Below are positions 1 to 64,000 of a stretch of DNA of 64,000 nt, piece by piece. A program made the translations under genes and the position numbers. Positions within the stretch are counted from its first letter, which is position 1; each line of letters starts with the position of its first letter. Origin of the DNA: Dictyoglomus thermophilum H-6-12 (lineage in GTDB: Bacteria; Dictyoglomota; Dictyoglomia; Dictyoglomales; Dictyoglomaceae); assembly GCF_000020965.1 (NCBI RefSeq), contig NC_011297.1:1364001-1428000 (forward strand), given 5' to 3'. Below the pieces are notes generated by a model, which was given only the letters and a program-made list of their open reading frames with translations, ran no database searches and was not told the DNA's origin.

Positions 1-425
1 GCAGGCCTAAAAGTATCTGCTCCTACTAGAAGAACTCTTCTCTGTTCTTGAGCAAGTTTATAGGCAAGTTTTGCACAAGTAGTTGTCTTACCTGATCCTT
101 GTAACCCCACCACTAAAATTATTCCTGGTTTTTTACTCCCTAAATTTAGATCTGCCTTTTCGCCCCCAAGAATATTTAAAAGCTCATAATACAATATCCT
201 TATTATCTGCTCAGCAGGAGTAACACTTTTTAAGACATCTTCTTGTAAAGCCTTTGCCTTAACATTATTCAAAAGCTCCTTAACAACTTTATAATGAGCA
301 TCAGCCTCTAAGAGAGCTTGTCTTACCTCTCTTAAGGCTTCTTCTATATCCTTTTCAGTAAGCTTTCCTTTTCCTCTTAATTTTTTAAATACTTCTTGAA
401 GCCTGCTTGTCAAATTCTCAAACAT
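1..425 (-). CDS. ffh: Signal recognition particle GTPase Ffh, N-terminal part
   Basis: This is the first 141 codons of the SRP54-type GTPase that binds signal peptides on ribosomes with 4.5S RNA and delivers them to FtsY at the membrane. The N-terminal helical domain covers about residues 1-90. The G1 loop GLQGSGKTT lies at residues 107-115 and DTFRP follows at about 137-141, both typical of Ffh and FtsY. The short N domain, with no acidic extension, favours Ffh over FtsY. The ATG at 425 follows a GGGAGA ribosome site. The gene runs off the left edge, so the M domain is not visible. A good promoter lies just upstream. Confidence 0.93.
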   Translation of the reverse strand, partial: MFENLTSRLQEVFKKLRGKGKLTEKDIEEALREVRQALLEADAHYKVVKELLNNVKAKALQEDVLKSVTPAEQIIRILYYELLNILGGEKADLNLGSKKPGIILVVGLQGSGKTTTCAKLAYKLAQEQRRVLLVGADTFRP

Positions 426-471
426 ATTTCTCCCTTTTTAATTTTTTATAGAATTTTATAACACATAGGAT

Positions 472-500
472 ACTATAGAAAATATATAGTTCATTGTCAA
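472..500 (-). promoter_or_regulatory. Sigma-A type promoter of ffh
   Basis: On the minus strand a perfect TTGACA (495-500) is followed by a 17-base spacer and TATAGT (472-477). Transcription would start near 465, giving ffh a leader of about 40 bases. The promoter sits in the short gap after the upstream glycosidase gene, so ffh need not depend on read-through. Confidence 0.75.
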
Positions 501-505
501 TAATT

Positions 506-2242
506 CTATTTTTCCCAAAAATCAGGTAATTTACTCCATCTCTCTTTCAAAAAATGAGCCACCATTTTAGGCTGTCTATTCCTTGTAAAAACCCCTTTCT
601 TATTGCCCACTACCCTCGTTATACTCTGTTTCGTCATAAAATCAGCAAAATTCCAAATATGCTCTCCCACAACAAAATCAAGCCTGTCAAGAACTCCCAC
701 AAATCTTTTAATCATCTCTTGTTGATACTCCTCTGTAAACATTAAGGGAGGATCAGAATGAAATCCAGAAATAGCATCTGCCCCGAACTCAGAGAGAATT
801 ATCGGCTTTCTGTATAATTCATACCACTCTCTAAGATCTCTTTCAAGTTGATATTCAATAACACTTAAATCTCCCGAATCGGTATACCATGAATAGTATC
901 TATTAACACATATCACATCAACATATTTACTTACTTTCGTCTCACTTGCCTTAGTATTTTCTACTATGGTTATTGGTCTTGTAGGATCGAGCCTTCTTGT
1001 TTCCTCTATAACTCTCCTAAAATATTCCTCTGCTCCATCTTCGTAAGTTGCCGCCTCATTAGCTACGCTCCACATAATTACACTCGGATGATTTTTATCC
1101 CTCGCTATAAGTTCCCTCATAATTTCTAAATGATGCTCTAATGTCTTTCCATCAACCCTTCCTTCAGTAAAAACTTTTTCATTACGGTTCCATAAATTTA
1201 ACCCAACAGCTGGAGCTTCCTCAATAACAGCTATCCCATATTGGTCAGCAAGGAAAAGTATCTCCTCGCTATAGGGATAGTGAGAGGTTCTAAAAGAGTT
1301 TGCCCCTATCCATTTCAATAAATTAAAATCTTTAATGTTAATAACTTGATCTAAACCTTTTCCCCTTATATCTGAGTCCTCATGCTTACCAAAACCCTTA
1401 AAGTAAAATGGTTTCTCATTTATAAGAAACTGTTTTCCCTCTACTCTTACCGTCCTTATTCCTATGTCCATTCTATAAATATCAAAGTTGTCTTTTTCCA
1501 AAAGTTTAATCTCTAAATTATATAGATAAGGATTTCCAGGCTCCCATAATTTTGGATTTTTTACCTCTAAAACTCCTGATTTACCAAAATTCTCTGCTAC
1601 TATATTTTTATCTTTATCTCTTAAAATAACTTGAAAATTATTACCTTCACTTTCAATACTGTACTTTACCAATGCAGAATTATTACTTAGTTCAGTAATA
1701 ACAGAAAAATCTTTAATATATACCTTAGGAGTGGTATATATTACCACAGGCCTGTGAATTCCAGAGTAATTAAAAAAATCAAAATAATAATTCAAAACCT
1801 TATATCCTTTAGGATGCATTTCGTCCTCAATAACTTTTAATTCTCCAGGAGGAAGAACATCCCAAGTTAAAGTGTTGTCTACCATAATTTCTATAATATT
1901 TTCTTGTCCATAATTTACAAATTTAGAGATCTCTGCCTCGAAAGGAAGAAATCCTCCTTTGTGTTTAGTCACTAAATTACCATTTACATAAACCTCAGAA
2001 AAATGAGCTGCTGCTCCCACCCTCAAAAAAATATTTCTTTCTTTCCAATAAACCGGTATAAAGAAGGATTTTTTATAATATACTCTGCCAACATAATCTC
2101 TTAAATTAATATCTTGTGTGATGTCGTTAAAACTTGCAGGAACTGGCATGAGGATATAATTTTTATCAGATTCGGTTCTAAACTCCCACACTCCTGACAA
2201 ATCCTTTACCTCTCTTGTTTCACTCTCTTTAGGATAAAGCAT
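506..2242 (-). CDS. Glycoside hydrolase family 2, beta-glucuronidase-like
   Basis: This 578-residue retaining glycosidase matches the beta-glucuronidase branch of GH2. A jelly-roll sugar-binding domain (about 1-170) and an Ig-like domain (about 170-270) precede a TIM barrel (about 271-578). The acid/base glutamate is E396 in SVANEAA and the nucleophile is E485 in ILSEFGAD. The GNKKG motif at 546-550 corresponds to the N-x-K motif that in E. coli GusA contacts the glucuronate carboxylate, which favours glucuronidase over galactosidase activity. There is no signal peptide, so it should act in the cytoplasm on imported oligosaccharides. It has its own upstream -10 element. Specificity is inferred from motifs only. 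Confidence 0.85.
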   Translation of the reverse strand: MLYPKESETREVKDLSGVWEFRTESDKNYILMPVPASFNDITQDINLRDYVGRVYYKKSFFIPVYWKERNIFLRVGAAAHFSEVYVNGNLVTKHKGGFLPFEAEISKFVNYGQENIIEIMVDNTLTWDVLPPGELKVIEDEMHPKGYKVLNYYFDFFNYSGIHRPVVIYTTPKVYIKDFSVITELSNNSALVKYSIESEGNNFQVILRDKDKNIVAENFGKSGVLEVKNPKLWEPGNPYLYNLEIKLLEKDNFDIYRMDIGIRTVRVEGKQFLINEKPFYFKGFGKHEDSDIRGKGLDQVINIKDFNLLKWIGANSFRTSHYPYSEEILFLADQYGIAVIEEAPAVGLNLWNRNEKVFTEGRVDGKTLEHHLEIMRELIARDKNHPSVIMWSVANEAATYEDGAEEYFRRVIEETRRLDPTRPITIVENTKASETKVSKYVDVICVNRYYSWYTDSGDLSVIEYQLERDLREWYELYRKPIILSEFGADAISGFHSDPPLMFTEEYQQEMIKRFVGVLDRLDFVVGEHIWNFADFMTKQSITRVVGNKKGVFTRNRQPKMVAHFLKERWSKLPDFWEK

Positions 2243-2284
2243 CTTTCCGCCTCCATAAAGTTAAATAAATTATTTTACAATGAA

Positions 2285-2290
2285 ATTATA
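2285..2290 (-). promoter_or_regulatory. Extended -10 element upstream of the GH2 gene
   Basis: The minus strand reads TGGTATAAT here, an extended -10 (TGn plus TATAAT) placed about 43 bases before the GH2 start codon. I see no convincing -35, which extended -10 promoters can lack. Confidence 0.5.
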
Positions 2291-2361
2291 CCAAAAAGTT
2301 AATATTTTTTAATTTTTTATGTTAAAATATGCTTACTTGGTTAAGGAAGGAGGGTCGAATT

Positions 2362-2673
2362 ATGACCAAAAAAGAAGATTACATATCCTTATCTGATGAA
2401 GCCTTGCAAAATATGAGTGACATATTGAAAATTCTTGCGCACCCTTTAAGGATAAAATTGATATTCATCTTAGCTCAAAATCCTGCAACCGTTTCAGATC
2501 TTCTTAAAATACTCGATGTTAGACAGCCCAATCTTTCTCAGCACCTAACTTTGTTGAAAAGAGTCAAGCTCTTAAAAACAAGAAGAGAAGGGAAATCAGT
2601 ATATTACCTATTATCACATCCTGAGATTAAAGATCTCCTTGAAAAGATAAATGAAATAACAAAAGAAATCTAA
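2362..2673 (+). CDS. ArsR-family winged-helix regulator
   Basis: This 103-residue DNA-binding protein has the ArsR/SmtB layout: a helix with ILAHPLRIKLIFIL, a recognition segment RQPNLSQHLTLLKR, and a beta-wing with TRREGKSVYYLL. It contains no cysteine, so the classic metal site (ELCVCDL) is absent; a non-metal signal or another site must be sensed, if any. I chose the ATG at 2362 because GGAAGGAGGG lies about 8 bases upstream; an in-frame ATG at 2329 lacks a ribosome site. The DUF554 gene follows after 10 bases and may be its target. The effector is unknown. Confidence 0.85.
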   Translation: MTKKEDYISLSDEALQNMSDILKILAHPLRIKLIFILAQNPATVSDLLKILDVRQPNLSQHLTLLKRVKLLKTRREGKSVYYLLSHPEIKDLLEKINEITKEI

Positions 2674-2683
2674 GGGTAAGATT

Positions 2684-3358
2684 ATGGGGACCATATTCAA
2701 CTCTATCGCAGTAATTATTGGAGGATTAATAGGTACCATATTTAAGAAAAGGATACCTGAAAGTCTTCAAAAACTATTAATGGATTCTCTCGGTTTGATA
2801 TGTCTTCCTCTTGGAATGGGGATGGCTATAAAGGGAGAAAAGTTCCTTGCCTTGGTTTTTAGCATAGTAGTAGGAGCAATTATTGGAGAACTTCTTAAGA
2901 TACATGATGGACTTGAAAAACTTTCCTTAGAAGTAGAAAAGAGGTTTGCAAGAGAACAAAATACATTTGCAAAAGGCTTTCTAACAGCTACACTTCTTTA
3001 CTGCATAGGCCCTATGACTATTATGGGCTCACTACAAGATGGTCTTGGACAAACTCCTCAAATTCTATATACTAAAGCTCTACTTGATGGAACTGCCTCT
3101 ATTGCTCTTGCCTCAGCCCTTGGAGTAGGTGTTATATTTTCCTCCATCTCAGTGCTTATCGTTCAAGGAGGTATAACTTTATTTGCTAAGGTTATAAGTC
3201 CTTTATTTACCCCCATAGTGATTCAGGAAATGACAGCCGTAGGAGGAGTACTAATACTAGGTATTGCTCTAAATCTACTAAATATAAAGCAAATAAAAGT
3301 AGCAAATCTTCTACCAGCTTTATTTCTAATTCCTATATTTATTCATATATTCCCCTAA
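2684..3358 (+). CDS. DUF554 family membrane protein
   Basis: This 224-residue integral membrane protein resembles the DUF554 (YdfK/YqgA-like) family. About six to seven hydrophobic segments alternate with short loops. Glycine-rich stretches typical of the family are visible, such as IIGGLIGTIFKKRIPESL near the N terminus and the conserved IGPMTIMGSLQDG near residue 105. The function of the family is not established. It lies 10 bases behind an ArsR regulator and probably shares its transcript. Its 3' end overlaps the convergent LUD gene by 4 bases. Confidence 0.8.
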   Translation: MGTIFNSIAVIIGGLIGTIFKKRIPESLQKLLMDSLGLICLPLGMGMAIKGEKFLALVFSIVVGAIIGELLKIHDGLEKLSLEVEKRFAREQNTFAKGFLTATLLYCIGPMTIMGSLQDGLGQTPQILYTKALLDGTASIALASALGVGVIFSSISVLIVQGGITLFAKVISPLFTPIVIQEMTAVGGVLILGIALNLLNIKQIKVANLLPALFLIPIFIHIFP

Positions 3359-4002
3359 AAACCTAAATCCTCATTAACTAATATAACAGTAAAAGGAGTC
3401 CTTGCAGGGGGAGCCTCAAGTATAGTAGTTATTCTACATATCCTTTTTGGATGATTACAATCCACACAATATCCCTCTTCAGCACAAGGGAGCTCCAATC
3501 TCAACCTTCTTGCATTAAGAGGCGTAACTACATTTTTAATCCTCCATATAGCAGTCTCTAAATTTATTACAAGCTTATTTCTTCCCACCACTACGATTAC
3601 CTTCTTAGGGCCAAAGATCTGAGCTGCAACTCTATTTCCTATAGCTTCCATATTTACAATTTCTCCTGAAAAGGTCAGTGCATTTACACTAGATAAAAAT
3701 ACATCTGAAATTAGTTCTTGTCGCCTTATCTCAAGGTCTTCTTCGGGAGATAAACCTTCCTTCCAATGGTGTATTACCTTATTCCCCCTCTTTTCAAGCT
3801 CTTCTATTACGCCAATTTCTCTTATAGTTATACTTCCACCAATTCCTACGGTGGCATTTTCAGGAATTAACTTGAGCACTATATTTTTTGCTTCTTCCCT
3901 ATTTTCTACCAAGAAAACATCGTATCCTCTCTCCTTTAAGATTTCTGCGGTCCTTTTTAACTGTTTCTCTGTAAGCCAAACTTTAATATCCTTCATATTC
4001 AA
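3355..4002 (-). CDS. LUD-domain protein (LutC/DUF162-like) with Cys cluster
   Basis: This 215-residue protein carries a LUD domain, the fold of LutB/LutC lactate-utilisation proteins. The glycine loop GIGGSITIREIG lies at about residues 53-64 and the segment VSSVNAL-type core near 103-110. The C-terminal part adds cysteines at 173, 179, 182 and 189, arranged like a small metal or Fe-S site not needed in LutC itself. It sits 17 bases downstream of guaA in the larB-larC-guaA run, so a role alongside Lar functions in lactate metabolism is possible but unproven. The start follows AAGGAGG. No LutA or LutB partner is present. Confidence 0.75.
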   Translation of the reverse strand: MNMKDIKVWLTEKQLKRTAEILKERGYDVFLVENREEAKNIVLKLIPENATVGIGGSITIREIGVIEELEKRGNKVIHHWKEGLSPEEDLEIRRQELISDVFLSSVNALTFSGEIVNMEAIGNRVAAQIFGPKKVIVVVGRNKLVINLETAIWRIKNVVTPLNARRLRLELPCAEEGYCVDCNHPKRICRITTILEAPPARTPFTVILVNEDLGF

Positions 4003-4019
4003 TCCTCCTTATAAAAATT

Positions 4020-5543
4020 TTATTCCCATTCAATAGTAGCAGGTGGCTTATCAGTAAGATCATATACCACTCTATTTATACCTGAAACCTCATTGGTTAT
4101 TCTTCTTGCTATTCTTCCAAGTATCTCATAAGGCACCTCAACAAAATTTGCAGTCATTCCATCCTCACTCTTTACAACCCTAAGAGCAATAACATATTCG
4201 TAAGATCTAAAATCGCCTTTGACTCCGACTGTTTTTATGGGAAGTAAAACTGCAAAAGACTGCCATATTTCATCATACTTTTCCCATTTTTTTATCTCCT
4301 CCATCAAGATACAATCAGCTTTTCTCAAAAGCTCCAATTTATCCCTTGTAACTTCTCCTAAAATTCTTACAGCAAGTCCTGGCCCTGGAAAAGGTTGTCT
4401 CTTTATAATATTCTCAGGAAGTCCTAAAATTTCCGCAATTCTCCTTACCTCATCTTTAAACAGATACCTAAAGGGTTCAATCAACTCAAAACCAAGCTCT
4501 TCAGGTAGTCCTCCCACATTATGATGAGTCTTTATCTTAGCAGCCATTCCAGTATGAGAAGCAGCACTTTCTATAACATCAGGATAAAGGGTACCTTGAG
4601 CAAGAAACTTAAAAGGACCTCTCTTTTTTGCCTCCTCCTTAAATACCTCCACAAATTCATGTCCAATAATCTTTCTCTTTTCCTCAGGATCTACAACTCC
4701 CTTTAACTTCTCAAGAAATCTTTCTTCTGCATCAACCACCACAAGATTAACTCCAAGTCTCTTTAATACTTCTGTTACCTCTTCTTTTTCTCCCATTCTC
4801 AACAATCCGTGATCTACAAATATAGCAGTAAGCTTATCACCAACAGCTCTTTGCAACAGAACCGCAAGAGTTGTAGAATCAACCCCACCACTTACTGCAA
4901 GAAGCACCCTATTTTCTCCAATTTGTTTCCTTATCTCTTCTATTTTTTCTTCTACAAACCTACCAAGATTCCAGTTTTTCTCAGCTCCACAAATCTTAAA
5001 GGCAAAATTCTCAATGATTAATTGTCCCTTTTCAGTGTGAGAAACTTCAGGATGAAACTGTACAGCAAAGAAAGGCTTTTCTAAAGACTGTGCACCGGCA
5101 ATAAAACCATTTTCCGAAATAGCTGTAACTACAAAATCTTCAGGAAGCCTTGTTACCACATCGTGATGGCTCATCCACACTTTTTCTTCTTTCTCCAACC
5201 CCTCAAACAAGACAGATTCTTTAACTATCTTTATCCTTGTAAGACCAAATTCACCTTTTTCCCCTTTCTTCACTTCACCTCCTAAAAATTTAGCCATTAA
5301 CTGAAAACCAAAACAGATCCCTAAAATAGGAATATCACCATTAAATATCTCATTATCAAGTTCTAATTCAGTATTATATACACTGTTAGGTCCTCCCGAG
5401 AGTACTATTCCCTTTACTCCTTTCTCATTTAAAAAAGAATATTTCACATTAGGAGGATAAATTTCTGAATACACTCCTAATTCTCTAAATCTCCTTGCAA
5501 TAAGCTGAGTATACTGGGAACCAAAATCAATAACCGCAATCAT
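4020..5543 (-). CDS. guaA: GMP synthase (glutamine-hydrolysing)
   Basis: GuaA converts XMP, ATP and glutamine to GMP, the last step of guanine nucleotide synthesis. The 507-residue protein has the full two-domain form. The class I amidotransferase domain carries nucleophile C77 in GICFGFQ and the histidine in QFHPEV. The ATP-pyrophosphatase domain carries the PP-loop VSGGVDSTT, and the C-terminal dimerisation domain ends in PPATIEWE, the universal GuaA tail. It starts 4 bases after the end of larC, so it is probably translated from the same transcript. LarE is a relative of this ATP-pyrophosphatase fold, but this gene is clearly GuaA. Confidence 0.97.
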   Translation of the reverse strand: MIAVIDFGSQYTQLIARRFRELGVYSEIYPPNVKYSFLNEKGVKGIVLSGGPNSVYNTELELDNEIFNGDIPILGICFGFQLMAKFLGGEVKKGEKGEFGLTRIKIVKESVLFEGLEKEEKVWMSHHDVVTRLPEDFVVTAISENGFIAGAQSLEKPFFAVQFHPEVSHTEKGQLIIENFAFKICGAEKNWNLGRFVEEKIEEIRKQIGENRVLLAVSGGVDSTTLAVLLQRAVGDKLTAIFVDHGLLRMGEKEEVTEVLKRLGVNLVVVDAEERFLEKLKGVVDPEEKRKIIGHEFVEVFKEEAKKRGPFKFLAQGTLYPDVIESAASHTGMAAKIKTHHNVGGLPEELGFELIEPFRYLFKDEVRRIAEILGLPENIIKRQPFPGPGLAVRILGEVTRDKLELLRKADCILMEEIKKWEKYDEIWQSFAVLLPIKTVGVKGDFRSYEYVIALRVVKSEDGMTANFVEVPYEILGRIARRITNEVSGINRVVYDLTDKPPATIEWE

Positions 5544-5547
5544 ATCC

Positions 5548-6708
5548 CTACTCCCTCTCCATTAGTTTTTCAATCTCCAAAATTACATCCTTTAAAGGGA
5601 TATTCTCTCTTTCTGCAATACTCTTACAGTCTTCATATTCAGGATAGGCCTTTCTTATTCCATTAATATTTGCTACCTTTATTCTTACCTTACCCCACTT
5701 TGTTTCTATTTCCTTTATTTCCCTTGGCATTATTTTCTTGTCTACGTAAATTTTTCTTATACCAAGAGTTGTTGTCTCCCTAAATATCACCTCAGAAAGC
5801 CTTTCTTCCATAACTAAAGGAGCTATAACACTAAGTAAAATACCCGGCCTTCCCTTCTTCATATACACTGGTGTCAAAAATACGTCCAGTGCTCCTTCTT
5901 TAAAAAGCTTTTCTACTAAGTAACCAAAAATCTGCGGATTCATATCATCTATATTGGTTTCTAACACTATATTTCTCTCTTTAACAGTACTTTCTACTAA
6001 TTCTCCTACATACACCCTAAGAAGGTTAGGAAAAGAAAAGTCTTTCTTTCCACACCCATAACCAATCTTATCAACCCTTATGGGAGGCAATTCTTGAACA
6101 AAATTTGCTACAGTAGATATAATAGCTGCACCAGTAGGAGTAACAAGTTCCCCTTCTCGGCCATCTTTGTATACCGGAATTCCTCTAAGTATCTCTAAAG
6201 TGGCTGGTGCAGGAACAGGTATAGTCCCATGAGCAGTATTAACAAATCCGCTTCCAAGAGGAAGAGGAGAAGAGTAAATCTCTTCAACTTCTAACATCTC
6301 TAATAAAATGAGAGATCCTAAGACATCAATAATCGTATCTAAAGCCCCAATCTCATGAAAATGAACTTCGTCTATAGGCTGGTTATGAATTTTGGCTTCC
6401 GCTTCAGCAATTTTATAAAAAATATTTTTTGCCTTAGTTTTTATATTTTCAGAAAGCCCACTTTCATCTACGATTTTTAAAAGATCTTCCAGATGTCGAT
6501 GAGAATGGTGATCGTCAATAATTATATTAACATCTGTTCCCCATATGCTATTCTTCTGCTTCTTAGAAATTTCAATTTTATATCCCTTTACAGGAATTTT
6601 ATTAAGTTCAGTTTTCCACTTTTCCACATCTATTCCTAAATCTATTAAAGCTCCAAGTATCATATCTCCACTTATTCCTGAAAAACAATCAAAATACAAT
6701 GCTTTCAT
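5548..6708 (-). CDS. larC: Nickel pincer cofactor synthesis protein LarC
   Basis: LarC (DUF111) is the CTP-dependent nickel insertase that completes the nickel pincer nucleotide cofactor of lactate racemase and related enzymes. The 386-residue length fits a single unsplit LarC. Recognisable family segments are [11 protein letters not shown] at the N terminus, a histidine-rich stretch DDHHSHRH near residue 67, LVTPTGAAI near 188 and [10 protein letters not shown] near 250. It overlaps larB by 4 bases (ATGA coupling). LarE, which adds sulphur, and LarA, the racemase, are not in this window, so the client enzyme is unknown. Confidence 0.92.
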
Positions 6709-7463
6709 TTTTTATTCTCCTCCACCATTAAATTTATCATGTTTGCTAAATAACCTGCTGAAAATCCATTATCTATATTCACCACTGCAATACCAGGTAC
6801 ACAACTATTTAGCATGGTCAACAAAGCAGAAAGCCCATTAAAATTAGCTCCATATCCTACACTAGTAGGCACAGCAATTATAGGTTTTGCCACCAATCCT
6901 CCCACCACCGAAGGTAAAGCACCTTCCATACCAGCAACTACTATGACCACATTGGCTGAATAAAACTTATCAATCTGATCTATTAATCTATGTAATCCAG
7001 CAACTCCCACATCATATATCCTCTCCACATTGCTCCCCATAATCTCTGCCGTCACTGCCGCTTCTTCTGCTACGGGTAAATCTGCCGTTCCTGCACAAGC
7101 AACTACAATTTTACCCTTTTTCTCCACATCTTCCCTGAGTACAGCTATAATCCTTGCCCTATCAAAATAAACTGCATCAGGAATACGTTCTTTTAAACTC
7201 TTGTAAACCTCATAAGTTGCCCTTGTAGCTATAACTCTATTATTAACTTTTAGCAACTCTAACATTATATTTATCACTTGATCAGTAGTTTTACCCTGAG
7301 AAAAAATTACCTCTGGGAACCCCTTTATCAAACCTCTCAAATGATCCACTTTAGCATATCCAAGATCCTGATAAGGTAAAATTCTAAGTTCATCTATAGC
7401 TCTATCTATTGAAATTTCACCAGATTTTACCTTCTCAAGTAGTTCTTTTAATCTCTCTCTCAT
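6705..7463 (-). CDS. larB: Nickel pincer cofactor synthesis protein LarB
   Basis: LarB carboxylates and hydrolyses nicotinic acid adenine dinucleotide in the first step of nickel pincer cofactor synthesis. The 252-residue protein has the C-terminal domain related to PurE, with [22 protein letters not shown] and [14 protein letters not shown] chose the ATG at 7463 because AGGAG lies about 9 bases upstream; the reading frame extends to 7532 without a ribosome site. It heads the larB-larC-guaA-LUD run. A tandem 16-base repeat lies upstream. Confidence 0.92.
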
Positions 7464-7517
7464 CCCAATTCTCCTTTCTGTTAATTTTAAATATCTATTA
7501 TACAAGATAAATTTTTT

Positions 7518-7549
7518 CAAGTATAAATACAAACAAGTATAAATACAAA
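7518..7549. repeat. Perfect tandem repeat, 2 x 16 bp, in the larB upstream region
   Basis: The unit CAAGTATAAATACAAA occurs twice head to tail (7518-7533 and 7534-7549). It lies in the 137-base gap between the divergent larB and 43-residue protein genes, just upstream of a minus-strand TATAAT-like element. It could be a paired regulator site or a simple slippage duplication. Confidence 0.8.
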
Positions 7550-7600
7550 AGTGATAAAATATTATTTAAGGAGTAAAAAGAGCAAAGGGGGTGTGTTTAT

Positions 7601-7732
7601 ATGACAGAGGAAAGAAAATGTAAAAATTGTAAATTCTTTCAACCTAATCCTAACGATCCTTCCCGTGGAACTTGTTTTGGGCTTCCTGTAAAAGCTGATA
7701 ACAGCTGTCCTCAATTTGTTGCTAAATCTTAA
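7601..7732 (+). CDS. Small four-cysteine protein resembling glycyl-radical-enzyme small subunits
   Basis: This 43-residue protein begins with ATG at 7601 behind GGGGGTGT. It has cysteines at 7, 10, 25 and 36 in a CKNCKFF...GTCFG...NSCPQF pattern. From memory, this spacing and the flanking residues resemble the small Fe-S-binding subunits of benzylsuccinate synthase or hydroxyphenylacetate decarboxylase, which carry a HiPIP-like cluster. No glycyl radical enzyme is adjacent, so it may instead be a free-standing metal-binding protein. It is transcribed away from larB and its end overlaps the convergent 688-residue gene by 11 bases. Confidence 0.75.
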   Translation: MTEERKCKNCKFFQPNPNDPSRGTCFGLPVKADNSCPQFVAKS

Positions 7733-9788
7733 AAACTACCTTCTCAATGTATATCTCTGCCTTGCTTGCTAATTCTTTAAGAAATTCTGGTGAAAGTAAA
7801 TATAGAATAATGGTATAAGGCCTATAATTCAAATATTTAAGAGATTTTTCAAATTGGAGGAGGCTCCTCAAAAGTACAGCAAAAAGAAATAGGATCTTAT
7901 ACTCTAAAAATTCCCTCTCTTCAAAAAGCTCCTTTGGAGCCTCCTCTTTTTTCATTTTTATCTCATCTATTATCTTTCTGCGTTCCTCAACCAAGTTCTG
8001 TAGCATCTTCAAAAAACTCTCAGGAAGATTTAATCTCTGAAACTCCCTATTATATCCTTTTTCTTTCAGCTTACTCAGTAATTTATAGCTTCTATCTGAA
8101 AGATCCATAAGTCCTTTTTCCCATAAAATTATATTGGCAAGATGAAAATATTGTCCTGCCTCAAGACCTTTTATCAACTCAAGCACTTTTTCAGCCTCTT
8201 CTACTTTTCCTCTCCAAATACTAGAAAATTCTTTTGCAGATATCTCCGTCTCACCAATATATAAACTTAAAAACCTTGGCAACTTAAACTTCAGATCTCC
8301 TAAAAACCTAAGGTTATCAAGCAAATTTAGATTTATCCTCAAAAGATGACTTTCAGGTATATCTTTAATTTCCTTTTTCAACTCACCTAAGAAATAATCT
8401 ACCATAGGTGCATACTTAGAGCCTTCTTCAGGTACCGCAAGAACCCTTGGAATTCTTCTCATTTCAGCCATAAAAGGACCTGCTTTTCCAATAAGAGCAA
8501 AACCATTAGGAAATTTATTAGATAATACAAGGGAAGTCAAAAAATCTCTTGCATTTTTAATATTTCTTGTACTCGTAATGGTCTCCGATGAACAATGAGG
8601 CGAAAACAATCTAATGTGAGCTTCCTGATCTGTATTTTTAATTTCTATATTACATCTTGTTAAAATATTTCTCCCGTTATGCTTGGTAAAAACTTCAAGA
8701 AAATACGGAGGTTGAAAAACATTATTTTTTATATGAAATCTCTTTAAAGGTAATTTGGCTTTATTCAATGCAGTATTATATGCTCTTGCAAAAGTTTCAG
8801 GACTTCTTAATAACAAATCAAAAAAGTAATAAAAATCTTTATTTTCATAATCTTCTAAGTTCCTAATCTTAAGCATCTCTGAGGTCTTATCAAAATATAC
8901 CTCAATACCTGTCACATCTTTTATAATAAAGTTAGCCATCTTTATTTGAAAATCAGCTATAGAAATCTCTTCTTTCAATAATTCTAAAGCATGGTTCCTT
9001 ATCCTCCTAGCTCTTTCAAGTATCTCCTTTCTCTTTTCTCTATCTCTTACCTGCTTTAAAATCCCTCTAACTCCAGTAATAAATAACTTAGCTAAGTGTC
9101 TTTTAAGTTCTTCGTTAATGTATACACTGGAAAGACTTATTTCCTCAGGATATTTAGGTACGACTCCATACCACCCTAAAGATTTAGAAAAGAGATAATA
9201 AATTTCTGCTTTTGGATTTCTACAAAAGTATTTTCTCAATGACTCTTTATTAGCAATAGGGCCAATTTTAGTTACCTGAGAATAATTCTCATAATTCAAG
9301 GGAAAACCCAGATCCTCCAAGGCCTTAACGAATTCTTCATCCTTCCTTAAGTTTTCTTTATAATCTTTCCATGAATCTGCGATCCATGACAACTGGAAAT
9401 TTAAATTTTTATATTCAGAGGGCTCTATAGGAACCCCATAAAAAAGTCCATATGTTATATCTTGGTTTATATAAACTGCGCCTGTTAGCTTTCCTGCATA
9501 ATCTTCAGTTATGACATATCTATTATTATCTTCATAAAAGGGAATAAGACGATGATCACCAGTACCAAGTTTCTCATCATGTAAAAAAGGCCTAAAAGGA
9601 AAGCTATCTCTCAATCTAAAATAGATTGCTAAATCAGTTAGAATGGCATCCCAAAGTAGATTTTGATCTCCTTTATATACTACTCCTATATTCTCGCCTT
9701 TTAAGAGAGAAACTAAATCCTCCGTACACTTAAATTTTAAAGTATAAAAATTTTCATCTTCGCGAATTATATTTTTACAGGAAATCAT
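7722..9788 (-). CDS. Unknown 688-residue protein in the replication operon
   Basis: I do not recognise this protein. It has no signal peptide or clear membrane segment. The N-terminal half (about 1-230) is mixed alpha/beta, with a conserved-looking stretch LGTGDHRLIPFYED near residue 75. A basic helical segment (QVRDREKRKEILERARRIRN) lies near 240-262, a beta-rich part near 365-450, and the C-terminal third is long charged helices, probably coiled coil. It starts 2 bases after the gyrB stop codon, so it is almost certainly co-transcribed with dnaN-recF-dciA-gyrB. A link to replication, repair or the cell cycle is inferred from position only. Confidence 0.7.
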   Translation of the reverse strand: MISCKNIIREDENFYTLKFKCTEDLVSLLKGENIGVVYKGDQNLLWDAILTDLAIYFRLRDSFPFRPFLHDEKLGTGDHRLIPFYEDNNRYVITEDYAGKLTGAVYINQDITYGLFYGVPIEPSEYKNLNFQLSWIADSWKDYKENLRKDEEFVKALEDLGFPLNYENYSQVTKIGPIANKESLRKYFCRNPKAEIYYLFSKSLGWYGVVPKYPEEISLSSVYINEELKRHLAKLFITGVRGILKQVRDREKRKEILERARRIRNHALELLKEEISIADFQIKMANFIIKDVTGIEVYFDKTSEMLKIRNLEDYENKDFYYFFDLLLRSPETFARAYNTALNKAKLPLKRFHIKNNVFQPPYFLEVFTKHNGRNILTRCNIEIKNTDQEAHIRLFSPHCSSETITSTRNIKNARDFLTSLVLSNKFPNGFALIGKAGPFMAEMRRIPRVLAVPEEGSKYAPMVDYFLGELKKEIKDIPESHLLRINLNLLDNLRFLGDLKFKLPRFLSLYIGETEISAKEFSSIWRGKVEEAEKVLELIKGLEAGQYFHLANIILWEKGLMDLSDRSYKLLSKLKEKGYNREFQRLNLPESFLKMLQNLVEERRKIIDEIKMKKEEAPKELFEEREFLEYKILFLFAVLLRSLLQFEKSLKYLNYRPYTIILYLLSPEFLKELASKAEIYIEKVVFKI

Positions 9789-9790
9789 AA

Positions 9791-12150
<2,360 letters not shown>

Positions 12151-12158
<8 letters not shown>

Positions 12159-13230
12159 TTAAAGTAACCTCACCATTTTTCACTAAAAAATGGGGAAAAT
12201 CTCTAAGAAATTCTATCTTAATTGGCGTGGTCAGAAATATCTGAAAGTCTTTTATTCCATCCCATACTCTTTTCTGTTTATATTCATCCAAATCTCCAAA
12301 AAGATCATCAATAAGAAGGATAGGCTTTTCTTTTCTTTTTTCAGAAAGAATCTCAACTTGAGCTAATTTCCAAATAATATAACCCAATTTTTTCTCACCT
12401 GCGGAACCATATTTCCTCAAGTCATATTGGATATCATCCCTTATAATCCTCAAAACTATGTCATCTCTATGAGGACCAACTAATGTGTACCCTTTCTTTT
12501 TTTCCTCTGCTTCTTTTGCCTTTAACATCACTTCAAAATTTTTTGCAATCTCTTCCTCCGAATCTCCTAAAGGAACAGTGGAAATATATTCTATTTCGAG
12601 AAAATTTTTCTCGAGAAGCTTATTAGAAACCTCCTTTACTTTAGATTTTATTTCTTCTACTATGCTTAGCCTTTGAAACAATATATAACTTCCTAATTTA
12701 ATTAATGTAGAGTTCCACACACTCACATCTCTACCACTTTTAAGAGTTAAATTCCTCTGATACAGAGTCTTGTAATATTCAGAAAGAGCTTTATGGTACT
12801 TATAAGACAAGGTAGAGATAAATCTGTTTAACAAGTACCTCCTCTGAGAGGGTCCTTTTTTAAAATTTTCTATTTCTTCTTGAGAAAAAAGAATGATAGG
12901 AAAAAGAAAAACCATATCTCTATACCTTTTCAAATTTTTCTGATTAATTTTTATCTTCTTTTCTAACTCAGAAAGGGCTGACTCGAGCACTAAATTTTGA
13001 TTCTGCCAATTTACATCTCCCCTGAGATAAAAACTCTCCTCACCCCATCTTATAATTTCCCTTTCATTTTTAGTTCTGAAAGATTTTCCAGAGAAAAGAA
13101 AATATATACTCTCAAGGATATTAGTTTTTCCTTGAGCATTTTCCCCATAGAATATGTTCACATCAAAAAAATTCAAATTCAAGTTCTTCAAATTCCTAAA
13201 GTTTACTACTCTCAAATCTATAAGGCGCAA
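12151..13230 (-). CDS. recF: DNA repair and replication protein RecF
   Basis: RecF is an SMC-like ATPase that loads RecA at single-strand gaps together with RecO and RecR. The 359-residue protein has Walker A GENAQGKTN near residue 30, the signature GSAGEKKLGY near 275 and Walker B LLIDDLFGDLD near 305. The start is a TTG at 13230 behind GGGAGA; the next residues RLIDLRVVNFRNL match the RecF N terminus, so the rare start is well supported. The stop of the S4 gene abuts it directly. It is part of the dnaN-gyrB operon. Confidence 0.94.
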
Positions 13231-13446
13231 TTATTCTCCCACCACCACGACATATTTTTCTCCATCAACCTCTACCACATCTCCATTTTTTAATTTTCTA
13301 CTCCTATGAAGTTCTATCTCACCGTTTACCTTTACCCTTCCTGCTAAAATAAGATTTTTTGCTTGCCCTCCAGTCTCTACTACCCTACACCACTTTAAAA
13401 ACTGTCCTAAAGTAATAGACTCTGTATATATTTTTATCTCTTTCAT
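13231..13446 (-). CDS. S4-domain RNA-binding protein (YaaA/RlbA-like)
   Basis: This 71-residue protein is a single S4 domain. The core includes LGQFLKWCRVVETGGQAKNL and GRVKVNGEIELHRSRKL. In Bacillus the homologue lies between dnaN and recF exactly as here and has been linked to ribosome assembly. It overlaps the end of dnaN by 4 bases and touches recF. The RNA target is not known from the sequence. Confidence 0.88.
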   Translation of the reverse strand: MKEIKIYTESITLGQFLKWCRVVETGGQAKNLILAGRVKVNGEIELHRSRKLKNGDVVEVDGEKYVVVVGE

Positions 13447-14546
13447 AGTCTCACAGGCATCAAGATATAGGTATAATTTTCATCCTCAGGAGACGTAATT
13501 AAAGCAGGTCCAAGATCCGAAGTGAATTTCATAACTATCTCATCCCAATCAGCATTATCCAAAGGATCCATAAGATACTCTACATTAAAACCTATTTCTA
13601 AATTACCATCTATATTAACCTCTGCAGGCAATACCTCTTTAGCAAAGCCTCTCTCTGAGGGCAAAGTAGAAATTACCACCTCTTCTGAGGAAAGACTAAT
13701 TTTAACTGTATTTGTTTGATCTATCTCAGCAAATACCTCCATTCTCTCTAAAATATCAAGAAAATCCTTCCTATTTGCCTTAAAAGAAGCTGTAAATTCC
13801 GTTGGAATTATCTTATCATAGGCTGGAAACTGCCCTTGAAGAAGTCTTGATATAAAGTAAATCTCTCCACAATTAAAAACTACCTGGTTATCCAAGGCAG
13901 CTATATTTACCCTATCTTCCAATGCTTTTGTAATTATTTTTTGCCATTCCTTTAAACTTTTAGCTGGAACAATAATGGAAGGAAAATCTTTATCTATCTC
14001 TAAGGTTTTAAGAGCTAATCTATGACCATCTACTGCAACCATATTCAATTTCCCATCTTTTCCCTCAAAGAGCACTCCTGTAAGAACCTGTTTTATCTCA
14101 TCCTCTGCTGCTGCAAAGATAGTTTGTTTTATAGCCTTTGCAAACAAAATTCTATCAAGACTTGCATGGTATTCAGTAATATTACCAACTTCAACTTTTG
14201 GGAATTCCTCTGGACTTTCTCCTTGAATTTCTATATCCGAATAGCCAGCATGAATAATCGCTCTATTTCTTTCGTTCACATAAACCTCTAAGGTTACTTC
14301 GGGAAGTTTACCTATTACATCTATAAATAAGCTTGCTGGAAGACAAACTTCTCCTGGCTCTTCCACAATCACAGGCATACTTAAGGCAAGACCAACCTCT
14401 AAATTATTACCTTGGAGATATAAAGTATCATTCTCTGCCTTCATATAGACATAAGTCAGAATAGGTATAGTAGTCTTTGTAGCAACCGCACTTTTAACAA
14501 ATTGCAATGACTTATATAAATCTTCTTGTTGAGTAATAAACTTCAT
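13443..14546 (-). CDS. dnaN: DNA polymerase III beta sliding clamp
   Basis: DnaN forms the ring that tethers the replicative polymerase to DNA. The 367-residue length fits three repeated clamp domains of about 120 residues. Family segments are visible, including the N-terminal KFITQQEDLYKSLQFVKSAV, the domain-2 VDGHRLALK near residue 172, and a C-terminal ILMPVRL. It is the first gene of the replication operon. dnaA, the usual upstream partner, is replaced by a divergent Rrf2 regulator. A TATAAT on the minus strand (14588-14593) is a candidate -10, with a weak -35. Confidence 0.96.
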   Translation of the reverse strand: MKFITQQEDLYKSLQFVKSAVATKTTIPILTYVYMKAENDTLYLQGNNLEVGLALSMPVIVEEPGEVCLPASLFIDVIGKLPEVTLEVYVNERNRAIIHAGYSDIEIQGESPEEFPKVEVGNITEYHASLDRILFAKAIKQTIFAAAEDEIKQVLTGVLFEGKDGKLNMVAVDGHRLALKTLEIDKDFPSIIVPAKSLKEWQKIITKALEDRVNIAALDNQVVFNCGEIYFISRLLQGQFPAYDKIIPTEFTASFKANRKDFLDILERMEVFAEIDQTNTVKISLSSEEVVISTLPSERGFAKEVLPAEVNIDGNLEIGFNVEYLMDPLDNADWDEIVMKFTSDLGPALITSPEDENYTYILMPVRL

Positions 14547-14625
14547 TATTTCCTCCTCCTTCTTATGAGTTTAATATACACTTTTCAATTATACCTTGAC
14601 ATTAAAAAAATAAAAAGTTTTGCTA

Positions 14626-14654
14626 TTGACAATTAAATAATTCCGACTTAAAAT
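14626..14654 (+). promoter_or_regulatory. Promoter of the Rrf2-suf operon
   Basis: TTGACA (14626-14631), a 17-base spacer and TAAAAT (14649-14654) form a good sigma-A promoter about 40 bases before the Rrf2 start codon. In IscR-like systems the regulator binds its own promoter; the spacer is AT-rich and I cannot identify a firm Rrf2 site. Confidence 0.75.
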
Positions 14655-14693
14655 GTAAATGTTGAGTAAAAAACTAAACTTTTAGGAGGTAAG

Positions 14694-15128
14694 ATGTTTC
14701 GAGTATCTGCCAAATTGGAATACGGATTAAGAGCTATGATATACTTGGGGGAAAATTACCCCCATGAGAAGGTTACCCTTTCTCAAATATCCCAAAAAGA
14801 AAATATATCAAGAGAATTTCTTGCTCAACTAATGTCTGACTTAAGGAGAGCAAATCTCATAGAAAGTTACAAAGGTATCACAGGAGGTTATACTTTAACT
14901 AAACCCCCAAAAGAGATTACTCTAAAAGAGATTTTTGAGGCATTAGAAGGGCCTATTCAAATTATTGATTGTATTCATTTAGAAAATAAGTGTGAAAGAG
15001 AAAACACTTGTTATTCAAAAAGCGTATGGAGATTTATAGAGAAAAAGATCATAGATCTTTTAGGAAAATTAACCCTAGAAGATCTTATTAATGGAACAAT
15101 TAGAAAGGAGGAAGTTTTGACACTATGA
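14694..15128 (+). CDS. Rrf2-family regulator (IscR/SufR-type)
   Basis: This 144-residue winged-helix protein has the Rrf2 layout. The N-terminal helix reads FRVSAKLEYGLRAMIYL, the recognition region SREFLAQLMSDLRRANLI, and the wing GITGGYTLTKPPKEITL. Three cysteines in the CIHLENKCERENTC segment (about residues 98-111) match the Fe-S ligand cluster of IscR-type members. It heads an operon with sufC and sufB/D, so it probably senses Fe-S status and controls Fe-S assembly. Its stop overlaps the sufC start (ATGA). Confidence 0.93.
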   Translation: MFRVSAKLEYGLRAMIYLGENYPHEKVTLSQISQKENISREFLAQLMSDLRRANLIESYKGITGGYTLTKPPKEITLKEIFEALEGPIQIIDCIHLENKCERENTCYSKSVWRFIEKKIIDLLGKLTLEDLINGTIRKEEVLTL

Positions 15129-15877
15129 AAGAAACAATTGGAAAGGAAATGTTAAGATTAGAAAATTTGAAAGTCGAGGTAAAAGATGAAGTAATTCTTG
15201 AAAATATAAATCTGTCTCTAAATGAAGGAGTTCATGTACTTCTTGGGCCTAATGGTACAGGAAAATCTACCTTATTAGGGGCAATAATGGGACTTTCCAA
15301 ATATAAGACTTCTGGCAAAATATGGTTCTACAATGAAGATATAACTGACTTAACTCCAGATCAGAGATTTAAAAAAGGAATATTCCTCGCCTATCAACTA
15401 CCCCCAGCTGTGAGAGGAGTTAGGCTTAAGGATATCCTTAAGAAAATATTGAATATTGATCCCAAGAAGAATTTACCTGAGGAAGTATATACATATTTAA
15501 GAGAATTAGACCTTGATGAAAGTTTTCTTGAAAGAGAAATTAACTATGGCTTCTCGGGAGGCGAAAGAAAAAAGAGTGAAATTCTTCAACTTTTATTGGC
15601 AAAACCAAAACTTGCCATGCTTGATGAACCTGATTCTGGAGTAGATATAGACTCTTTAAAACTCATTGGTGAAGCTCTAAGAAAGATTTCAAAAGAAAGT
15701 AACCTGTTAATCGTTACCCACAACTTAAAAGTGCTCGATTATGTAAATCCTAATTCTGTCATCGTCCTCTTAGATGGTAAATATATTTATAAAGATGGTA
15801 TTGAAATAATTCATCAAATTGAAGAAAGAGGATACGAATATGTAAGGAGGTTGGCATATGCTCAAAACTTATCTTAA
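15125..15877 (+). CDS. sufC: Fe-S assembly ATPase SufC
   Basis: SufC is the ABC-type ATPase of the SUF iron-sulphur scaffold. The 250-residue protein has Walker A LGPNGTGKST near residue 41, the SufC-specific signature FSGGERKKSEILQ near 143 and Walker B LAMLDEPDSGVDID near 162. The N terminus carries about eight extra residues before the usual start; a second ATG at 15149 is possible, but the ATGA overlap with the upstream gene supports 15125. It pairs with the following SufB/D-like protein. Confidence 0.93.
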   Translation: MKETIGKEMLRLENLKVEVKDEVILENINLSLNEGVHVLLGPNGTGKSTLLGAIMGLSKYKTSGKIWFYNEDITDLTPDQRFKKGIFLAYQLPPAVRGVRLKDILKKILNIDPKKNLPEEVYTYLRELDLDESFLEREINYGFSGGERKKSEILQLLLAKPKLAMLDEPDSGVDIDSLKLIGEALRKISKESNLLIVTHNLKVLDYVNPNSVIVLLDGKYIYKDGIEIIHQIEERGYEYVRRLAYAQNLS

Positions 15878-17093
15878 AGAATTAAGAGAAAAAGCCTTAA
15901 AAGCAAAAGATAAACCAGCATTATTGGGTCCTGACATAGATTTAGAGCCCTATATGAAGACTATATCTGACATTAAGATTAATGATTTGGAGGAACTTCC
16001 TGAAGAAATAAAAGAGAATATTCTTTACTCAGGAATAACTCCTTCCGAAGAAGAAAGAGCAGGAACATATTTTCAAATAAACCACAGTGTAGTTTACGAA
16101 AAATTAAAGGAAACCTATAAAGGTAAATTAGAGATAATGTCGATTCAAGAAGCCCTTGAAAAATACGATTGGTTAGAGGACTATTACGGAAGACTTGTAA
16201 AGCCTGATACTGATAAATACACAGCATGGGCAGAACTTCTTCCTACAGGAGGTTATTTCATAAGGGTATTTGCCAATCAAAAGGTAGAATATCCTGTGCA
16301 ATCTTGCTTATACATCAAAGAAGGGAATATAAGCCAAAATGTACATAACATAATAATTGTTGAGGAAAATGCGGAAGTTTTTGTAACCACAGGGTGTTTA
16401 ACTCATTTGAAAAATCAACCTGGTATTCACATAGGTATTTCAGAATTTTTCGTTAAGAAAGGTGGTAAACTATACTTTACTATGATCCATAATTGGTCAG
16501 AGGAATTCCATGTAAGGCCTAGAACCGCTGTACTTGTAGAGGAAAATGGAGTATTTATAAATAACTATGTAAGCTTAAAACCAGTTAAATCTATCCAAAG
16601 TTATCCAACGGTATACGTAAAAGAAAATGCTATAGCAAGACTTTATAGTATCATATACGGAAGAAAAGATTCCTATATTGATCTTGGTGGAAGAATAATA
16701 TTTGAAGGAGAAAACTCAAAGGGAGAAATAGTTTCAAGAATAATTGCTGATGATTCATCTCAAATCTACAGTAGGGGCGAGCTGATAGGTAAAGCAAAAG
16801 GATCCAAAGGCTTTTTAGATTGTAGAGGAATAATTTTAAACAAAAATGCAAAAATAGTAGCTATACCTATACTTGACGCTCAGCATCCTGAAAGTGAGCT
16901 TTCTCACGAAGCAGCCATAGGTCCTATAAATGAAGAGGAGATAGAATATTTAACTACACGTGGTTTTGACAAAGATGAGGCAATGTCTACCATAACTCGC
17001 GGTTTCCTGAACCTTGAAATACCAGGACTTCCAAAAGTTGCAAAAGAACAAATTAGTAATACAGTAGCACAATTAGAAAAGGCTGGGCTATAA
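15858..17093 (+). CDS. SufB/SufD-like Fe-S scaffold protein
   Basis: This 411-residue protein belongs to the SufB/SufD family of right-handed beta-helix scaffolds that bind SufC and build Fe-S clusters. The N-terminal part is helical, the middle (about 150-330) is the beta-helix, and the C terminus has LSHEAAIGPINEEEIEYLTTRGFD, the family's most conserved stretch. Only one such gene is present, so it may work as a homodimer in a minimal SufBC system, thought to be the ancestral form. SufS, SufU and SufE are not here. It starts inside sufC (20-base overlap) behind AAGGAGG. Confidence 0.93.
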   Translation: MLKTYLKELREKALKAKDKPALLGPDIDLEPYMKTISDIKINDLEELPEEIKENILYSGITPSEEERAGTYFQINHSVVYEKLKETYKGKLEIMSIQEALEKYDWLEDYYGRLVKPDTDKYTAWAELLPTGGYFIRVFANQKVEYPVQSCLYIKEGNISQNVHNIIIVEENAEVFVTTGCLTHLKNQPGIHIGISEFFVKKGGKLYFTMIHNWSEEFHVRPRTAVLVEENGVFINNYVSLKPVKSIQSYPTVYVKENAIARLYSIIYGRKDSYIDLGGRIIFEGENSKGEIVSRIIADDSSQIYSRGELIGKAKGSKGFLDCRGIILNKNAKIVAIPILDAQHPESELSHEAAIGPINEEEIEYLTTRGFDKDEAMSTITRGFLNLEIPGLPKVAKEQISNTVAQLEKAGL

Positions 17094-17102
17094 TATGAGT
17101 AA

Positions 17103-17825
17103 ATGGAAGAAAACTTTAAAAGGATCCTTAGAGAAAAGGTTAGTGAACTAAATTTAAGTCTTGATCCCCTTCAAGAGGAGAAGTTTTATTTATACTATAT
17201 GGCATTAAAAGAGTGGAATAGGAAAATAAATCTTACTTCTCTTGAAGGGGAAGAGGAGATTATTTTAAAACATTTTGTTGATTCCCTATCATGTATAATA
17301 CCCATAAGGAATGAAAATATAGAAAGAATAATAGACATCGGTACAGGAGCGGGCTTTCCGGGCATACCAATTAAAATCTATGATGAGAAATATAAATTAA
17401 CCCTTTTAGAATCTCAAAAGAAAAAGATCCTATTTTTAGAAGAACTTATAAAAATACTGGAACTTTCGGATGTCGAAATTGTATGGGATAGAGCTGAAAA
17501 TTTAGGAAAAGATCCAAGATATAGAGAACAATTCGATTTAGCCCTTGCAAGAGGAGTTGCTAAGCCTAATATAGTTTTGGAATATGCCCTACCCTTTGTA
17601 AAGACTGGAGGAATATTCTTAGGACAAGCAACACCCAATAACCTTTCAGAGTGGGAAAACGCGCAAAAGGTAGTTGGGATATTAGGAGGAAAAACCGAAG
17701 AAAAAATTGAGATAAATTTCGATAACATTACAAGAATTTTCCTAAAGATAAGAAAAATTAATAATACTCCGGAAAAATATCCTCGAAGGCCAGGTATACC
17801 AGAAAAAAGACCTCTTCTTCCTTAA
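17103..17825 (+). CDS. rsmG: 16S rRNA (guanine527-N7)-methyltransferase RsmG
   Basis: RsmG (GidB) methylates G527 of 16S rRNA using S-adenosylmethionine. The 240-residue protein has the SAM loop DIGTGAGFPGIP near residue 78, the N-terminal signature YYMALKEWNRKINLTS, and the C-terminal tail YPRRPGIPEKRPL that marks the family. It begins 9 bases after the sufB/D gene, but I see no clear ribosome site in front of the ATG at 17103, so translation may be coupled to the upstream gene. Confidence 0.95.
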   Translation: MEENFKRILREKVSELNLSLDPLQEEKFYLYYMALKEWNRKINLTSLEGEEEIILKHFVDSLSCIIPIRNENIERIIDIGTGAGFPGIPIKIYDEKYKLTLLESQKKKILFLEELIKILELSDVEIVWDRAENLGKDPRYREQFDLALARGVAKPNIVLEYALPFVKTGGIFLGQATPNNLSEWENAQKVVGILGGKTEEKIEINFDNITRIFLKIRKINNTPEKYPRRPGIPEKRPLLP

Positions 17826-17898
17826 AATTTTATTGATATTGATGAATTAATTACTTAAAATATTTAAGTTAGAAATTTTTCATTCAAAGGAGGTAATT

Positions 17899-19029
17899 AT
17901 GTCCGTAGAAATAAAAGAGGTAAAAACTGAGCAAGAAAAGAAAGACTTTATAATGTTTCCTTTTGAACTCTATAAAAACGATCCATTGTGGGTTCCGCCT
18001 CTAATCTCAGAGATGAAGAGAATCGTAAATGGACCAGGAAGCTTACTATTCCAATCGGGTCCTCATACTTTTTTCAATGCTTATGAAAATGGAAAAATTA
18101 TAGGAAGAATAGCTGTAGGAATAGATGAAAAAATGAACAAAATAAGAAATAAAACCGAAGGATATGTTACTTTATTTGAGAGTATTAATAATAAAGAAGT
18201 AGCCTTTTCTCTTTTGGATACTGCACAAAACTGGCTCAGAGAAAGAAAAATGACAAAAATGATAGGTCCTGTTTCTCCAACAAATGGTGATGACTACAGA
18301 GGAATGTTAGTGGAAAATTTCGAAGATCCACCTGTAATATACACTACCTATAATCCACCTTACTATGTCGACTTTTTTAAAGACTATGGTTTTGTGCCAG
18401 AACACACTTTTGTAGCCTTCAAATATGATCTCAAAAAATTACCATTAGATGACTCCATTAAAGTAATTGAATATGCCAAAAAGAAATATAACTTCTATAC
18501 GAGAAAAGCAGACTACTCTAAGGTAGTCGAGGAGGCAAAAATCCTTCAAAAAATATTGGAAAGATCTCTTATACCCTTAGAGTATGACTATCTTCTTCCT
18601 CCCACAGAGGAAGAAATGATTTCCTTAGCAAAAGACTTAGTCAAATTTATACCAGCAGAATTTGTACAGATTGCCTTTTCTGAGGAAACCCCTATCGGCT
18701 TTGCAGTAGCAATGCCTGATTACAATCAAGTACTTAAAAGGCTTAATGGGAGACTCTTCCCCTTAGGTTGGCTTAAATTTCTATGGTATAAAAATAAAAT
18801 AAATAGAGCGAGAGTATTTCTACTTTTTGTAGTACCTGAATTTCAATCAAAGGGAGTCCCTGCCGCACTATTCATTGAATTATTAAGATATGCTAGGGAT
18901 AAAGGCTATGTTTTCGCAGAAGGTTCAACCATTAATATCAACAATAATAAAATGTGTCGTGAGGCTGAAGGAGTAGGAGGAGTACTTTACAAAAAATTTG
19001 TAATATTTAAAAAAGAAATTATAAACTAA
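17899..19029 (+). CDS. GNAT-superfamily protein (YghO-like)
   Basis: This 376-residue protein resembles the YghO-like group of the GNAT acyltransferase superfamily. The N-terminal ELYKNDPLWVPPL motif and the IGPVSPTNGDDYRGM segment near residue 120 are typical. The C-terminal half holds an acetyltransferase-like core ending in FQSKGVPAALFIELLRYARDKGY near 315-337, the position of the acetyl-CoA-binding loop. The substrate is unknown. It stands alone behind an AAAGGAGG ribosome site. Confidence 0.75.
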   Translation: MSVEIKEVKTEQEKKDFIMFPFELYKNDPLWVPPLISEMKRIVNGPGSLLFQSGPHTFFNAYENGKIIGRIAVGIDEKMNKIRNKTEGYVTLFESINNKEVAFSLLDTAQNWLRERKMTKMIGPVSPTNGDDYRGMLVENFEDPPVIYTTYNPPYYVDFFKDYGFVPEHTFVAFKYDLKKLPLDDSIKVIEYAKKKYNFYTRKADYSKVVEEAKILQKILERSLIPLEYDYLLPPTEEEMISLAKDLVKFIPAEFVQIAFSEETPIGFAVAMPDYNQVLKRLNGRLFPLGWLKFLWYKNKINRARVFLLFVVPEFQSKGVPAALFIELLRYARDKGYVFAEGSTININNNKMCREAEGVGGVLYKKFVIFKKEIIN

Positions 19030-19060
19030 TAGAAAGGGGGTGTCAATAGAAAAGTTTTCC

Positions 19061-19088
19061 TTGACTTTATCTCCTCTTCTTCTATAAT
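19061..19088 (+). promoter_or_regulatory. Promoter of the second ArsR gene
   Basis: TTGACT (19061-19066), a 16-base spacer and TATAAT (19083-19088) lie about 55 bases before the start codon. The start region downstream holds the AT-rich, partly symmetric TTATTAATTAAATAA, which could be the regulator's own operator. Confidence 0.7.
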
Positions 19089-19143
19089 TAAATAGAACTT
19101 ATTAATTAAATAAAAAAACAAAAAGAAAGGGAGTAATAAATAT

Positions 19144-19461
19144 ATGGAGACTAAAGACAAAGAGAGGCTTTCAATTGAAGAATGTGAGGCTTTATCAGAT
19201 ATCTTTAAATCTCTCTCAAGTTATGTAAGAATTCATATACTCTGTGCCCTTTCCGATGGAGAAAAAAGTGCAGGAGAGATAGCCAAACTTATAAATGCAT
19301 CCTTTGCAAATACATCTCAAAACTTGAAAGATCTTTATAACTTAGGACTTCTTAAGAAAAGGCGTGTAGGCCAATTTGTTTATTACTCTTTAGCAGATGA
19401 CTCAGTTCTTGAACTCTTAGAGCTGGTAAGAAGAATTAGGTTCAAATCCAAGAAAGCTTAA
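19144..19461 (+). CDS. ArsR-family winged-helix regulator
   Basis: This 105-residue protein has the ArsR fold: a helical start (CEALSDIFKSLSSYVRIHIL), a recognition segment NASFANTSQNLKDL, and a wing RRVGQFVYYSL. Cysteines at about 14 and 37 are not in the classic metal-box position, so sensing is uncertain. It is a single-gene unit with its own promoter and a strong terminator behind it. Its targets are not obvious; the divergent or neighbouring outer-membrane gene lies on the other strand across the shared terminator. Confidence 0.85.
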   Translation: METKDKERLSIEECEALSDIFKSLSSYVRIHILCALSDGEKSAGEIAKLINASFANTSQNLKDLYNLGLLKKRRVGQFVYYSLADDSVLELLELVRRIRFKSKKA

Positions 19462-19498
19462 AAAAAGAGGGGAGGCCTAAAGGTCTCCCCTCTTTTTT
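19461..19498. terminator. Bidirectional intrinsic terminator
   Basis: Arms 19461-19477 and 19482-19498 pair over 17 bases with one wobble around a TAAA loop. A runs on the left and T runs on the right give a U-tract in either direction, so it can end both the ArsR transcript and the convergent outer-membrane protein transcript. Confidence 0.9.
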
Positions 19499-19513
19499 AT
19501 CCCTTAAGTTATC

Positions 19514-20722
19514 TTAAAATCTTACAGAACCCGAAATAGATCCTGCAACAGGAGCCATATTCGTTGGATCTAAAACAATGGCCATATCAGCTTGTACAAG
19601 TAAGATATTTGCACCTAAACCAAGGGTATAGATTTGAGGTTGTAAATTTGCATCAAGTACTGCTCCGCCTCTTGCTGTCAATACAAAGAATAGTGGTTGT
19701 TCTACACCTACTCTATAGGAAATAGGAGTAAAGTTTTTGTCAAGATCTGCATCAATGGCAACCCTAGTAGCAAGAACTGGTATTTTCACAAATACACCTG
19801 CCTTCAAAGACATATCTGGCAAAGTCACATCCATAGGAGAAGTACTTTCAGAATAAGGCGTAGTAGTTGTAATAGAACCGCTAGTATCAGAGAAATAACC
19901 CTCTTCATACCCTGAGGTTATTTTACCTTCTAATGGTATACCAAAGGCATCTTTTACCACAATTCCTGCTGCCACAAAGGGTGAAAATCTCGCATAAGCT
20001 CCCACATCAAAGGATACATATCTTTGCTCGTTTAAATTAAAACTTCTTCTAAAATAATCATTATCATTTGGTTGACCTTCTACTATAGCCTGAGCTACTC
20101 CAGTTTGAGTTGCTTTTGCCTGTACAGAAGTATTTACATAATACTCATTCACCAATCTAACATTAGCACCAAGGTTTACTTTTAAGCCAAGAAGGTCAAT
20201 AGCAGGAATCGCTACTGTAAGAGCACAATTGGCTCTCAAATTAGAGTTAAGATTGACATTTCCTTCTAATTGGAGATCGGATGAAGAATCATTAGTGGTA
20301 TATTTGTAATAATAAGCATTTAAATCTCCATTTCCAAATAAAGTCAACCCAAGCTTGCTTATGCCAAGATGCAAATATCCTCCCGTAGATAGTACAGCAG
20401 AAAGTTCTCCATTTGGAGTCTCACTATCACTTTGTAAAGCCTTTAAATATTCCACAAAAGTATTAAGTTTATCCCTATTCTCCTTATCAAGTGGAGCAAC
20501 TCCTAAACCAAGTTTTAATGTCAATTTTGAGTATTCTCCCATTAAAGCAGGATTGTAAATTGCAGAAGTAGGAGAATCTGCAAGAGCTGTCATAGCACCA
20601 GCCATTCCCATTGCCCTTGGATCATATAAAAGATCCTTATAAGCAAAAGTTGTGCTTGCGGCGTAAGAAATCCCCACAAGGGAAATCAAAAGAATCATTA
20701 AAAGAATCAAACTTCTTTTCAT
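19514..20722 (-). CDS. Outer-membrane beta-barrel protein (PorV/TraF/FadL-like)
   Basis: This 402-residue secreted protein has a signal peptide (MKRSLILLMILL to SYAAS, about 1-22). The mature N terminus reads LYDPRAMGMAGAMTALADS...AIYNPA, a motif shared by FadL/OMPP1, PorV and TraF-like barrel proteins. The rest is amphipathic beta strand with aromatic ends, and the chain closes with GSVRF, a terminal phenylalanine as recognised by BAM. I chose the ATG at 20722 behind GAGAGG; the frame extends to 20770. Its cargo or partner is unknown. It supports an outer membrane in this organism. Confidence 0.8.
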   Translation of the reverse strand: MKRSLILLMILLISLVGISYAASTTFAYKDLLYDPRAMGMAGAMTALADSPTSAIYNPALMGEYSKLTLKLGLGVAPLDKENRDKLNTFVEYLKALQSDSETPNGELSAVLSTGGYLHLGISKLGLTLFGNGDLNAYYYKYTTNDSSSDLQLEGNVNLNSNLRANCALTVAIPAIDLLGLKVNLGANVRLVNEYYVNTSVQAKATQTGVAQAIVEGQPNDNDYFRRSFNLNEQRYVSFDVGAYARFSPFVAAGIVVKDAFGIPLEGKITSGYEEGYFSDTSGSITTTTPYSESTSPMDVTLPDMSLKAGVFVKIPVLATRVAIDADLDKNFTPISYRVGVEQPLFFVLTARGGAVLDANLQPQIYTLGLGANILLVQADMAIVLDPTNMAPVAGSISGSVRF

Positions 20723-20797
20723 AAACCTCTCACCTCGCACTTTAAATTTTGATCTTCTTACCAATCTCATTATAAACCTTATAGCTAAAATAAAAAA

Positions 20798-20811
20798 GTG
20801 ATCTATATCAC
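20798..20811. promoter_or_regulatory. CRP/FNR-type palindrome upstream of hsp20-lon
   Basis: GTGATCTATATCAC is a perfect dyad of the form GTGA-N6-TCAC, which fits the general CRP/FNR superfamily site. It lies 14 bases upstream of the hsp20 -10 element, covering the -35 region, and about 75 bases upstream of the divergent outer-membrane gene. The position suggests repression of hsp20 or control of the divergent gene. Confidence 0.5.
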
Positions 20812-20824
20812 CTTTTTTTTATGA

Positions 20825-20830
20825 TATAAT
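20825..20830 (+). promoter_or_regulatory. -10 element of the hsp20-lon-baeRF operon
   Basis: A perfect TATAAT lies 46 bases before the chosen hsp20 start. No recognisable -35 exists at the right spacing; the palindrome 20798-20811 occupies that place. The in-frame ATG at 20829 overlaps this element and so cannot be the start codon. Confidence 0.65.
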
Positions 20831-20876
20831 GGACTTAAAAGAAAACAACATATTTATTAAACCTTGGAGGAAGACT

Positions 20877-21275
20877 ATGGAGAGAAGAATATACATGCGA
20901 GGGAATAACCCCTTTGAAAGTCATATATTTAGAATAGTAGATTGCTTCTATCGAGAAGGTTCAAGATTCTCCATGCAATGGGGAGCATGGGTACCTAGAG
21001 TAGATGTATATGAAACCGATGATAAAATTGTGGTATTAGTAGAAATAGCAGGAGTAAAAAAAGAGGATATAGATTTGACATTCCATGAAGGTAAATTAAT
21101 ACTAAGAGGAACAAGACAAGAACATTATAGTTCAGACCCCGCAATCTACTACCAAATGGAGATAAACTTTGGACCCTTTGAGAGGATAATACCACTACCT
21201 ACCGATGTGGATGCTGAAAAAGCAGAGGCGGTGTATAAAGATGGCTTTTTGGAGATTATTCTTCCTAAAAAGTAA
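20877..21275 (+). CDS. Small heat shock protein, Hsp20/alpha-crystallin family
   Basis: This 132-residue chaperone holds unfolding proteins in large oligomers. The alpha-crystallin domain runs from about residue 37 ([22 protein letters not shown]) to the end, with the conserved A-x-x-x-x-G-v-L type motif as [15 protein letters not shown]. The C-terminal I-x-I tail is absent or very short (IILPKK). The ATG at 20877 follows GGAGG. Lon starts 16 bases downstream, so holding and degrading functions are co-expressed. Confidence 0.92.
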
Positions 21276-21291
21276 AGAAAGGAGGGAAAAT

Positions 21292-23670
21292 ATGGAAGAA
21301 AGAGAACTCAACCAAACTCAAGATATACCAGAAGTTCTTCCCATACTTCCACTAAGAGAAACAGTAGTTTATCCACAAATGCTCATCCCACTTATCGTAG
21401 GAAGAGAAAAGAGTATTAGGCTTGTAGAAGATGCCCTCTCTGGTAATAAATTGATTGGAATGTGTATGCAAAAGACCCCAGTAGAAGATCCTACTCCTGA
21501 TGATATCTATAGAATAGGAACAGTAGGTATTATTGTTAGAAGTTTAAGATTTCCAGACAATACCTTAAGGCTTTTTGTACAAGGACTACAAAGAATAAGG
21601 GTTATAGAATTTTTAGAAACAGAGCCTTATTTTAAAGCAAAGGTTGAAGTCATAGAAGAAAAAGTAGAAAAAACTGTTGAAATAGAAGGAATGATGAGAA
21701 ACCTTCTTAATTTGTTTCAGAAAATGGCATCCTTGATACCCCAATTCCCTGAAGAGTTATTGATCAATGCTATGAATATTCAGGAGCCTGGAAGACTTGC
21801 AGACTTTATAGCCTTCAACACCAATCTCAATATTAATGAAAAACAAGAGATTCTTGAGACTATAGATGTTAAAGAAAGGTTACAAAAGGTCACATATTAT
21901 CTCACAAGAGAGTTAGAAATACTGGAGATAGCAAACAAAATCCAAAATGAGGTAAAAAACGAGATAGAAAAGAGTCAAAAAGAATACTTCTTAAGACAAC
22001 AGATGAAGGCAATACAAAAAGAACTTGGAGAAATAGATCCTAGAGAGATGGAAATCAATGAACTACGGCAAAAGCTTCAAGAAGCAAAACTTCCACCTGA
22101 AGCTATGAAGGAGGCAGAAAGAGAATTAGAAAGACTCTCCTTAATGCCGCCTGGATCTGCAGAGTATACAGTAACGAGGACTTATCTTGACTGGCTCATA
22201 AGCTTACCGTGGGCAATTTCTACAGAAGATAATTTAGATATAAAAAGGGCAGAAGAAATATTAAATGAAGATCACTATGACTTAGAAAAAGTAAAAGAGA
22301 GAATATTAGAGTACTTAGCGGTAAGGAAATTAAAGAGTGACATGAAGGGACCAATATTATGTTTTGTAGGTCCTCCAGGAGTTGGTAAAACCTCCCTTGG
22401 AAAATCTATTGCTCGAGCCCTTGGGAGAAAATTCGTAAGAATTTCTCTTGGAGGAATAAGAGATGAAGCAGAAATAAGAGGACATAGAAGAACTTATGTG
22501 GGAGCTCTTCCTGGAAGGATTATTCAAGGAATAAGAAAAGCAGAATCAAACAACCCAGTATTTATGCTTGACGAGATAGATAAGTTAGGCTCTGACTTTA
22601 GAGGAGATCCTGCTGCAGCCTTATTAGAGGTATTAGATCCTGAACAGAATAATGCCTTTGTGGATAATTATTTAGGGGTACCCTTTGATTTATCAAAAGT
22701 AATGTTTATAGCAACGGCTAATGTGCTTTATACCATACCACCAGCCCTACTTGACAGAATGGAGGTTATAGAGCTCCCTGGTTATACCGAATATCAAAAG
22801 ATGGGAATAGCCAAAGGCTTTCTCATACCAAGACAACTTAAAGAACACGGATTAGAAAAGGAACAAATAGAATTTAGCGATGATGCCATAAGAAAGATTA
22901 TAAGAGAATACACCCGTGAGGCAGGAGTAAGAAACTTAGAGAGAGAGATAGCTAGCATAATTAGAAAGGTAGCAAAAGGAATAGCAGAAGGAAGTATAAC
23001 TGAAAAAGTTATAGTAAAAGTAGAGGATGTTCCAAAATACTTAGGTCCAGAGAAATATACCTATGGTATGAAGGGAGAAAAGGACGAAGTGGGTGTTGCC
23101 ACAGGCCTTGCATGGACAGAAGCAGGAGGCGATATATTATTTGTAGAAGCATTAGTTGTAGAAGGAAAAGGAAACCTTATACTAACAGGAAAATTAGGAG
23201 AGGTAATGCAGGAATCAGCAAAAACTGCCCTATCTTATGTAAGATCTAAACTAAAGGACTTAAATGTAAGTTATGAGTTATTAGAAAAAGCAGATATTCA
23301 TGTGCATGTTCCCTCAGGTGCAATTCCCAAAGATGGACCTTCAGCTGGGGTAACTATAGCCACAGCCATAGCATCTGCCCTTACTAGAAGACCCGTCAAA
23401 AAAGATATTGGAATGACTGGTGAAATAACTCTAAGAGGAAAAGTACTTCCTGTAGGAGGAATAAGAGAAAAAGTACTTGCTGCCCATAGAGCAGGACTTA
23501 CTGCAGTAATTATGCCAAAAGAAAATAAGAAAGATTTAGAAGAGATTCCCGAAGAAGTAAAGAAAGAGATAACCTTCTACTTTGTGGAACATGCTGATGA
23601 GGTCCTAAACCTTGCCCTCCTGGAGGTGAAAGAGAGTGCTGAGCAGAGAAATCCTGAAAGAATTGGGTAA
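21292..23670 (+). CDS. lon: ATP-dependent protease Lon
   Basis: Lon is the hexameric AAA+ serine protease that clears misfolded and regulatory proteins. At 792 residues it is LonA. The substrate-binding N domain ([15 protein letters not shown]) covers about 1-200 and a coiled coil about 200-290. The AAA+ module has Walker A GPPGVGKT at 360-367 and Walker B VFMLDEID. The protease domain has catalytic S684 in DGPSAG and K727 in GGIREK. I chose the ATG at 21292 behind GGAGG. Its end overlaps the next gene by 35 bases. Confidence 0.97.
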
Positions 23671-24745
23671 TCTTTCCTTTCAGCCCTACCTGGTAACCAC
23701 CTTATATCTGAATGTTTCTCCTTTGAAAAATCCAAAAGGAGAGTACAAAATTATTTGGAAAGATATGAAGAAAAACCTTCTTGATTCGCTGAATTTAGAG
23801 GGAGATGTTAAAAAATCAGTTTTATCTGACTTAGAATATATAGAAAATATAGTTGATCAAGTTTCCTTTGGTTCTGCAAATACTATTATAATTATGAGTT
23901 GCTCAGCCCAAAACTGGACATATCAGATTCCTCTTTACCCTACACTAAAAAATAAGTTAGTTATAGATAAAGATCCATACACCCGTCCTCTCTCCCATCT
24001 CATGATTGCTAACAAGCCTTATTACTTGGTGATTCTTTCTAAAGGCAACGCTAGGGTTTTCAAATACTTCCTTGGAGAAATAAAAGAAGAGGGAGAGATT
24101 AAAGAGGAAATTCCTAAAAGACATAAACAAGGTGGATGGGAAGCTGCAGATTGGCAAAGATGGCATGAAACCCATGTAATATGGCATTTCAAAGAAGTAG
24201 CTGAATTTTTAGATAAAAAAGTTCAAGGAGAAGAAAAAATAGTGCTTGGAACTACGTCCCCTAAAAATACGGCTGAATTTCTTGAGGTACTGCCTAAAAG
24301 ATTACACGAAAGGATCATAGGCGAGATACCAATAGAACTCGATTCTCCTATAAAAGAGATCCTTGAAAAGACTCATGATTTGATAGAGAACTACGAAGAA
24401 AATAAAATGAGAGAACTGATAGATCAACTAATCGTCCTGAGCGCAAAAGGAAAAGAAGCAACAATAGGACTTGAAAATGTAGCTCATGCAGTTCACCAAA
24501 AAAGAGTAAGAATGGTTTTAGTAGATGATCAATTCGAACAACCTGGATTTCAATGCCCTTCTTGTTCTTTCATAAGTCCCTATTTAGAAAATTGTCCTTA
24601 TTGCAACATTAAGATGGAAAAAAGAGCAGACATTGTGGATGAATTATTAGAAGAAGCAATTATTGAGAAGTCAGAGTTATTATTTATTAAAAACAAAGAG
24701 CTCTCAGAAAAAATTGAAAATATTGGAGCTTTCTTAAGGTTCTAA
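23636..24745 (+). CDS. baeRF-type (bacterial eRF1/Vms1-like) protein with zinc ribbon
   Basis: This 369-residue protein resembles the bacterial archaeo-eukaryotic release factor (baeRF) families. After an N-terminal domain (about 1-120), the segment [19 protein letters not shown] (129-147) leads to a loop [15 protein letters not shown] at 161-175. That loop sits where eRF1 has GGQ and Vms1 has a related peptidyl-tRNA-cleaving loop. An Lsm/eRF1-domain-3-like part follows, with a zinc ribbon at C307, C310, C320, C323. The start is GTG behind GGAGGTG, inside lon. A role in ribosome rescue beside Lon is inferred, not shown. Confidence 0.75.
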
Positions 24746-24753
24746 GAAAAAAT

Positions 24754-24781
24754 AGAAGGGGAGGATTTTTCCTCCCCTTCT
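24754..24781 (-). terminator. Intrinsic terminator of gap
   Basis: Perfect 12-base arms (24754-24765 and 24770-24781) surround a TTTT loop. Read leftward, the stem is followed by ATTTTTTC, a proper U-tract for the gap transcript. The plus-strand side is followed by AAATAAAA, so it is less suited to end the baeRF transcript, though the stem may still protect its 3' end. Confidence 0.88.
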
Positions 24782-24807
24782 AAATAAAATTACCCAGTAT
24801 AAATTAA

Positions 24808-25874
<1,067 letters not shown>

Positions 25875-25922
25875 TCACTTATATTTTTTTAATTTTGTTA
25901 AAATCTTTTTAAAACAATCCTT

Positions 25923-28355
25923 CTACACATACAAACTTAATATCTTTCCTGGAACATAAACTACTTTTTTGATTTCCTTATTATCCAAGTATTTCTTAAC
26001 ATTTTCTCTATCAAGGGCAAGTCTTAAAACTTCTTCTTGAGTAGCATCAGCATTTACATCAATTCTATCTCTTACCCTACCATTTATTTGTATAACTACA
26101 GTGACAATTTCTTCCTTTATCATCTCGGGGTCATAAGACGGCCATTTCTGCATATGTACACTATATTCATTACCTAACTCGCTCCACAATTCTTCAGTTA
26201 TATGAGGAACAAAAGGAGAAAGCAGTAGGATAGAAGTTTTAATTGCTTCTTCAAAAGCAGGCGTTCTTCCAAAGTTTCTCTTATGATCAAACAGAAGATT
26301 AGTAAGTTCCATAATTGCTGCTATTGCTGTATTAAATTTGAAATTCTCAATATCCTCAGTGACCTTTTTAATAGTTTTATGAAGCTTTCTTCTTATTAAT
26401 TTCTCTTGTTCCTCATCCACTTTGGGTTCTACCTCAGCATCATCTAATACAAGCCTCCAGAATCTATTCAAAAATCTATTAGCACCTTCCACTCCTTCAT
26501 CGCTCCATTCAATATCCACCTCGGGAGGTGCCACAAAAAGTATAAAAAGTCTTGCTGTATCTGCACCATAGTTTTCTACCATGTAATCCACAGAGACAAT
26601 ATTTCCTAACGACTTAGACATGATCTGACCATCTTTGTAAACCATACCCTGAGTAAACAACCTCTTAAAGGGCTCTCTTACTGGACTATATCCAGCATCA
26701 TATAAAACCTTAGTTATAAAACGAGAATACAAAAGATGTAGAACGGCATGCTCAATTCCACCTGTATATTGATCTACAGGCATCCAATATTCTGCTTTTT
26801 CTCTGGAGAAAGGCTCTTTATCATTATGGGGATCAGTATATCTAAAGTAATACCAAGACGAATCTACAAAAGTAGCAAGAGTATCCGTTTCTCTCCTTGC
26901 AGGAGCACCACACTTAGGACATTTTGTATTTACAAATTCTGGCACCTTGGCCAGAGGACTTTCTCCTGTCCCTGTAGGTTCAAAATCGGAAAGTTCAGGA
27001 AGCTCCACAGGAAGATCTTCATAAGGTACTGGCACAATCCCACAATTAGGACAATATATTATAGGAATAGGAGCTCCCCAGTATCTCTGTCTTGAGATAA
27101 GCCAATCCCTCAACCTATATTGAACTTTCTTTTTACCAATTCCTAAACTCTCAAATTTTTCCACAATTAATTTCCAAAAATCAGAGCTCTTCATTCCATT
27201 GTATTCACCAGAATTTATCATTACTCCTTCTTCTTCATAGGGAAGTTCAGGCAGCTTATCAGGATCAGGAGTAATTACAGGTATGATAGGAAGATTAAAT
27301 TTAACTGCAAAATCATAATCTCTTGAGTCATGAGCAGGAACAGCCATTATAGCTCCAGTACCATAGGTAGCAAGAACATAATCTGCCACATATATAGGAA
27401 CAGGTTGTTTTGTCAAGGGATGAATAGCATAACTTCCTGTAAAAACTCCAGTTTTCTCTTTTTCAGACGTAAGTCTCTCAAGCTCACTCTTATTTTTAGC
27501 CTGCCTTACATATTCCATTACTTCATTTAGATATTCTGGTTTGGTTATCTTCTCCACCAAGGGATGCTCTGGAGCAAGAACCACGAAAGTTACACCATAA
27601 ATAGTATCAGGCCTTGTAGTATAAACATAGATCTTTTCATCACTACCCTCAACTTCAAAATAAAATTCAAGACCTTCCGACTTTCCTATCCAATTTTTTT
27701 GCATCAGTTTCACTTTTTCAGGCCAGTGCTCTAAAGTATCGAGATCTTTTAAAAGATCCTCTGCATACTCTGTAATCTTAAAGAACCACTGTTCAAACTC
27801 TCTTCTCTCAACAGGACTCTTACATCTCCAACATTTTCCATCTATTACCTCTTCATTAGCAAGTACCGTTTTACAAGTAGGGCACCAGTTAGCAGGAGCC
27901 TTTTTTCTATAAGCAAGTCCTCTTTCATAAAGTTTTAGGAATATCCATTGAGTCCACTTATAATAATCTGGAGCACAGGCCGTTACTTCCCTATCCCAAT
28001 CATAGACTACGCCCATCTTAAAAAGTTGTTCCTTCATTCTTGCAATATTTTTATAAGTCCACTCCTTGGGATGAACCTTATGCTTTATAGCAGCATTCTC
28101 AGCAGGCTGACCAAAGGCATCCCAACCCATAGGGTTTAATACATTGTAACCCTTCATGGTGTAATATCTTGCCACTACATCTCCAATGGTATAATTTCTC
28201 ATATGTCCCATATGGAGATCTCCAGAAGGATAAGGGAACATGACAAGGGTATAATATTTTGGTTTATCAGACCTCTCTGTCACATGATATAGTTTGTCCT
28301 CATTCCACTTCTTTTGCCATTTAGGTTCTATCTCCTGTGGATTATATCTCTTCAT
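25923..28355 (-). CDS. leuS: Leucyl-tRNA synthetase
   Basis: LeuS charges leucine tRNAs. The 810-residue protein is the bacterial type. The class I HIGH motif appears as HMGH at 48-51 in the [11 protein letters not shown] signature, and the second motif as MSKS in [10 protein letters not shown]. The CP1 editing domain (about 215-410, with [12 protein letters not shown]) and zinc-ribbon cysteines (CPTC, CWRC) are present. I chose the ATG at 28355 behind AAGGAG because it gives the usual [10 protein letters not shown] start. I see no T-box leader; the leader is only about 35 bases. Confidence 0.97.
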
Positions 28356-28396
28356 CCTTCTATCCCTCTCCTTTTTCAAAAATTTTCTTAACTCCA

Positions 28397-28425
28397 ATTA
28401 TATAAAAGTATTTATTCAAGGACAA
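28397..28425 (-). promoter_or_regulatory. Promoter of leuS
   Basis: On the minus strand TTGTCC (28420-28425), a 17-base spacer and TATAAT (28397-28402) form a good sigma-A promoter about 42 bases upstream of the leuS start. Confidence 0.72.
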
Positions 28426-28442
28426 TAATTTACATACAACCA

Positions 28443-28478
28443 AAAGAGGGCTGAGTTCTTATAAACTCAGCCCTCTTT
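28443..28478 (-). terminator. Terminator of the exporter/M1 peptidase operon
   Basis: Perfect 15-base arms (28443-28457, 28464-28478) surround a 6-base loop, 27 bases after the peptidase stop codon on the minus strand. The leftward U-tract is short (the stem's own T run), but the stem is long and GC-rich for this genome. Confidence 0.85.
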
Positions 28479-28504
28479 AAATATTACTGAAGAATATACT
28501 GTAT

Positions 28505-31273
28505 TTAGAAGCCTAAAGTGAGATAAGAATAAGCTCTACCCGTCTCATTAGGATTAGGAGTTCCTTGCCATATAGGGAAAGCATATCCCATGTAAAGATT
28601 TAAAGGTATATCTAAAAAGGTTATAAATTTCCAAACACTTTCAAATCCAAGTCCTAAGTTTAGTCCAGCTTTATCAATAGAATTTACATCTTCCCATACT
28701 CCTCCAAATTCCAAATAAACATTTGTTTCGAGTCTTCTTAAAATGAGCAGATTGAAGAATTTCATTTCCAAATCTTTAGCTACAGGAATATTCCAATTAA
28801 CAAAAGAAGCAAGTTTTACATTTCCATAATACTCAGAAGTTAGAGATTTAAAATCAGAAAGATTAACCTTTTCCTCTTGTAGAGGATTACCACCCACATA
28901 TCCAACTTCAAAATTTATATTGAGCTTACTTTGAGGAAAAACTAAGAAATCTTTGCTTAAAATTCCATCAACCCTATATACCTCAAAACCTAAATTGGAA
29001 TATCCAATTCTCAATGAAAGTTGACTTAATAATGCCTTTTTATAATAGTCTGTAAATCTAGTTAGCACAAAATCGAAATATAGCTTGTTATTTAAGAGTT
29101 CGTTATAGGACAAAGAGAAATTCATTGTATAAGCTTTATCCCAATAGTTTCCACTTATACCAAGATCAAATTTTCTCCAAATATTCTTCGTAAAGGAGAG
29201 TTTCCCCATAAAAATATCAGGTTCCATAGCAATAAGCTGCAATACAAAGTTGTCATCCTTAGGAAGATTACGTTGATATACAAAATTCAATCCTTTATAT
29301 CCTTCTTGATAAAAACTCTCAAAAAGTAGATGGAAATTAATAGGATCATAAAATTCAACAGAATAAGAAACATAATTAACTTCTCCTGTAGAAAGATCTA
29401 TACTCAACGATGGCAAATCTTGATAAAGAAAAACATAAGCATCCAAAGGAACTTCTCTTTTAGAAGTGGTGATTATTTTTCTAGGATACCAGTTATTAAT
29501 CCTATTAGCATCTGGTATTTTGGAATCTGGATCTAACACTACTCTTTCGGGAAAGTTCTCTGTCTCTATTTCTATGTATCCTTTTTCTCCATCATATATT
29601 ACCTTCTTCTCTTCTCCATTTTGAGCTATCACTTTTACCTCTACAGGTAAGGAGATGTTGCCATTATTTCTTATATAGATCTTACTCACATACTTTCCAT
29701 TATTATAAGAAATTGCCACATTTGTAATCTCATAATCTACCTTCCCTTTAGAATAGAACCAATTCTTAAAAAATTCTCCTAAACTCTTCCCACTATACTT
29801 CTCAAGTTTATCCTTAACTTCATCTGTAGTAATAACCTTTCCTTTATATTCACCATGCAAACTTTTGATATATTCGTCAAAATTCTCTTCACCTAATTCA
29901 AAGGATAAAGCCCTCAAGACTAAATAAGCCTTATTATATACTTTATCACTGTAACCATTAGCATTGCTTTCCCAATACTCTTTAATTATTTCCTCATCCC
30001 AGCCATCCTTTAAATAATATAAATAAGGGAGTTCTACCTGAACTTCTCTTAAGTTCAGGTCTCCCAACAAAGATTCTTTTAAAAAGTTTAGGAAATAATC
30101 ATCTCCAAGATCAGGGAAAAGATTTCCTCCTTTTGCCCCATATTTTCTCTCAAAATAAGTGATAGATAGGTAATTAGCAAAACCTTCTGAAATCCAATTT
30201 TCTTTATCAAAGTCTATACCTACGCCTATACCCCACCAAAGGTGAGCAATCTCATGAGAAAGTAACCACTCATTTAATCTTTCTAAAATAAAGGGAATAA
30301 CCAAATCGGAAGAATTAAATACACTTTTTCCTAATATAATTAAACCATCAGAAGTCATACCGTAAAATCCATAAGTCTGTCCTTCAACTATGCTTATTCT
30401 TTTATGATCTGTAGACCCATATAATTTAGAATAATATTCATAAATCTCTCGAACATAGCTTGCTAAAATTCTTGCTTTATATTCCCTTCCTGGGTAATGA
30501 TATATGTATATCCCTGGGTATTTGTCATCCAAAAGCTTGTAAACCCTATATTTATTACTAATAGCTATAGGAAGAGTTCTTCTTGGACTTGTATTCTCCC
30601 CTATAATTCTCTTCCAGTCTCCGGCAACCTCCTCTTGAACTTTATCCATTCCCAAAGCTACTTGGTAATCTTTAGGTATCAAAAGCTCTAAATAAAAATT
30701 GCTTGAAACTAAAATTCCACCCTTATCCCATCCATCTTTAGTGTAAGAAAGCTCATAAGGAAACCACCCAAACCTACATAAAAAAGCATCATTTGCATAT
30801 GCCATATCTCCAAAATAGGCTTCAGGAAACTTTGTTTGAAAATATATAATTAGTTTAAATCTTTCTTTGGGATAAATAGGATTGGGAAGTTTTACCTTTA
30901 AATAATTGTCTTTTAAAGAATAATTCTGAGATAATACTTTCCCTTTCTCAAGGGTATATTCTAACATTTTTCCATTTTCATCTTCCACTCTATTTATCTT
31001 TGTATAGCCAGGATCAAAACCATTTACATAGGAAGAATCCTGTAGTACATTGCTAAGATATGGATTTTTCTCCCTATAAAGGTTCATAGGAAGATAAAAG
31101 TAAATCTCATTTAAATTAATCTGAGTATTATTTTCATATTCTACTTCTACTCTTCCACTTATTATCTTTTCCCTTGGAGAAAGTTGAGCATAGACCTTAT
31201 AGCTTGATTCTGCCCATATGGTGTTGGAAACAAAAACTAAGATTAAAAAAATCAGCAGGATGATCTTTTTCAT
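28505..31273 (-). CDS. M1-type metallopeptidase with C-terminal outer-membrane barrel
   Basis: This 922-residue exported protein starts with a signal peptide (MKKIILLIFLILVF to WAES, about 1-21). The M1 N-terminal beta domain follows, then the zinc peptidase site HEIAH at 340-344 with E363 eighteen residues later, the spacing of M1 aminopeptidases, and a likely catalytic tyrosine near 446. From about 610 the chain is alternating amphipathic beta strand resembling the end of an Omp85-type barrel, closing with YSYLTLGF and a terminal phenylalanine. I infer a barrel-anchored outer-membrane peptidase. The GAMEN exopeptidase motif is replaced by EGQTYGFYG-like sequence, so exopeptidase activity is not certain. 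It overlaps the ABC permease by 4 bases. Confidence 0.8.
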   Translation of the reverse strand: MKKIILLIFLILVFVSNTIWAESSYKVYAQLSPREKIISGRVEVEYENNTQINLNEIYFYLPMNLYREKNPYLSNVLQDSSYVNGFDPGYTKINRVEDENGKMLEYTLEKGKVLSQNYSLKDNYLKVKLPNPIYPKERFKLIIYFQTKFPEAYFGDMAYANDAFLCRFGWFPYELSYTKDGWDKGGILVSSNFYLELLIPKDYQVALGMDKVQEEVAGDWKRIIGENTSPRRTLPIAISNKYRVYKLLDDKYPGIYIYHYPGREYKARILASYVREIYEYYSKLYGSTDHKRISIVEGQTYGFYGMTSDGLIILGKSVFNSSDLVIPFILERLNEWLLSHEIAHLWWGIGVGIDFDKENWISEGFANYLSITYFERKYGAKGGNLFPDLGDDYFLNFLKESLLGDLNLREVQVELPYLYYLKDGWDEEIIKEYWESNANGYSDKVYNKAYLVLRALSFELGEENFDEYIKSLHGEYKGKVITTDEVKDKLEKYSGKSLGEFFKNWFYSKGKVDYEITNVAISYNNGKYVSKIYIRNNGNISLPVEVKVIAQNGEEKKVIYDGEKGYIEIETENFPERVVLDPDSKIPDANRINNWYPRKIITTSKREVPLDAYVFLYQDLPSLSIDLSTGEVNYVSYSVEFYDPINFHLLFESFYQEGYKGLNFVYQRNLPKDDNFVLQLIAMEPDIFMGKLSFTKNIWRKFDLGISGNYWDKAYTMNFSLSYNELLNNKLYFDFVLTRFTDYYKKALLSQLSLRIGYSNLGFEVYRVDGILSKDFLVFPQSKLNINFEVGYVGGNPLQEEKVNLSDFKSLTSEYYGNVKLASFVNWNIPVAKDLEMKFFNLLILRRLETNVYLEFGGVWEDVNSIDKAGLNLGLGFESVWKFITFLDIPLNLYMGYAFPIWQGTPNPNETGRAYSYLTLGF

Positions 31274-32574
31274 AAGCTTACACTCCCCTTAGCTTTCTTT
31301 CCAAAACTTAATTTCATTGTGATAACCTTGTCGGTAGAGAATATTCTTGCAGCAACAAGAATCAAAATTATGAACACTGCTAACATATAAATTACTCCAT
31401 AATATACTATGCTATAATTTCCAAGAAGTATACTTGAAGAAGCAATAAAAGGATGACTAAAAGGAATAGCATAAACCAAGAGCTTCACAGGTAGAGACAA
31501 GGAATTTATATCCGTAAAAAGAGAAAGGAAATAAGGTATCATTATAAGAATAATAATGGGAAATGATAAACTTTGTGCACTTCTTAAATCCTCCGCTAAA
31601 ACCCCCAGAATTGTAGACAGAGCTAAGGCATTAAGAATAGCTAAAAATAGAGATAATCCAAGAAGGAAATAACCATAAGAATTAAAGGAGAGCCCAAGTT
31701 TAGTAATAATCTCATTACTCAAGTTATTTATATCTACACCTCCTGTTATACCTGAAAAGAAGGACCTATATCCTAACATGTATACACCTGCAGAAATTAA
31801 TCCTACTATTCCAGCTCCAGCCATTTTGGCTACCACAATATACTTTCTACTCACAGGTACTGTAAGGAGAGTTTCAAGGGTCTTATCTTGTTTCTCAAGA
31901 GCAATAGCAGAAAGAACCATTTGGGACGCATACATTATAACTATCATTAGAACAATTGGGATAAAAATGGATTGAGAATAGACAAAATTCATCACTTGGG
32001 CAGAAGAGGCCTCTGCTATTTTATCTTTTATAATTACAAATTCTCTACTCTTTATGGGCTTTTTAATATTTTCAGGATCTAAGTTGGGAAATTTAGCTTT
32101 TAAAAAGTTATTAGATACATAGTTATTTATAGCATCTATTATGTTATTAACTACAGCACTTCCAGCAGTACTCCCCATGGAAAAACTTTTTATAAAGGAA
32201 TAAAACTCAACTTCGGCAGATTCAAAATTAGAAACTCTTTCTCCAAACCCATTTGGAATTATCAAAAGAAAATTTAGCCCTCTCTTTTTAGCATAATCAA
32301 TAGCAGTATCTTTGTCTTCTTTTTGTAGATCTTTATTTATAAGATTGACTCTAAATCCCCCAAAAGATAGATTGTTTAAAAGATCCTTAGAAAAATTACT
32401 CCTATCTAAATCCAATACATATACATCTCTTAGCTGGACTGCCTTCTTTATCTCACTTTTGGTTATATTCCCGAGAAAGTTAAAAAGAACAAGGGTGAAA
32501 GCAAGAGAAATTATCAATTGCCAAGTAACAAGCTCCCTAATTTCCTTCTTAAGAAGATTTGTAAACTTCTTCAT
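31270..32574 (-). CDS. ABC-2 type export permease (NatB-like)
   Basis: This 434-residue membrane protein has one N-terminal transmembrane helix (about 19-36), a large extracytoplasmic domain (about 40-195) and five or six helices in the C-terminal half (about 205-420). This layout is typical of NatB/ABC-2 exporters that work with a separate ATPase. The segment LEKQDKTLETLLTVPVSRKYI near 232 is the family's cytoplasmic coupling region. It overlaps both the ATPase gene and the M1 peptidase gene by 4 bases (ATGA), so the three are translationally coupled. The substrate is unknown. Confidence 0.87.
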   Translation of the reverse strand: MKKFTNLLKKEIRELVTWQLIISLAFTLVLFNFLGNITKSEIKKAVQLRDVYVLDLDRSNFSKDLLNNLSFGGFRVNLINKDLQKEDKDTAIDYAKKRGLNFLLIIPNGFGERVSNFESAEVEFYSFIKSFSMGSTAGSAVVNNIIDAINNYVSNNFLKAKFPNLDPENIKKPIKSREFVIIKDKIAEASSAQVMNFVYSQSIFIPIVLMIVIMYASQMVLSAIALEKQDKTLETLLTVPVSRKYIVVAKMAGAGIVGLISAGVYMLGYRSFFSGITGGVDINNLSNEIITKLGLSFNSYGYFLLGLSLFLAILNALALSTILGVLAEDLRSAQSLSFPIIILIMIPYFLSLFTDINSLSLPVKLLVYAIPFSHPFIASSSILLGNYSIVYYGVIYMLAVFIILILVAARIFSTDKVITMKLSFGKKAKGSVSL

Positions 32575-33293
32575 TGTACTACCCTCCTAAATACTTCTTC
32601 TAAATTTTTTGCGGAATGTTTTTCCTTTAGCTCCTCCGCTGTTCCCATCTCAAGAATCCTACCCTTATCAATCAATGCAACCCTATCAGATAAAAATTCA
32701 ATCTCAAGCATATTGTGCGAAGAAAGCAAAACTGAGGTACCTTCTTTAACGTACTCCCTAATTATCTCCCTAATCTCAAGGGCATTTATAACATCAAGTC
32801 CTGAAGTAGGCTCATCAAGAATAGCCAAAACAGGCTTTGTCATCAAAGCCCTTGCAAGGAGAAGCTTTCTCGTCATACCTTTACTGTAAGTCCCAATCTT
32901 ATCATTTAATCTGTCAGAAAGTCCACTTATCTCTTTAGCTCTCTCCACAAAGATCTCTACATCCTCTTCTTTCTTTGCATAAAAGTTTGCCATAAACTTT
33001 AAATATTCAATCCCCTTCATATTTCTATATGCTCCAGCCTCTTCAGGGAGATAGGAAATATTCTCTCGTACAAAATCAGGATTCTCTTTAAGATTCTTTC
33101 CCATAAAAAGTACATTACCCTCATAAGAGGTAAGAAGAGTAGCAATAATCCTTAAAGTAGTTGATTTTCCAGCCCCATTAGGACCTATAAGAGCAAAAAC
33201 CTCACCTTTTTTAACCTCAAAACTTACTCCTTTTAAAGCTTCGATCTTACCATAAGATTTTCTGAGATTGTCAACACGTAGGATGGTCTCCAA
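32571..33293 (-). CDS. ABC transporter ATP-binding protein (NatA-like)
   Basis: This 240-residue ATPase drives the adjacent ABC-2 permease. It has Walker A GPNGAGKST near residue 38, the signature YSKGMTRKLLLARAL near 137 and Walker B LAILDEPTSGLD near 157, in the order of drug/natrium-type exporter ATPases. It heads the operon and has a promoter about 90 bases upstream, covered by an inverted repeat. It is not a sugar-type ATPase (no MalK regulatory domain), so it is unlikely to serve the sugar permeases further right. Confidence 0.92.
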   Translation of the reverse strand: METILRVDNLRKSYGKIEALKGVSFEVKKGEVFALIGPNGAGKSTTLRIIATLLTSYEGNVLFMGKNLKENPDFVRENISYLPEEAGAYRNMKGIEYLKFMANFYAKKEEDVEIFVERAKEISGLSDRLNDKIGTYSKGMTRKLLLARALMTKPVLAILDEPTSGLDVINALEIREIIREYVKEGTSVLLSSHNMLEIEFLSDRVALIDKGRILEMGTAEELKEKHSAKNLEEVFRRVVQ

Positions 33294-33389
33294 AATAAAT
33301 CACCCCCATAATCTAAATTTTTTATTTCATTATATCAATAAAATTTTAAGCCTATTTTAATAACTATATTGTCTTACTGTACTACATAT

Positions 33390-33418
33390 ATAATACAATA
33401 TGACAAAGACTATGTCAA
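33390..33418 (-). promoter_or_regulatory. Promoter of the ABC exporter/M1 peptidase operon
   Basis: On the minus strand TTGACA (33413-33418), a 17-base spacer and TATTAT (33390-33395) form a strong promoter. The transcript would start near 33383, leaving a leader of about 90 bases before the ATPase gene. Confidence 0.75.
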
Positions 33419-33420
33419 AT
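33398..33420. promoter_or_regulatory. Inverted repeat over the exporter promoter
   Basis: ATATGACA (33398-33405) and TGTCAAAT (33413-33420) are inverted repeats with one mismatch and a 7-base spacer. They cover the -35 element and spacer of the exporter promoter, in the gap shared with the divergent Fur-family gene. This is a candidate operator; the sequence does not match the classic Fur box, so the regulator is uncertain. Confidence 0.5.
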
Positions 33421-33509
33421 AAAAATATAGTTGAAAAAATTTTGCAAATATGATATTTTTAAAACTAGAATCCTAATTGAAAAATTTTTGCAGGTAAAAG
33501 GCCATGAAT

Positions 33510-33944
33510 ATGAAAAAAAATTTAAAAGAAAAAGGAATAAGATTAAGTAAGCCAAGGCTTATGGTCCTTGAATTTTTCGAAAACAATCCCTCAGGACATT
33601 TCTCTATAAACGAGATTTATGAGAGTCTAAAAAGACAGAATAAAAACATATCTTTTACATCGGTTTATAGAACTTGTAAACTCCTTGAAAGGCTTGGATA
33701 TTTGAGAGCTATTACCTTTGAAGAAAGACATATTCATTACGAATGTAACTTAAAGCCTCACTTTCATATTCAATGTATTTATTGCGGGAAAGTAGAAGAG
33801 AAAGAACTAGACAATTGGAACGAGATATTAAAGATGCTACCTATAAATGAGAGTGGATATATCATCACCTCCGGCAACATAAGCATTTTAGGAATATGTA
33901 GCGAATGTCAGGAAAAACTGAAAAAAGAGGAGGATCAAAAGTGA
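33510..33944 (+). CDS. Fur-family metal regulator
   Basis: This 144-residue regulator of the Fur/Zur/PerR family heads the feo operon, so Fe-sensing Fur is most likely. The winged helix covers about residues 1-80 (SFTSVYRTCKLLERLGYL). The regulatory site has HFHIQCIYCG and a second pair in GICSECQ, the two CxxC structural zinc motifs. I favour the ATG at 33510, since AAAGG lies about 8 bases upstream; an ATG two codons earlier (33504) is possible. The stop overlaps the feoA start (GTGA). Confidence 0.9.
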   Translation: MKKNLKEKGIRLSKPRLMVLEFFENNPSGHFSINEIYESLKRQNKNISFTSVYRTCKLLERLGYLRAITFEERHIHYECNLKPHFHIQCIYCGKVEEKELDNWNEILKMLPINESGYIITSGNISILGICSECQEKLKKEEDQK

Positions 33945-34180
33945 TTAAAAAGTTGATAGAAATGAATAAAGGAGAAAAGGGAAGAGTAATCAGCATACAC
34001 GGAGGAAGGGGTAAAATCTTAAGACTTGCAGAGATGGGAATAACTCCTGGAGAGGAGATAGTTTTAATTCAAAAATCATTTGGTCCTGTAATAATTAGGG
34101 TTAAGGACACAAACCTTGCCCTGGGGAAAGGACTTGCTGAAACCATCTTAGTAGAGGTGAGCGATAATGGAAAGAATTAA
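33941..34180 (+). CDS. feoA: Ferrous iron transport protein FeoA
   Basis: FeoA is the small SH3-like partner of the FeoB iron permease. The 79-residue protein shows the family core GEKGRVISIHGGRGKILRLAEMGITPGE and the closing ALGKGLAETILVE. The start is the GTG at 33941, seven bases behind GGAGG and overlapping the Fur stop. It overlaps feoB by 14 bases. Confidence 0.92.
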   Translation: MIKKLIEMNKGEKGRVISIHGGRGKILRLAEMGITPGEEIVLIQKSFGPVIIRVKDTNLALGKGLAETILVEVSDNGKN

Positions 34181-36146
34181 AATACGAGTTGCTCTTGTAG
34201 GAAATCCAAATGTAGGAAAGAGTACAGTATTTAATCAGTTGACAGGACTTAATCAACATACGGGAAACTGGCCTGGAAAAACCGTAGAAAAGAAGATTGG
34301 ATATGTAAATAAAGATAAATATATATTAGAGATTACTGACCTCCCTGGCATATATAGTTTAACTGCAAATAGCTTAGAAGAAGTCATATCAAGAGAATTT
34401 ATTATAAAAGAAAAGCCTGACATCGTAATACTTATCGTTGATGCTTCAGGTTTAGAAAGAAATCTTTATCTTTTATCACAATTAAGAGAACTTACACCTA
34501 ATATCATTATAGGTCTTAATATGATTGATATTTTAAAAATGAAAAAATACAAGTTAGATATAAAAAAATTAGAAGAGAGGTTAAAAATTCCTATTATTCC
34601 AACGATTGCTTCAAAAGGTATAGGACTTGATGAACTTGTAAATAAAGTTATTGAAGTATATGAGGAAGACAATTTAAACCCTATAGGGATACACTATGGA
34701 GACTTAGAAGAGGATATCAAAAAAATTGAGGAAATACTACCCGAAAACCTAGAAGGTTACCCTAAAAGATGGATAGCCCTAAAACTTCTTGAGAATGATC
34801 CAATAATAATTGATCTTTGCAAAAACAATCTATCAAAAGAAGATTGGGAAAAAATAAAAGAAATATTCGAGAAAAATGAAAATAATCCCATAAAAGTTGC
34901 CACTGCAAGATATAACTTCATTAAAAAAGTATTAGAAGGAGTCTTAGAAAAGCCAGAAAAGCAAGCAATATCTTGGACTGAAAAATTAGATGAATATCTT
35001 ACTCATCCCTTTTGGGGTAGTATTTTCGCCATATTAATTGTTACGTTGATCTTCTATCTTTCCTTTACTCTAAACGACCTTTTATCAGAGCCTGTTGATG
35101 GACTTTTAAGCCTTATTGGAGATAAACTCTCTTCTCTCTTATTCTTTATACCCAATTGGTGGAGAGAATTACTTATAGAGGGAGTATGGCAGGGAGTTGC
35201 TACCATTTTATCCTTTACTCCTTTAATTACTATCTTCTTCTTTTTTCTTGCCCTTATGGAAGGTTCAGGATACTTAGCCCGTTTAGCTTTTGTATCCGAT
35301 GGACTGATGCATAAATTAGGGCTTCATGGAAAATCTTTAATTCCTCTAGTAATAAGTTTTGGCTGTAATGTGCCAGGAGTTATGGCTACAAGAACCTTAG
35401 AAGATGAGAAAGATAGAATACTACTAATAATACTTGATTCTTTCATACCATGTGTGCCAAGAATTCTTGTAGCATCCTTTTTCCTAAGCATCTTTTTTCC
35501 AAGACAAGCATTTTTCTTACTTATTTTCTTATATTTCATAAGCTTCTTCTCTATATTTATTAATGGAAAAATCCTAAGAAGAAGGGTTTTAAAGAGCACT
35601 TTTAATCCTCTACTTATGGAACTTCCTATATATAAAATCCCAAATCCCAAATTAGTCCTACTATATCTCTGGGATAAACTAAAACATTTTTTGGAAAGAG
35701 CAGGAACCATAATGGCCTTACTTTCTGGCATCATATGGATCTTGTCTCACTATCCTACAGGAGATATCCAAAATTCTATCTTGGCTCAGATTGGTAAATT
35801 CTTTTCTATATTTATGAAACCGATGGGATTCAACTGGGAGCTTACTGTAGGACTACTGTCTGGCTTTGTAGCAAAAGAAGCAGCCCTCTCTACCTTAAGC
35901 GCTATTTATGGAGTAAGCAGTAATGAACTTGGATCCCTCCTACTTAAAATCATTACTACAAAAACAGCCTTTAGCTTTGTAGTTTTTCAACTTCTATACA
36001 TTCCATGCGCCGCTACAGTAGCAACCATATATCAAGAAACTAAATCTCTCAAATGGACTATTTTCTCCATGATTTACTCTCTAACCTATGCGTATATTTT
36101 TACCTTTATCCTTTATCAAATTTTATCTATTTTAGGAGTAGTTTAA
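34167..36146 (+). CDS. feoB: Ferrous iron permease FeoB
   Basis: FeoB imports Fe(II) across the cytoplasmic membrane. The 659-residue protein has an N-terminal G domain with G1 GNPNVGKS near residue 12, a switch loop NWPGKTVEKK, G3 DLPGIYS and G4 NMID. A helical regulatory part follows, then a polytopic membrane domain from about residue 280 with two Gate repeats; the first carries SFGCNVPGVMATR and the second IPCAATVATIYQE, both with the conserved cysteine. The operon order feoA-feoB-feoC behind a Fur regulator is typical. RBS is GAGGTGA. Confidence 0.97.
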   Translation: MERIKIRVALVGNPNVGKSTVFNQLTGLNQHTGNWPGKTVEKKIGYVNKDKYILEITDLPGIYSLTANSLEEVISREFIIKEKPDIVILIVDASGLERNLYLLSQLRELTPNIIIGLNMIDILKMKKYKLDIKKLEERLKIPIIPTIASKGIGLDELVNKVIEVYEEDNLNPIGIHYGDLEEDIKKIEEILPENLEGYPKRWIALKLLENDPIIIDLCKNNLSKEDWEKIKEIFEKNENNPIKVATARYNFIKKVLEGVLEKPEKQAISWTEKLDEYLTHPFWGSIFAILIVTLIFYLSFTLNDLLSEPVDGLLSLIGDKLSSLLFFIPNWWRELLIEGVWQGVATILSFTPLITIFFFFLALMEGSGYLARLAFVSDGLMHKLGLHGKSLIPLVISFGCNVPGVMATRTLEDEKDRILLIILDSFIPCVPRILVASFFLSIFFPRQAFFLLIFLYFISFFSIFINGKILRRRVLKSTFNPLLMELPIYKIPNPKLVLLYLWDKLKHFLERAGTIMALLSGIIWILSHYPTGDIQNSILAQIGKFFSIFMKPMGFNWELTVGLLSGFVAKEAALSTLSAIYGVSSNELGSLLLKIITTKTAFSFVVFQLLYIPCAATVATIYQETKSLKWTIFSMIYSLTYAYIFTFILYQILSILGVV

Positions 36147-36149
36147 GAG

Positions 36150-36413
36150 ATGATAGAAAAAGTAATAGAATATTTGAAAAATAAAAATAATATCGTAGAT
36201 GTAAAAAAATTGAAGAAGGACCTGTCCCTCTCCGATGAAGAATGGGACTTAATCCTTCTTCAACTTAAAGACTTAGGTTATATTAAAGAAATCAATAAAC
36301 TAAGTCCCAACAAGTGTAAAAACTGCCCTTATATTAGAGTCTGCTCTCAACAATGTCTTCAATCTGAGATCTTATATTTCGAATTACCTCATAAGGATCA
36401 GAACTCTGAGTAA
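36150..36413 (+). CDS. FeoC-like winged-helix protein with Cys cluster
   Basis: This 87-residue protein follows feoB by 3 bases and has the FeoC layout: a winged-helix half (about 1-50) and cysteines at 56, 59, 65 and 69 (C-x2-C-x5-C-x3-C), which in FeoC can bind an Fe-S cluster. It probably modulates FeoB stability or activity. Its last 80 bases overlap the 3' end of the convergent pyrF gene, an unusually long tail-to-tail overlap; both frames look genuine. Confidence 0.82.
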   Translation: MIEKVIEYLKNKNNIVDVKKLKKDLSLSDEEWDLILLQLKDLGYIKEINKLSPNKCKNCPYIRVCSQQCLQSEILYFELPHKDQNSE

Positions 36414-37068
36414 TAGGACGCCCTATCACAAGATAATCGGAGCCTCTCTCTAATGCCTCTCTTGGAGTCATAATTCTCTGTTGATCATCGGTTTTATCCT
36501 TAGTAAGTCTAATTCCAGGAGTAACAATTAACATAGGTCTTCTCAAATTATTTCTCAAAAGTTCAATCTCCCAAGGTGAGGCTATTACACCATCCAAACC
36601 TGTCTCCTGAGCAAGTTGAGCAAGAAAAAGTACCTGCTCAGGTAACGACCTAGAAATTCCCCAACTTCTTCTCAAAGTTTCTTCATTGAAACTGGTAAGG
36701 ACGGTCACTCCAAGAAGGTAAGGATATTCAGTTTTATTTGATTCTTTATATTGGGATACAAGTTTAACTGATTCTCTGAGCATCTCTTCTCCACCAAGAA
36801 TATGTAGAGTAACCATAAAAGGATCAAGAGTCAGGAGTCTATCAAGGGTCCTTACCACAGTATTGGGTATATCAAAGAGTTTCAAATCTATAAATACGTT
36901 TGTACCCATCTCTTTCAGAGCCTTTACTATATGAGGACCTGCTACAGAAAAAAGCTCCAATCCCACCTTAAAATTCTTTACATATGGAATTATCTTCTCC
37001 GCAACCTCTAAAGCCTTCCTCTCTTCAGGAAAATCCAGTGCAACTATGATAGGATCATACTTCCTCAT
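36334..37068 (-). CDS. pyrF: Orotidine 5'-phosphate decarboxylase
   Basis: PyrF forms UMP from OMP, the last step of de novo UMP synthesis. The 244-residue TIM-barrel protein has the catalytic motif FIDLKLFDIPNT near residue 58 and the phosphate-binding VTPGIRL and VIGRPI segments near the end. I use the ATG at 37068, which overlaps the pyrD stop (TGATG); a GTG three bases upstream is also possible. It is the last gene of the pyr operon. Its 3' end overlaps feoC by 80 bases. Confidence 0.95.
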   Translation of the reverse strand: MRKYDPIIVALDFPEERKALEVAEKIIPYVKNFKVGLELFSVAGPHIVKALKEMGTNVFIDLKLFDIPNTVVRTLDRLLTLDPFMVTLHILGGEEMLRESVKLVSQYKESNKTEYPYLLGVTVLTSFNEETLRRSWGISRSLPEQVLFLAQLAQETGLDGVIASPWEIELLRNNLRRPMLIVTPGIRLTKDKTDDQQRIMTPREALERGSDYLVIGRPITQSSDPYEVIRNIRSQIEDIVESRL

Positions 37069-37988
37069 CACTCCTCAACCTCCTTATAATTTTTATGAGC
37101 AATTCCAATTAGATCCATAACTCTTTCTTTTTCAAAGTATTTGAATGCTTCTTTCACCAGCCTTTCACCAATCCATGGATCTCTAAAATTTGCAGATCCG
37201 ATTTGAACGAGCGAAGCACCTGCAAAAATATACTCCAGAACATCGCTAAAACTCACAATCCCACCACAACCAACAATAGGAAGAAGGTTCTCCTCATACA
37301 CCTCCCAAACATACCTCAAAACCAGAGGTTTTACGGCTGGGCCAGAGTATCCTGCAAAAATCCTTTTAAAAACTGGCTTTCTTTTCTTCCAATCGATGGC
37401 AAGGCCTAAAAAGGTATTAAATAACACAACAGCTTCTCCGCCTGCATCTTTTACAGCCTTCACAATCTCTACTATATCCTTTGCTTGAGGAGTTAATTTT
37501 ACCCATACTGGTTTACCAATCTCTTTTACAACCTTTTTAGTTATCTCTTTTACCATCTCTTTATCAATTCCAAAGAGCATTCCTCCACCCTCTACATTAG
37601 GACAAGACAAATTAAGTTCAACCCCAGAGATTTTACACCCTCTTAAGTTTCTAGCAATTTCATAGTACTCTTCTTTCTTCTCCCCAGCGATACTCACTAT
37701 AACATTAGTACTAAGCCTTTCGAGAAAGGGCATCTCCTCTTCAAGAAATTTTTGTAATCCTACGTTTTCAAGCCCTATGGAGTTTAAAATTCCCGCATAG
37801 CTTTCCCAAATTCGTGGGGGAGGATTCCCCTCTCTTGGATTTAGTGTAATACTTTTTGTTACAAATCCTCCTAACCCATTAATATCATAGAACTTATTTA
37901 TTTCTCTCCCATTACCACAAGTTCCCGAGGCAAGAAGAATAGGATTTTTAAAAATCAAACTTCCAATTCTCACCTCCAAATTATTCAT
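37068..37988 (-). CDS. pyrD: Dihydroorotate dehydrogenase B, catalytic subunit
   Basis: This 306-residue FMN protein oxidises dihydroorotate to orotate. It is the class 1B form that works with PyrK and uses NAD. The segment GTCGNGREI near residue 22, the KSITLNPREGNPPPR motif near 45 and NLSCPN near 127 fit the family. It overlaps pyrK by 8 bases. Confidence 0.95.
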   Translation of the reverse strand: MNNLEVRIGSLIFKNPILLASGTCGNGREINKFYDINGLGGFVTKSITLNPREGNPPPRIWESYAGILNSIGLENVGLQKFLEEEMPFLERLSTNVIVSIAGEKKEEYYEIARNLRGCKISGVELNLSCPNVEGGGMLFGIDKEMVKEITKKVVKEIGKPVWVKLTPQAKDIVEIVKAVKDAGGEAVVLFNTFLGLAIDWKKRKPVFKRIFAGYSGPAVKPLVLRYVWEVYEENLLPIVGCGGIVSFSDVLEYIFAGASLVQIGSANFRDPWIGERLVKEAFKYFEKERVMDLIGIAHKNYKEVEE

Positions 37989-38739
37989 CCCAAATTACCT
38001 CCGTTCCACAAAAGACAGGCCCCTCCTTACAAACATGCAATACTTTATCTTTACTCTTAATAGCACAAGAAAGACATATACCAAAACCACATCCCATCCT
38101 CTCTTCTAAAGAAAGATAAACTCTATCTTTATCCTCTACTCTCTTCACCAAAAGTTTCAACATTTGAGAAGGGCCACAAGATATTATCTTGTCAAAAGTA
38201 TTCAGATCTTTAGGAATAAAGTCCAAAATTTTTCCTTTATATCCTATAGAGCCATCTTCGGAAGATATAACAAATTCTCTACTATATTTCTTAAGGTCTA
38301 AGTAAACTTCTTCAGAAACAAAAGAGGAAAAACCAATAAAAGTATAGAAATTAACTTGATCTTTATAATAATCTACAAGAAAATTCAAAGGAGCTATTCC
38401 AACTCCTCCTCCAACAACAAGAACATTCTCTTTTTTATTAAGATTAGGGAATGAATTTCCTAAAGGTAACAAGACTTTTATCTCTTCTTTATTTCTTTTC
38501 TTACTTAAAAGATGCGTACCCCTACCTACTACTTGATATAAAAAGTAGTATCTATTTTTATCTCTTTTAAAAATACTCATAGGTCTTCTCAAAAATGGAT
38601 CATACTCATCTCCAACACTTAGCATGGCAAATTGCCCTGGATAAACTTCTTCTACTTCCTCTGCCTCCAAACATAGAAGAAAAATATTATTTCCCACGTT
38701 ATTATTCAAAATCACTTTTCCTGTAATATCCTTTACCAT
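37981..38739 (-). CDS. pyrK: Dihydroorotate dehydrogenase B, electron transfer subunit
   Basis: PyrK carries FAD and a [2Fe-2S] cluster and passes electrons from PyrD to NAD. The 252-residue protein has the FAD-binding RRPMSIF near residue 53, the NAD-binding VGGGVGIAPL near 110, and C-terminal cluster cysteines in MGCGFGICLSC plus HVC and FCG. It overlaps pyrC and pyrD by 7-8 bases. Confidence 0.94.
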   Translation of the reverse strand: MVKDITGKVILNNNVGNNIFLLCLEAEEVEEVYPGQFAMLSVGDEYDPFLRRPMSIFKRDKNRYYFLYQVVGRGTHLLSKKRNKEEIKVLLPLGNSFPNLNKKENVLVVGGGVGIAPLNFLVDYYKDQVNFYTFIGFSSFVSEEVYLDLKKYSREFVISSEDGSIGYKGKILDFIPKDLNTFDKIISCGPSQMLKLLVKRVEDKDRVYLSLEERMGCGFGICLSCAIKSKDKVLHVCKEGPVFCGTEVIWDE

Positions 38740-40031
38740 AAAATCTTCCCTTCTCTATAAACTAAACGTCCCTCAACAAAAGTCATAATAGGCCAGCCTT
38801 TCAATTTCCAACCATGAAAAGGAGTGTTTTTACCTTTTGAAAAGAATTTCTCCTTATCAACTTCCTTTTCAAGAGAAAGATCTATAACAGTAAAATTGGC
38901 AGGAACATTTTCTTCAAGAGGAATATAAGGTAGATTCAAGATTTTACAGGGGTTATAACTCATTTTTTTGAAAATCTTATGAAGAGGAATCTTTCTTTCA
39001 TAATAACCATAAGTTAGGATCAAAGGAATAGCTGTCTCCAAACCTGATATCCCGTATTCCGCAAGACCATACTCCACCATTTTATCATCTAAATGATGGG
39101 GAGCATGATCAGTAGCTATCACATCTATGAGATCATTTTTTATACCTTCCCATAAAGCTTCTTGATCTTCTTTAGTTCTCAAAGGAGGATTCATTTTAGT
39201 ATTTGGATCATAATCCAGTTCTTTTACAGCATCTTCGGTGAGTACCAAATGATGAGGGGTTACCTCACAAGTTACATTTACACCATGTTCCTTTCCCCAC
39301 CTTATCATATCTAAACTCTGCCAACAGGAAATATGAGCAACATGTAGTTTTCCTCCTGTGAGAGCTGAAAGAAAAACATCCCTTGCTACTATACTTGCCT
39401 CAGCCACCCATGGCATCCCTTTAAAACCAAGTAATGTAGATATTTTCCCAAAGTTTACATTTCCATCTAATGTAAGATTTATGTCCTCTGCATGTTCAAT
39501 AATCGGAACATCAAATATTTTTGAATACTCAAGAGCATATCTTAAAACCTCACTATTCATCACACAATTTCCATCATCGGAAAATGCTTTAGCTCCTGCC
39601 ATATACATATCTCCCATTTCAGATATCTCTTTCCCTTCTCTACCTTTTGTAATAGTGCCTATGGGATAAACTCTCGAAAGTCCAATGATATCTGATTTTT
39701 CATAAATGAATCTTACTATCTCTTTATTATCAATAGGTGGGTTAGTATTAGGCATACAGCAAACAGCAGTAAAACCTCCAGCCACAGCTGCTTTGCATCC
39801 AGACTCTATATCTTCCTTCCATTCATATCCAGGTTCTCTAAGATGTACATGCATATCCACAAGAGTTGGAGCCAAAACTTTATTTTGTCCCTCTATAATC
39901 TCCACATCTCCATTAATATCTAAATTCTTTCCAATCTTTTTAATTACCCCATTCTCCACATAAAGATCTCCAGTCTCTTCCATATCCTTCTCGGGATAAA
40001 TAAGAGTCACATTTTTAAACAGTATCTTCAT
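38733..40031 (-). CDS. pyrC: Dihydroorotase
   Basis: PyrC closes carbamoyl aspartate to dihydroorotate. The 432-residue length and motif [10 protein letters not shown] (metal ligands H61 and H63), [10 protein letters not shown] and ATDHAPHH place it in class I (PyrC of Bacillus type). I chose the ATG at 40031 behind GGGAGGGAAAGG; the frame extends to 40100 inside pyrB. It overlaps the end of pyrB by 17 bases. Confidence 0.95.
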
Positions 40032-40950
40032 CGCCTTTCCCTCCCAACATAAGGTAAAGAAGAGCCATTCTAACAGCAACCCCATTTGTAACCTGTTCAT
40101 TTATAACCGAAATAAGACTATCAGCCACTTCAGAAGATATCTCCACTCCTCTATTCATTGGACCAGGGTGCATCACAAGGACATCTTTTTTGGCTTTTTC
40201 TATTCTTTCCGAGTTAACACCATAAAGCATATGGTACTCCCGCAAAGTAGGAAATAGTCCTTTTTTCTGCCTCTCTAATTGAAGCCTTAATACGTAAATT
40301 ACATCAGCATCTTCAATAGCTTCATCTAAGTTATAGGTAACTTTAACATTAAGGGACTCTATATAGGGAGGTATTAAGGTGGGAGGACCACAAACTATTA
40401 CTTCACTTCCTAATTTATTCCAAGCATAAATATTTGATCTTGCCACCCTACTATGGAATATATCTCCAATTATAGCTATTTTTAAACCATCAAGCCTTCC
40501 CTTTTTCTCATACACTGAAAAAACATCCAAAAGAGCTTGAGTAGGATGTTCATGCATCCCATCTCCTGCATTAATAACCCCAGCCCTTACATTCTTTGCA
40601 ATAAAGGAAGGAACCCCCGACGCACTGTGCCTAATAATAAACAAATCAATTCCCATAGCTTCTAATGTCTTAACAGTATCAAGAAGAGTTTCTCCCTTTT
40701 GTACACTACTTGTAGAAGTAGCAATACTTATGGTATCTGCACTTAAATACTTTGCAGCAAGCTCAAAAGACGATCTAGTCCTTGTGCTCGGCTCATAAAA
40801 AAGAGTACAAATAGTCCTTCCTCTTAAGGTAGGTACCTTTTTAATTGGCCTTTTTAAAATGTCTTTCATATTAACAGCGGTCTCAACTATTAATTCAATC
40901 TCTTCCTTTGAAAGCTCCTCTATACCTATAAGATCTTTCTTTTTCCACAT
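40015..40950 (-). CDS. pyrB: Aspartate carbamoyltransferase catalytic chain
   Basis: PyrB joins carbamoyl phosphate and aspartate. The 311-residue protein has the carbamoyl-phosphate site STRTRSSFE at 55-63 and [11 protein letters not shown] near the end. There is no pyrI regulatory chain, as in Bacillus-type operons controlled by PyrR. I chose the ATG at 40950 behind AAGGAGG. Confidence 0.96.
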
Positions 40951-40952
40951 AA

Positions 40953-41597
<645 letters not shown>

Positions 41598-41612
41598 TCA
41601 ATTTTCCTCCTT

Positions 41613-41632
41613 TTTAGCCTCACTGGGCTAAA
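41613..41632 (-). promoter_or_regulatory. PyrR-binding loop in the pyr leader
   Basis: The leader RNA reads UUUAGCCCAGUGAGGCUAAA, a hairpin whose loop matches the conserved PyrR-binding (anti-antiterminator) form with CCnGnGAGG. It lies about 10 bases after the predicted transcription start and about 40 bases before the terminator. Bound PyrR would stabilise it, block an antiterminator and let the terminator form when uridine nucleotides are plentiful. Confidence 0.88.
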
Positions 41633-41648
41633 TTAAAGGAACCATAGT

Positions 41649-41677
41649 ATTATAAATGTATAAAAGGCTTATGTCAA
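41649..41677 (-). promoter_or_regulatory. Promoter of the pyr operon
   Basis: On the minus strand TTGACA (41672-41677), a 17-base spacer and TATAAT (41649-41654) give consensus elements. The -35 lies inside the last codons of trmB (stop at 41669). Transcription should start near 41642. Confidence 0.88.
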
Positions 41678-42706
41678 ATTTTTAACCTTTGTAGTATTTT
41701 GGACCAGTTCTAATTCAGGAAAATTTTCCTTCAAAATGGAGGCCAAAATTGCCAATGCTCTATGAACTCCAAGAGTTGGATCAGGATCATCAGAGTCATG
41801 AATAGCTATTTTTAAAATATCTTTTTTTATGTCATTTATATCAACAAAAAACCTTTGTTGGTAATATCCTTCCACACATAAAACATCTACAAGTATACTT
41901 CTTTCGTTATGATAAACATCCAAAATTTTAATCAAAGTATTTTCATCTCTATAAATCACATCTCTCGGTAAAATAGATAATACCTCTTTAATAAATTCAT
42001 TATTGAGAGTCTTTTTAATTTTAAATTCAATTAAAGGCATAAAAAGATCCTCCTTTGATAAATTTAAGAGAGGATAATACTTCTTCACATGTTCTGGAAG
42101 ATCTACATCCCTTTCCTTTCTGAATCCAATATAGTAAATTGTAAGCCCTAAAGAAAGCCATTTTCTTGCATACTTAGTTTTATAATACTCAGGAAAGTCT
42201 GTCCTTAAACCATCATCCCACATGGGGGAAAAATTGGTAAATTTTTTCAAAAGTTCCCATACAGTCATAGCATAATCCTCATCATCAGACACAAAGATAA
42301 AAACACCACCCTCTTTCAGTCTATCGGAGATTAAATAAATAAAGGGCTCATTTACCAATCTTCTCTCTTTGCGAGATTTTTTAGACCATGGATCAGGGAA
42401 ATTAATATATACTCCAGAAAGAGTTTTAGATCTTACAAATTTACAAAGAAATTCACTTCCTTCAATCCTCATAATTCTGATGTTTTTAAGCCCTGATTTT
42501 TTTACTCTACTTAAAGCTTTTCTAAATATCTCCTTAGAGACATCTATCCCTATAAAATTAGCATTTGGATTCTCCTTAGCCATATGGACAATAAATTCAC
42601 CATTTCCCATCCCTATCTCAAGAAAGATGGGATTCTCATTTTGAAAGATGTCCCTTAAATCTAAGAAATAATTTGCCTTATTATTCGAAATTATCAAATC
42701 ATCCAT
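41669..42706 (-). CDS. trmB: tRNA (guanine46-N7)-methyltransferase TrmB with C-terminal extension
   Basis: TrmB methylates G46 in the tRNA variable loop. The SAM site is EIGMGNGEF at 30-38, and the family motif NFPDPWSKK lies at 102-110. The protein has 345 residues against about 210 for mesophilic forms. Residues from about 205 form an extra C-terminal domain; similar extensions are known in TrmB of the thermophile Aquifex, where the extra part supports activity at high temperature. There is no ribosome site before the ATG at 42706, and a minus-strand TATTAT lies only about 16 bases upstream, so the mRNA may be nearly leaderless. Confidence 0.9.
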   Translation of the reverse strand: MDDLIISNNKANYFLDLRDIFQNENPIFLEIGMGNGEFIVHMAKENPNANFIGIDVSKEIFRKALSRVKKSGLKNIRIMRIEGSEFLCKFVRSKTLSGVYINFPDPWSKKSRKERRLVNEPFIYLISDRLKEGGVFIFVSDDEDYAMTVWELLKKFTNFSPMWDDGLRTDFPEYYKTKYARKWLSLGLTIYYIGFRKERDVDLPEHVKKYYPLLNLSKEDLFMPLIEFKIKKTLNNEFIKEVLSILPRDVIYRDENTLIKILDVYHNERSILVDVLCVEGYYQQRFFVDINDIKKDILKIAIHDSDDPDPTLGVHRALAILASILKENFPELELVQNTTKVKNLT

Positions 42707-42710
42707 TTGA

Positions 42711-42741
42711 AAATCTATTTTATAATATCTTGTATAGATTT
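42711..42741. promoter_or_regulatory. Inverted repeat between trmB and the hydrolase gene
   Basis: AAATCTAT (42711-42718) and ATAGATTT (42734-42741) are perfect 8-base inverted arms around 15 bases that include TATAAT (42721-42726). They sit in the 52-base divergent gap, so a regulator bound here could affect both genes. It could also be chance in AT-rich DNA. Confidence 0.4.
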
Positions 42742-42758
42742 AAAATGGAGGTGTTTTT

Positions 42759-43529
42759 ATGACTGAAAATAGAGAACCAGTAGTATTAAAAAATCAGGGG
42801 CAAAAAATCTTTGGTGTAATACACATACCTGAAAAAACTCCTGCTCCTTTTGTACTTTTTTGCCATGGTTTTACAGGAACAAAAATTGAACCTCATAGAA
42901 TATTCGTAAAAACCGCAGAAGCATTAGCTAAAGAAGGAATAGGAGCTCTACGCATAGATTTTAGAGGATCTGGAGATAGCGAAGGTTCATTTAAAGATAT
43001 GACAGTAGAAGGAGAGGTCTCAGATGCCATGGTAGCCATTGAATATTTATCACAAAATAATTTAGTTGATAAAGAAAAAATAGGAATTCTTGGGCTTTCT
43101 ATGGGAGGCGCAGTGGCAAGTATAACATCAGGAAGAAATCCTCTAATTAAATCTTGCGTACTTTGGTCTGCAGTATGTCATTTTGATATCTTCTTCAATA
43201 GATCTCCCGAAGAAGTGTCGAGAATTAAAGATTATGGAGATTTTATTGACCTCGGAGGAAATCCTGTAGGAAAGAAATTTTTAAGCGAAATAGTAAATAT
43301 AAAACCTCTTGAGGAGATTAAGAAAAGAAGTATACCTGTCCTTATAATCCATGGAAGCGGAGATATGGTAGTACCCATCCAACACGCATATGACTATTTC
43401 AACGGTTTAAAGGATACCCATAAAGTAAAACTTGAAATCATAGAAGGAGCAGATCATACTTTCAATTCTATTGAATGGGAAGAAAAAGTAATTGAGAAGA
43501 CTGTAAATTGGTTTAAAGAAACATTATAA
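42759..43529 (+). CDS. Alpha/beta hydrolase (feruloyl/cinnamoyl esterase-like)
   Basis: This 256-residue serine hydrolase has the oxyanion HGFTG at 36-40, nucleophile S114 in GLSMGG, acid D202 and histidine H233 in GADHTF. The order and the IDFRGSGDSEG segment resemble cytoplasmic feruloyl or cinnamoyl esterases that cut hydroxycinnamates from plant cell-wall fragments. There is no signal peptide. That role would fit an organism that degrades plant polysaccharides, but many other esters are possible. RBS is GGAGGTG; a terminator follows. Confidence 0.85.
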   Translation: MTENREPVVLKNQGQKIFGVIHIPEKTPAPFVLFCHGFTGTKIEPHRIFVKTAEALAKEGIGALRIDFRGSGDSEGSFKDMTVEGEVSDAMVAIEYLSQNNLVDKEKIGILGLSMGGAVASITSGRNPLIKSCVLWSAVCHFDIFFNRSPEEVSRIKDYGDFIDLGGNPVGKKFLSEIVNIKPLEEIKKRSIPVLIIHGSGDMVVPIQHAYDYFNGLKDTHKVKLEIIEGADHTFNSIEWEEKVIEKTVNWFKETL

Positions 43530-43538
43530 AGCTATAAA

Positions 43539-43567
43539 AAGCGGGAAAGTTTTTTGCTTTCCCGCTT
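43539..43567 (+). terminator. Intrinsic terminator after the hydrolase gene
   Basis: Arms 43539-43549 and 43557-43567 pair perfectly over 11 bases around a T-rich 7-base loop, 9 bases after the hydrolase stop. It also lies just beyond the end of the convergent YHS gene and may serve both. Confidence 0.8.
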
Positions 43568-43575
43568 CTGGATTT

Positions 43576-43722
43576 TCATTCTTTTAAATACTTTTCTGGG
43601 TTTTTGTCAAATTCAATTTTGCACGCCTTACTACAAAAATAGTACTTTTTACCTTTATATTCCGAAACAAAAGGAGATTTAATTTCATCTACTTCCATCC
43701 CACATACAGGATCCTTTGCCAC
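43576..43722 (-). CDS. YHS-domain metal-binding protein
   Basis: This 48-residue protein is a single YHS domain with DPVCGMEVD at 4-12 and YYFCSKACKIEF at 27-38, giving cysteines 7, 30 and 34. The start is GTG at 43722 behind GAGGAGGTGA. It lies 15 bases downstream of copA on the same strand. Free-standing YHS proteins beside copper ATPases are thought to bind or hand over copper; that role is inferred from context here. Confidence 0.88.
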   Translation of the reverse strand: MAKDPVCGMEVDEIKSPFVSEYKGKKYYFCSKACKIEFDKNPEKYLKE

Positions 43723-43737
43723 TTTAATCACCTCCTC

Positions 43738-46122
43738 TTAAACTGATGTCTTGAATCTTCCCAATCTCAATGAGTTGGTTACCACAAAAACAGAACTAAA
43801 AGCCATTGCCATACCCGCAAACATAGGATTTAACAAAATTCCAAAGAAAGGATAAAGTAGTCCACTTGCTATAGGAATACCAATGACATTGTAGATAAAA
43901 GCCCAGAACAAATTCCATTTAATAGTTTTAAAAATTTTCTCAGAAAGTTCTAATGCTCTTAAAACCCCTTTTAAATCGCTATTCACGAGAACAATATCAC
44001 CCGATTCAATGGCAATATCAGTACCATTGCCCATGGCAATTCCAAGATCTGCTTGAGCAAGCGCAACGGCATCATTAATTCCATCACCAATCATAGCTAC
44101 TTTTTTACCTTCTTTTTGTAATTCTAAAATCTTCTCGGCTTTTTCCTCAGGCAAAACCTCAGAAATATAAAAAGAAAGACCCAAATTTTTTGAAACTTCC
44201 TCAGCAACTTCTTTCTTATCCCCTGTTAACATTCCCACTTTATAGCCTTTATCCATCAACCTCTCAACAACAAACTTTGCATCTTCTCTAAGCTGATCTT
44301 GTAATACAATGATTCCTACAAGTTCACCATTTTTATAAATACCCACCAAATTTGAGATAGCAAAGTCTAAATTAAAATTCTTATAATCTTCTCTTAAATA
44401 ATCCTCAATTCTTCCAATAAAATACTTATCTTCACCAATGTAGCCTTCAATTCCATATCCTGGCTGTTCTCTTAAATTTCTCACCTCATAAAAATCTAAA
44501 AGATCTTGAATTTTTAATTCTTCAAGTATCGACTTTGCAATGGGATGCTCTGAGAACCTCTCAAGGGATCCTGCAATCTTTAGCAACTTTTCTTTATCAT
44601 ATTCCTTAAGACTTAAAACATCCTTAACCTTTAATTTTCCATAAGTTAAAGTCCCTGTTTTATCAAAAATAACAGTATCTATCTTTTCCACCTTCTCAAG
44701 CACCTCTGCTCCATTTATCAATATTCCCATCTCACTTCCTTTACCTATGCCCACAACTAAAGCAGTTGGAGTTGCTAACCCTAAGGCACAAGGACAAGCA
44801 ATAACAAGAACTGATACAAAAGAGAATAAAGCATATTTATATGATGGTGAAGGTCCCCAAATATACCAAACTACAGAAGTTAAAAAAGCAATTGCCAAAA
44901 CAATTGGGACAAAAACGTTGGCTATCCTATCCACAAGCCTTTGAACTGAAGATTTTGTGTTCTGAGCCTCCTCTACCTTTCTTATTATTCTGGAAAGTAA
45001 AGTTTCCTGTCCCACTTTCTCGGCTCTTATTTTTATCACACCACTCATGTTTATAGTGCCTTCATAAACTTTATCACCCACTCTTTTCTCTTTGGGCAAA
45101 CTTTCTCCTGTTAACATAGACTCATCAATGTAGGAAATGCCATCTATTATTTCTCCATCTACCGGAATTCTTACAGAGGGTTTTATCAAAATTATGTCCC
45201 CTTTAAAAATCTCTTCTACTGGAATCTCAACAAAATCATCTCCTCTTTTAACAAAAGCTGTCTCAGGTTTTAGTGAAAGTAACTTATTGATAGCCTGCGA
45301 GGTTTTACTTTTAGCCTTCTTTTCTAAAAACCTACCTAAAAGAACAAAAGTTATAATTATTGCAGAACTATCATAGTAAACTTCAGGTCTCACATTAGTA
45401 CCACTAAAGACTGAAGGAAAGAAAGTACTTAGCACACTATAAATATAGGAGGAAGTAGTACCTAAGGAAACTAAAGTATTCATATCAAAAAATCTGTGCT
45501 TAATTGCAGAATAAGCACTTTTATAAAAAGGATAACCCCCATAAAATTGAATTGGAGTTGTTAAAAGGAATAAAAAAACAGGATTAAATTTAAAAAACAT
45601 ACTTCCTAAAAACACTGGAATAGCCAAGATTAAACTTATTAGAAACCTCCTCTTAATGTCCTTTAATTCTTTTTCTCTTGCTTCTTTAACTACATCTTCA
45701 ATCTCTTTGTTCTCTAATAAAAGTTCATAACCAAGATTATCTATCACCCTCTTAATGTCTTTAACGCTAACCAAAGTAGGCACATACTCTAAAAACAACT
45801 TTTCCTGAGCAAAATCAACATTTACATCTACCACTCCTAAAACTTTAGACAACTCTTGTTCTATTCTCTTTGCACAATTTATACAAGTCATTCCTAAAAC
45901 AGGAAAATTAACTTTCGAGGTTACTATTCCATACCCTATTTCTTCGATCTTCTCTTTTACATATTTTAAGCTAATTTTTTTATCTAAAATTAGTTCAGCC
46001 CTCTCTAAAGAGAAATTTACACTCACATCTTCTATTCCATCAATTTCTTTTAATGTATTCTCAATTCTTAAAGCACAACCAGCACAACTCATTCCCAAAA
46101 TAGGTAGCTCAATTTTTTCCAC
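43738..46122 (-). CDS. copA: Copper-exporting P1B-type ATPase CopA
   Basis: This 794-residue ATPase exports Cu(I). Two N-terminal HMA domains carry GMSCAGC (C13, C16) and GMTCINC (C80, C83). The membrane site has CPC in IACPCALGLATP, YN in FIYNVIGIP, and the M-x-x-S-S pattern in MAMAFSSVFV, which together mark the Cu(I) subclass. The phosphorylation motif DKTGTLT and GDGINDAVAL are present. The GTG at 46122 lies 8 bases after GGAGGT and is preferred over a TTG at 46128 that is too close. An inverted repeat lies just upstream, and a YHS gene downstream. Confidence 0.95.
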   Translation of the reverse strand: MEKIELPILGMSCAGCALRIENTLKEIDGIEDVSVNFSLERAELILDKKISLKYVKEKIEEIGYGIVTSKVNFPVLGMTCINCAKRIEQELSKVLGVVDVNVDFAQEKLFLEYVPTLVSVKDIKRVIDNLGYELLLENKEIEDVVKEAREKELKDIKRRFLISLILAIPVFLGSMFFKFNPVFLFLLTTPIQFYGGYPFYKSAYSAIKHRFFDMNTLVSLGTTSSYIYSVLSTFFPSVFSGTNVRPEVYYDSSAIIITFVLLGRFLEKKAKSKTSQAINKLLSLKPETAFVKRGDDFVEIPVEEIFKGDIILIKPSVRIPVDGEIIDGISYIDESMLTGESLPKEKRVGDKVYEGTINMSGVIKIRAEKVGQETLLSRIIRKVEEAQNTKSSVQRLVDRIANVFVPIVLAIAFLTSVVWYIWGPSPSYKYALFSFVSVLVIACPCALGLATPTALVVGIGKGSEMGILINGAEVLEKVEKIDTVIFDKTGTLTYGKLKVKDVLSLKEYDKEKLLKIAGSLERFSEHPIAKSILEELKIQDLLDFYEVRNLREQPGYGIEGYIGEDKYFIGRIEDYLREDYKNFNLDFAISNLVGIYKNGELVGIIVLQDQLREDAKFVVERLMDKGYKVGMLTGDKKEVAEEVSKNLGLSFYISEVLPEEKAEKILELQKEGKKVAMIGDGINDAVALAQADLGIAMGNGTDIAIESGDIVLVNSDLKGVLRALELSEKIFKTIKWNLFWAFIYNVIGIPIASGLLYPFFGILLNPMFAGMAMAFSSVFVVTNSLRLGRFKTSV

Positions 46123-46148
46123 TTTCAATTACCTCCTTTCTTTTTTAT

Positions 46149-46169
46149 TTTATACTATTTTAGTATAAA
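46149..46169. promoter_or_regulatory. Inverted repeat operator candidate upstream of copA
   Basis: Perfect 9-base arms TTTATACTA and TAGTATAAA flank TTT, 27 bases before the copA start. On the minus strand TTGTTA and TATAAA are 19 bases apart across this region, a long spacer like that of MerR-family copper promoters. It does not match the known CueR, CsoR or CopY sites. Confidence 0.55.
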
Positions 46170-46183
46170 TTTCTAACAAAAAA

Positions 46184-46711
46184 TTATCTTTTCAACATTA
46201 AAATTTCTTGCTTTATCTCTTCAAAAACCACATCTCTATTTTCCTGAGTCAAATAGTAAACCTTTCCATACTTTTTAAATTCTTGCACAAAATCTCTATG
46301 TAAAGAGGCAATAATTTTAAATCTGTCATTTTTCATAACTTCGTGAATTTTCTCTCGAAACTTATCAGAATAAAATTCCATCTTGCCAATCTCATCAATT
46401 ATATATAAATCTGAATCCAAACAGAAGATTTTATCCACAGCACTCTCCAGAGAGTTTATATCAAGAAAATACTTACCAAACTTATGAGGTGTTTCTTTGT
46501 AGATAGAAGCAAAATTCAATCTCTGATTATCTCCTAAAATTACGAGCTCAAAACCAACTCTAAACCTACCATCTCTTACTTCCTCAGTAATAAAACCACA
46601 AACGAGTATCCCTTTATCTCTACAAAAGTTATATACTCTTCTGAGCAAAGTAGTTTTTCCTACTCCTGGCTGTCCTGTAATAAATATTTTCATTTTTATT
46701 TGATTCTCCAT
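46184..46711 (-). CDS. THEP1-family nucleoside triphosphatase
   Basis: This 175-residue P-loop protein matches the THEP1 family of thermophile NTPases, which hydrolyse several nucleoside triphosphates. It has Walker A ITGQPGVGKTTLL near residue 11 and Walker B YIIDEIGKMEF near 102. The ATG at 46711 lacks a ribosome site; a second ATG at 46693 has GGAG about 12 bases upstream and may be the true start. It is just upstream of copA on the same strand, with a 61-base gap holding the inverted repeat. The biological role is unclear. Confidence 0.85.
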   Translation of the reverse strand: MENQIKMKIFITGQPGVGKTTLLRRVYNFCRDKGILVCGFITEEVRDGRFRVGFELVILGDNQRLNFASIYKETPHKFGKYFLDINSLESAVDKIFCLDSDLYIIDEIGKMEFYSDKFREKIHEVMKNDRFKIIASLHRDFVQEFKKYGKVYYLTQENRDVVFEEIKQEILMLKR

Positions 46712-46729
46712 TGAATCTTTAAATTTTTG

Positions 46730-46736
46730 TATTATA
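46730..46736. promoter_or_regulatory. Overlapping divergent -10 elements
   Basis: The plus strand reads TATTAT (46730-46735) and the minus strand TATAAT (46731-46736). The sugar kinase ATG lies 15 bases after the former and has no ribosome site, so its mRNA may be almost leaderless. The two promoters would exclude each other. Confidence 0.45.
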
Positions 46737-46750
46737 TCATAAAAACAACT

Positions 46751-48103
46751 ATGTATATTACTATTGATCTCGGAACAACTAACATAAAGTTTGTCCTATG
46801 GAGTAGTGATGGACAAATTATAGCCAAAAGGTCCATTCATACTCCTATGGAAAAAGATAAGACTATAAATCCTTTAAAATTAATAGAAATAATAAAAGAG
46901 ATCATTGAAAATTTTGAAAGAAAATACAGAAACGAAATATTAGGAATATCTGTAGGAGGAATGGCAGAGTCAGGATTACTCATCGACAAAAATGGTAATC
47001 CTTTAACTCCAATTTACACTTGGCTTGATAATAGAGGAGAAGAAGAACTAATAATCCTTCAAAAAATAGGAAAAGAAAAAATCTTTGAGATTACAGGATT
47101 AAAAATCAATCCTAAATATTCACTGGCAAAAATTTTATGGATCAAAAAGCATCATAAAAATTTATGGAAAGATTCCTATAAATGGCTAAATGCTGTAGAT
47201 TTTATAAACTATCACTTCACTGGAAGAGCTGTAACAGATTTCTCCCTTGCAAGCAGAATGCTACTTTTTGATATAAGAAATAAAGAATGGGCGGAGGAGA
47301 TTCTAAATTTATGTGAGATACCTATGGAAAAACTGCCTGAAATCAGACCAGCAGGGAGTATTATAGAGGAAAAAGAGTATGCATACGTATTAGGTGGCCA
47401 TGATCATCCTATAGGTAGCATAACCCTTGATCTTTCTAAAGGTCTTTATGATTCTTGGGGAACTGCAGAAGCCTTATTAATACATACAAGTAAACCGATG
47501 CTCACAGAATATATAAGAAGATTAGGCTATTCCGTAGGTTGTATTGGAGAGGGGCTGTATTACGTAATAGCAGGCATACCCTATTCTGGAGGAATAGTTA
47601 AATGGATAAAAGAAAAATTGGGATTTGAACTTAAGATCAACCCAACAAAAACCTCAGGAATTCTTTTCTTTCCCTATTTGATGGGAAAGGAAAATAAAGA
47701 CTCAGAAATTGTAAAAGCATTTTTGTATGGATTAGATATAAATACATCTCTAAGAGATATAGAACAATCTATATGGGAAGGAGTATTCTACGAGACTAAG
47801 AGTATCGTTGAAAGCTTAAAGGAAAATTTTGAGTTTGAGAAAATTATAATTTCGGGAGGAATGACAAAGTATAAGTCTCTTTTACAATTAAAAGCTAACA
47901 TCTTAGACATGCCACTTAACATATCAGAGGAAAGAGAGTTAACCTCAAAAGGTTTGGCTTTTTTGATTGCAAAAGCATTAAACAAAACAATAGAAAGTTT
48001 CAAGGAGAAAAATTTTCTAATCATTTACCCCCAAAATAACACTGAGCAATTTGAAAAAGCTTACTTAGAGTATAAAAAAATAAAAGGCCTGCTGGGACTA
48101 TAA
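46751..48103 (+). CDS. FGGY-family carbohydrate kinase
   Basis: This 450-residue sugar kinase has the FGGY two-domain ATPase fold. The N-terminal phosphate loop is DLGTTNIKF at 6-14, the substrate domain has GISVGGMAESG and TWLDNRG near 100, and the second domain has GGHDHPIG and SWGTAEALL near 235-250, and ISGGMTKYKSL near 375. Members phosphorylate xylulose, gluconate, glycerol and similar sugars; the sequence does not decide which. I chose the ATG at 46751, not an upstream TTG. It ends against the terminator of the sugar-binding protein gene. Confidence 0.87.
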   Translation: MYITIDLGTTNIKFVLWSSDGQIIAKRSIHTPMEKDKTINPLKLIEIIKEIIENFERKYRNEILGISVGGMAESGLLIDKNGNPLTPIYTWLDNRGEEELIILQKIGKEKIFEITGLKINPKYSLAKILWIKKHHKNLWKDSYKWLNAVDFINYHFTGRAVTDFSLASRMLLFDIRNKEWAEEILNLCEIPMEKLPEIRPAGSIIEEKEYAYVLGGHDHPIGSITLDLSKGLYDSWGTAEALLIHTSKPMLTEYIRRLGYSVGCIGEGLYYVIAGIPYSGGIVKWIKEKLGFELKINPTKTSGILFFPYLMGKENKDSEIVKAFLYGLDINTSLRDIEQSIWEGVFYETKSIVESLKENFEFEKIIISGGMTKYKSLLQLKANILDMPLNISEERELTSKGLAFLIAKALNKTIESFKEKNFLIIYPQNNTEQFEKAYLEYKKIKGLLGL

Positions 48104-48117
48104 CCTCCAGCAGGCCT
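48085..48117 (-). terminator. Terminator of the sugar-binding protein gene
   Basis: Perfect 11-base arms (48085-48095, 48107-48117) give a GC-rich stem with a leftward U-rich tail, 24 bases after the binding-protein stop. The stem overlaps the stop codon of the convergent kinase gene (48101-48103). Confidence 0.85.
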
Positions 48118-48140
48118 ATGAAGGCTTAACTAATTTTTAA

Positions 48141-49469
48141 TTACTTTAGTCCTTCTAAAACAGCATTTATAGCCGCCTCAAACTTAGGTCTTAATGCCTT
48201 TATAGATTTTGCAGGATTTGCCACATCAATCTGATCCATCAATTCAGTAAATCCTGGAATTCCAGCAGCAGGATTTATAACAGTCCTTGTTGACGCATCT
48301 ATTAAAATATCATAAACTTCTTTGCCACCTACCCTCTCAATCTGGTCCTTAACAATAAGCTCTTTCTCCTTATCTGTTGGCATCAACATCCATAAAAGAT
48401 ATAGGGCAGCAAGTTCTGGATCCTTAGAGGAAGAAGCTATAGCCCAAGCAGAATCATCACCTTCATCGGCACTCTTCTTATTAGTATCTGGCCCCTTAGG
48501 GAATGGAACCATACCTAATTTTTTACCAAGGGCATTTCTCATAGTAGAAATATCCCAAGGTCCCCAATAATCCATACAGGTAATACCCTTTTGAAATCTT
48601 CCTTGAGGATCTGTCCACCAGTCAGCAGGTCTCATCTTATATTTTGCGTCCATCTCATACACAGCCTGAAATGCTTTATAGGCCTTAGGATTATCAAGAT
48701 TAAACACTGGTCTTCCACCAATATATTTTATAGGCATAACATCGTTGGTCCATAAGAATGGAGCATATGTCCTCCAACTTGCATAAGCATATTGGTCTAT
48801 CTTTCCATCACCATTGGTATCTTGTGTAAGTTGCTTGCCTAAGTTGAAAAAGGTCTCCCAGGTCCACTTCCCTTGCTTATATAACTCAAGAGGATCAGGA
48901 AGTCCTGCCATCTCAAATTTCTCTTTATTGTAATAAAGTATGTAGGGAAATACATTATCATTGTAAATGTTTGTTACTGCATAAATCTGCCCTCTCCAAG
49001 TAAAGTAATCAAGAATAGGTTTTCTAAAACCTACAACATTATAGAGATCTTTATTCTTAAAATCAATATATCTATCTAATGGAAGAAGCATCTTCTTCAT
49101 CATCCAAGTAGGTTTTTGTCTACTATCAATGTAAACAATATCACAACCAGAACCAGAAAGTATTGCTGCCGTTTGTTTCTCGACTTTGGTTTCCCAAGTC
49201 ACATAAACTATCTTAACTTTTGCTCCTGTAATCTTTTCAAACTCTTCCCTTGCTTGTTTTGGTGATCTCACACCAGGAATATTACTTTTTTCTTCCTCGG
49301 GCCAATGTTGCCAAACGTAAATTGTTTTACCTCTATACTTTTGAGTATCAATATTTAATACATAGTTTCCAACCTTATACTGATATACCCTCTGCCCAAA
49401 TCCAGGGACAAAAGTTAAGAAAGCAAAAAACATTAAGAAAAACAGAACAAAAACCTTTCTTTTATTCAT
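48141..49469 (-). CDS. Sugar ABC transporter substrate-binding protein (copy 1)
   Basis: This 442-residue periplasmic protein has a signal peptide (MNKRKVFVLFFLMFF to VPGFGQ, about 1-26) and the family-1 binding-protein fold. The hinge segment TNIYNDNVFPYILYYNKEKF and the TGKW-like KQGKWTWETF near residue 185 are typical. A DTNGDGKIDQY stretch near 198 looks like a calcium-binding loop. It is a close paralogue of the partial gene at 62891, about 83 percent identical over 343 residues by hand count. It lies 107 bases behind the GH5 gene and has GGGGAGGG before its ATG, and a terminator behind. Confidence 0.93.
   Translation of the reverse strand: MNKRKVFVLFFLMFFAFLTFVPGFGQRVYQYKVGNYVLNIDTQKYRGKTIYVWQHWPEEEKSNIPGVRSPKQAREEFEKITGAKVKIVYVTWETKVEKQTAAILSGSGCDIVYIDSRQKPTWMMKKMLLPLDRYIDFKNKDLYNVVGFRKPILDYFTWRGQIYAVTNIYNDNVFPYILYYNKEKFEMAGLPDPLELYKQGKWTWETFFNLGKQLTQDTNGDGKIDQYAYASWRTYAPFLWTNDVMPIKYIGGRPVFNLDNPKAYKAFQAVYEMDAKYKMRPADWWTDPQGRFQKGITCMDYWGPWDISTMRNALGKKLGMVPFPKGPDTNKKSADEGDDSAWAIASSSKDPELAALYLLWMLMPTDKEKELIVKDQIERVGGKEVYDILIDASTRTVINPAAGIPGFTELMDQIDVANPAKSIKALRPKFEAAINAVLEGLK
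48781..48998. repeat. Direct repeat, copy 1 (sugar-binding protein genes)
   Basis: This 218-base block matches 63531-63748 with three mismatches by hand comparison, far closer than flanking parts of the same genes. A second identical block, 49045-49117, matches 63795-63867. All lie at the same offset of 14,750 bases. Confidence 0.92.
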
Positions 49470-49576
49470 TTAGAGCCCTCCCCTCTAAAAAATTATTTAG
49501 AATCAGACTTTCTCTCCTTCTTTCTGGAATGTAAATTTCCTTATCCCCCCTTTCTTTATAAACCTTATAAGGCATT

Positions 49577-51214
49577 TCAAATCACCTTAAGAGTGGTCTC
49601 AATAATCTCTCCCGAAAGAAATTCAAAAATTATTTTGAGACTATCTATATTCTGATATTTTGAGAGATTCTCAAATACATGCTTCTTTATTACCACCTGA
49701 GAATCAATGACGGAAAAATCATCCCATCCTCTTAGATATGGTGTCCAAGAATCCCTTATAGGTCTTCCTGTTTTTGCATCAAAGACTTTAATTGCACAAA
49801 GTCTAGCCCCATTAAAAGCTATAATAAATTTTAAGTCCGTAGGAACTCCACTTATGATGTTAAAGGGTTTATCAAGAAGTACAGGATCTTTATACTGCAC
49901 TATATCCAATGGGTAATCCACACTTTCTGTAAACTTAAAGTTTAATCTGGCCACTACCCCATAACTTTGAGGAGTTAAAATATTCTTTAAGAATTCCTTC
50001 TTAAGTATTAACCTGTTTGGAGATTCTTGTACATAATCTTTACCCTGGATTAAACCCTTTCCATTCAAGTATATTCCTACAAAAGAGTTACCGTTTAACT
50101 CTATCTCTACACTCTCATCCTTCACCTTATTCTCTTTGATATACAAAACTCCTGGATTTAAGAAGGCATTCCTTTTACCATAGGAAGCATTAATAATAAT
50201 CTTTATAGCCTGTTCATCTCGCCAAACTCTGTTTCGACGATCATAATTTTCTCCATTATCCCAGTAAAATGTAGCCATCTTATACTTCTTAGCAACCCTA
50301 ATAAGATTATCAAAATAGTACCATTCGGCTGGCTTATTTCCATTAAATAGCCCATACTCTCCAATAATAAAGGCATAGGAAGGAAATTTTTCTCTTACAA
50401 TCCTTATGTCCTTGTCCATCTGCTCTTTATCTCTATCAGTTCCCCAACTCTTTCTTCCCCACCAATTAGCAGTAAAGTCCCAAGGAGAATAATAATGCAC
50501 ACCTATTATTATGTTAGGGTCTTTTGGAGGTACAAAATACTTTTCTGCCTTATAAGTGTCGGTCCATAATGGAGGAACAACCACAAGTCTTCTGTCATTA
50601 TATCCTCCAGAATTTCTTATAACCCTCAAAATCCTCTCATTTACCTCATTCTGCAGAGCACCTGCCTCTTGCTCCGAAAATCCTTCATATGTAGGTTCAT
50701 TAATGATTTCAAAAATCAATTTCTCTGAATAATCCTTAAATCTATCTGCTATCTGAAGCCATAATTTTTCAAGCTTATTTATAGTTCCTTCTTTATCCAA
50801 CTTCATTTCTTTGCTTAACCATCTCCAAGAGTCATGATGCACATTGATTATCACATATAAGTCTTTTTTTAGAGCCATATTAACTACCTCTTCTACTCTA
50901 TCCATCCATTCTTTATCAACTTTATAATCTGGTGCAGGTCCCATGTGATCAACCCAAGTAACAGGAATCCTTACACTCCTAAATCCCATTCTCTTTATAT
51001 CCTCAAAAACATACTCTTCAGTTTTTGGATTCCCCCAAGATGTTTCATCAGGTATAGCATCTAACGCATTACCAAGATTCCAGCCTGGATCCATATCCTC
51101 AACCGCTTTATAGGGATCTACATAATTAAAATTCCCCTTATAAGAAGTAGCATATATTTTTCCCGATATAAGACCGAGAAAAATTAAAAGAGATAATATA
51201 AAAATTTCTCTCAT
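49577..51214 (-). CDS. Secreted GH5 endoglucanase with X2-like module
   Basis: This 545-residue exported enzyme has a signal peptide (about 1-22) and a GH5 TIM barrel (about 30-340). The acid/base is E173 in INEP and the nucleophile E286 in IIGEYG; GWNLGNALD near residue 44 and NVHHDSW near 124 are typical cellulase motifs. An Ig-like X2 module (about 350-440) and a further beta-sandwich region (about 441-545) follow. It probably cuts beta-1,4-glucans or mannans outside the cytoplasm. I chose the ATG at 51214 behind GAGGTG. It shares the operon with sugar permeases and a carbohydrate-binding protein. Confidence 0.92.
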   Translation of the reverse strand: MREIFILSLLIFLGLISGKIYATSYKGNFNYVDPYKAVEDMDPGWNLGNALDAIPDETSWGNPKTEEYVFEDIKRMGFRSVRIPVTWVDHMGPAPDYKVDKEWMDRVEEVVNMALKKDLYVIINVHHDSWRWLSKEMKLDKEGTINKLEKLWLQIADRFKDYSEKLIFEIINEPTYEGFSEQEAGALQNEVNERILRVIRNSGGYNDRRLVVVPPLWTDTYKAEKYFVPPKDPNIIIGVHYYSPWDFTANWWGRKSWGTDRDKEQMDKDIRIVREKFPSYAFIIGEYGLFNGNKPAEWYYFDNLIRVAKKYKMATFYWDNGENYDRRNRVWRDEQAIKIIINASYGKRNAFLNPGVLYIKENKVKDESVEIELNGNSFVGIYLNGKGLIQGKDYVQESPNRLILKKEFLKNILTPQSYGVVARLNFKFTESVDYPLDIVQYKDPVLLDKPFNIISGVPTDLKFIIAFNGARLCAIKVFDAKTGRPIRDSWTPYLRGWDDFSVIDSQVVIKKHVFENLSKYQNIDSLKIIFEFLSGEIIETTLKVI

Positions 51215-51224
51215 CTCATCCACC

Positions 51225-51806
51225 TCAATCTTTGACAAACTTAACCTCATCTACATAGAGGGTTGTATTTCCTTCGGGTACTCCTGTCACCTCAATACTC
51301 ATACCCCAAATTCTTTTCTTATCTACAGTAACAAAGGATTTTAGAGGAACAGAAATCTTTGTCCATTGAGTAGGTACACCACCAGTTATGGTATACTTTT
51401 CAGAATAAAATTCTTTACCATCCTTTTGAGCTGGAGCCTCAACAATGGTTACCAAAAGATTGTAATCACCAGCCTTCTCAGCCCTTATATAGAACTCCAG
51501 AGCCTTATAATTAGAAAGGTCTAAAATCTTATCCTTAGCATTAAAATTCCACTTAGCAAAATTTATACCCATTCCAGCCCACCAACTATTCCATACAAAA
51601 TTTATTTTCAAACACTTCTTACCAGAATAAGCTACACCTTCTACCTCTTCTACTTTACAGCCCTCTGGAGCAACCCAATACCCTAAGGCTGAAAGATTAG
51701 TATTCTCCGATTCCCCATCATAAATCAAAATTTCCTTTACACTTTGAGAAAAAGAAATACCCAAAAAGAGGAATAAAATCAAACCCATTAAGATTACCTT
51801 TTTCAT
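51225..51806 (-). CDS. Secreted carbohydrate-binding-like protein
   Basis: This 193-residue protein is a signal peptide (about 1-20, MKKVILMGLILFLFLG to SFSQS) followed by one beta-sandwich domain. The layout with DGESENTN near the start, NFVWNSWWAGMGINF near 68-82, LEFYIRAEKAGDYNLLV and a closing TTLYVDEVKFV resembles CBM-type jelly-roll domains (such as CBM11 or CIA30-like). No catalytic domain is present. It lies 10 bases before the GH5 gene and may help that enzyme hold its substrate. The ATG at 51806 follows AGGAGGTG. Confidence 0.8.
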   Translation of the reverse strand: MKKVILMGLILFLFLGISFSQSVKEILIYDGESENTNLSALGYWVAPEGCKVEEVEGVAYSGKKCLKINFVWNSWWAGMGINFAKWNFNAKDKILDLSNYKALEFYIRAEKAGDYNLLVTIVEAPAQKDGKEFYSEKYTITGGVPTQWTKISVPLKSFVTVDKKRIWGMSIEVTGVPEGNTTLYVDEVKFVKD

Positions 51807-51831
51807 AAAGACACCTCCTAAAGAAAAATTT

Positions 51832-52794
51832 TTATCCAACAATTCCTGTCCTCTCTACACTTTCTACAAAGAATCTTTGCGTGAAAATATAAAAGATCAA
51901 CATTGGTAAAATAACAAGAATAGCACCAGCATATTGAGGAGGAAGTATTAATAAGGGATCAAAAATCTGCGTTCCCCCAGTTATTATAGCCCTGATATTT
52001 GCTAAATTAAGAGATAAAGTATATTTATCAAAATCTCCAATAAATACCGATGGTTCAAAAACATCATTCCAATGCCATACTAAAGAGAATAAGAAAACTG
52101 TTACTATGGCAGGAACAGAGTTAGGAATAAAAATTCTTAAATAAGTTTGAAATGGTGAAGCGCCATCTACATAAGCTGCCTCCTCTAATTCCTTAGACAT
52201 ACCTCTAAAGAACTGCCTGAATATGTAGATAAAAAGTCCACTCCTCAGACCACCCCCTAATATGGTTGGAAGAATAATAGGATAGTAAGTATTTAAAAGA
52301 TTAAAAGGCTCTCCTCTTATAAGCTTAAATATTCCTAAAATATCAAATTTTTGATAAAAAACATAAAGAGGAATTAGCAAAACTTGGGGTGGAACTATTA
52401 AAGTAAATAATATTAATGCAAAAATGAACTCTCTTTCTTTAAACTTAAACCTTGCAAGTCCATATCCAATCATAGAGCAAGAAATAACATTAAATATTGC
52501 AGGAATTATAGAAACAATTAAGCTATTTTTAAAAGCATTAAAATAATTGAGAGAAACAAAAGCCTTTTTGAAATTTTCAATAGTCGGATGTTTAGGTATC
52601 CACACAACTGTAGGATCAATAAGATCTTCTCTACTCTTTATAGCAGTACTTAGCATAAATAGTACAGGTCTCAAAAGTACATAAGAAAGTCCAATAAAGA
52701 GAATTATTTTAACAAGAGTAATAAACCATTGGTATATCTTATTTTTAAATATTAAAATTATATCTTCTTTTGTATAATTCTTGTATTTAATCAT
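51832..52794 (-). CDS. Sugar ABC transporter permease, MalG type (pair B)
   Basis: This 320-residue protein has six predicted transmembrane helices and the EAA loop EEAAYVDGASPFQTYLRIFIP near residue 205, which docks to the ATPase. The order and the C-terminal SVERTGIVG match the MalG/CUT1 side of sugar importers. It follows the MalF-type partner by 14 bases. The ATPase is not encoded nearby. Confidence 0.93.
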   Translation of the reverse strand: MIKYKNYTKEDIILIFKNKIYQWFITLVKIILFIGLSYVLLRPVLFMLSTAIKSREDLIDPTVVWIPKHPTIENFKKAFVSLNYFNAFKNSLIVSIIPAIFNVISCSMIGYGLARFKFKEREFIFALILFTLIVPPQVLLIPLYVFYQKFDILGIFKLIRGEPFNLLNTYYPIILPTILGGGLRSGLFIYIFRQFFRGMSKELEEAAYVDGASPFQTYLRIFIPNSVPAIVTVFLFSLVWHWNDVFEPSVFIGDFDKYTLSLNLANIRAIITGGTQIFDPLLILPPQYAGAILVILPMLIFYIFTQRFFVESVERTGIVG

Positions 52795-52808
52795 TAAAAC
52801 TGCCTCCC

Positions 52809-53726
52809 TTATTCATTCATATAGAAAACCCGCTTTGAAATTACCCACATAAGCAACAAAAGAACTAAACCAATGATAATAAAGTAAAGCCAAGCTATTG
52901 CGGCACTATAACCATGGTTTAGTTGCTTAAATGCAACCTCAAGAATATACCTAAGAACATCATTACTATAATCAGTAAAGGAATCAATCACAGTATAAAT
53001 CACGTTAACTAAAACAATCGGCGAGATCATTGGCAAAGTAACCTTCCAAAAGGTTTCCCATGTTGTGGCTCCTTCCACACGAGCCACTTCGTAAAAAGAA
53101 GAAGGAATAGACTGCAAACCAGCAAGAAATATTAAAATCTGTACTCCTGATTTCCATATAATTTCATATATTCGATCAATGGCATTGATTATTGGCATTA
53201 AGAAAGGTATGTTTCCCGTTATTCTTATCAAGAAAAGCCTAAAATCTATGCCCCTTAAGAAAGGAGAGTTAGAAAGAGCCATTCCAGCTTGAGCCCCCAT
53301 TGCGAACTGTTCTATAGAATTACTCTCAAGCACATAAAGTAAAGCACCAGACATTACTACTACAGGCAAAAAGAATATGGCCCTCACTAAAGTTCTCCCT
53401 CTGAATTTTTGGTTTAAAAGAATAGCTACAAAAAGAGAAAACATTATTATTAAAGGGATATTAACAAGCATGTTTCCTACTTCGGTGGTTAAATATCTAA
53501 TAAAATTGGGATCCTCCCTAAGAGCCTTTATAAAATTTCTAAAACCTACAAAGATCAAATTATACCCTTCAGGGGAGACATCTAATTGACTAAAAGCAAA
53601 AATAATAGATTGAATAAAAGGCCAAGCAAAAAATATTAAAAACCCTAAAAGCCAAGGATACACAAACAGCCTTCCAACTCTTGCCTGCCTTTGAGATAAA
53701 GTCTTCAGTCTTTTTCTATTTTTCAT
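52809..53726 (-). CDS. Sugar ABC transporter permease, MalF type (pair B)
   Basis: This 305-residue permease has six predicted helices and an EAA loop YEVARVEGATTWETFWKVTLP near residue 215. It contains an extra stretch between helices 3 and 4 (about 145-185). I chose the ATG at 53726; an upstream TTG at 53735 lies too close to GGAGG. It starts 16 bases after the DUF5696-like gene, so pair B is expressed together with the upstream half of the operon. Confidence 0.92.
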   Translation of the reverse strand: MKNRKRLKTLSQRQARVGRLFVYPWLLGFLIFFAWPFIQSIIFAFSQLDVSPEGYNLIFVGFRNFIKALREDPNFIRYLTTEVGNMLVNIPLIIMFSLFVAILLNQKFRGRTLVRAIFFLPVVVMSGALLYVLESNSIEQFAMGAQAGMALSNSPFLRGIDFRLFLIRITGNIPFLMPIINAIDRIYEIIWKSGVQILIFLAGLQSIPSSFYEVARVEGATTWETFWKVTLPMISPIVLVNVIYTVIDSFTDYSNDVLRYILEVAFKQLNHGYSAAIAWLYFIIIGLVLLLLMWVISKRVFYMNE

Positions 53727-53742
53727 AACTCTCAATGCCTCC

Positions 53743-55935
53743 CTAATTCTTTCCTAAAAAGAAAACAAAATCTTCTCCCTTTATTATCTTTCCTTTATAC
53801 TTAAACGGTTTGGAGGTGTAGTTAACAACTACTTCTGTGTCATTCTCATACTGTACCTTGTATACTCCATTACTTATCTTTGTATGAGTCCTTATAGGCA
53901 CATCATAAATATTTATGTATAAATCTCTTAACAAGTTGTATTCTTTTACCGCTTGATCAATCCAATCCTTATAATTAGAACTAACCATTTCATTGAAGAT
54001 ACTTTTCTTAAAATATGAAGAATCTTTAAAAATCAATGCATAATAAGGTAAAGCTCCATACTCTACCATTTTTAGAAACTCCATTCTCTGACTTTCCCTC
54101 AAATTTCCCGGTCTTCCACTATATGGAACATATCCATGAAGTAAAATCTGAAGGATAGGCACACTTTCTGACTCGATAGCAAAGTTGCTTGAATCAAGAG
54201 GAGCCTCCAAAATTAGCGAACTATAGGGTAAAACATAAAAATTACCTGAGCTAAAGATAAAATTAAACTTATTTATATGATTACTTAAACTTTCTTTCCA
54301 CAAAGATGCAACTTCTTCTCTTGAAAGAAGTTTAGATCTTTTATTCTGAGATGATATATAATCTCCCATTTTCTCTATTAAGACATTTCTAAGATTAAAC
54401 CTCTCCAGATCTCTCAAAAAATTATTAAGGTATACAGGAACCCTTTCGGGTAATACTGTAAACCAAGGATCATAATCTCTGTTCTTCTTTTTTATGACAG
54501 GATCCCATTTATACATAAAAGCAAGTCCATTGTTTAGATATCTATTAGCATCACGAGATGGAGAAAAGCCATTACCTGCGTTATGTACCTCTATAACTTC
54601 AGCAGTTAAAATTAAGTTAATATTATTACTGTTACAATATTCAATTAATTTTCTAAATCCCCCATTTCCACCAATTTTAGATTCTAACCTTATCCCATTC
54701 GTTATCTTATTCATATATCCACCAGACTGATAACCTTTAAGTATTAGGTTTATATTTTTAATTCCTCTACTTCTAAACTCATCAAGTATTTTGATAGTTT
54801 CATCAAAGGTAGTAAGAGGAAACAAATCTACTACAGGAACACCTGCTTTCGTAGTTCTTATATTTATGCTGTTGATAATTACAAGATTAAAAGGCACTTC
54901 GGAAACTTTAGTAGCTTTTTTATAAAGATAACCATTCTTTACAAGGTAATCTCTATAAGATCTGATCATAGATGAGTAATCAACATCTTTTCCTGTAAAT
55001 AATAGATAGTTTATTACTATATCCTTTTTAATCGTATATGGAGAAAACTTATTAACCAGAACATCTACAACTTCTCCAGCCTGTCCTGTAGAGGCCTCTC
55101 TTTCATAAAGTAAAAATTTATGAATCCTCCTATACTCAAAAACAGGATAAATCCTGAAATATGAGGTAGAATTACCCGCCATATAACAAGCTATATTTGA
55201 GTCAAAATCTCCTGATTCTATTATCCCCAAGATCCCAAGATCATTTCTTTTAACACCAAATATGGGAAGCCTAATTCCTTCAGTTTTAGGAGGCATATCG
55301 TAAAGAGGCATACCAAAATCATAACCATATACAGGAAGTTCAAAACCCCTTTCATTACCAGCCTTATGATCAAATCTTACAAGAGCTCCAGATCCGTCAG
55401 GCACTATAAGATATCCATTGTCTTTTTTACTTCCATAGATAAAGTACGGAAGAATCCATATTCTGTTTATTTTAAGATCTCCTTCTTCTTTTATAGAATC
55501 AATAGGTACTCTTACCTTAAAGCCTGTTTCAGTCAGTATAAATTCAATAGAAATGCTAACACCTTGGGTAGAAAATTCATAATCTATCCTAATACCATCC
55601 CTAATATTTTTATACTTAAAATTCCCTCTCATAACTCCAAGGGCATAGGTATTGTAAAGAGAGACTCTTGCTTCATCATCAGCCATTTCAAGAACTAAGT
55701 GGGAAGGAATAGTGAATTTTGTTATGCCCATTGAAAAATCTCCTTCCCAATCTTTTGGGAACTGGTTAAATATTTTTCCTGTAGCCTTATCTTTAATGGC
55801 CACTTCTGCTGTTTTTTCGTTAAACAACATAACGAATTTATTATTTTCTGCTATAACTTTATATTCCCCGTTTTGCCCATAGAGAGGAATAACTAAAACT
55901 ACGATAGAAATCAAAATCAGCAATTTTATACGCAT
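53743..55935 (-). CDS. DUF5696-like exported protein
   Basis: This 730-residue protein has a signal peptide (MRIKLLILISIVVL to PLYGQ, about 1-21), a beta-rich N-terminal half (about 25-290) and an alpha/beta part (about 295-640) resembling a glycoside-hydrolase barrel, with strands VPFNLVIIN, KNINLILKGYQSGG and NINLILTAEVIEVH. From memory this matches DUF5696, a family that accompanies YIP1 proteins and sugar permeases in Paenibacillus-type loci. A glycosidase role is plausible, but catalytic residues cannot be assigned. The ATG at 55935 follows GAGGTGG and overlaps nothing; the previous gene ends inside its leader. Confidence 0.72.
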   Translation of the reverse strand: MRIKLLILISIVVLVIPLYGQNGEYKVIAENNKFVMLFNEKTAEVAIKDKATGKIFNQFPKDWEGDFSMGITKFTIPSHLVLEMADDEARVSLYNTYALGVMRGNFKYKNIRDGIRIDYEFSTQGVSISIEFILTETGFKVRVPIDSIKEEGDLKINRIWILPYFIYGSKKDNGYLIVPDGSGALVRFDHKAGNERGFELPVYGYDFGMPLYDMPPKTEGIRLPIFGVKRNDLGILGIIESGDFDSNIACYMAGNSTSYFRIYPVFEYRRIHKFLLYEREASTGQAGEVVDVLVNKFSPYTIKKDIVINYLLFTGKDVDYSSMIRSYRDYLVKNGYLYKKATKVSEVPFNLVIINSINIRTTKAGVPVVDLFPLTTFDETIKILDEFRSRGIKNINLILKGYQSGGYMNKITNGIRLESKIGGNGGFRKLIEYCNSNNINLILTAEVIEVHNAGNGFSPSRDANRYLNNGLAFMYKWDPVIKKKNRDYDPWFTVLPERVPVYLNNFLRDLERFNLRNVLIEKMGDYISSQNKRSKLLSREEVASLWKESLSNHINKFNFIFSSGNFYVLPYSSLILEAPLDSSNFAIESESVPILQILLHGYVPYSGRPGNLRESQRMEFLKMVEYGALPYYALIFKDSSYFKKSIFNEMVSSNYKDWIDQAVKEYNLLRDLYINIYDVPIRTHTKISNGVYKVQYENDTEVVVNYTSKPFKYKGKIIKGEDFVFFLGKN

Positions 55936-55948
55936 CTTTCCACCTCTT

Positions 55949-58015
55949 TTAACCAATCATATACTTAATTTCTAAGTACACCATGTAGATAAACCTCACA
56001 AACTGCTGAAAAGTTGCAAAGAACACCATTCCTATAAACATAGCAAAAATTATACCTGCGATAGTTATAAGGGAAGTTCCAAAAACCTTACTCAAAGAGT
56101 ATTCCTGAAGTTCCATCATACCCGCAAAAAGTATCCATAAAACCCATATACTTCCGATAGTATCGAAAAAGTAATAAAAAGCAGCTTCCTCCAAAGTAAA
56201 TACATGACTTAACAAAGTTTGAGGTAGATAAATAAGCACCAATGGAAATAGACTATAAACTGTCATTATAAATATTTCCCTCATTTTTGCCTTTCCATCC
56301 ATTATGGTGGTAACTGCCCAGTTTATAGTCACCCAAGCAAGAATAGGAAGCAAAACTCTCCCTACTTCAAGAAGTATGTTCAACTCCTCCGGCCTATAGG
56401 GATTAAAATGAAAGGCAGTCATAATTCTTCTGATAATAAATGCAAGGATGATAAAAATCAGGAGGATCAATGATGCCTTAAAAGATTCTTTTCTTCTCTT
56501 AAGTTCATAAAATCCATCAAAAGGATGCAGTATCACATAAAAAACAAACATTACGGTATCAAACAATGGATGCTTTTGAGCATAACTCCTATAATAAAAG
56601 GCTATTTTTCCTCCTAAAAATCTCTTTACCAAGTAAATGATTAATAAAAATAATATGAATAGGTTCATTATCTTAGAAAAATTTCTTCTCATGTATTCTA
56701 TTCTGAAACCCCTAAGAGCCTTAGAATATCCTTCAGGATAAAAGCCAAGTCTGAAATTCACCATAGCTTCCTTATATTTTTCCTCATGCAAGAAGTTTTT
56801 TCCAAGCCCTATATAAGCAAGATCATAATTAGTATCCATTTTTACAACATCTTTCCAAACTTCTGCTGCCTTTCCATAATATCCGTCTACATAAAAGGAA
56901 TTTGCTTTAAGAACAAGACTTCCAAAATAAGTAGGTTTAAACACAGTTATAGTACCCTTATTCTCATCAAGGACAAACACTTTCCCATCATAAAGATCTA
57001 TCGCTGTAGGAAATTGAAAAGTTCCCTTTTGATTCCCTATATCCCCTGACACAAATAGAAAATCTCCAAGATTGTTATATACAAAGAACCTTCCTACTCT
57101 ACCATCAAGAACATAAAGGTTTTCTGAATCATCTACAGCGATATCTGCAATCTCCCCTCTCACCGTAAAACCAAAATAAAGATCCCCATACATATTGCCA
57201 GTGCGACCTTCCTGCTTTATTATGTTATCTCCAAGAGCATTTAACCTTTTAATCTGGTCATACCAAGCTCTTACACATCCATAAATAAACCCATCTTTAT
57301 CCACAGTCACATTCCTATATTCAATGGGTATAAAAAGCATCAATTGAGATCTTTGTTTTCTCGTAAGAACCCTTCTCCAGAAAAGTTCTATAGGATTTAC
57401 CTCAACCCTATTACTACCAAAAAATCTCTCAAAATTTCCCTTTGGACTAAACTGAATTAAACCTTCTACAACATTTTCAGCTACCACATATACTCTTCCC
57501 AAATTATCTACCGCAACCTTCTTTGGAATATATTCAAAATTAACCTTTATCACATCTCCAACAGGCTTTCCTATGATCATATAAAGACTTCTGTCCTTAT
57601 TCAAAACTACGATTCTAGAATTTTTAGAGTCAGCAATATATAGCCTCCCATCACGGGTAACAAAAAGCCCTGTTGGAGCTTTAAAAAGATCCTTCTCTCC
57701 ATTATTTATAAAGCCATCAATAATCTCTTTCAATTTATAATCTTTACCTATCACTACAATTCTGTTATTACCAGTATCTGCTACATAAATATCGCCATTA
57801 CTTTTATCTATAAAAAGATCTTCAGGGGCTGAGAAGGATAGATTAGGCTTTATAGTTTCACCTGAAATTATAAGCTCGGGCTCAAATCCTGGAAGAGAAG
57901 GTACAGGCCTCCTTCTTTCATTATAGATATATGTGTAATAGGGAATTCCCGCAAAAGCAATATTTATCAAAAACAATATAAATAGAAGTTTTGCAATTAT
58001 CCTTGCCCTTCTCAT
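55949..58015 (-). CDS. NHL-repeat, TPR and YIP1-domain membrane protein
   Basis: This 688-residue protein has an N-terminal signal or anchor (about 5-23). At least five NHL-type repeats (about 55-350) follow, such as APEDLFIDKSNGDIYVAD and APTGLFVTRDGRLYIADS, forming a beta-propeller outside the membrane. A TPR-like helical stretch (about 360-430) leads to a membrane helix (about 447-466) and a C-terminal YIP1-type domain with about five helices (about 480-688). It lies between the two permease pairs. It could sense or gather glycan at the membrane, or help assemble the transporter; the role is inferred. Confidence 0.78.
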   Translation of the reverse strand: MRRARIIAKLLFILFLINIAFAGIPYYTYIYNERRRPVPSLPGFEPELIISGETIKPNLSFSAPEDLFIDKSNGDIYVADTGNNRIVVIGKDYKLKEIIDGFINNGEKDLFKAPTGLFVTRDGRLYIADSKNSRIVVLNKDRSLYMIIGKPVGDVIKVNFEYIPKKVAVDNLGRVYVVAENVVEGLIQFSPKGNFERFFGSNRVEVNPIELFWRRVLTRKQRSQLMLFIPIEYRNVTVDKDGFIYGCVRAWYDQIKRLNALGDNIIKQEGRTGNMYGDLYFGFTVRGEIADIAVDDSENLYVLDGRVGRFFVYNNLGDFLFVSGDIGNQKGTFQFPTAIDLYDGKVFVLDENKGTITVFKPTYFGSLVLKANSFYVDGYYGKAAEVWKDVVKMDTNYDLAYIGLGKNFLHEEKYKEAMVNFRLGFYPEGYSKALRGFRIEYMRRNFSKIMNLFILFLLIIYLVKRFLGGKIAFYYRSYAQKHPLFDTVMFVFYVILHPFDGFYELKRRKESFKASLILLIFIILAFIIRRIMTAFHFNPYRPEELNILLEVGRVLLPILAWVTINWAVTTIMDGKAKMREIFIMTVYSLFPLVLIYLPQTLLSHVFTLEEAAFYYFFDTIGSIWVLWILFAGMMELQEYSLSKVFGTSLITIAGIIFAMFIGMVFFATFQQFVRFIYMVYLEIKYMIG

Positions 58016-58020
58016 ACTCT

Positions 58021-58869
58021 TTACTCCTTAATACCAGCAGACTTCATAGTCTCCACCACATTGCTTTGGGTCAAAATAAAAATTATTAATGAAGGAAGCA
58101 TCATAAGAATTGCAGCAGCTGCCGCAGCACCAGCCCTCACAAATCCTCCCTGTTGTATATAAGTCAACGCTAAAGAAAATGGCTTCATGGCTTCATTATG
58201 TAAATACAAGGCAGGAGTATAAGTATCATTCCAAGTATCTCTAAAGGCAAAAAGAATAAGAGTAAGCCAAGCAGGCTTTACATTTGGCATAACTACATAC
58301 CACCATATCTTAAACTCATTAGCACCATCTATCCTTGCAGACTCTATATACGAATCAGGAATCTGTTCCATAAATTGCTTCATCAAAAATAATCCTAAAG
58401 TTGCACCTATATAAGGCAGAATTAGAGAAAAATAAGTATCTAAAAGCCTTAGCTTAGCCATAATTATAAATCTCGGTATGTTAGTTACATATCCCGAAAA
58501 CATCAAAGAAAAGACAACTAAGTTAAATAAGAACCTACTACCTGGAAATCTATGTTTGGCTAAGGGATATGCTGCCATAGATGCTATCATCACATGTCCA
58601 AAGGTACTTACAAGACTAATGAATATACTATTAAAAAGATACCTGGAAAAAGGAACAAAGGAATTACTCATTAAATAAAATAAGTCAGTAAAATTCTTAA
58701 GAGTTGGTCTCCTCACAAAAAGCCTTGGAGGAAATAAGAAAAGTTCGTCAAGAGGCTTGAAAGCATTCATAATAGAATAAACTAGGGGTAAAGCCATAAA
58801 TATTGCTACTATTGTTAACACAATTATTACAATAATATTCCCCCAAATAGATCTGTTTATTCTCTTCAT
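58021..58869 (-). CDS. Sugar ABC transporter permease, MalG type (pair A)
   Basis: This 282-residue permease has six predicted helices and the EAA loop IESARIDGANEFKIWWYVVMP near residue 177. The C terminus SNVVETMKSAGIKE is typical of CUT1 MalG-side subunits. It follows its MalF-type partner by 23 bases and ends 5 bases before the NHL-YIP1 gene. Confidence 0.93.
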   Translation of the reverse strand: MKRINRSIWGNIIVIIVLTIVAIFMALPLVYSIMNAFKPLDELFLFPPRLFVRRPTLKNFTDLFYLMSNSFVPFSRYLFNSIFISLVSTFGHVMIASMAAYPLAKHRFPGSRFLFNLVVFSLMFSGYVTNIPRFIIMAKLRLLDTYFSLILPYIGATLGLFLMKQFMEQIPDSYIESARIDGANEFKIWWYVVMPNVKPAWLTLILFAFRDTWNDTYTPALYLHNEAMKPFSLALTYIQQGGFVRAGAAAAAAILMMLPSLIIFILTQSNVVETMKSAGIKE

Positions 58870-58892
58870 ATTACAAACAAAACCTCCTCATA

Positions 58893-59792
58893 TCAGTCAG
58901 GTCTTATTATTCTTCTGACTCCTTGGTTAATACCTACCGTAATTAGGAACAAAATTACAGCGATAGCAGAAGCATATCCCATTTCATACCTTATACTTCC
59001 ATAATCCCACATGTGAAGCACGATAGTATGAGCAGAATAAAGAGGACTTGGAAAACCTATAAGTTGTGCTGAAATATCTGCCACTGCAAAAGATGAAGTA
59101 ACTTGCATTATAGCTCCAAAAATAAGCTGAGGTTTCATGGAAGGAAGAGTAATATACCAAAGTTCTTGCCATCTATTTCTTATGCCATCTACAGCAGCAG
59201 CCTCATATAAAGACCTATCTATGGTCTGAAACCCAGCTATAAAAGCAAGAAAGCTTGTGCCAAGACTCATCCACAATTGTACTACCATCAAAACATATAA
59301 ATTAATTCTAGAATCTTGAAGCCAATAAATTGGTTCTTTTATTATCCCCAGATTCATCAAAAATCCGTTTAAAAGTCCATAAACATCTCCTGAAAAGATG
59401 TATGTCCAGATAAAAAATATCGCAGAAGATAGAGCAGGAGCATAATACAAAAGAGTTAAAACAGATCTAATCTTAGGTGGAAGTTCATTTATCAACCATG
59501 CAAAAAAGAGACATGCAAAATAACTTAAAGGTCCCGTTATAAGGGCAAACTTAAAAGTATTCTGAAGGGCAATAAGAAATACATCGTCCTCTAAGAATAA
59601 TCTTTTGTAGTTATTCCAACCAACAAATCTTGGTGCTTGGATAATATTGTAATTTGTAAAACTCAAAATAATTCCTACTATTACAGGAATGACAACAAAA
59701 GTAAAAAACAAGATAAAATATGGTAAAAGCAAAAAGTAAGATTCTTTATTCTTTTTTACCTCTTTCCATAGATTTCTAATTTTCTCCTTCAT
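58893..59792 (-). CDS. Sugar ABC transporter permease, MalF type (pair A)
   Basis: This 299-residue permease has six predicted helices and the EAA loop YEAAAVDGIRNRWQELWYITLP near residue 195. I chose the ATG at 59792, which has GGGGGAAGG upstream; another ATG at 59816 overlaps the previous stop but lacks a ribosome site. It directly follows the large binding protein, its probable partner. Confidence 0.92.
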   Translation of the reverse strand: MKEKIRNLWKEVKKNKESYFLLLPYFILFFTFVVIPVIVGIILSFTNYNIIQAPRFVGWNNYKRLFLEDDVFLIALQNTFKFALITGPLSYFACLFFAWLINELPPKIRSVLTLLYYAPALSSAIFFIWTYIFSGDVYGLLNGFLMNLGIIKEPIYWLQDSRINLYVLMVVQLWMSLGTSFLAFIAGFQTIDRSLYEAAAVDGIRNRWQELWYITLPSMKPQLIFGAIMQVTSSFAVADISAQLIGFPSPLYSAHTIVLHMWDYGSIRYEMGYASAIAVILFLITVGINQGVRRIIRPD

Positions 59793-59812
59793 TTTATACC
59801 TTCCCCCAAAAA

Positions 59813-62701
59813 TCATTCTTTTGCAAGTTCTAAACCAAATTCTTCTCTCTTCCTATCAATTTCTTTATTAATCTCTCTAGTATATTTCTCTATAGCTTCT
59901 CTTGGAATTTCACCAAGCATAACTACTTCTCTGAAAGCATTATCTAAATGCCTCGATACATAATAACTTCCAGGAACATTAGGAATCTCCTTTAGATATC
60001 TCCATTGGGTTGAAAGTATTTTGTAATCTGAAGAAGGCCAGGGCAGATAACTCATAGCTTCTATGTTAGCGGTATTATACCTTGCACCAGCCCCCAAAAC
60101 CGCCTCAAGCTCTCTGCCAAATCTTGCCTGAACATCTGTTGAAACCCACCATTTTACAAACTCCCAAGCCTCTTTCAACTTTTTTGTCTGAGAAAAGATT
60201 AAGATAGCATTACCCCCACCAGCTACACTTCTATCAATAGAGCCATCACTCTTCCTTCTTCCTGGAACAGGAGCAATCCCCCAAAGCCCACTTATCTCAG
60301 GAGCAGCAACTTTAAATTGGTTATACATAGTATAAGGTCCAATTCCTAAAGGCATCTCTCCTGTTCTAAAACGGTTGAAGAAATCATAATAAAGGGGAAT
60401 TCCATAAAGTACATATAAATTGGTCCATTCTTTGAAAGCTGTTACCCCTTCTTCATTATTAAGGATGCACCTTTTGCCATCTTCAGTATAGTATCTTCCA
60501 CCCCTTTGAAGAAGAAGCATATTGAATATGTCAAAGCTTGTACCACCCGTCCCAGCTGCAAACTGCAGATTATAACTTTGTAATTTTGCAATAGTCTTAT
60601 ATAATTCATCCCAAGTATTCGGAACCTCAATATTCAAACGGCCTAATATATCAGCTCTGTAAAACATTATAGGAAAATCTTGAGTCATAGGTAAACCATA
60701 AACCTTTCCTCCAAAGCTATAAGGGACAAGAGCATAAGGGGCAAAACACTTCTTCACATTCTCAAAGCCAGGCAACTTTGAAATATCCACAAGAGCTCCT
60801 CTTATACCATAATCTACAGCAAGTCCCCTCGGTACATTTAAAGCTACATCAGGAGGATTTTCCCTTGAGGCCACAGAAAAAAGTAAAGCTGCTTCGGTAG
60901 TTATAATGTTTAGGTTAACCCCTATTCCTGTTTTAGGAGTAAAATCAGTATCTATAAGCATTTTTAAAGTTTCTGCCTGATCTCTACCCATCTGAACCCA
61001 TACATTTATTGCCTTATCCTTCTCATATACTGTACCTATCATGTTGTAGTCTTCTAAGAAAGAATAGAAAAACTTTTTTACTCCATCCCAAATTCCTTCA
61101 AAAATATTTGGATTTACTCTAGGAGACCTTGCATCAGGAGAAGCCACGATTATATAATCAATGTCTAAAGGTTGTTCTCTAATGGCAAGTACCCACGCAG
61201 AAAGGGCAGATAGGTTATCTCTATATCGTTGTAATCTCTGAGCAATAGTCTCTGGCTCCTTAGCCATTCCCTCAAGTTGAATAGCAACTCTCTCAAGAGT
61301 TGCTGCTTCACTAACTTTCTCCCCTCCAATAATCTTTAATTTTTCAGCATTTTCCTTCAATATCTTTGCATTTCTCTCTAAAGTAGGAATAAGATCTGGA
61401 ATACTTTGCTCTAAAAGATAATCTCTGTAGGGATCAGGATTAGGAGAAGTGATCATTACAATCTTAGTATACAATTGAGACAAATCTATAGAGCATTGTA
61501 GAATATTTCTTATAACTTCTGCTATGCTCTCATAAGTAACTTTAAGCCTAAGAGTATGTTCACCCTTTGTTAAATAAAAAAGATATTCGTCCTTCCCATT
61601 TCCTAGATACTTAAACTGCCATTTAGTATCATATTTGAATTTTATATTCCTTACTTCCTTAAAAGGAATCCTTCCATCTATATAAAGAGTCCTCTCAGAA
61701 GGTATTCCAGGATTTGCATTTTGCCTAAATTTAAAACCAATTTTATAAAAACCATCCTCTGGAACGGTAAATTTCCACTCAATCCACTGTCCAGAAGATC
61801 GCCAATTATACCCTCCTATTATGTTCAAAAGTTTATTTCGAGAACTATAAGGTTCATTAAGAGGATTACTCATATCGTATATGGGATAGAGAGTGGGCTC
61901 AGACTTTAAATAGGCTTTCTCTCCCTGAATCTTCACAATTATATTTTTTACACTCCTTTTTAGATCTTCTTTGTTGTAAGTACTAATTATTTCACTATAA
62001 GACGGAATATCTTTGAGATTGAAAATCTTAATATAATCTATAACCATTGGCTCTTTTACTGAAATAAATCTCAAAGTATGCTTCCCTTTTGTAAAATAGA
62101 AAAGAAAAGGTTCAGAATATAAGCCTTCAGCATCATCGATAACCTTTTCAACCCACATGGGAGACTCTATCTGTAATGGTCTTAACTCATTTCCTCTATT
62201 ATCTTTTAATGGATCTCCAGCATCCTTCCATATTCTTTCAAATCTTACAATCCTTACTTCGTTAAAAGGCCTTTTGCCATCAATCATGATTTCTCTTTCT
62301 ATAGCTGAGTTTTTCCCAGTTATGGGATAGTATTTCACAGCAATGTTGTACAATCCCTCTTCTTCGATATTAAAGGTCCATTCTACAAAACCATTTTCCC
62401 CTGTATATAAGACTGGATGCTTATCCTGAGTTAAATTTGTAAGTTTTTTAAGATCCATATCTTTAGAAAAATTAGAGTAATTTATTGCATTAATAATTAA
62501 AGTTAGATTTGGTCTTTTCTTGTCATAGAATCTTGAGATATAAGTCTCATATGAATTCTCCTTACTTATAAGTTCAAAGATAACATTCAAATTAACCAGA
62601 GAATTTTGAGCGAAGTTTAGGTTTGTAATTAATAACAATATAAAGAGTAATAGAGAAATAAACCTTAAAACTAGTTTCAAAATTTTTTCAAAAATTAACA
62701 C
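59813..62701 (-). CDS. Large sugar-binding protein with two N-terminal carbohydrate-binding modules
   Basis: This 962-residue protein has an N-terminal signal or anchor (about 8-32). Two related beta-sandwich modules follow (about 60-230 and 255-400), each with a G-x-Y-x-I strand, an RxxYIDGR-type loop and a closing TKGxHTLR. A helical linker spans about 430-530. The C-terminal part (about 555-960) is a typical sugar ABC binding protein (GGTSFDIFNML, APVPGRRKSDGS). The start is GTG at 62701 behind GGAGG. It heads the glycan operon. The fusion suggests capture of long glycans before transport. Confidence 0.88.
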   Translation of the reverse strand: MLIFEKILKLVLRFISLLLFILLLITNLNFAQNSLVNLNVIFELISKENSYETYISRFYDKKRPNLTLIINAINYSNFSKDMDLKKLTNLTQDKHPVLYTGENGFVEWTFNIEEEGLYNIAVKYYPITGKNSAIEREIMIDGKRPFNEVRIVRFERIWKDAGDPLKDNRGNELRPLQIESPMWVEKVIDDAEGLYSEPFLFYFTKGKHTLRFISVKEPMVIDYIKIFNLKDIPSYSEIISTYNKEDLKRSVKNIIVKIQGEKAYLKSEPTLYPIYDMSNPLNEPYSSRNKLLNIIGGYNWRSSGQWIEWKFTVPEDGFYKIGFKFRQNANPGIPSERTLYIDGRIPFKEVRNIKFKYDTKWQFKYLGNGKDEYLFYLTKGEHTLRLKVTYESIAEVIRNILQCSIDLSQLYTKIVMITSPNPDPYRDYLLEQSIPDLIPTLERNAKILKENAEKLKIIGGEKVSEAATLERVAIQLEGMAKEPETIAQRLQRYRDNLSALSAWVLAIREQPLDIDYIIVASPDARSPRVNPNIFEGIWDGVKKFFYSFLEDYNMIGTVYEKDKAINVWVQMGRDQAETLKMLIDTDFTPKTGIGVNLNIITTEAALLFSVASRENPPDVALNVPRGLAVDYGIRGALVDISKLPGFENVKKCFAPYALVPYSFGGKVYGLPMTQDFPIMFYRADILGRLNIEVPNTWDELYKTIAKLQSYNLQFAAGTGGTSFDIFNMLLLQRGGRYYTEDGKRCILNNEEGVTAFKEWTNLYVLYGIPLYYDFFNRFRTGEMPLGIGPYTMYNQFKVAAPEISGLWGIAPVPGRRKSDGSIDRSVAGGGNAILIFSQTKKLKEAWEFVKWWVSTDVQARFGRELEAVLGAGARYNTANIEAMSYLPWPSSDYKILSTQWRYLKEIPNVPGSYYVSRHLDNAFREVVMLGEIPREAIEKYTREINKEIDRKREEFGLELAKE

Positions 62702-62779
62702 TTAAACAACCTCCAATTCTAATTTGATGCAATTTTAAAGAAAAAGTACATAAAAAGATAATAAAATTCCATTATTTTT

Positions 62780-62791
62780 AAAACCAGTTTC
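62780..62791. promoter_or_regulatory. Possible LacI-family operator upstream of the glycan operon
   Basis: The sequence AAAACCAGTTTC (minus GAAACTGGTTTT) resembles LacI/PurR-type sites with AAAC and GTTT arms but has CA/TG rather than CG at the centre. On the minus strand it falls between TTGGAA and TTTAAA, 17 bases apart, a possible promoter about 70 bases upstream of the operon's first gene. Confidence 0.35.
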
Positions 62792-62847
62792 ATAGCTTTT
62801 TCCAATCTTAACTCCCATTCAATTCATTTTTAACACAATTTTAATAT

Positions 62848-62885
62848 AAAAATAGGGGAAAGGCAATAACCTTTCCCCTATTTTT
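62848..62885 (-). terminator. Terminator of the second sugar-binding protein gene
   Basis: Perfect 16-base arms (62848-62863, 62870-62885) surround a 6-base loop, 5 bases after the stop codon, with a leftward T run. It separates this gene from the large glycan operon downstream, which therefore needs its own promoter. Confidence 0.9.
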
Positions 62886-62890
62886 TTCAA

Positions 62891-64000
62891 TTATTTAAGA
62901 CCCTCTAAAATTGCATCAATAGCAGCTTGGAATTTAGGCTTTAATGCCTTTATAGATTTCGCAGGATTTGCCACATCAATCTGGTTAATCAAATCCCAGA
63001 AGCCAGGAATACCAGATATTGGATCTATTTGAGCTCTAGTGGCAGCATCCATTAGGATATCATAAATTTCTTTTCCGCCTACCCTTTCTATCTGCGATTT
63101 TACAATTATTTCTTTTTCTTTATCAGTGGGTGTCAACATCCACAAAAGATACAAAGCAGCAAGTTCTGGATCCTTAGAGGAAGAAGCTATAGCCCAAGCA
63201 CCGTCATCGGCCATATCTGCACTCTTCTTCTTGCTATCAGGACCTTTAGGGAATGGGACTATCCCTAATTTTTTACCAAGAGCATTTCTCATCCCAGAAA
63301 GCTCCCAAGGTCCCCAATAATCCATACAGGTAATACCTTTTTGGAATCTCCCTTGAGGATCATTCCACCAATCAGAAGGTCTCATCTTATATTTTGCATC
63401 CATCTCATACACAGCCTGAAATGCTTTATAGGCTTTCGGATCATCCATAGCAAAAACAGGCTTACCACCTATATACTTAACCACCTGCACATCATTAGTA
63501 TACAAGAAGGGCTGTACTACCGCCCAAGTAGCATAAGCATATTGGTCTATCTTTCCATCACCATTGGTATCTTGTGTAAGTTGCTTGCCTAAGTTGAAAA
63601 AGGTCTCCCAGGTCCACTTCCCTTGCTTATATAACTCGAGAGGATCAGGAAGTCCTGCCATCTCAAATTTCTCTTTGTTGTAATAAAGTATGTAGGGAAA
63701 TACATTATCATTGTAAATGTTTGTTACCGCATAAATCTGCCCTCTCCATTTATAAAAAGATAACGTACTTTCTCTGAAACCAACTGTTTCCCAAAGATCT
63801 TTATTCTTAAAATCAATATATCTATCTAATGGAAGAAGCATCTTCTTCATCATCCAAGTAGGTTTTTCTCCTGCTCCTATGTATACTACGTCAGCTCCAG
63901 AACCAGAAAGAATAGCTGCGCTCAATTTCGGTCTATAATTTTCCCAAGTAGTATAAACTATTTTTACCTTTGCTCCTGTAATCTTTTCAAACTCTTCTCT
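62891..64000 (-). CDS. Sugar ABC transporter substrate-binding protein (copy 2), partial
   Basis: These 369 residues are the C-terminal part of a periplasmic sugar-binding protein; the frame stays open to the window edge, so an ATG near 63925 is internal and not the start. The visible N-terminal part (EFEKITGAKVKIVYTTWE) aligns with copy 1 at 48141. The two are colinear without gaps, with long near-identical stretches and differences grouped at positions such as AYATWAVVQPFLYTNDVQVV. The DTNGDGKIDQY loop is kept. It ends in a strong terminator. Confidence 0.92.
   Translation of the reverse strand, partial: REEFEKITGAKVKIVYTTWENYRPKLSAAILSGSGADVVYIGAGEKPTWMMKKMLLPLDRYIDFKNKDLWETVGFRESTLSFYKWRGQIYAVTNIYNDNVFPYILYYNKEKFEMAGLPDPLELYKQGKWTWETFFNLGKQLTQDTNGDGKIDQYAYATWAVVQPFLYTNDVQVVKYIGGKPVFAMDDPKAYKAFQAVYEMDAKYKMRPSDWWNDPQGRFQKGITCMDYWGPWELSGMRNALGKKLGIVPFPKGPDSKKKSADMADDGAWAIASSSKDPELAALYLLWMLTPTDKEKEIIVKSQIERVGGKEIYDILMDAATRAQIDPISGIPGFWDLINQIDVANPAKSIKALKPKFQAAIDAILEGLK
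63531..63748. repeat. Direct repeat, copy 2 (sugar-binding protein genes)
   Basis: This is the partner of 48781-48998, differing at three of 218 positions by hand comparison and in the same orientation. Together with 63795-63867 it marks the parts of the gene most recently made alike. Confidence 0.92.

Follow-up and report, generated by a model that had tools for sequence, protein, structure and literature searches.

The stretch of DNA analysed here (the window, 64,000 nucleotides) raises the question of whether two ABC permease pairs, set around an NHL-TPR-YIP1 membrane protein and a DUF5696 protein in one minus-strand gene cluster, belong to a single glycan import machine or to separate transporters. 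A preliminary description of this cluster, made from the sequence alone, listed a binding protein (SBP), two permease pairs, an NHL-TPR-YIP1 protein, a DUF5696-like exoprotein, a carbohydrate-binding exoprotein and a GH5 enzyme on the minus strand from 62701 to 49577 and proposed that they form one specialised glycan capture and import machine. The genome is a single contig of 1,959,987 bases. All of the listed genes were found where the description had placed them (Table 1), and most identifications held in Pfam searches: the two permease pairs are four BPD_transp_1 proteins, NHL and Yip1 (PF04893, 49.3 bits vs a cut-off of 28.6) are both over their cut-offs with the TPR seen as matches to solved TPR structures, the GH5 enzyme is confirmed together with its CBM_X2 module, and the DUF5696 link scores 588 bits against the PF18952 curated cut-off of 25.6. 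The carbohydrate-binding exoprotein held only in part, its CBM30 match reaching 23.8 bits vs the Pfam cut-off of 27. The seven-gene core, referred to below as the cassette, runs from 62701 to 51832, with the CBM30-like and GH5 genes next.

Table 1. Features of the operon and its flanks, in window coordinates.
Feature	Position	Strand	Evidence
Small CUT1-type SBP, copy 1	62891..64000	-	SBP_bac_1 E 7.6e-22
Core gene 1: large SBP, 962 aa	59813..62701	-	SBP_bac_1 E 1.3e-25
Core gene 2: PermA_N, MalF/UgpA-like permease A	58893..59816	-	BPD_transp_1 E 2.9e-10; EAA loop YEAAAVDG
Core gene 3: PermA_C, MalG/UgpE-like permease A	58021..58869	-	BPD_transp_1 E 1.7e-10; EAA loop IESARIDGA
Core gene 4: NHL-TPR-YIP1 membrane protein	55949..58015	-	NHL E 2.7e-20; Yip1 E 6.7e-13
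Core gene 5: DUF5696, predicted exported	53743..55956	-	PF18952 E 2.3e-176
Core gene 6: PermB_N, N-type permease B	52809..53735	-	BPD_transp_1 E 5.2e-9; EAA loop YEVARVEGA
Core gene 7: PermB_C, C-type permease B	51832..52794	-	BPD_transp_1 E 1.2e-18; EAA loop EEAAYVDGA
Cargo: CBM30-like protein, predicted exported, 205 aa	51225..51842	-	CBM30 E 4.9e-5, sub-threshold
Cargo: GH5 endoglucanase with CBM_X2/Ig module, predicted exported	49577..51250	-	Cellulase E 2.6e-52
Small SBP, copy 2	48141..49469	-	SBP_bac_1 E 1.6e-22

The tight packing of these genes was also borne out, the actual spacing from 62701 to 49577 ranging from a 26-base overlap to a 23-base gap rather than the 0-25 bases first given. 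The large SBP and PermA_N overlap by 4 bases, PermA_N and PermA_C are 23 bases apart and PermA_C and YIP1 5 bases apart; YIP1 and DUF5696 overlap by 8 bases if the latter starts at the TTG at 55956, the distance being 13 with a later start near 55935. Gaps of 7 and 14 bases separate DUF5696 from PermB_N and PermB_N from PermB_C, and overlaps of 11 and, with the first ATG, 26 bases join PermB_C to the CBM30-like gene and the latter to GH5. Promoter and terminator scans gave no signals above shuffled background and were uninformative on the transcript limits. Two near-identical small SBP genes flank the operon on both sides; the full gene of copy 1 reaches genome position 1428213 and thus overshoots the window by 213 bases (ORF 891-2213 in the extended stretch L121), and an AraC-type regulator is encoded close by, likewise outside the window. 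Since a related genome (G003, L038) also has small SBPs on both cassette flanks, this bracketing is not a recent assembly artefact. An SBP gene was found upstream in 17 of 31 cassettes scanned, and extra small SBPs also occur downstream of cassettes.

The DUF5696 family was traced with profiles, since a single-protein query gave just one near relative, and core genes around its copies were detected by six-frame profile search. DUF5696 exceeded the cut-off in 5 of 7 genomes of the window's phylum (Dictyoglomota), in 19 of 386 genomes spread across Bacteria and, within family f53, in 41 of its 59 genomes; this family we take to be, probably, the Paenibacillaceae, in part from a named Paenibacillus cellulosilyticus cassette. 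Ten of the 386 diverse genomes had strong DUF5696 (E < 1e-100), and exactly these ten had strong YIP1; G021, G168 and G267 had weaker, clear DUF5696 matches without YIP1. A reverse search from the TPR-YIP1 region retrieved exactly the same 41 f53 genomes and none of the other 18, and a large SBP search returned these 41 again with closely similar copy numbers, so that 18 genomes lack all three. DUF5696 lay directly downstream on the same strand at every one of the 108 YIP1 places in f53, and YIP1 directly upstream at 108 of 109 DUF5696 places, the exception being a 159-base fragment match. These counts are not independent events because the genomes are related; many paralogous cassettes, up to about eleven copies per genome, add further loci. 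No relative was found in viral contigs. The preliminary description had named a lack of conserved co-occurrence of YIP1 and DUF5696 with such permeases as grounds for refutation; the co-occurrence proved strict. Its idea of a specialised machine is thus supported by conservation, while the single machine, the capture and the import all remain inferred.

Gene order was examined with profiles of each window protein around 40-odd DUF5696 copies, the stretches covered measuring at most 20 kb. Forty-eight complete cassettes, 43 from f53 and 5 from Dictyoglomota, all carried the seven genes in one order, on one strand and with zero insertions, spanning 10.3-11.7 kb; from one matched region to the next the median distance was 12 to 66 bases. 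When a tree was built for each of the seven proteins from these 48 cassettes, patristic-distance correlations were 0.89-0.97, and 0.89-0.93 between pair A and pair B. In ten pairs of cassettes from the same genome, the seven genes mostly ranked their mate similarly and distantly, and a wholesale exchange of genes among paralogous cassettes is therefore not apparent; in one such pair (L107/L118) pair A was closer than the remaining genes. The parts, their co-occurrence, their order and their co-inheritance show that the seven genes are a conserved unit. In G112 the cassette is divided between two contigs, the break interrupting the YIP1 gene.

A variant core was observed in G327 (L042:4075-12779) and G052 (L043:6905-15607), where YIP1 and DUF5696 are followed by a 233-aa unknown protein, an HlyD-type adaptor, a MacB-like protein and pair B. 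These loci are without pair A and the large SBP and mix import-type permeases with efflux-type parts. Pair A can thus be dispensed with in some genomes, as YIP1, DUF5696 and pair B occur there without it.

The NHL-TPR-YIP1 protein is composed of an N-terminal signal or anchor segment, about 425 residues of NHL-TPR, a linking TM and the multi-TM Yip1 domain with five TMs, the TM-like segments lying at 449-467, 516-534, 546-564, 580-598, 616-634 and 649-667. As a signal-like segment and the NHL-TPR region precede the six TM-like segments, the propeller and TPR should be outside the membrane, an orientation that is inferred. In 26 of the 48 cassettes, NHL-TPR and YIP1 are encoded by two neighbouring genes, and in the other 22 by one; this fusion or fission suggests, by inference, a physical partnership or complex. 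The protein is a putative scaffold, for which there are no physical data. A cytoplasmic signalling domain was not seen by Pfam in the YIP1 or DUF5696 protein of the window. AlphaFold models of these two proteins, made with two input sequences only, had a pLDDT of 36 and were too poor to use.

Both permease pairs in the window meet the CUT1 criteria of an SBP_bac_1 SBP and two BPD_transp_1 permeases with an EAA loop. The EAA loops are kept in all four permeases, that of PermA_N reading mostly EAG, not EAA, and being intact in the alignment of the 48 cassettes; both pairs should therefore couple to an ATPase, although this coupling is inferred. The motif SGVQILIFLAGLQ is conserved in PermB_N. 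No MalK-type ATPase is encoded in the window operon, and the genome has a single OB_MalK ATPase, outside it. In 8 of 31 cassettes scanned, the upstream neighbour encodes a MalK-type ATPase, and the ATPase adjacent to the P. cellulosilyticus cassette is annotated ugpC. In the large SBP, a signal segment is followed by two beta-sandwich modules that are CBM35-like, then by a helical spacer of coiled-coil type and finally by the C-terminal SBP. Its profile matches were the CBM35 region of 5x7g (a cycloisomaltooligosaccharide glucanotransferase), coiled-coil designs and SBPs, the nearest being Lin1841 (5ysb, E 6.7e-36). Only one of the two N-terminal modules was matched, and the CBM35-like nature of both is partly inferred.

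A profile built from 34 DUF5696 members matched DagB-type 3,6-anhydro-D-galactosidases (5opq, 8rzg, 8rzk; E 2e-23), GH129 NagBb (5wzn; E 1e-20) and, weakly, GH101, the GH129/DagB matches spanning E 1.8e-23 to 9.8e-21. What had been described as a DUF5696-like exoprotein is thereby refined to a protein with a distant GH129/DagB-type glycosidase fold. DagB is built of a beta-sandwich, a TIM barrel and an Ig-like domain, and has just one catalytic residue in common with NagBb, D435 of NagBb being D486 of DagB (PMC5698469); the second catalytic acid of NagBb we take to be E478. The window DUF5696 has K529 at the catalytic Asp position and S569 at the second acid position. Among 63 cassette copies, the former is D in 33 and otherwise S, G, K, Y, N, E, R, H, M or W, and the latter is mostly S, D or T with E in a minority. 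Neither catalytic acid is thus conserved in the 63 copies, with the caveat that the alignment may be one residue off: an acid lies within one residue of the nucleophile position in most of them, including E528 in the window. The sole invariant acid (E or D) in the C-terminal half, E632, lies beyond the mapped catalytic positions. Given the possible shift to E528, loss of catalysis in the cassette DUF5696 is likely but not proven, resting on alignment alone. Because the catalytic Asp position is not conserved, the protein is probably in the main a glycan-handling pseudo-glycosidase, both its glycan binding and its inactivity being inferred. Some copies may nonetheless be active, since the nucleophile position is Asp in about half of those in cassettes.

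Three DUF5696 members outside cassettes (L044:8998-10902, L045:1531-3453 and L046:8746-10683) have Glu at the E478 position and a nearby Asp. With acids thus retained near both GH129 catalytic positions, they are possibly real glycosidases.

The enzymes flanking the cassettes vary, GH26 being commonest, followed by GH113, GH32, GH10, GH35, GH30, GH2, GH38 and others. Since they differ between cassettes, GH5 and the CBM30-like protein are lineage-specific cargo, and their inclusion in the unit as first described is corrected: they are adjacent to the conserved core and outside it. The CBM30-like protein is kept in five Dictyoglomota cassettes. The nearest solved relative of the window GH5 is a 'cellulose hydrolase' (4yzp, E 2.5e-130), and bacterial endoglucanases are nearest. 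The GH5/CBM neighbours suggest that the Dictyoglomus cassette takes beta-1,4-glucan-type oligosaccharides, an inference without uptake data, and as the cargo differs in other hosts, the substrate there probably differs too. With its AraC regulator, permeases and GH5, the window cluster meets the criteria of a Gram-positive polysaccharide utilisation locus.

Complete named cassettes were found in P. cellulosilyticus and Butyrivibrio fibrisolvens. The latter (L124:4969-16321) is on plasmid pNP243 from cattle rumen, with a two-component system and GH43 adjoining. The P. cellulosilyticus plasmid cassette (L123:3786-25409) has several LLM flavin-dependent (luciferase-like) oxidoreductases and two more SBPs as neighbours, a setting that suggests a substrate other than plain glycan. 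On general grounds this could be a sulfonated sugar.

We favour, by a modest margin, the reading that the cassette encodes an ABC importer of CUT1 type and composite build, next to which enzymes can be exchanged; its physical assembly, substrate and transport direction are inferred. The large SBP would capture an oligo- or polysaccharide through its CBM35-like modules and feed permease pair A. The exported GH129-like DUF5696, with its degenerate active site, would bind or thread the glycan near permease pair B, and NHL-TPR-YIP1, anchored by YIP1 with propeller and TPR outside the membrane, may join both halves, a shared MalK-type ATPase powering both pairs. In a bolder version, which we hold to be less likely than not, an NHL-TPR-YIP1 scaffold links two ABC permease heterodimers into a single membrane assembly, fed by the CBM-bearing SBP and the pseudo-glycosidase; this would be a dual-channel glycan importer of a previously undescribed type. 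In the absence of physical or functional data, tight co-inheritance also fits two separate importers of one substrate.

The main rival is accordingly phrased in those terms: two ordinary, physically independent CUT1 importers (large SBP with pair A, small SBP with pair B) could take up different products of one polysaccharide and share a transcript with an enzyme and a membrane protein of accessory function. This is possible, as both pairs form complete heterodimers that have EAA loops, the flanking small SBPs (upstream in 17 of 31, and also downstream) could supply the second SBP, and pair B occurs without pair A in G052 and G327. Ordinary neighbouring importers recombine and are lost independently. 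Against independence stand the 108 paired YIP1-DUF5696 places, the position of YIP1 and DUF5696 between the permease pairs in 48 of 48 cassettes and the lack of swaps among paralogous cassettes.

It is also possible that the catalytic residues of DUF5696 have shifted and that it still acts as a glycosidase, trimming substrate beside the transporter of an ordinary utilisation locus. Its GH129/DagB-like fold, the Asp in 33 of 63 copies or an acid within one residue in most (E528 in the window) and the nearly invariant E632 speak for this, and catalytic residues do move in this clan, given the one residue that NagBb and DagB have in common (PMC5698469). However, many copies have K, S, G, Y, N, W, R or H at the nucleophile position, and S, D or T predominate at the second position, where an active family would be expected to retain both acids, which the far non-cassette members L044-L046 do approach with their Glu and nearby Asp. 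In a third reading, NHL-TPR-YIP1 and DUF5696 would tell a regulator whether the transporter is occupied, and one of the permease pairs would function in signalling; it draws on the AraC regulator beside the window and the two-component genes beside the Butyrivibrio cassette. We consider a mainly sensory cassette very unlikely, for the regulators are outside the conserved core, EAA loops are kept in both pairs and YIP1 and DUF5696 show no cytoplasmic signalling domain.

In the literature searched, we found no mention of DUF5696, nothing relevant on YIP1 or NHL combined with Paenibacillus and transport, and no paper describing the cassette. The D. turgidum genome paper leaves YIP1 unmentioned and terms the carbohydrate genes randomly distributed. 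The cassette thus recurs in f53, Dictyoglomota and rumen Butyrivibrio without a name in that literature. If its parts do form one composite importer, the CUT1 picture of one permease pair and an SBP changes, DUF5696 and a group of bacterial YIP1 proteins gain a role, and the neighbouring enzymes could predict the glycan of each paralogous cassette.

Compared with known systems, the cassette resembles CUT1 importers of the MalFGK2/MalE, UgpBAEC and MsmEFGK type in its SBP_bac_1 SBP, its MalF/MalG-like heterodimer with EAA loops and, by inference only, a shared MalK/UgpC-type ATPase. It differs from them in holding two permease pairs in one fixed unit (48 of 48), be they one complex or two ordinary transporters, in the fusion of its SBP to CBM35-like modules and a coiled coil, and in its obligatory NHL-TPR-YIP1 and DUF5696 partners. 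By profile, DUF5696 is related over the N-terminal beta-sandwich and TIM barrel to the GH129 alpha-N-acetylgalactosaminidase NagBb and the GH129-like DagB (ZGAL_3152, an alpha-1,3-(3,6-anhydro)-D-galactosidase), but the cassette protein lacks a conserved D435/D486 Asp, is predicted to be exported and is tied to ABC permeases. As in Gram-positive polysaccharide utilisation loci, a regulator, an ABC importer and glycosidases are clustered, whereas here the transporter core is invariant and unusual and it is the enzymes that are exchanged between cassettes.
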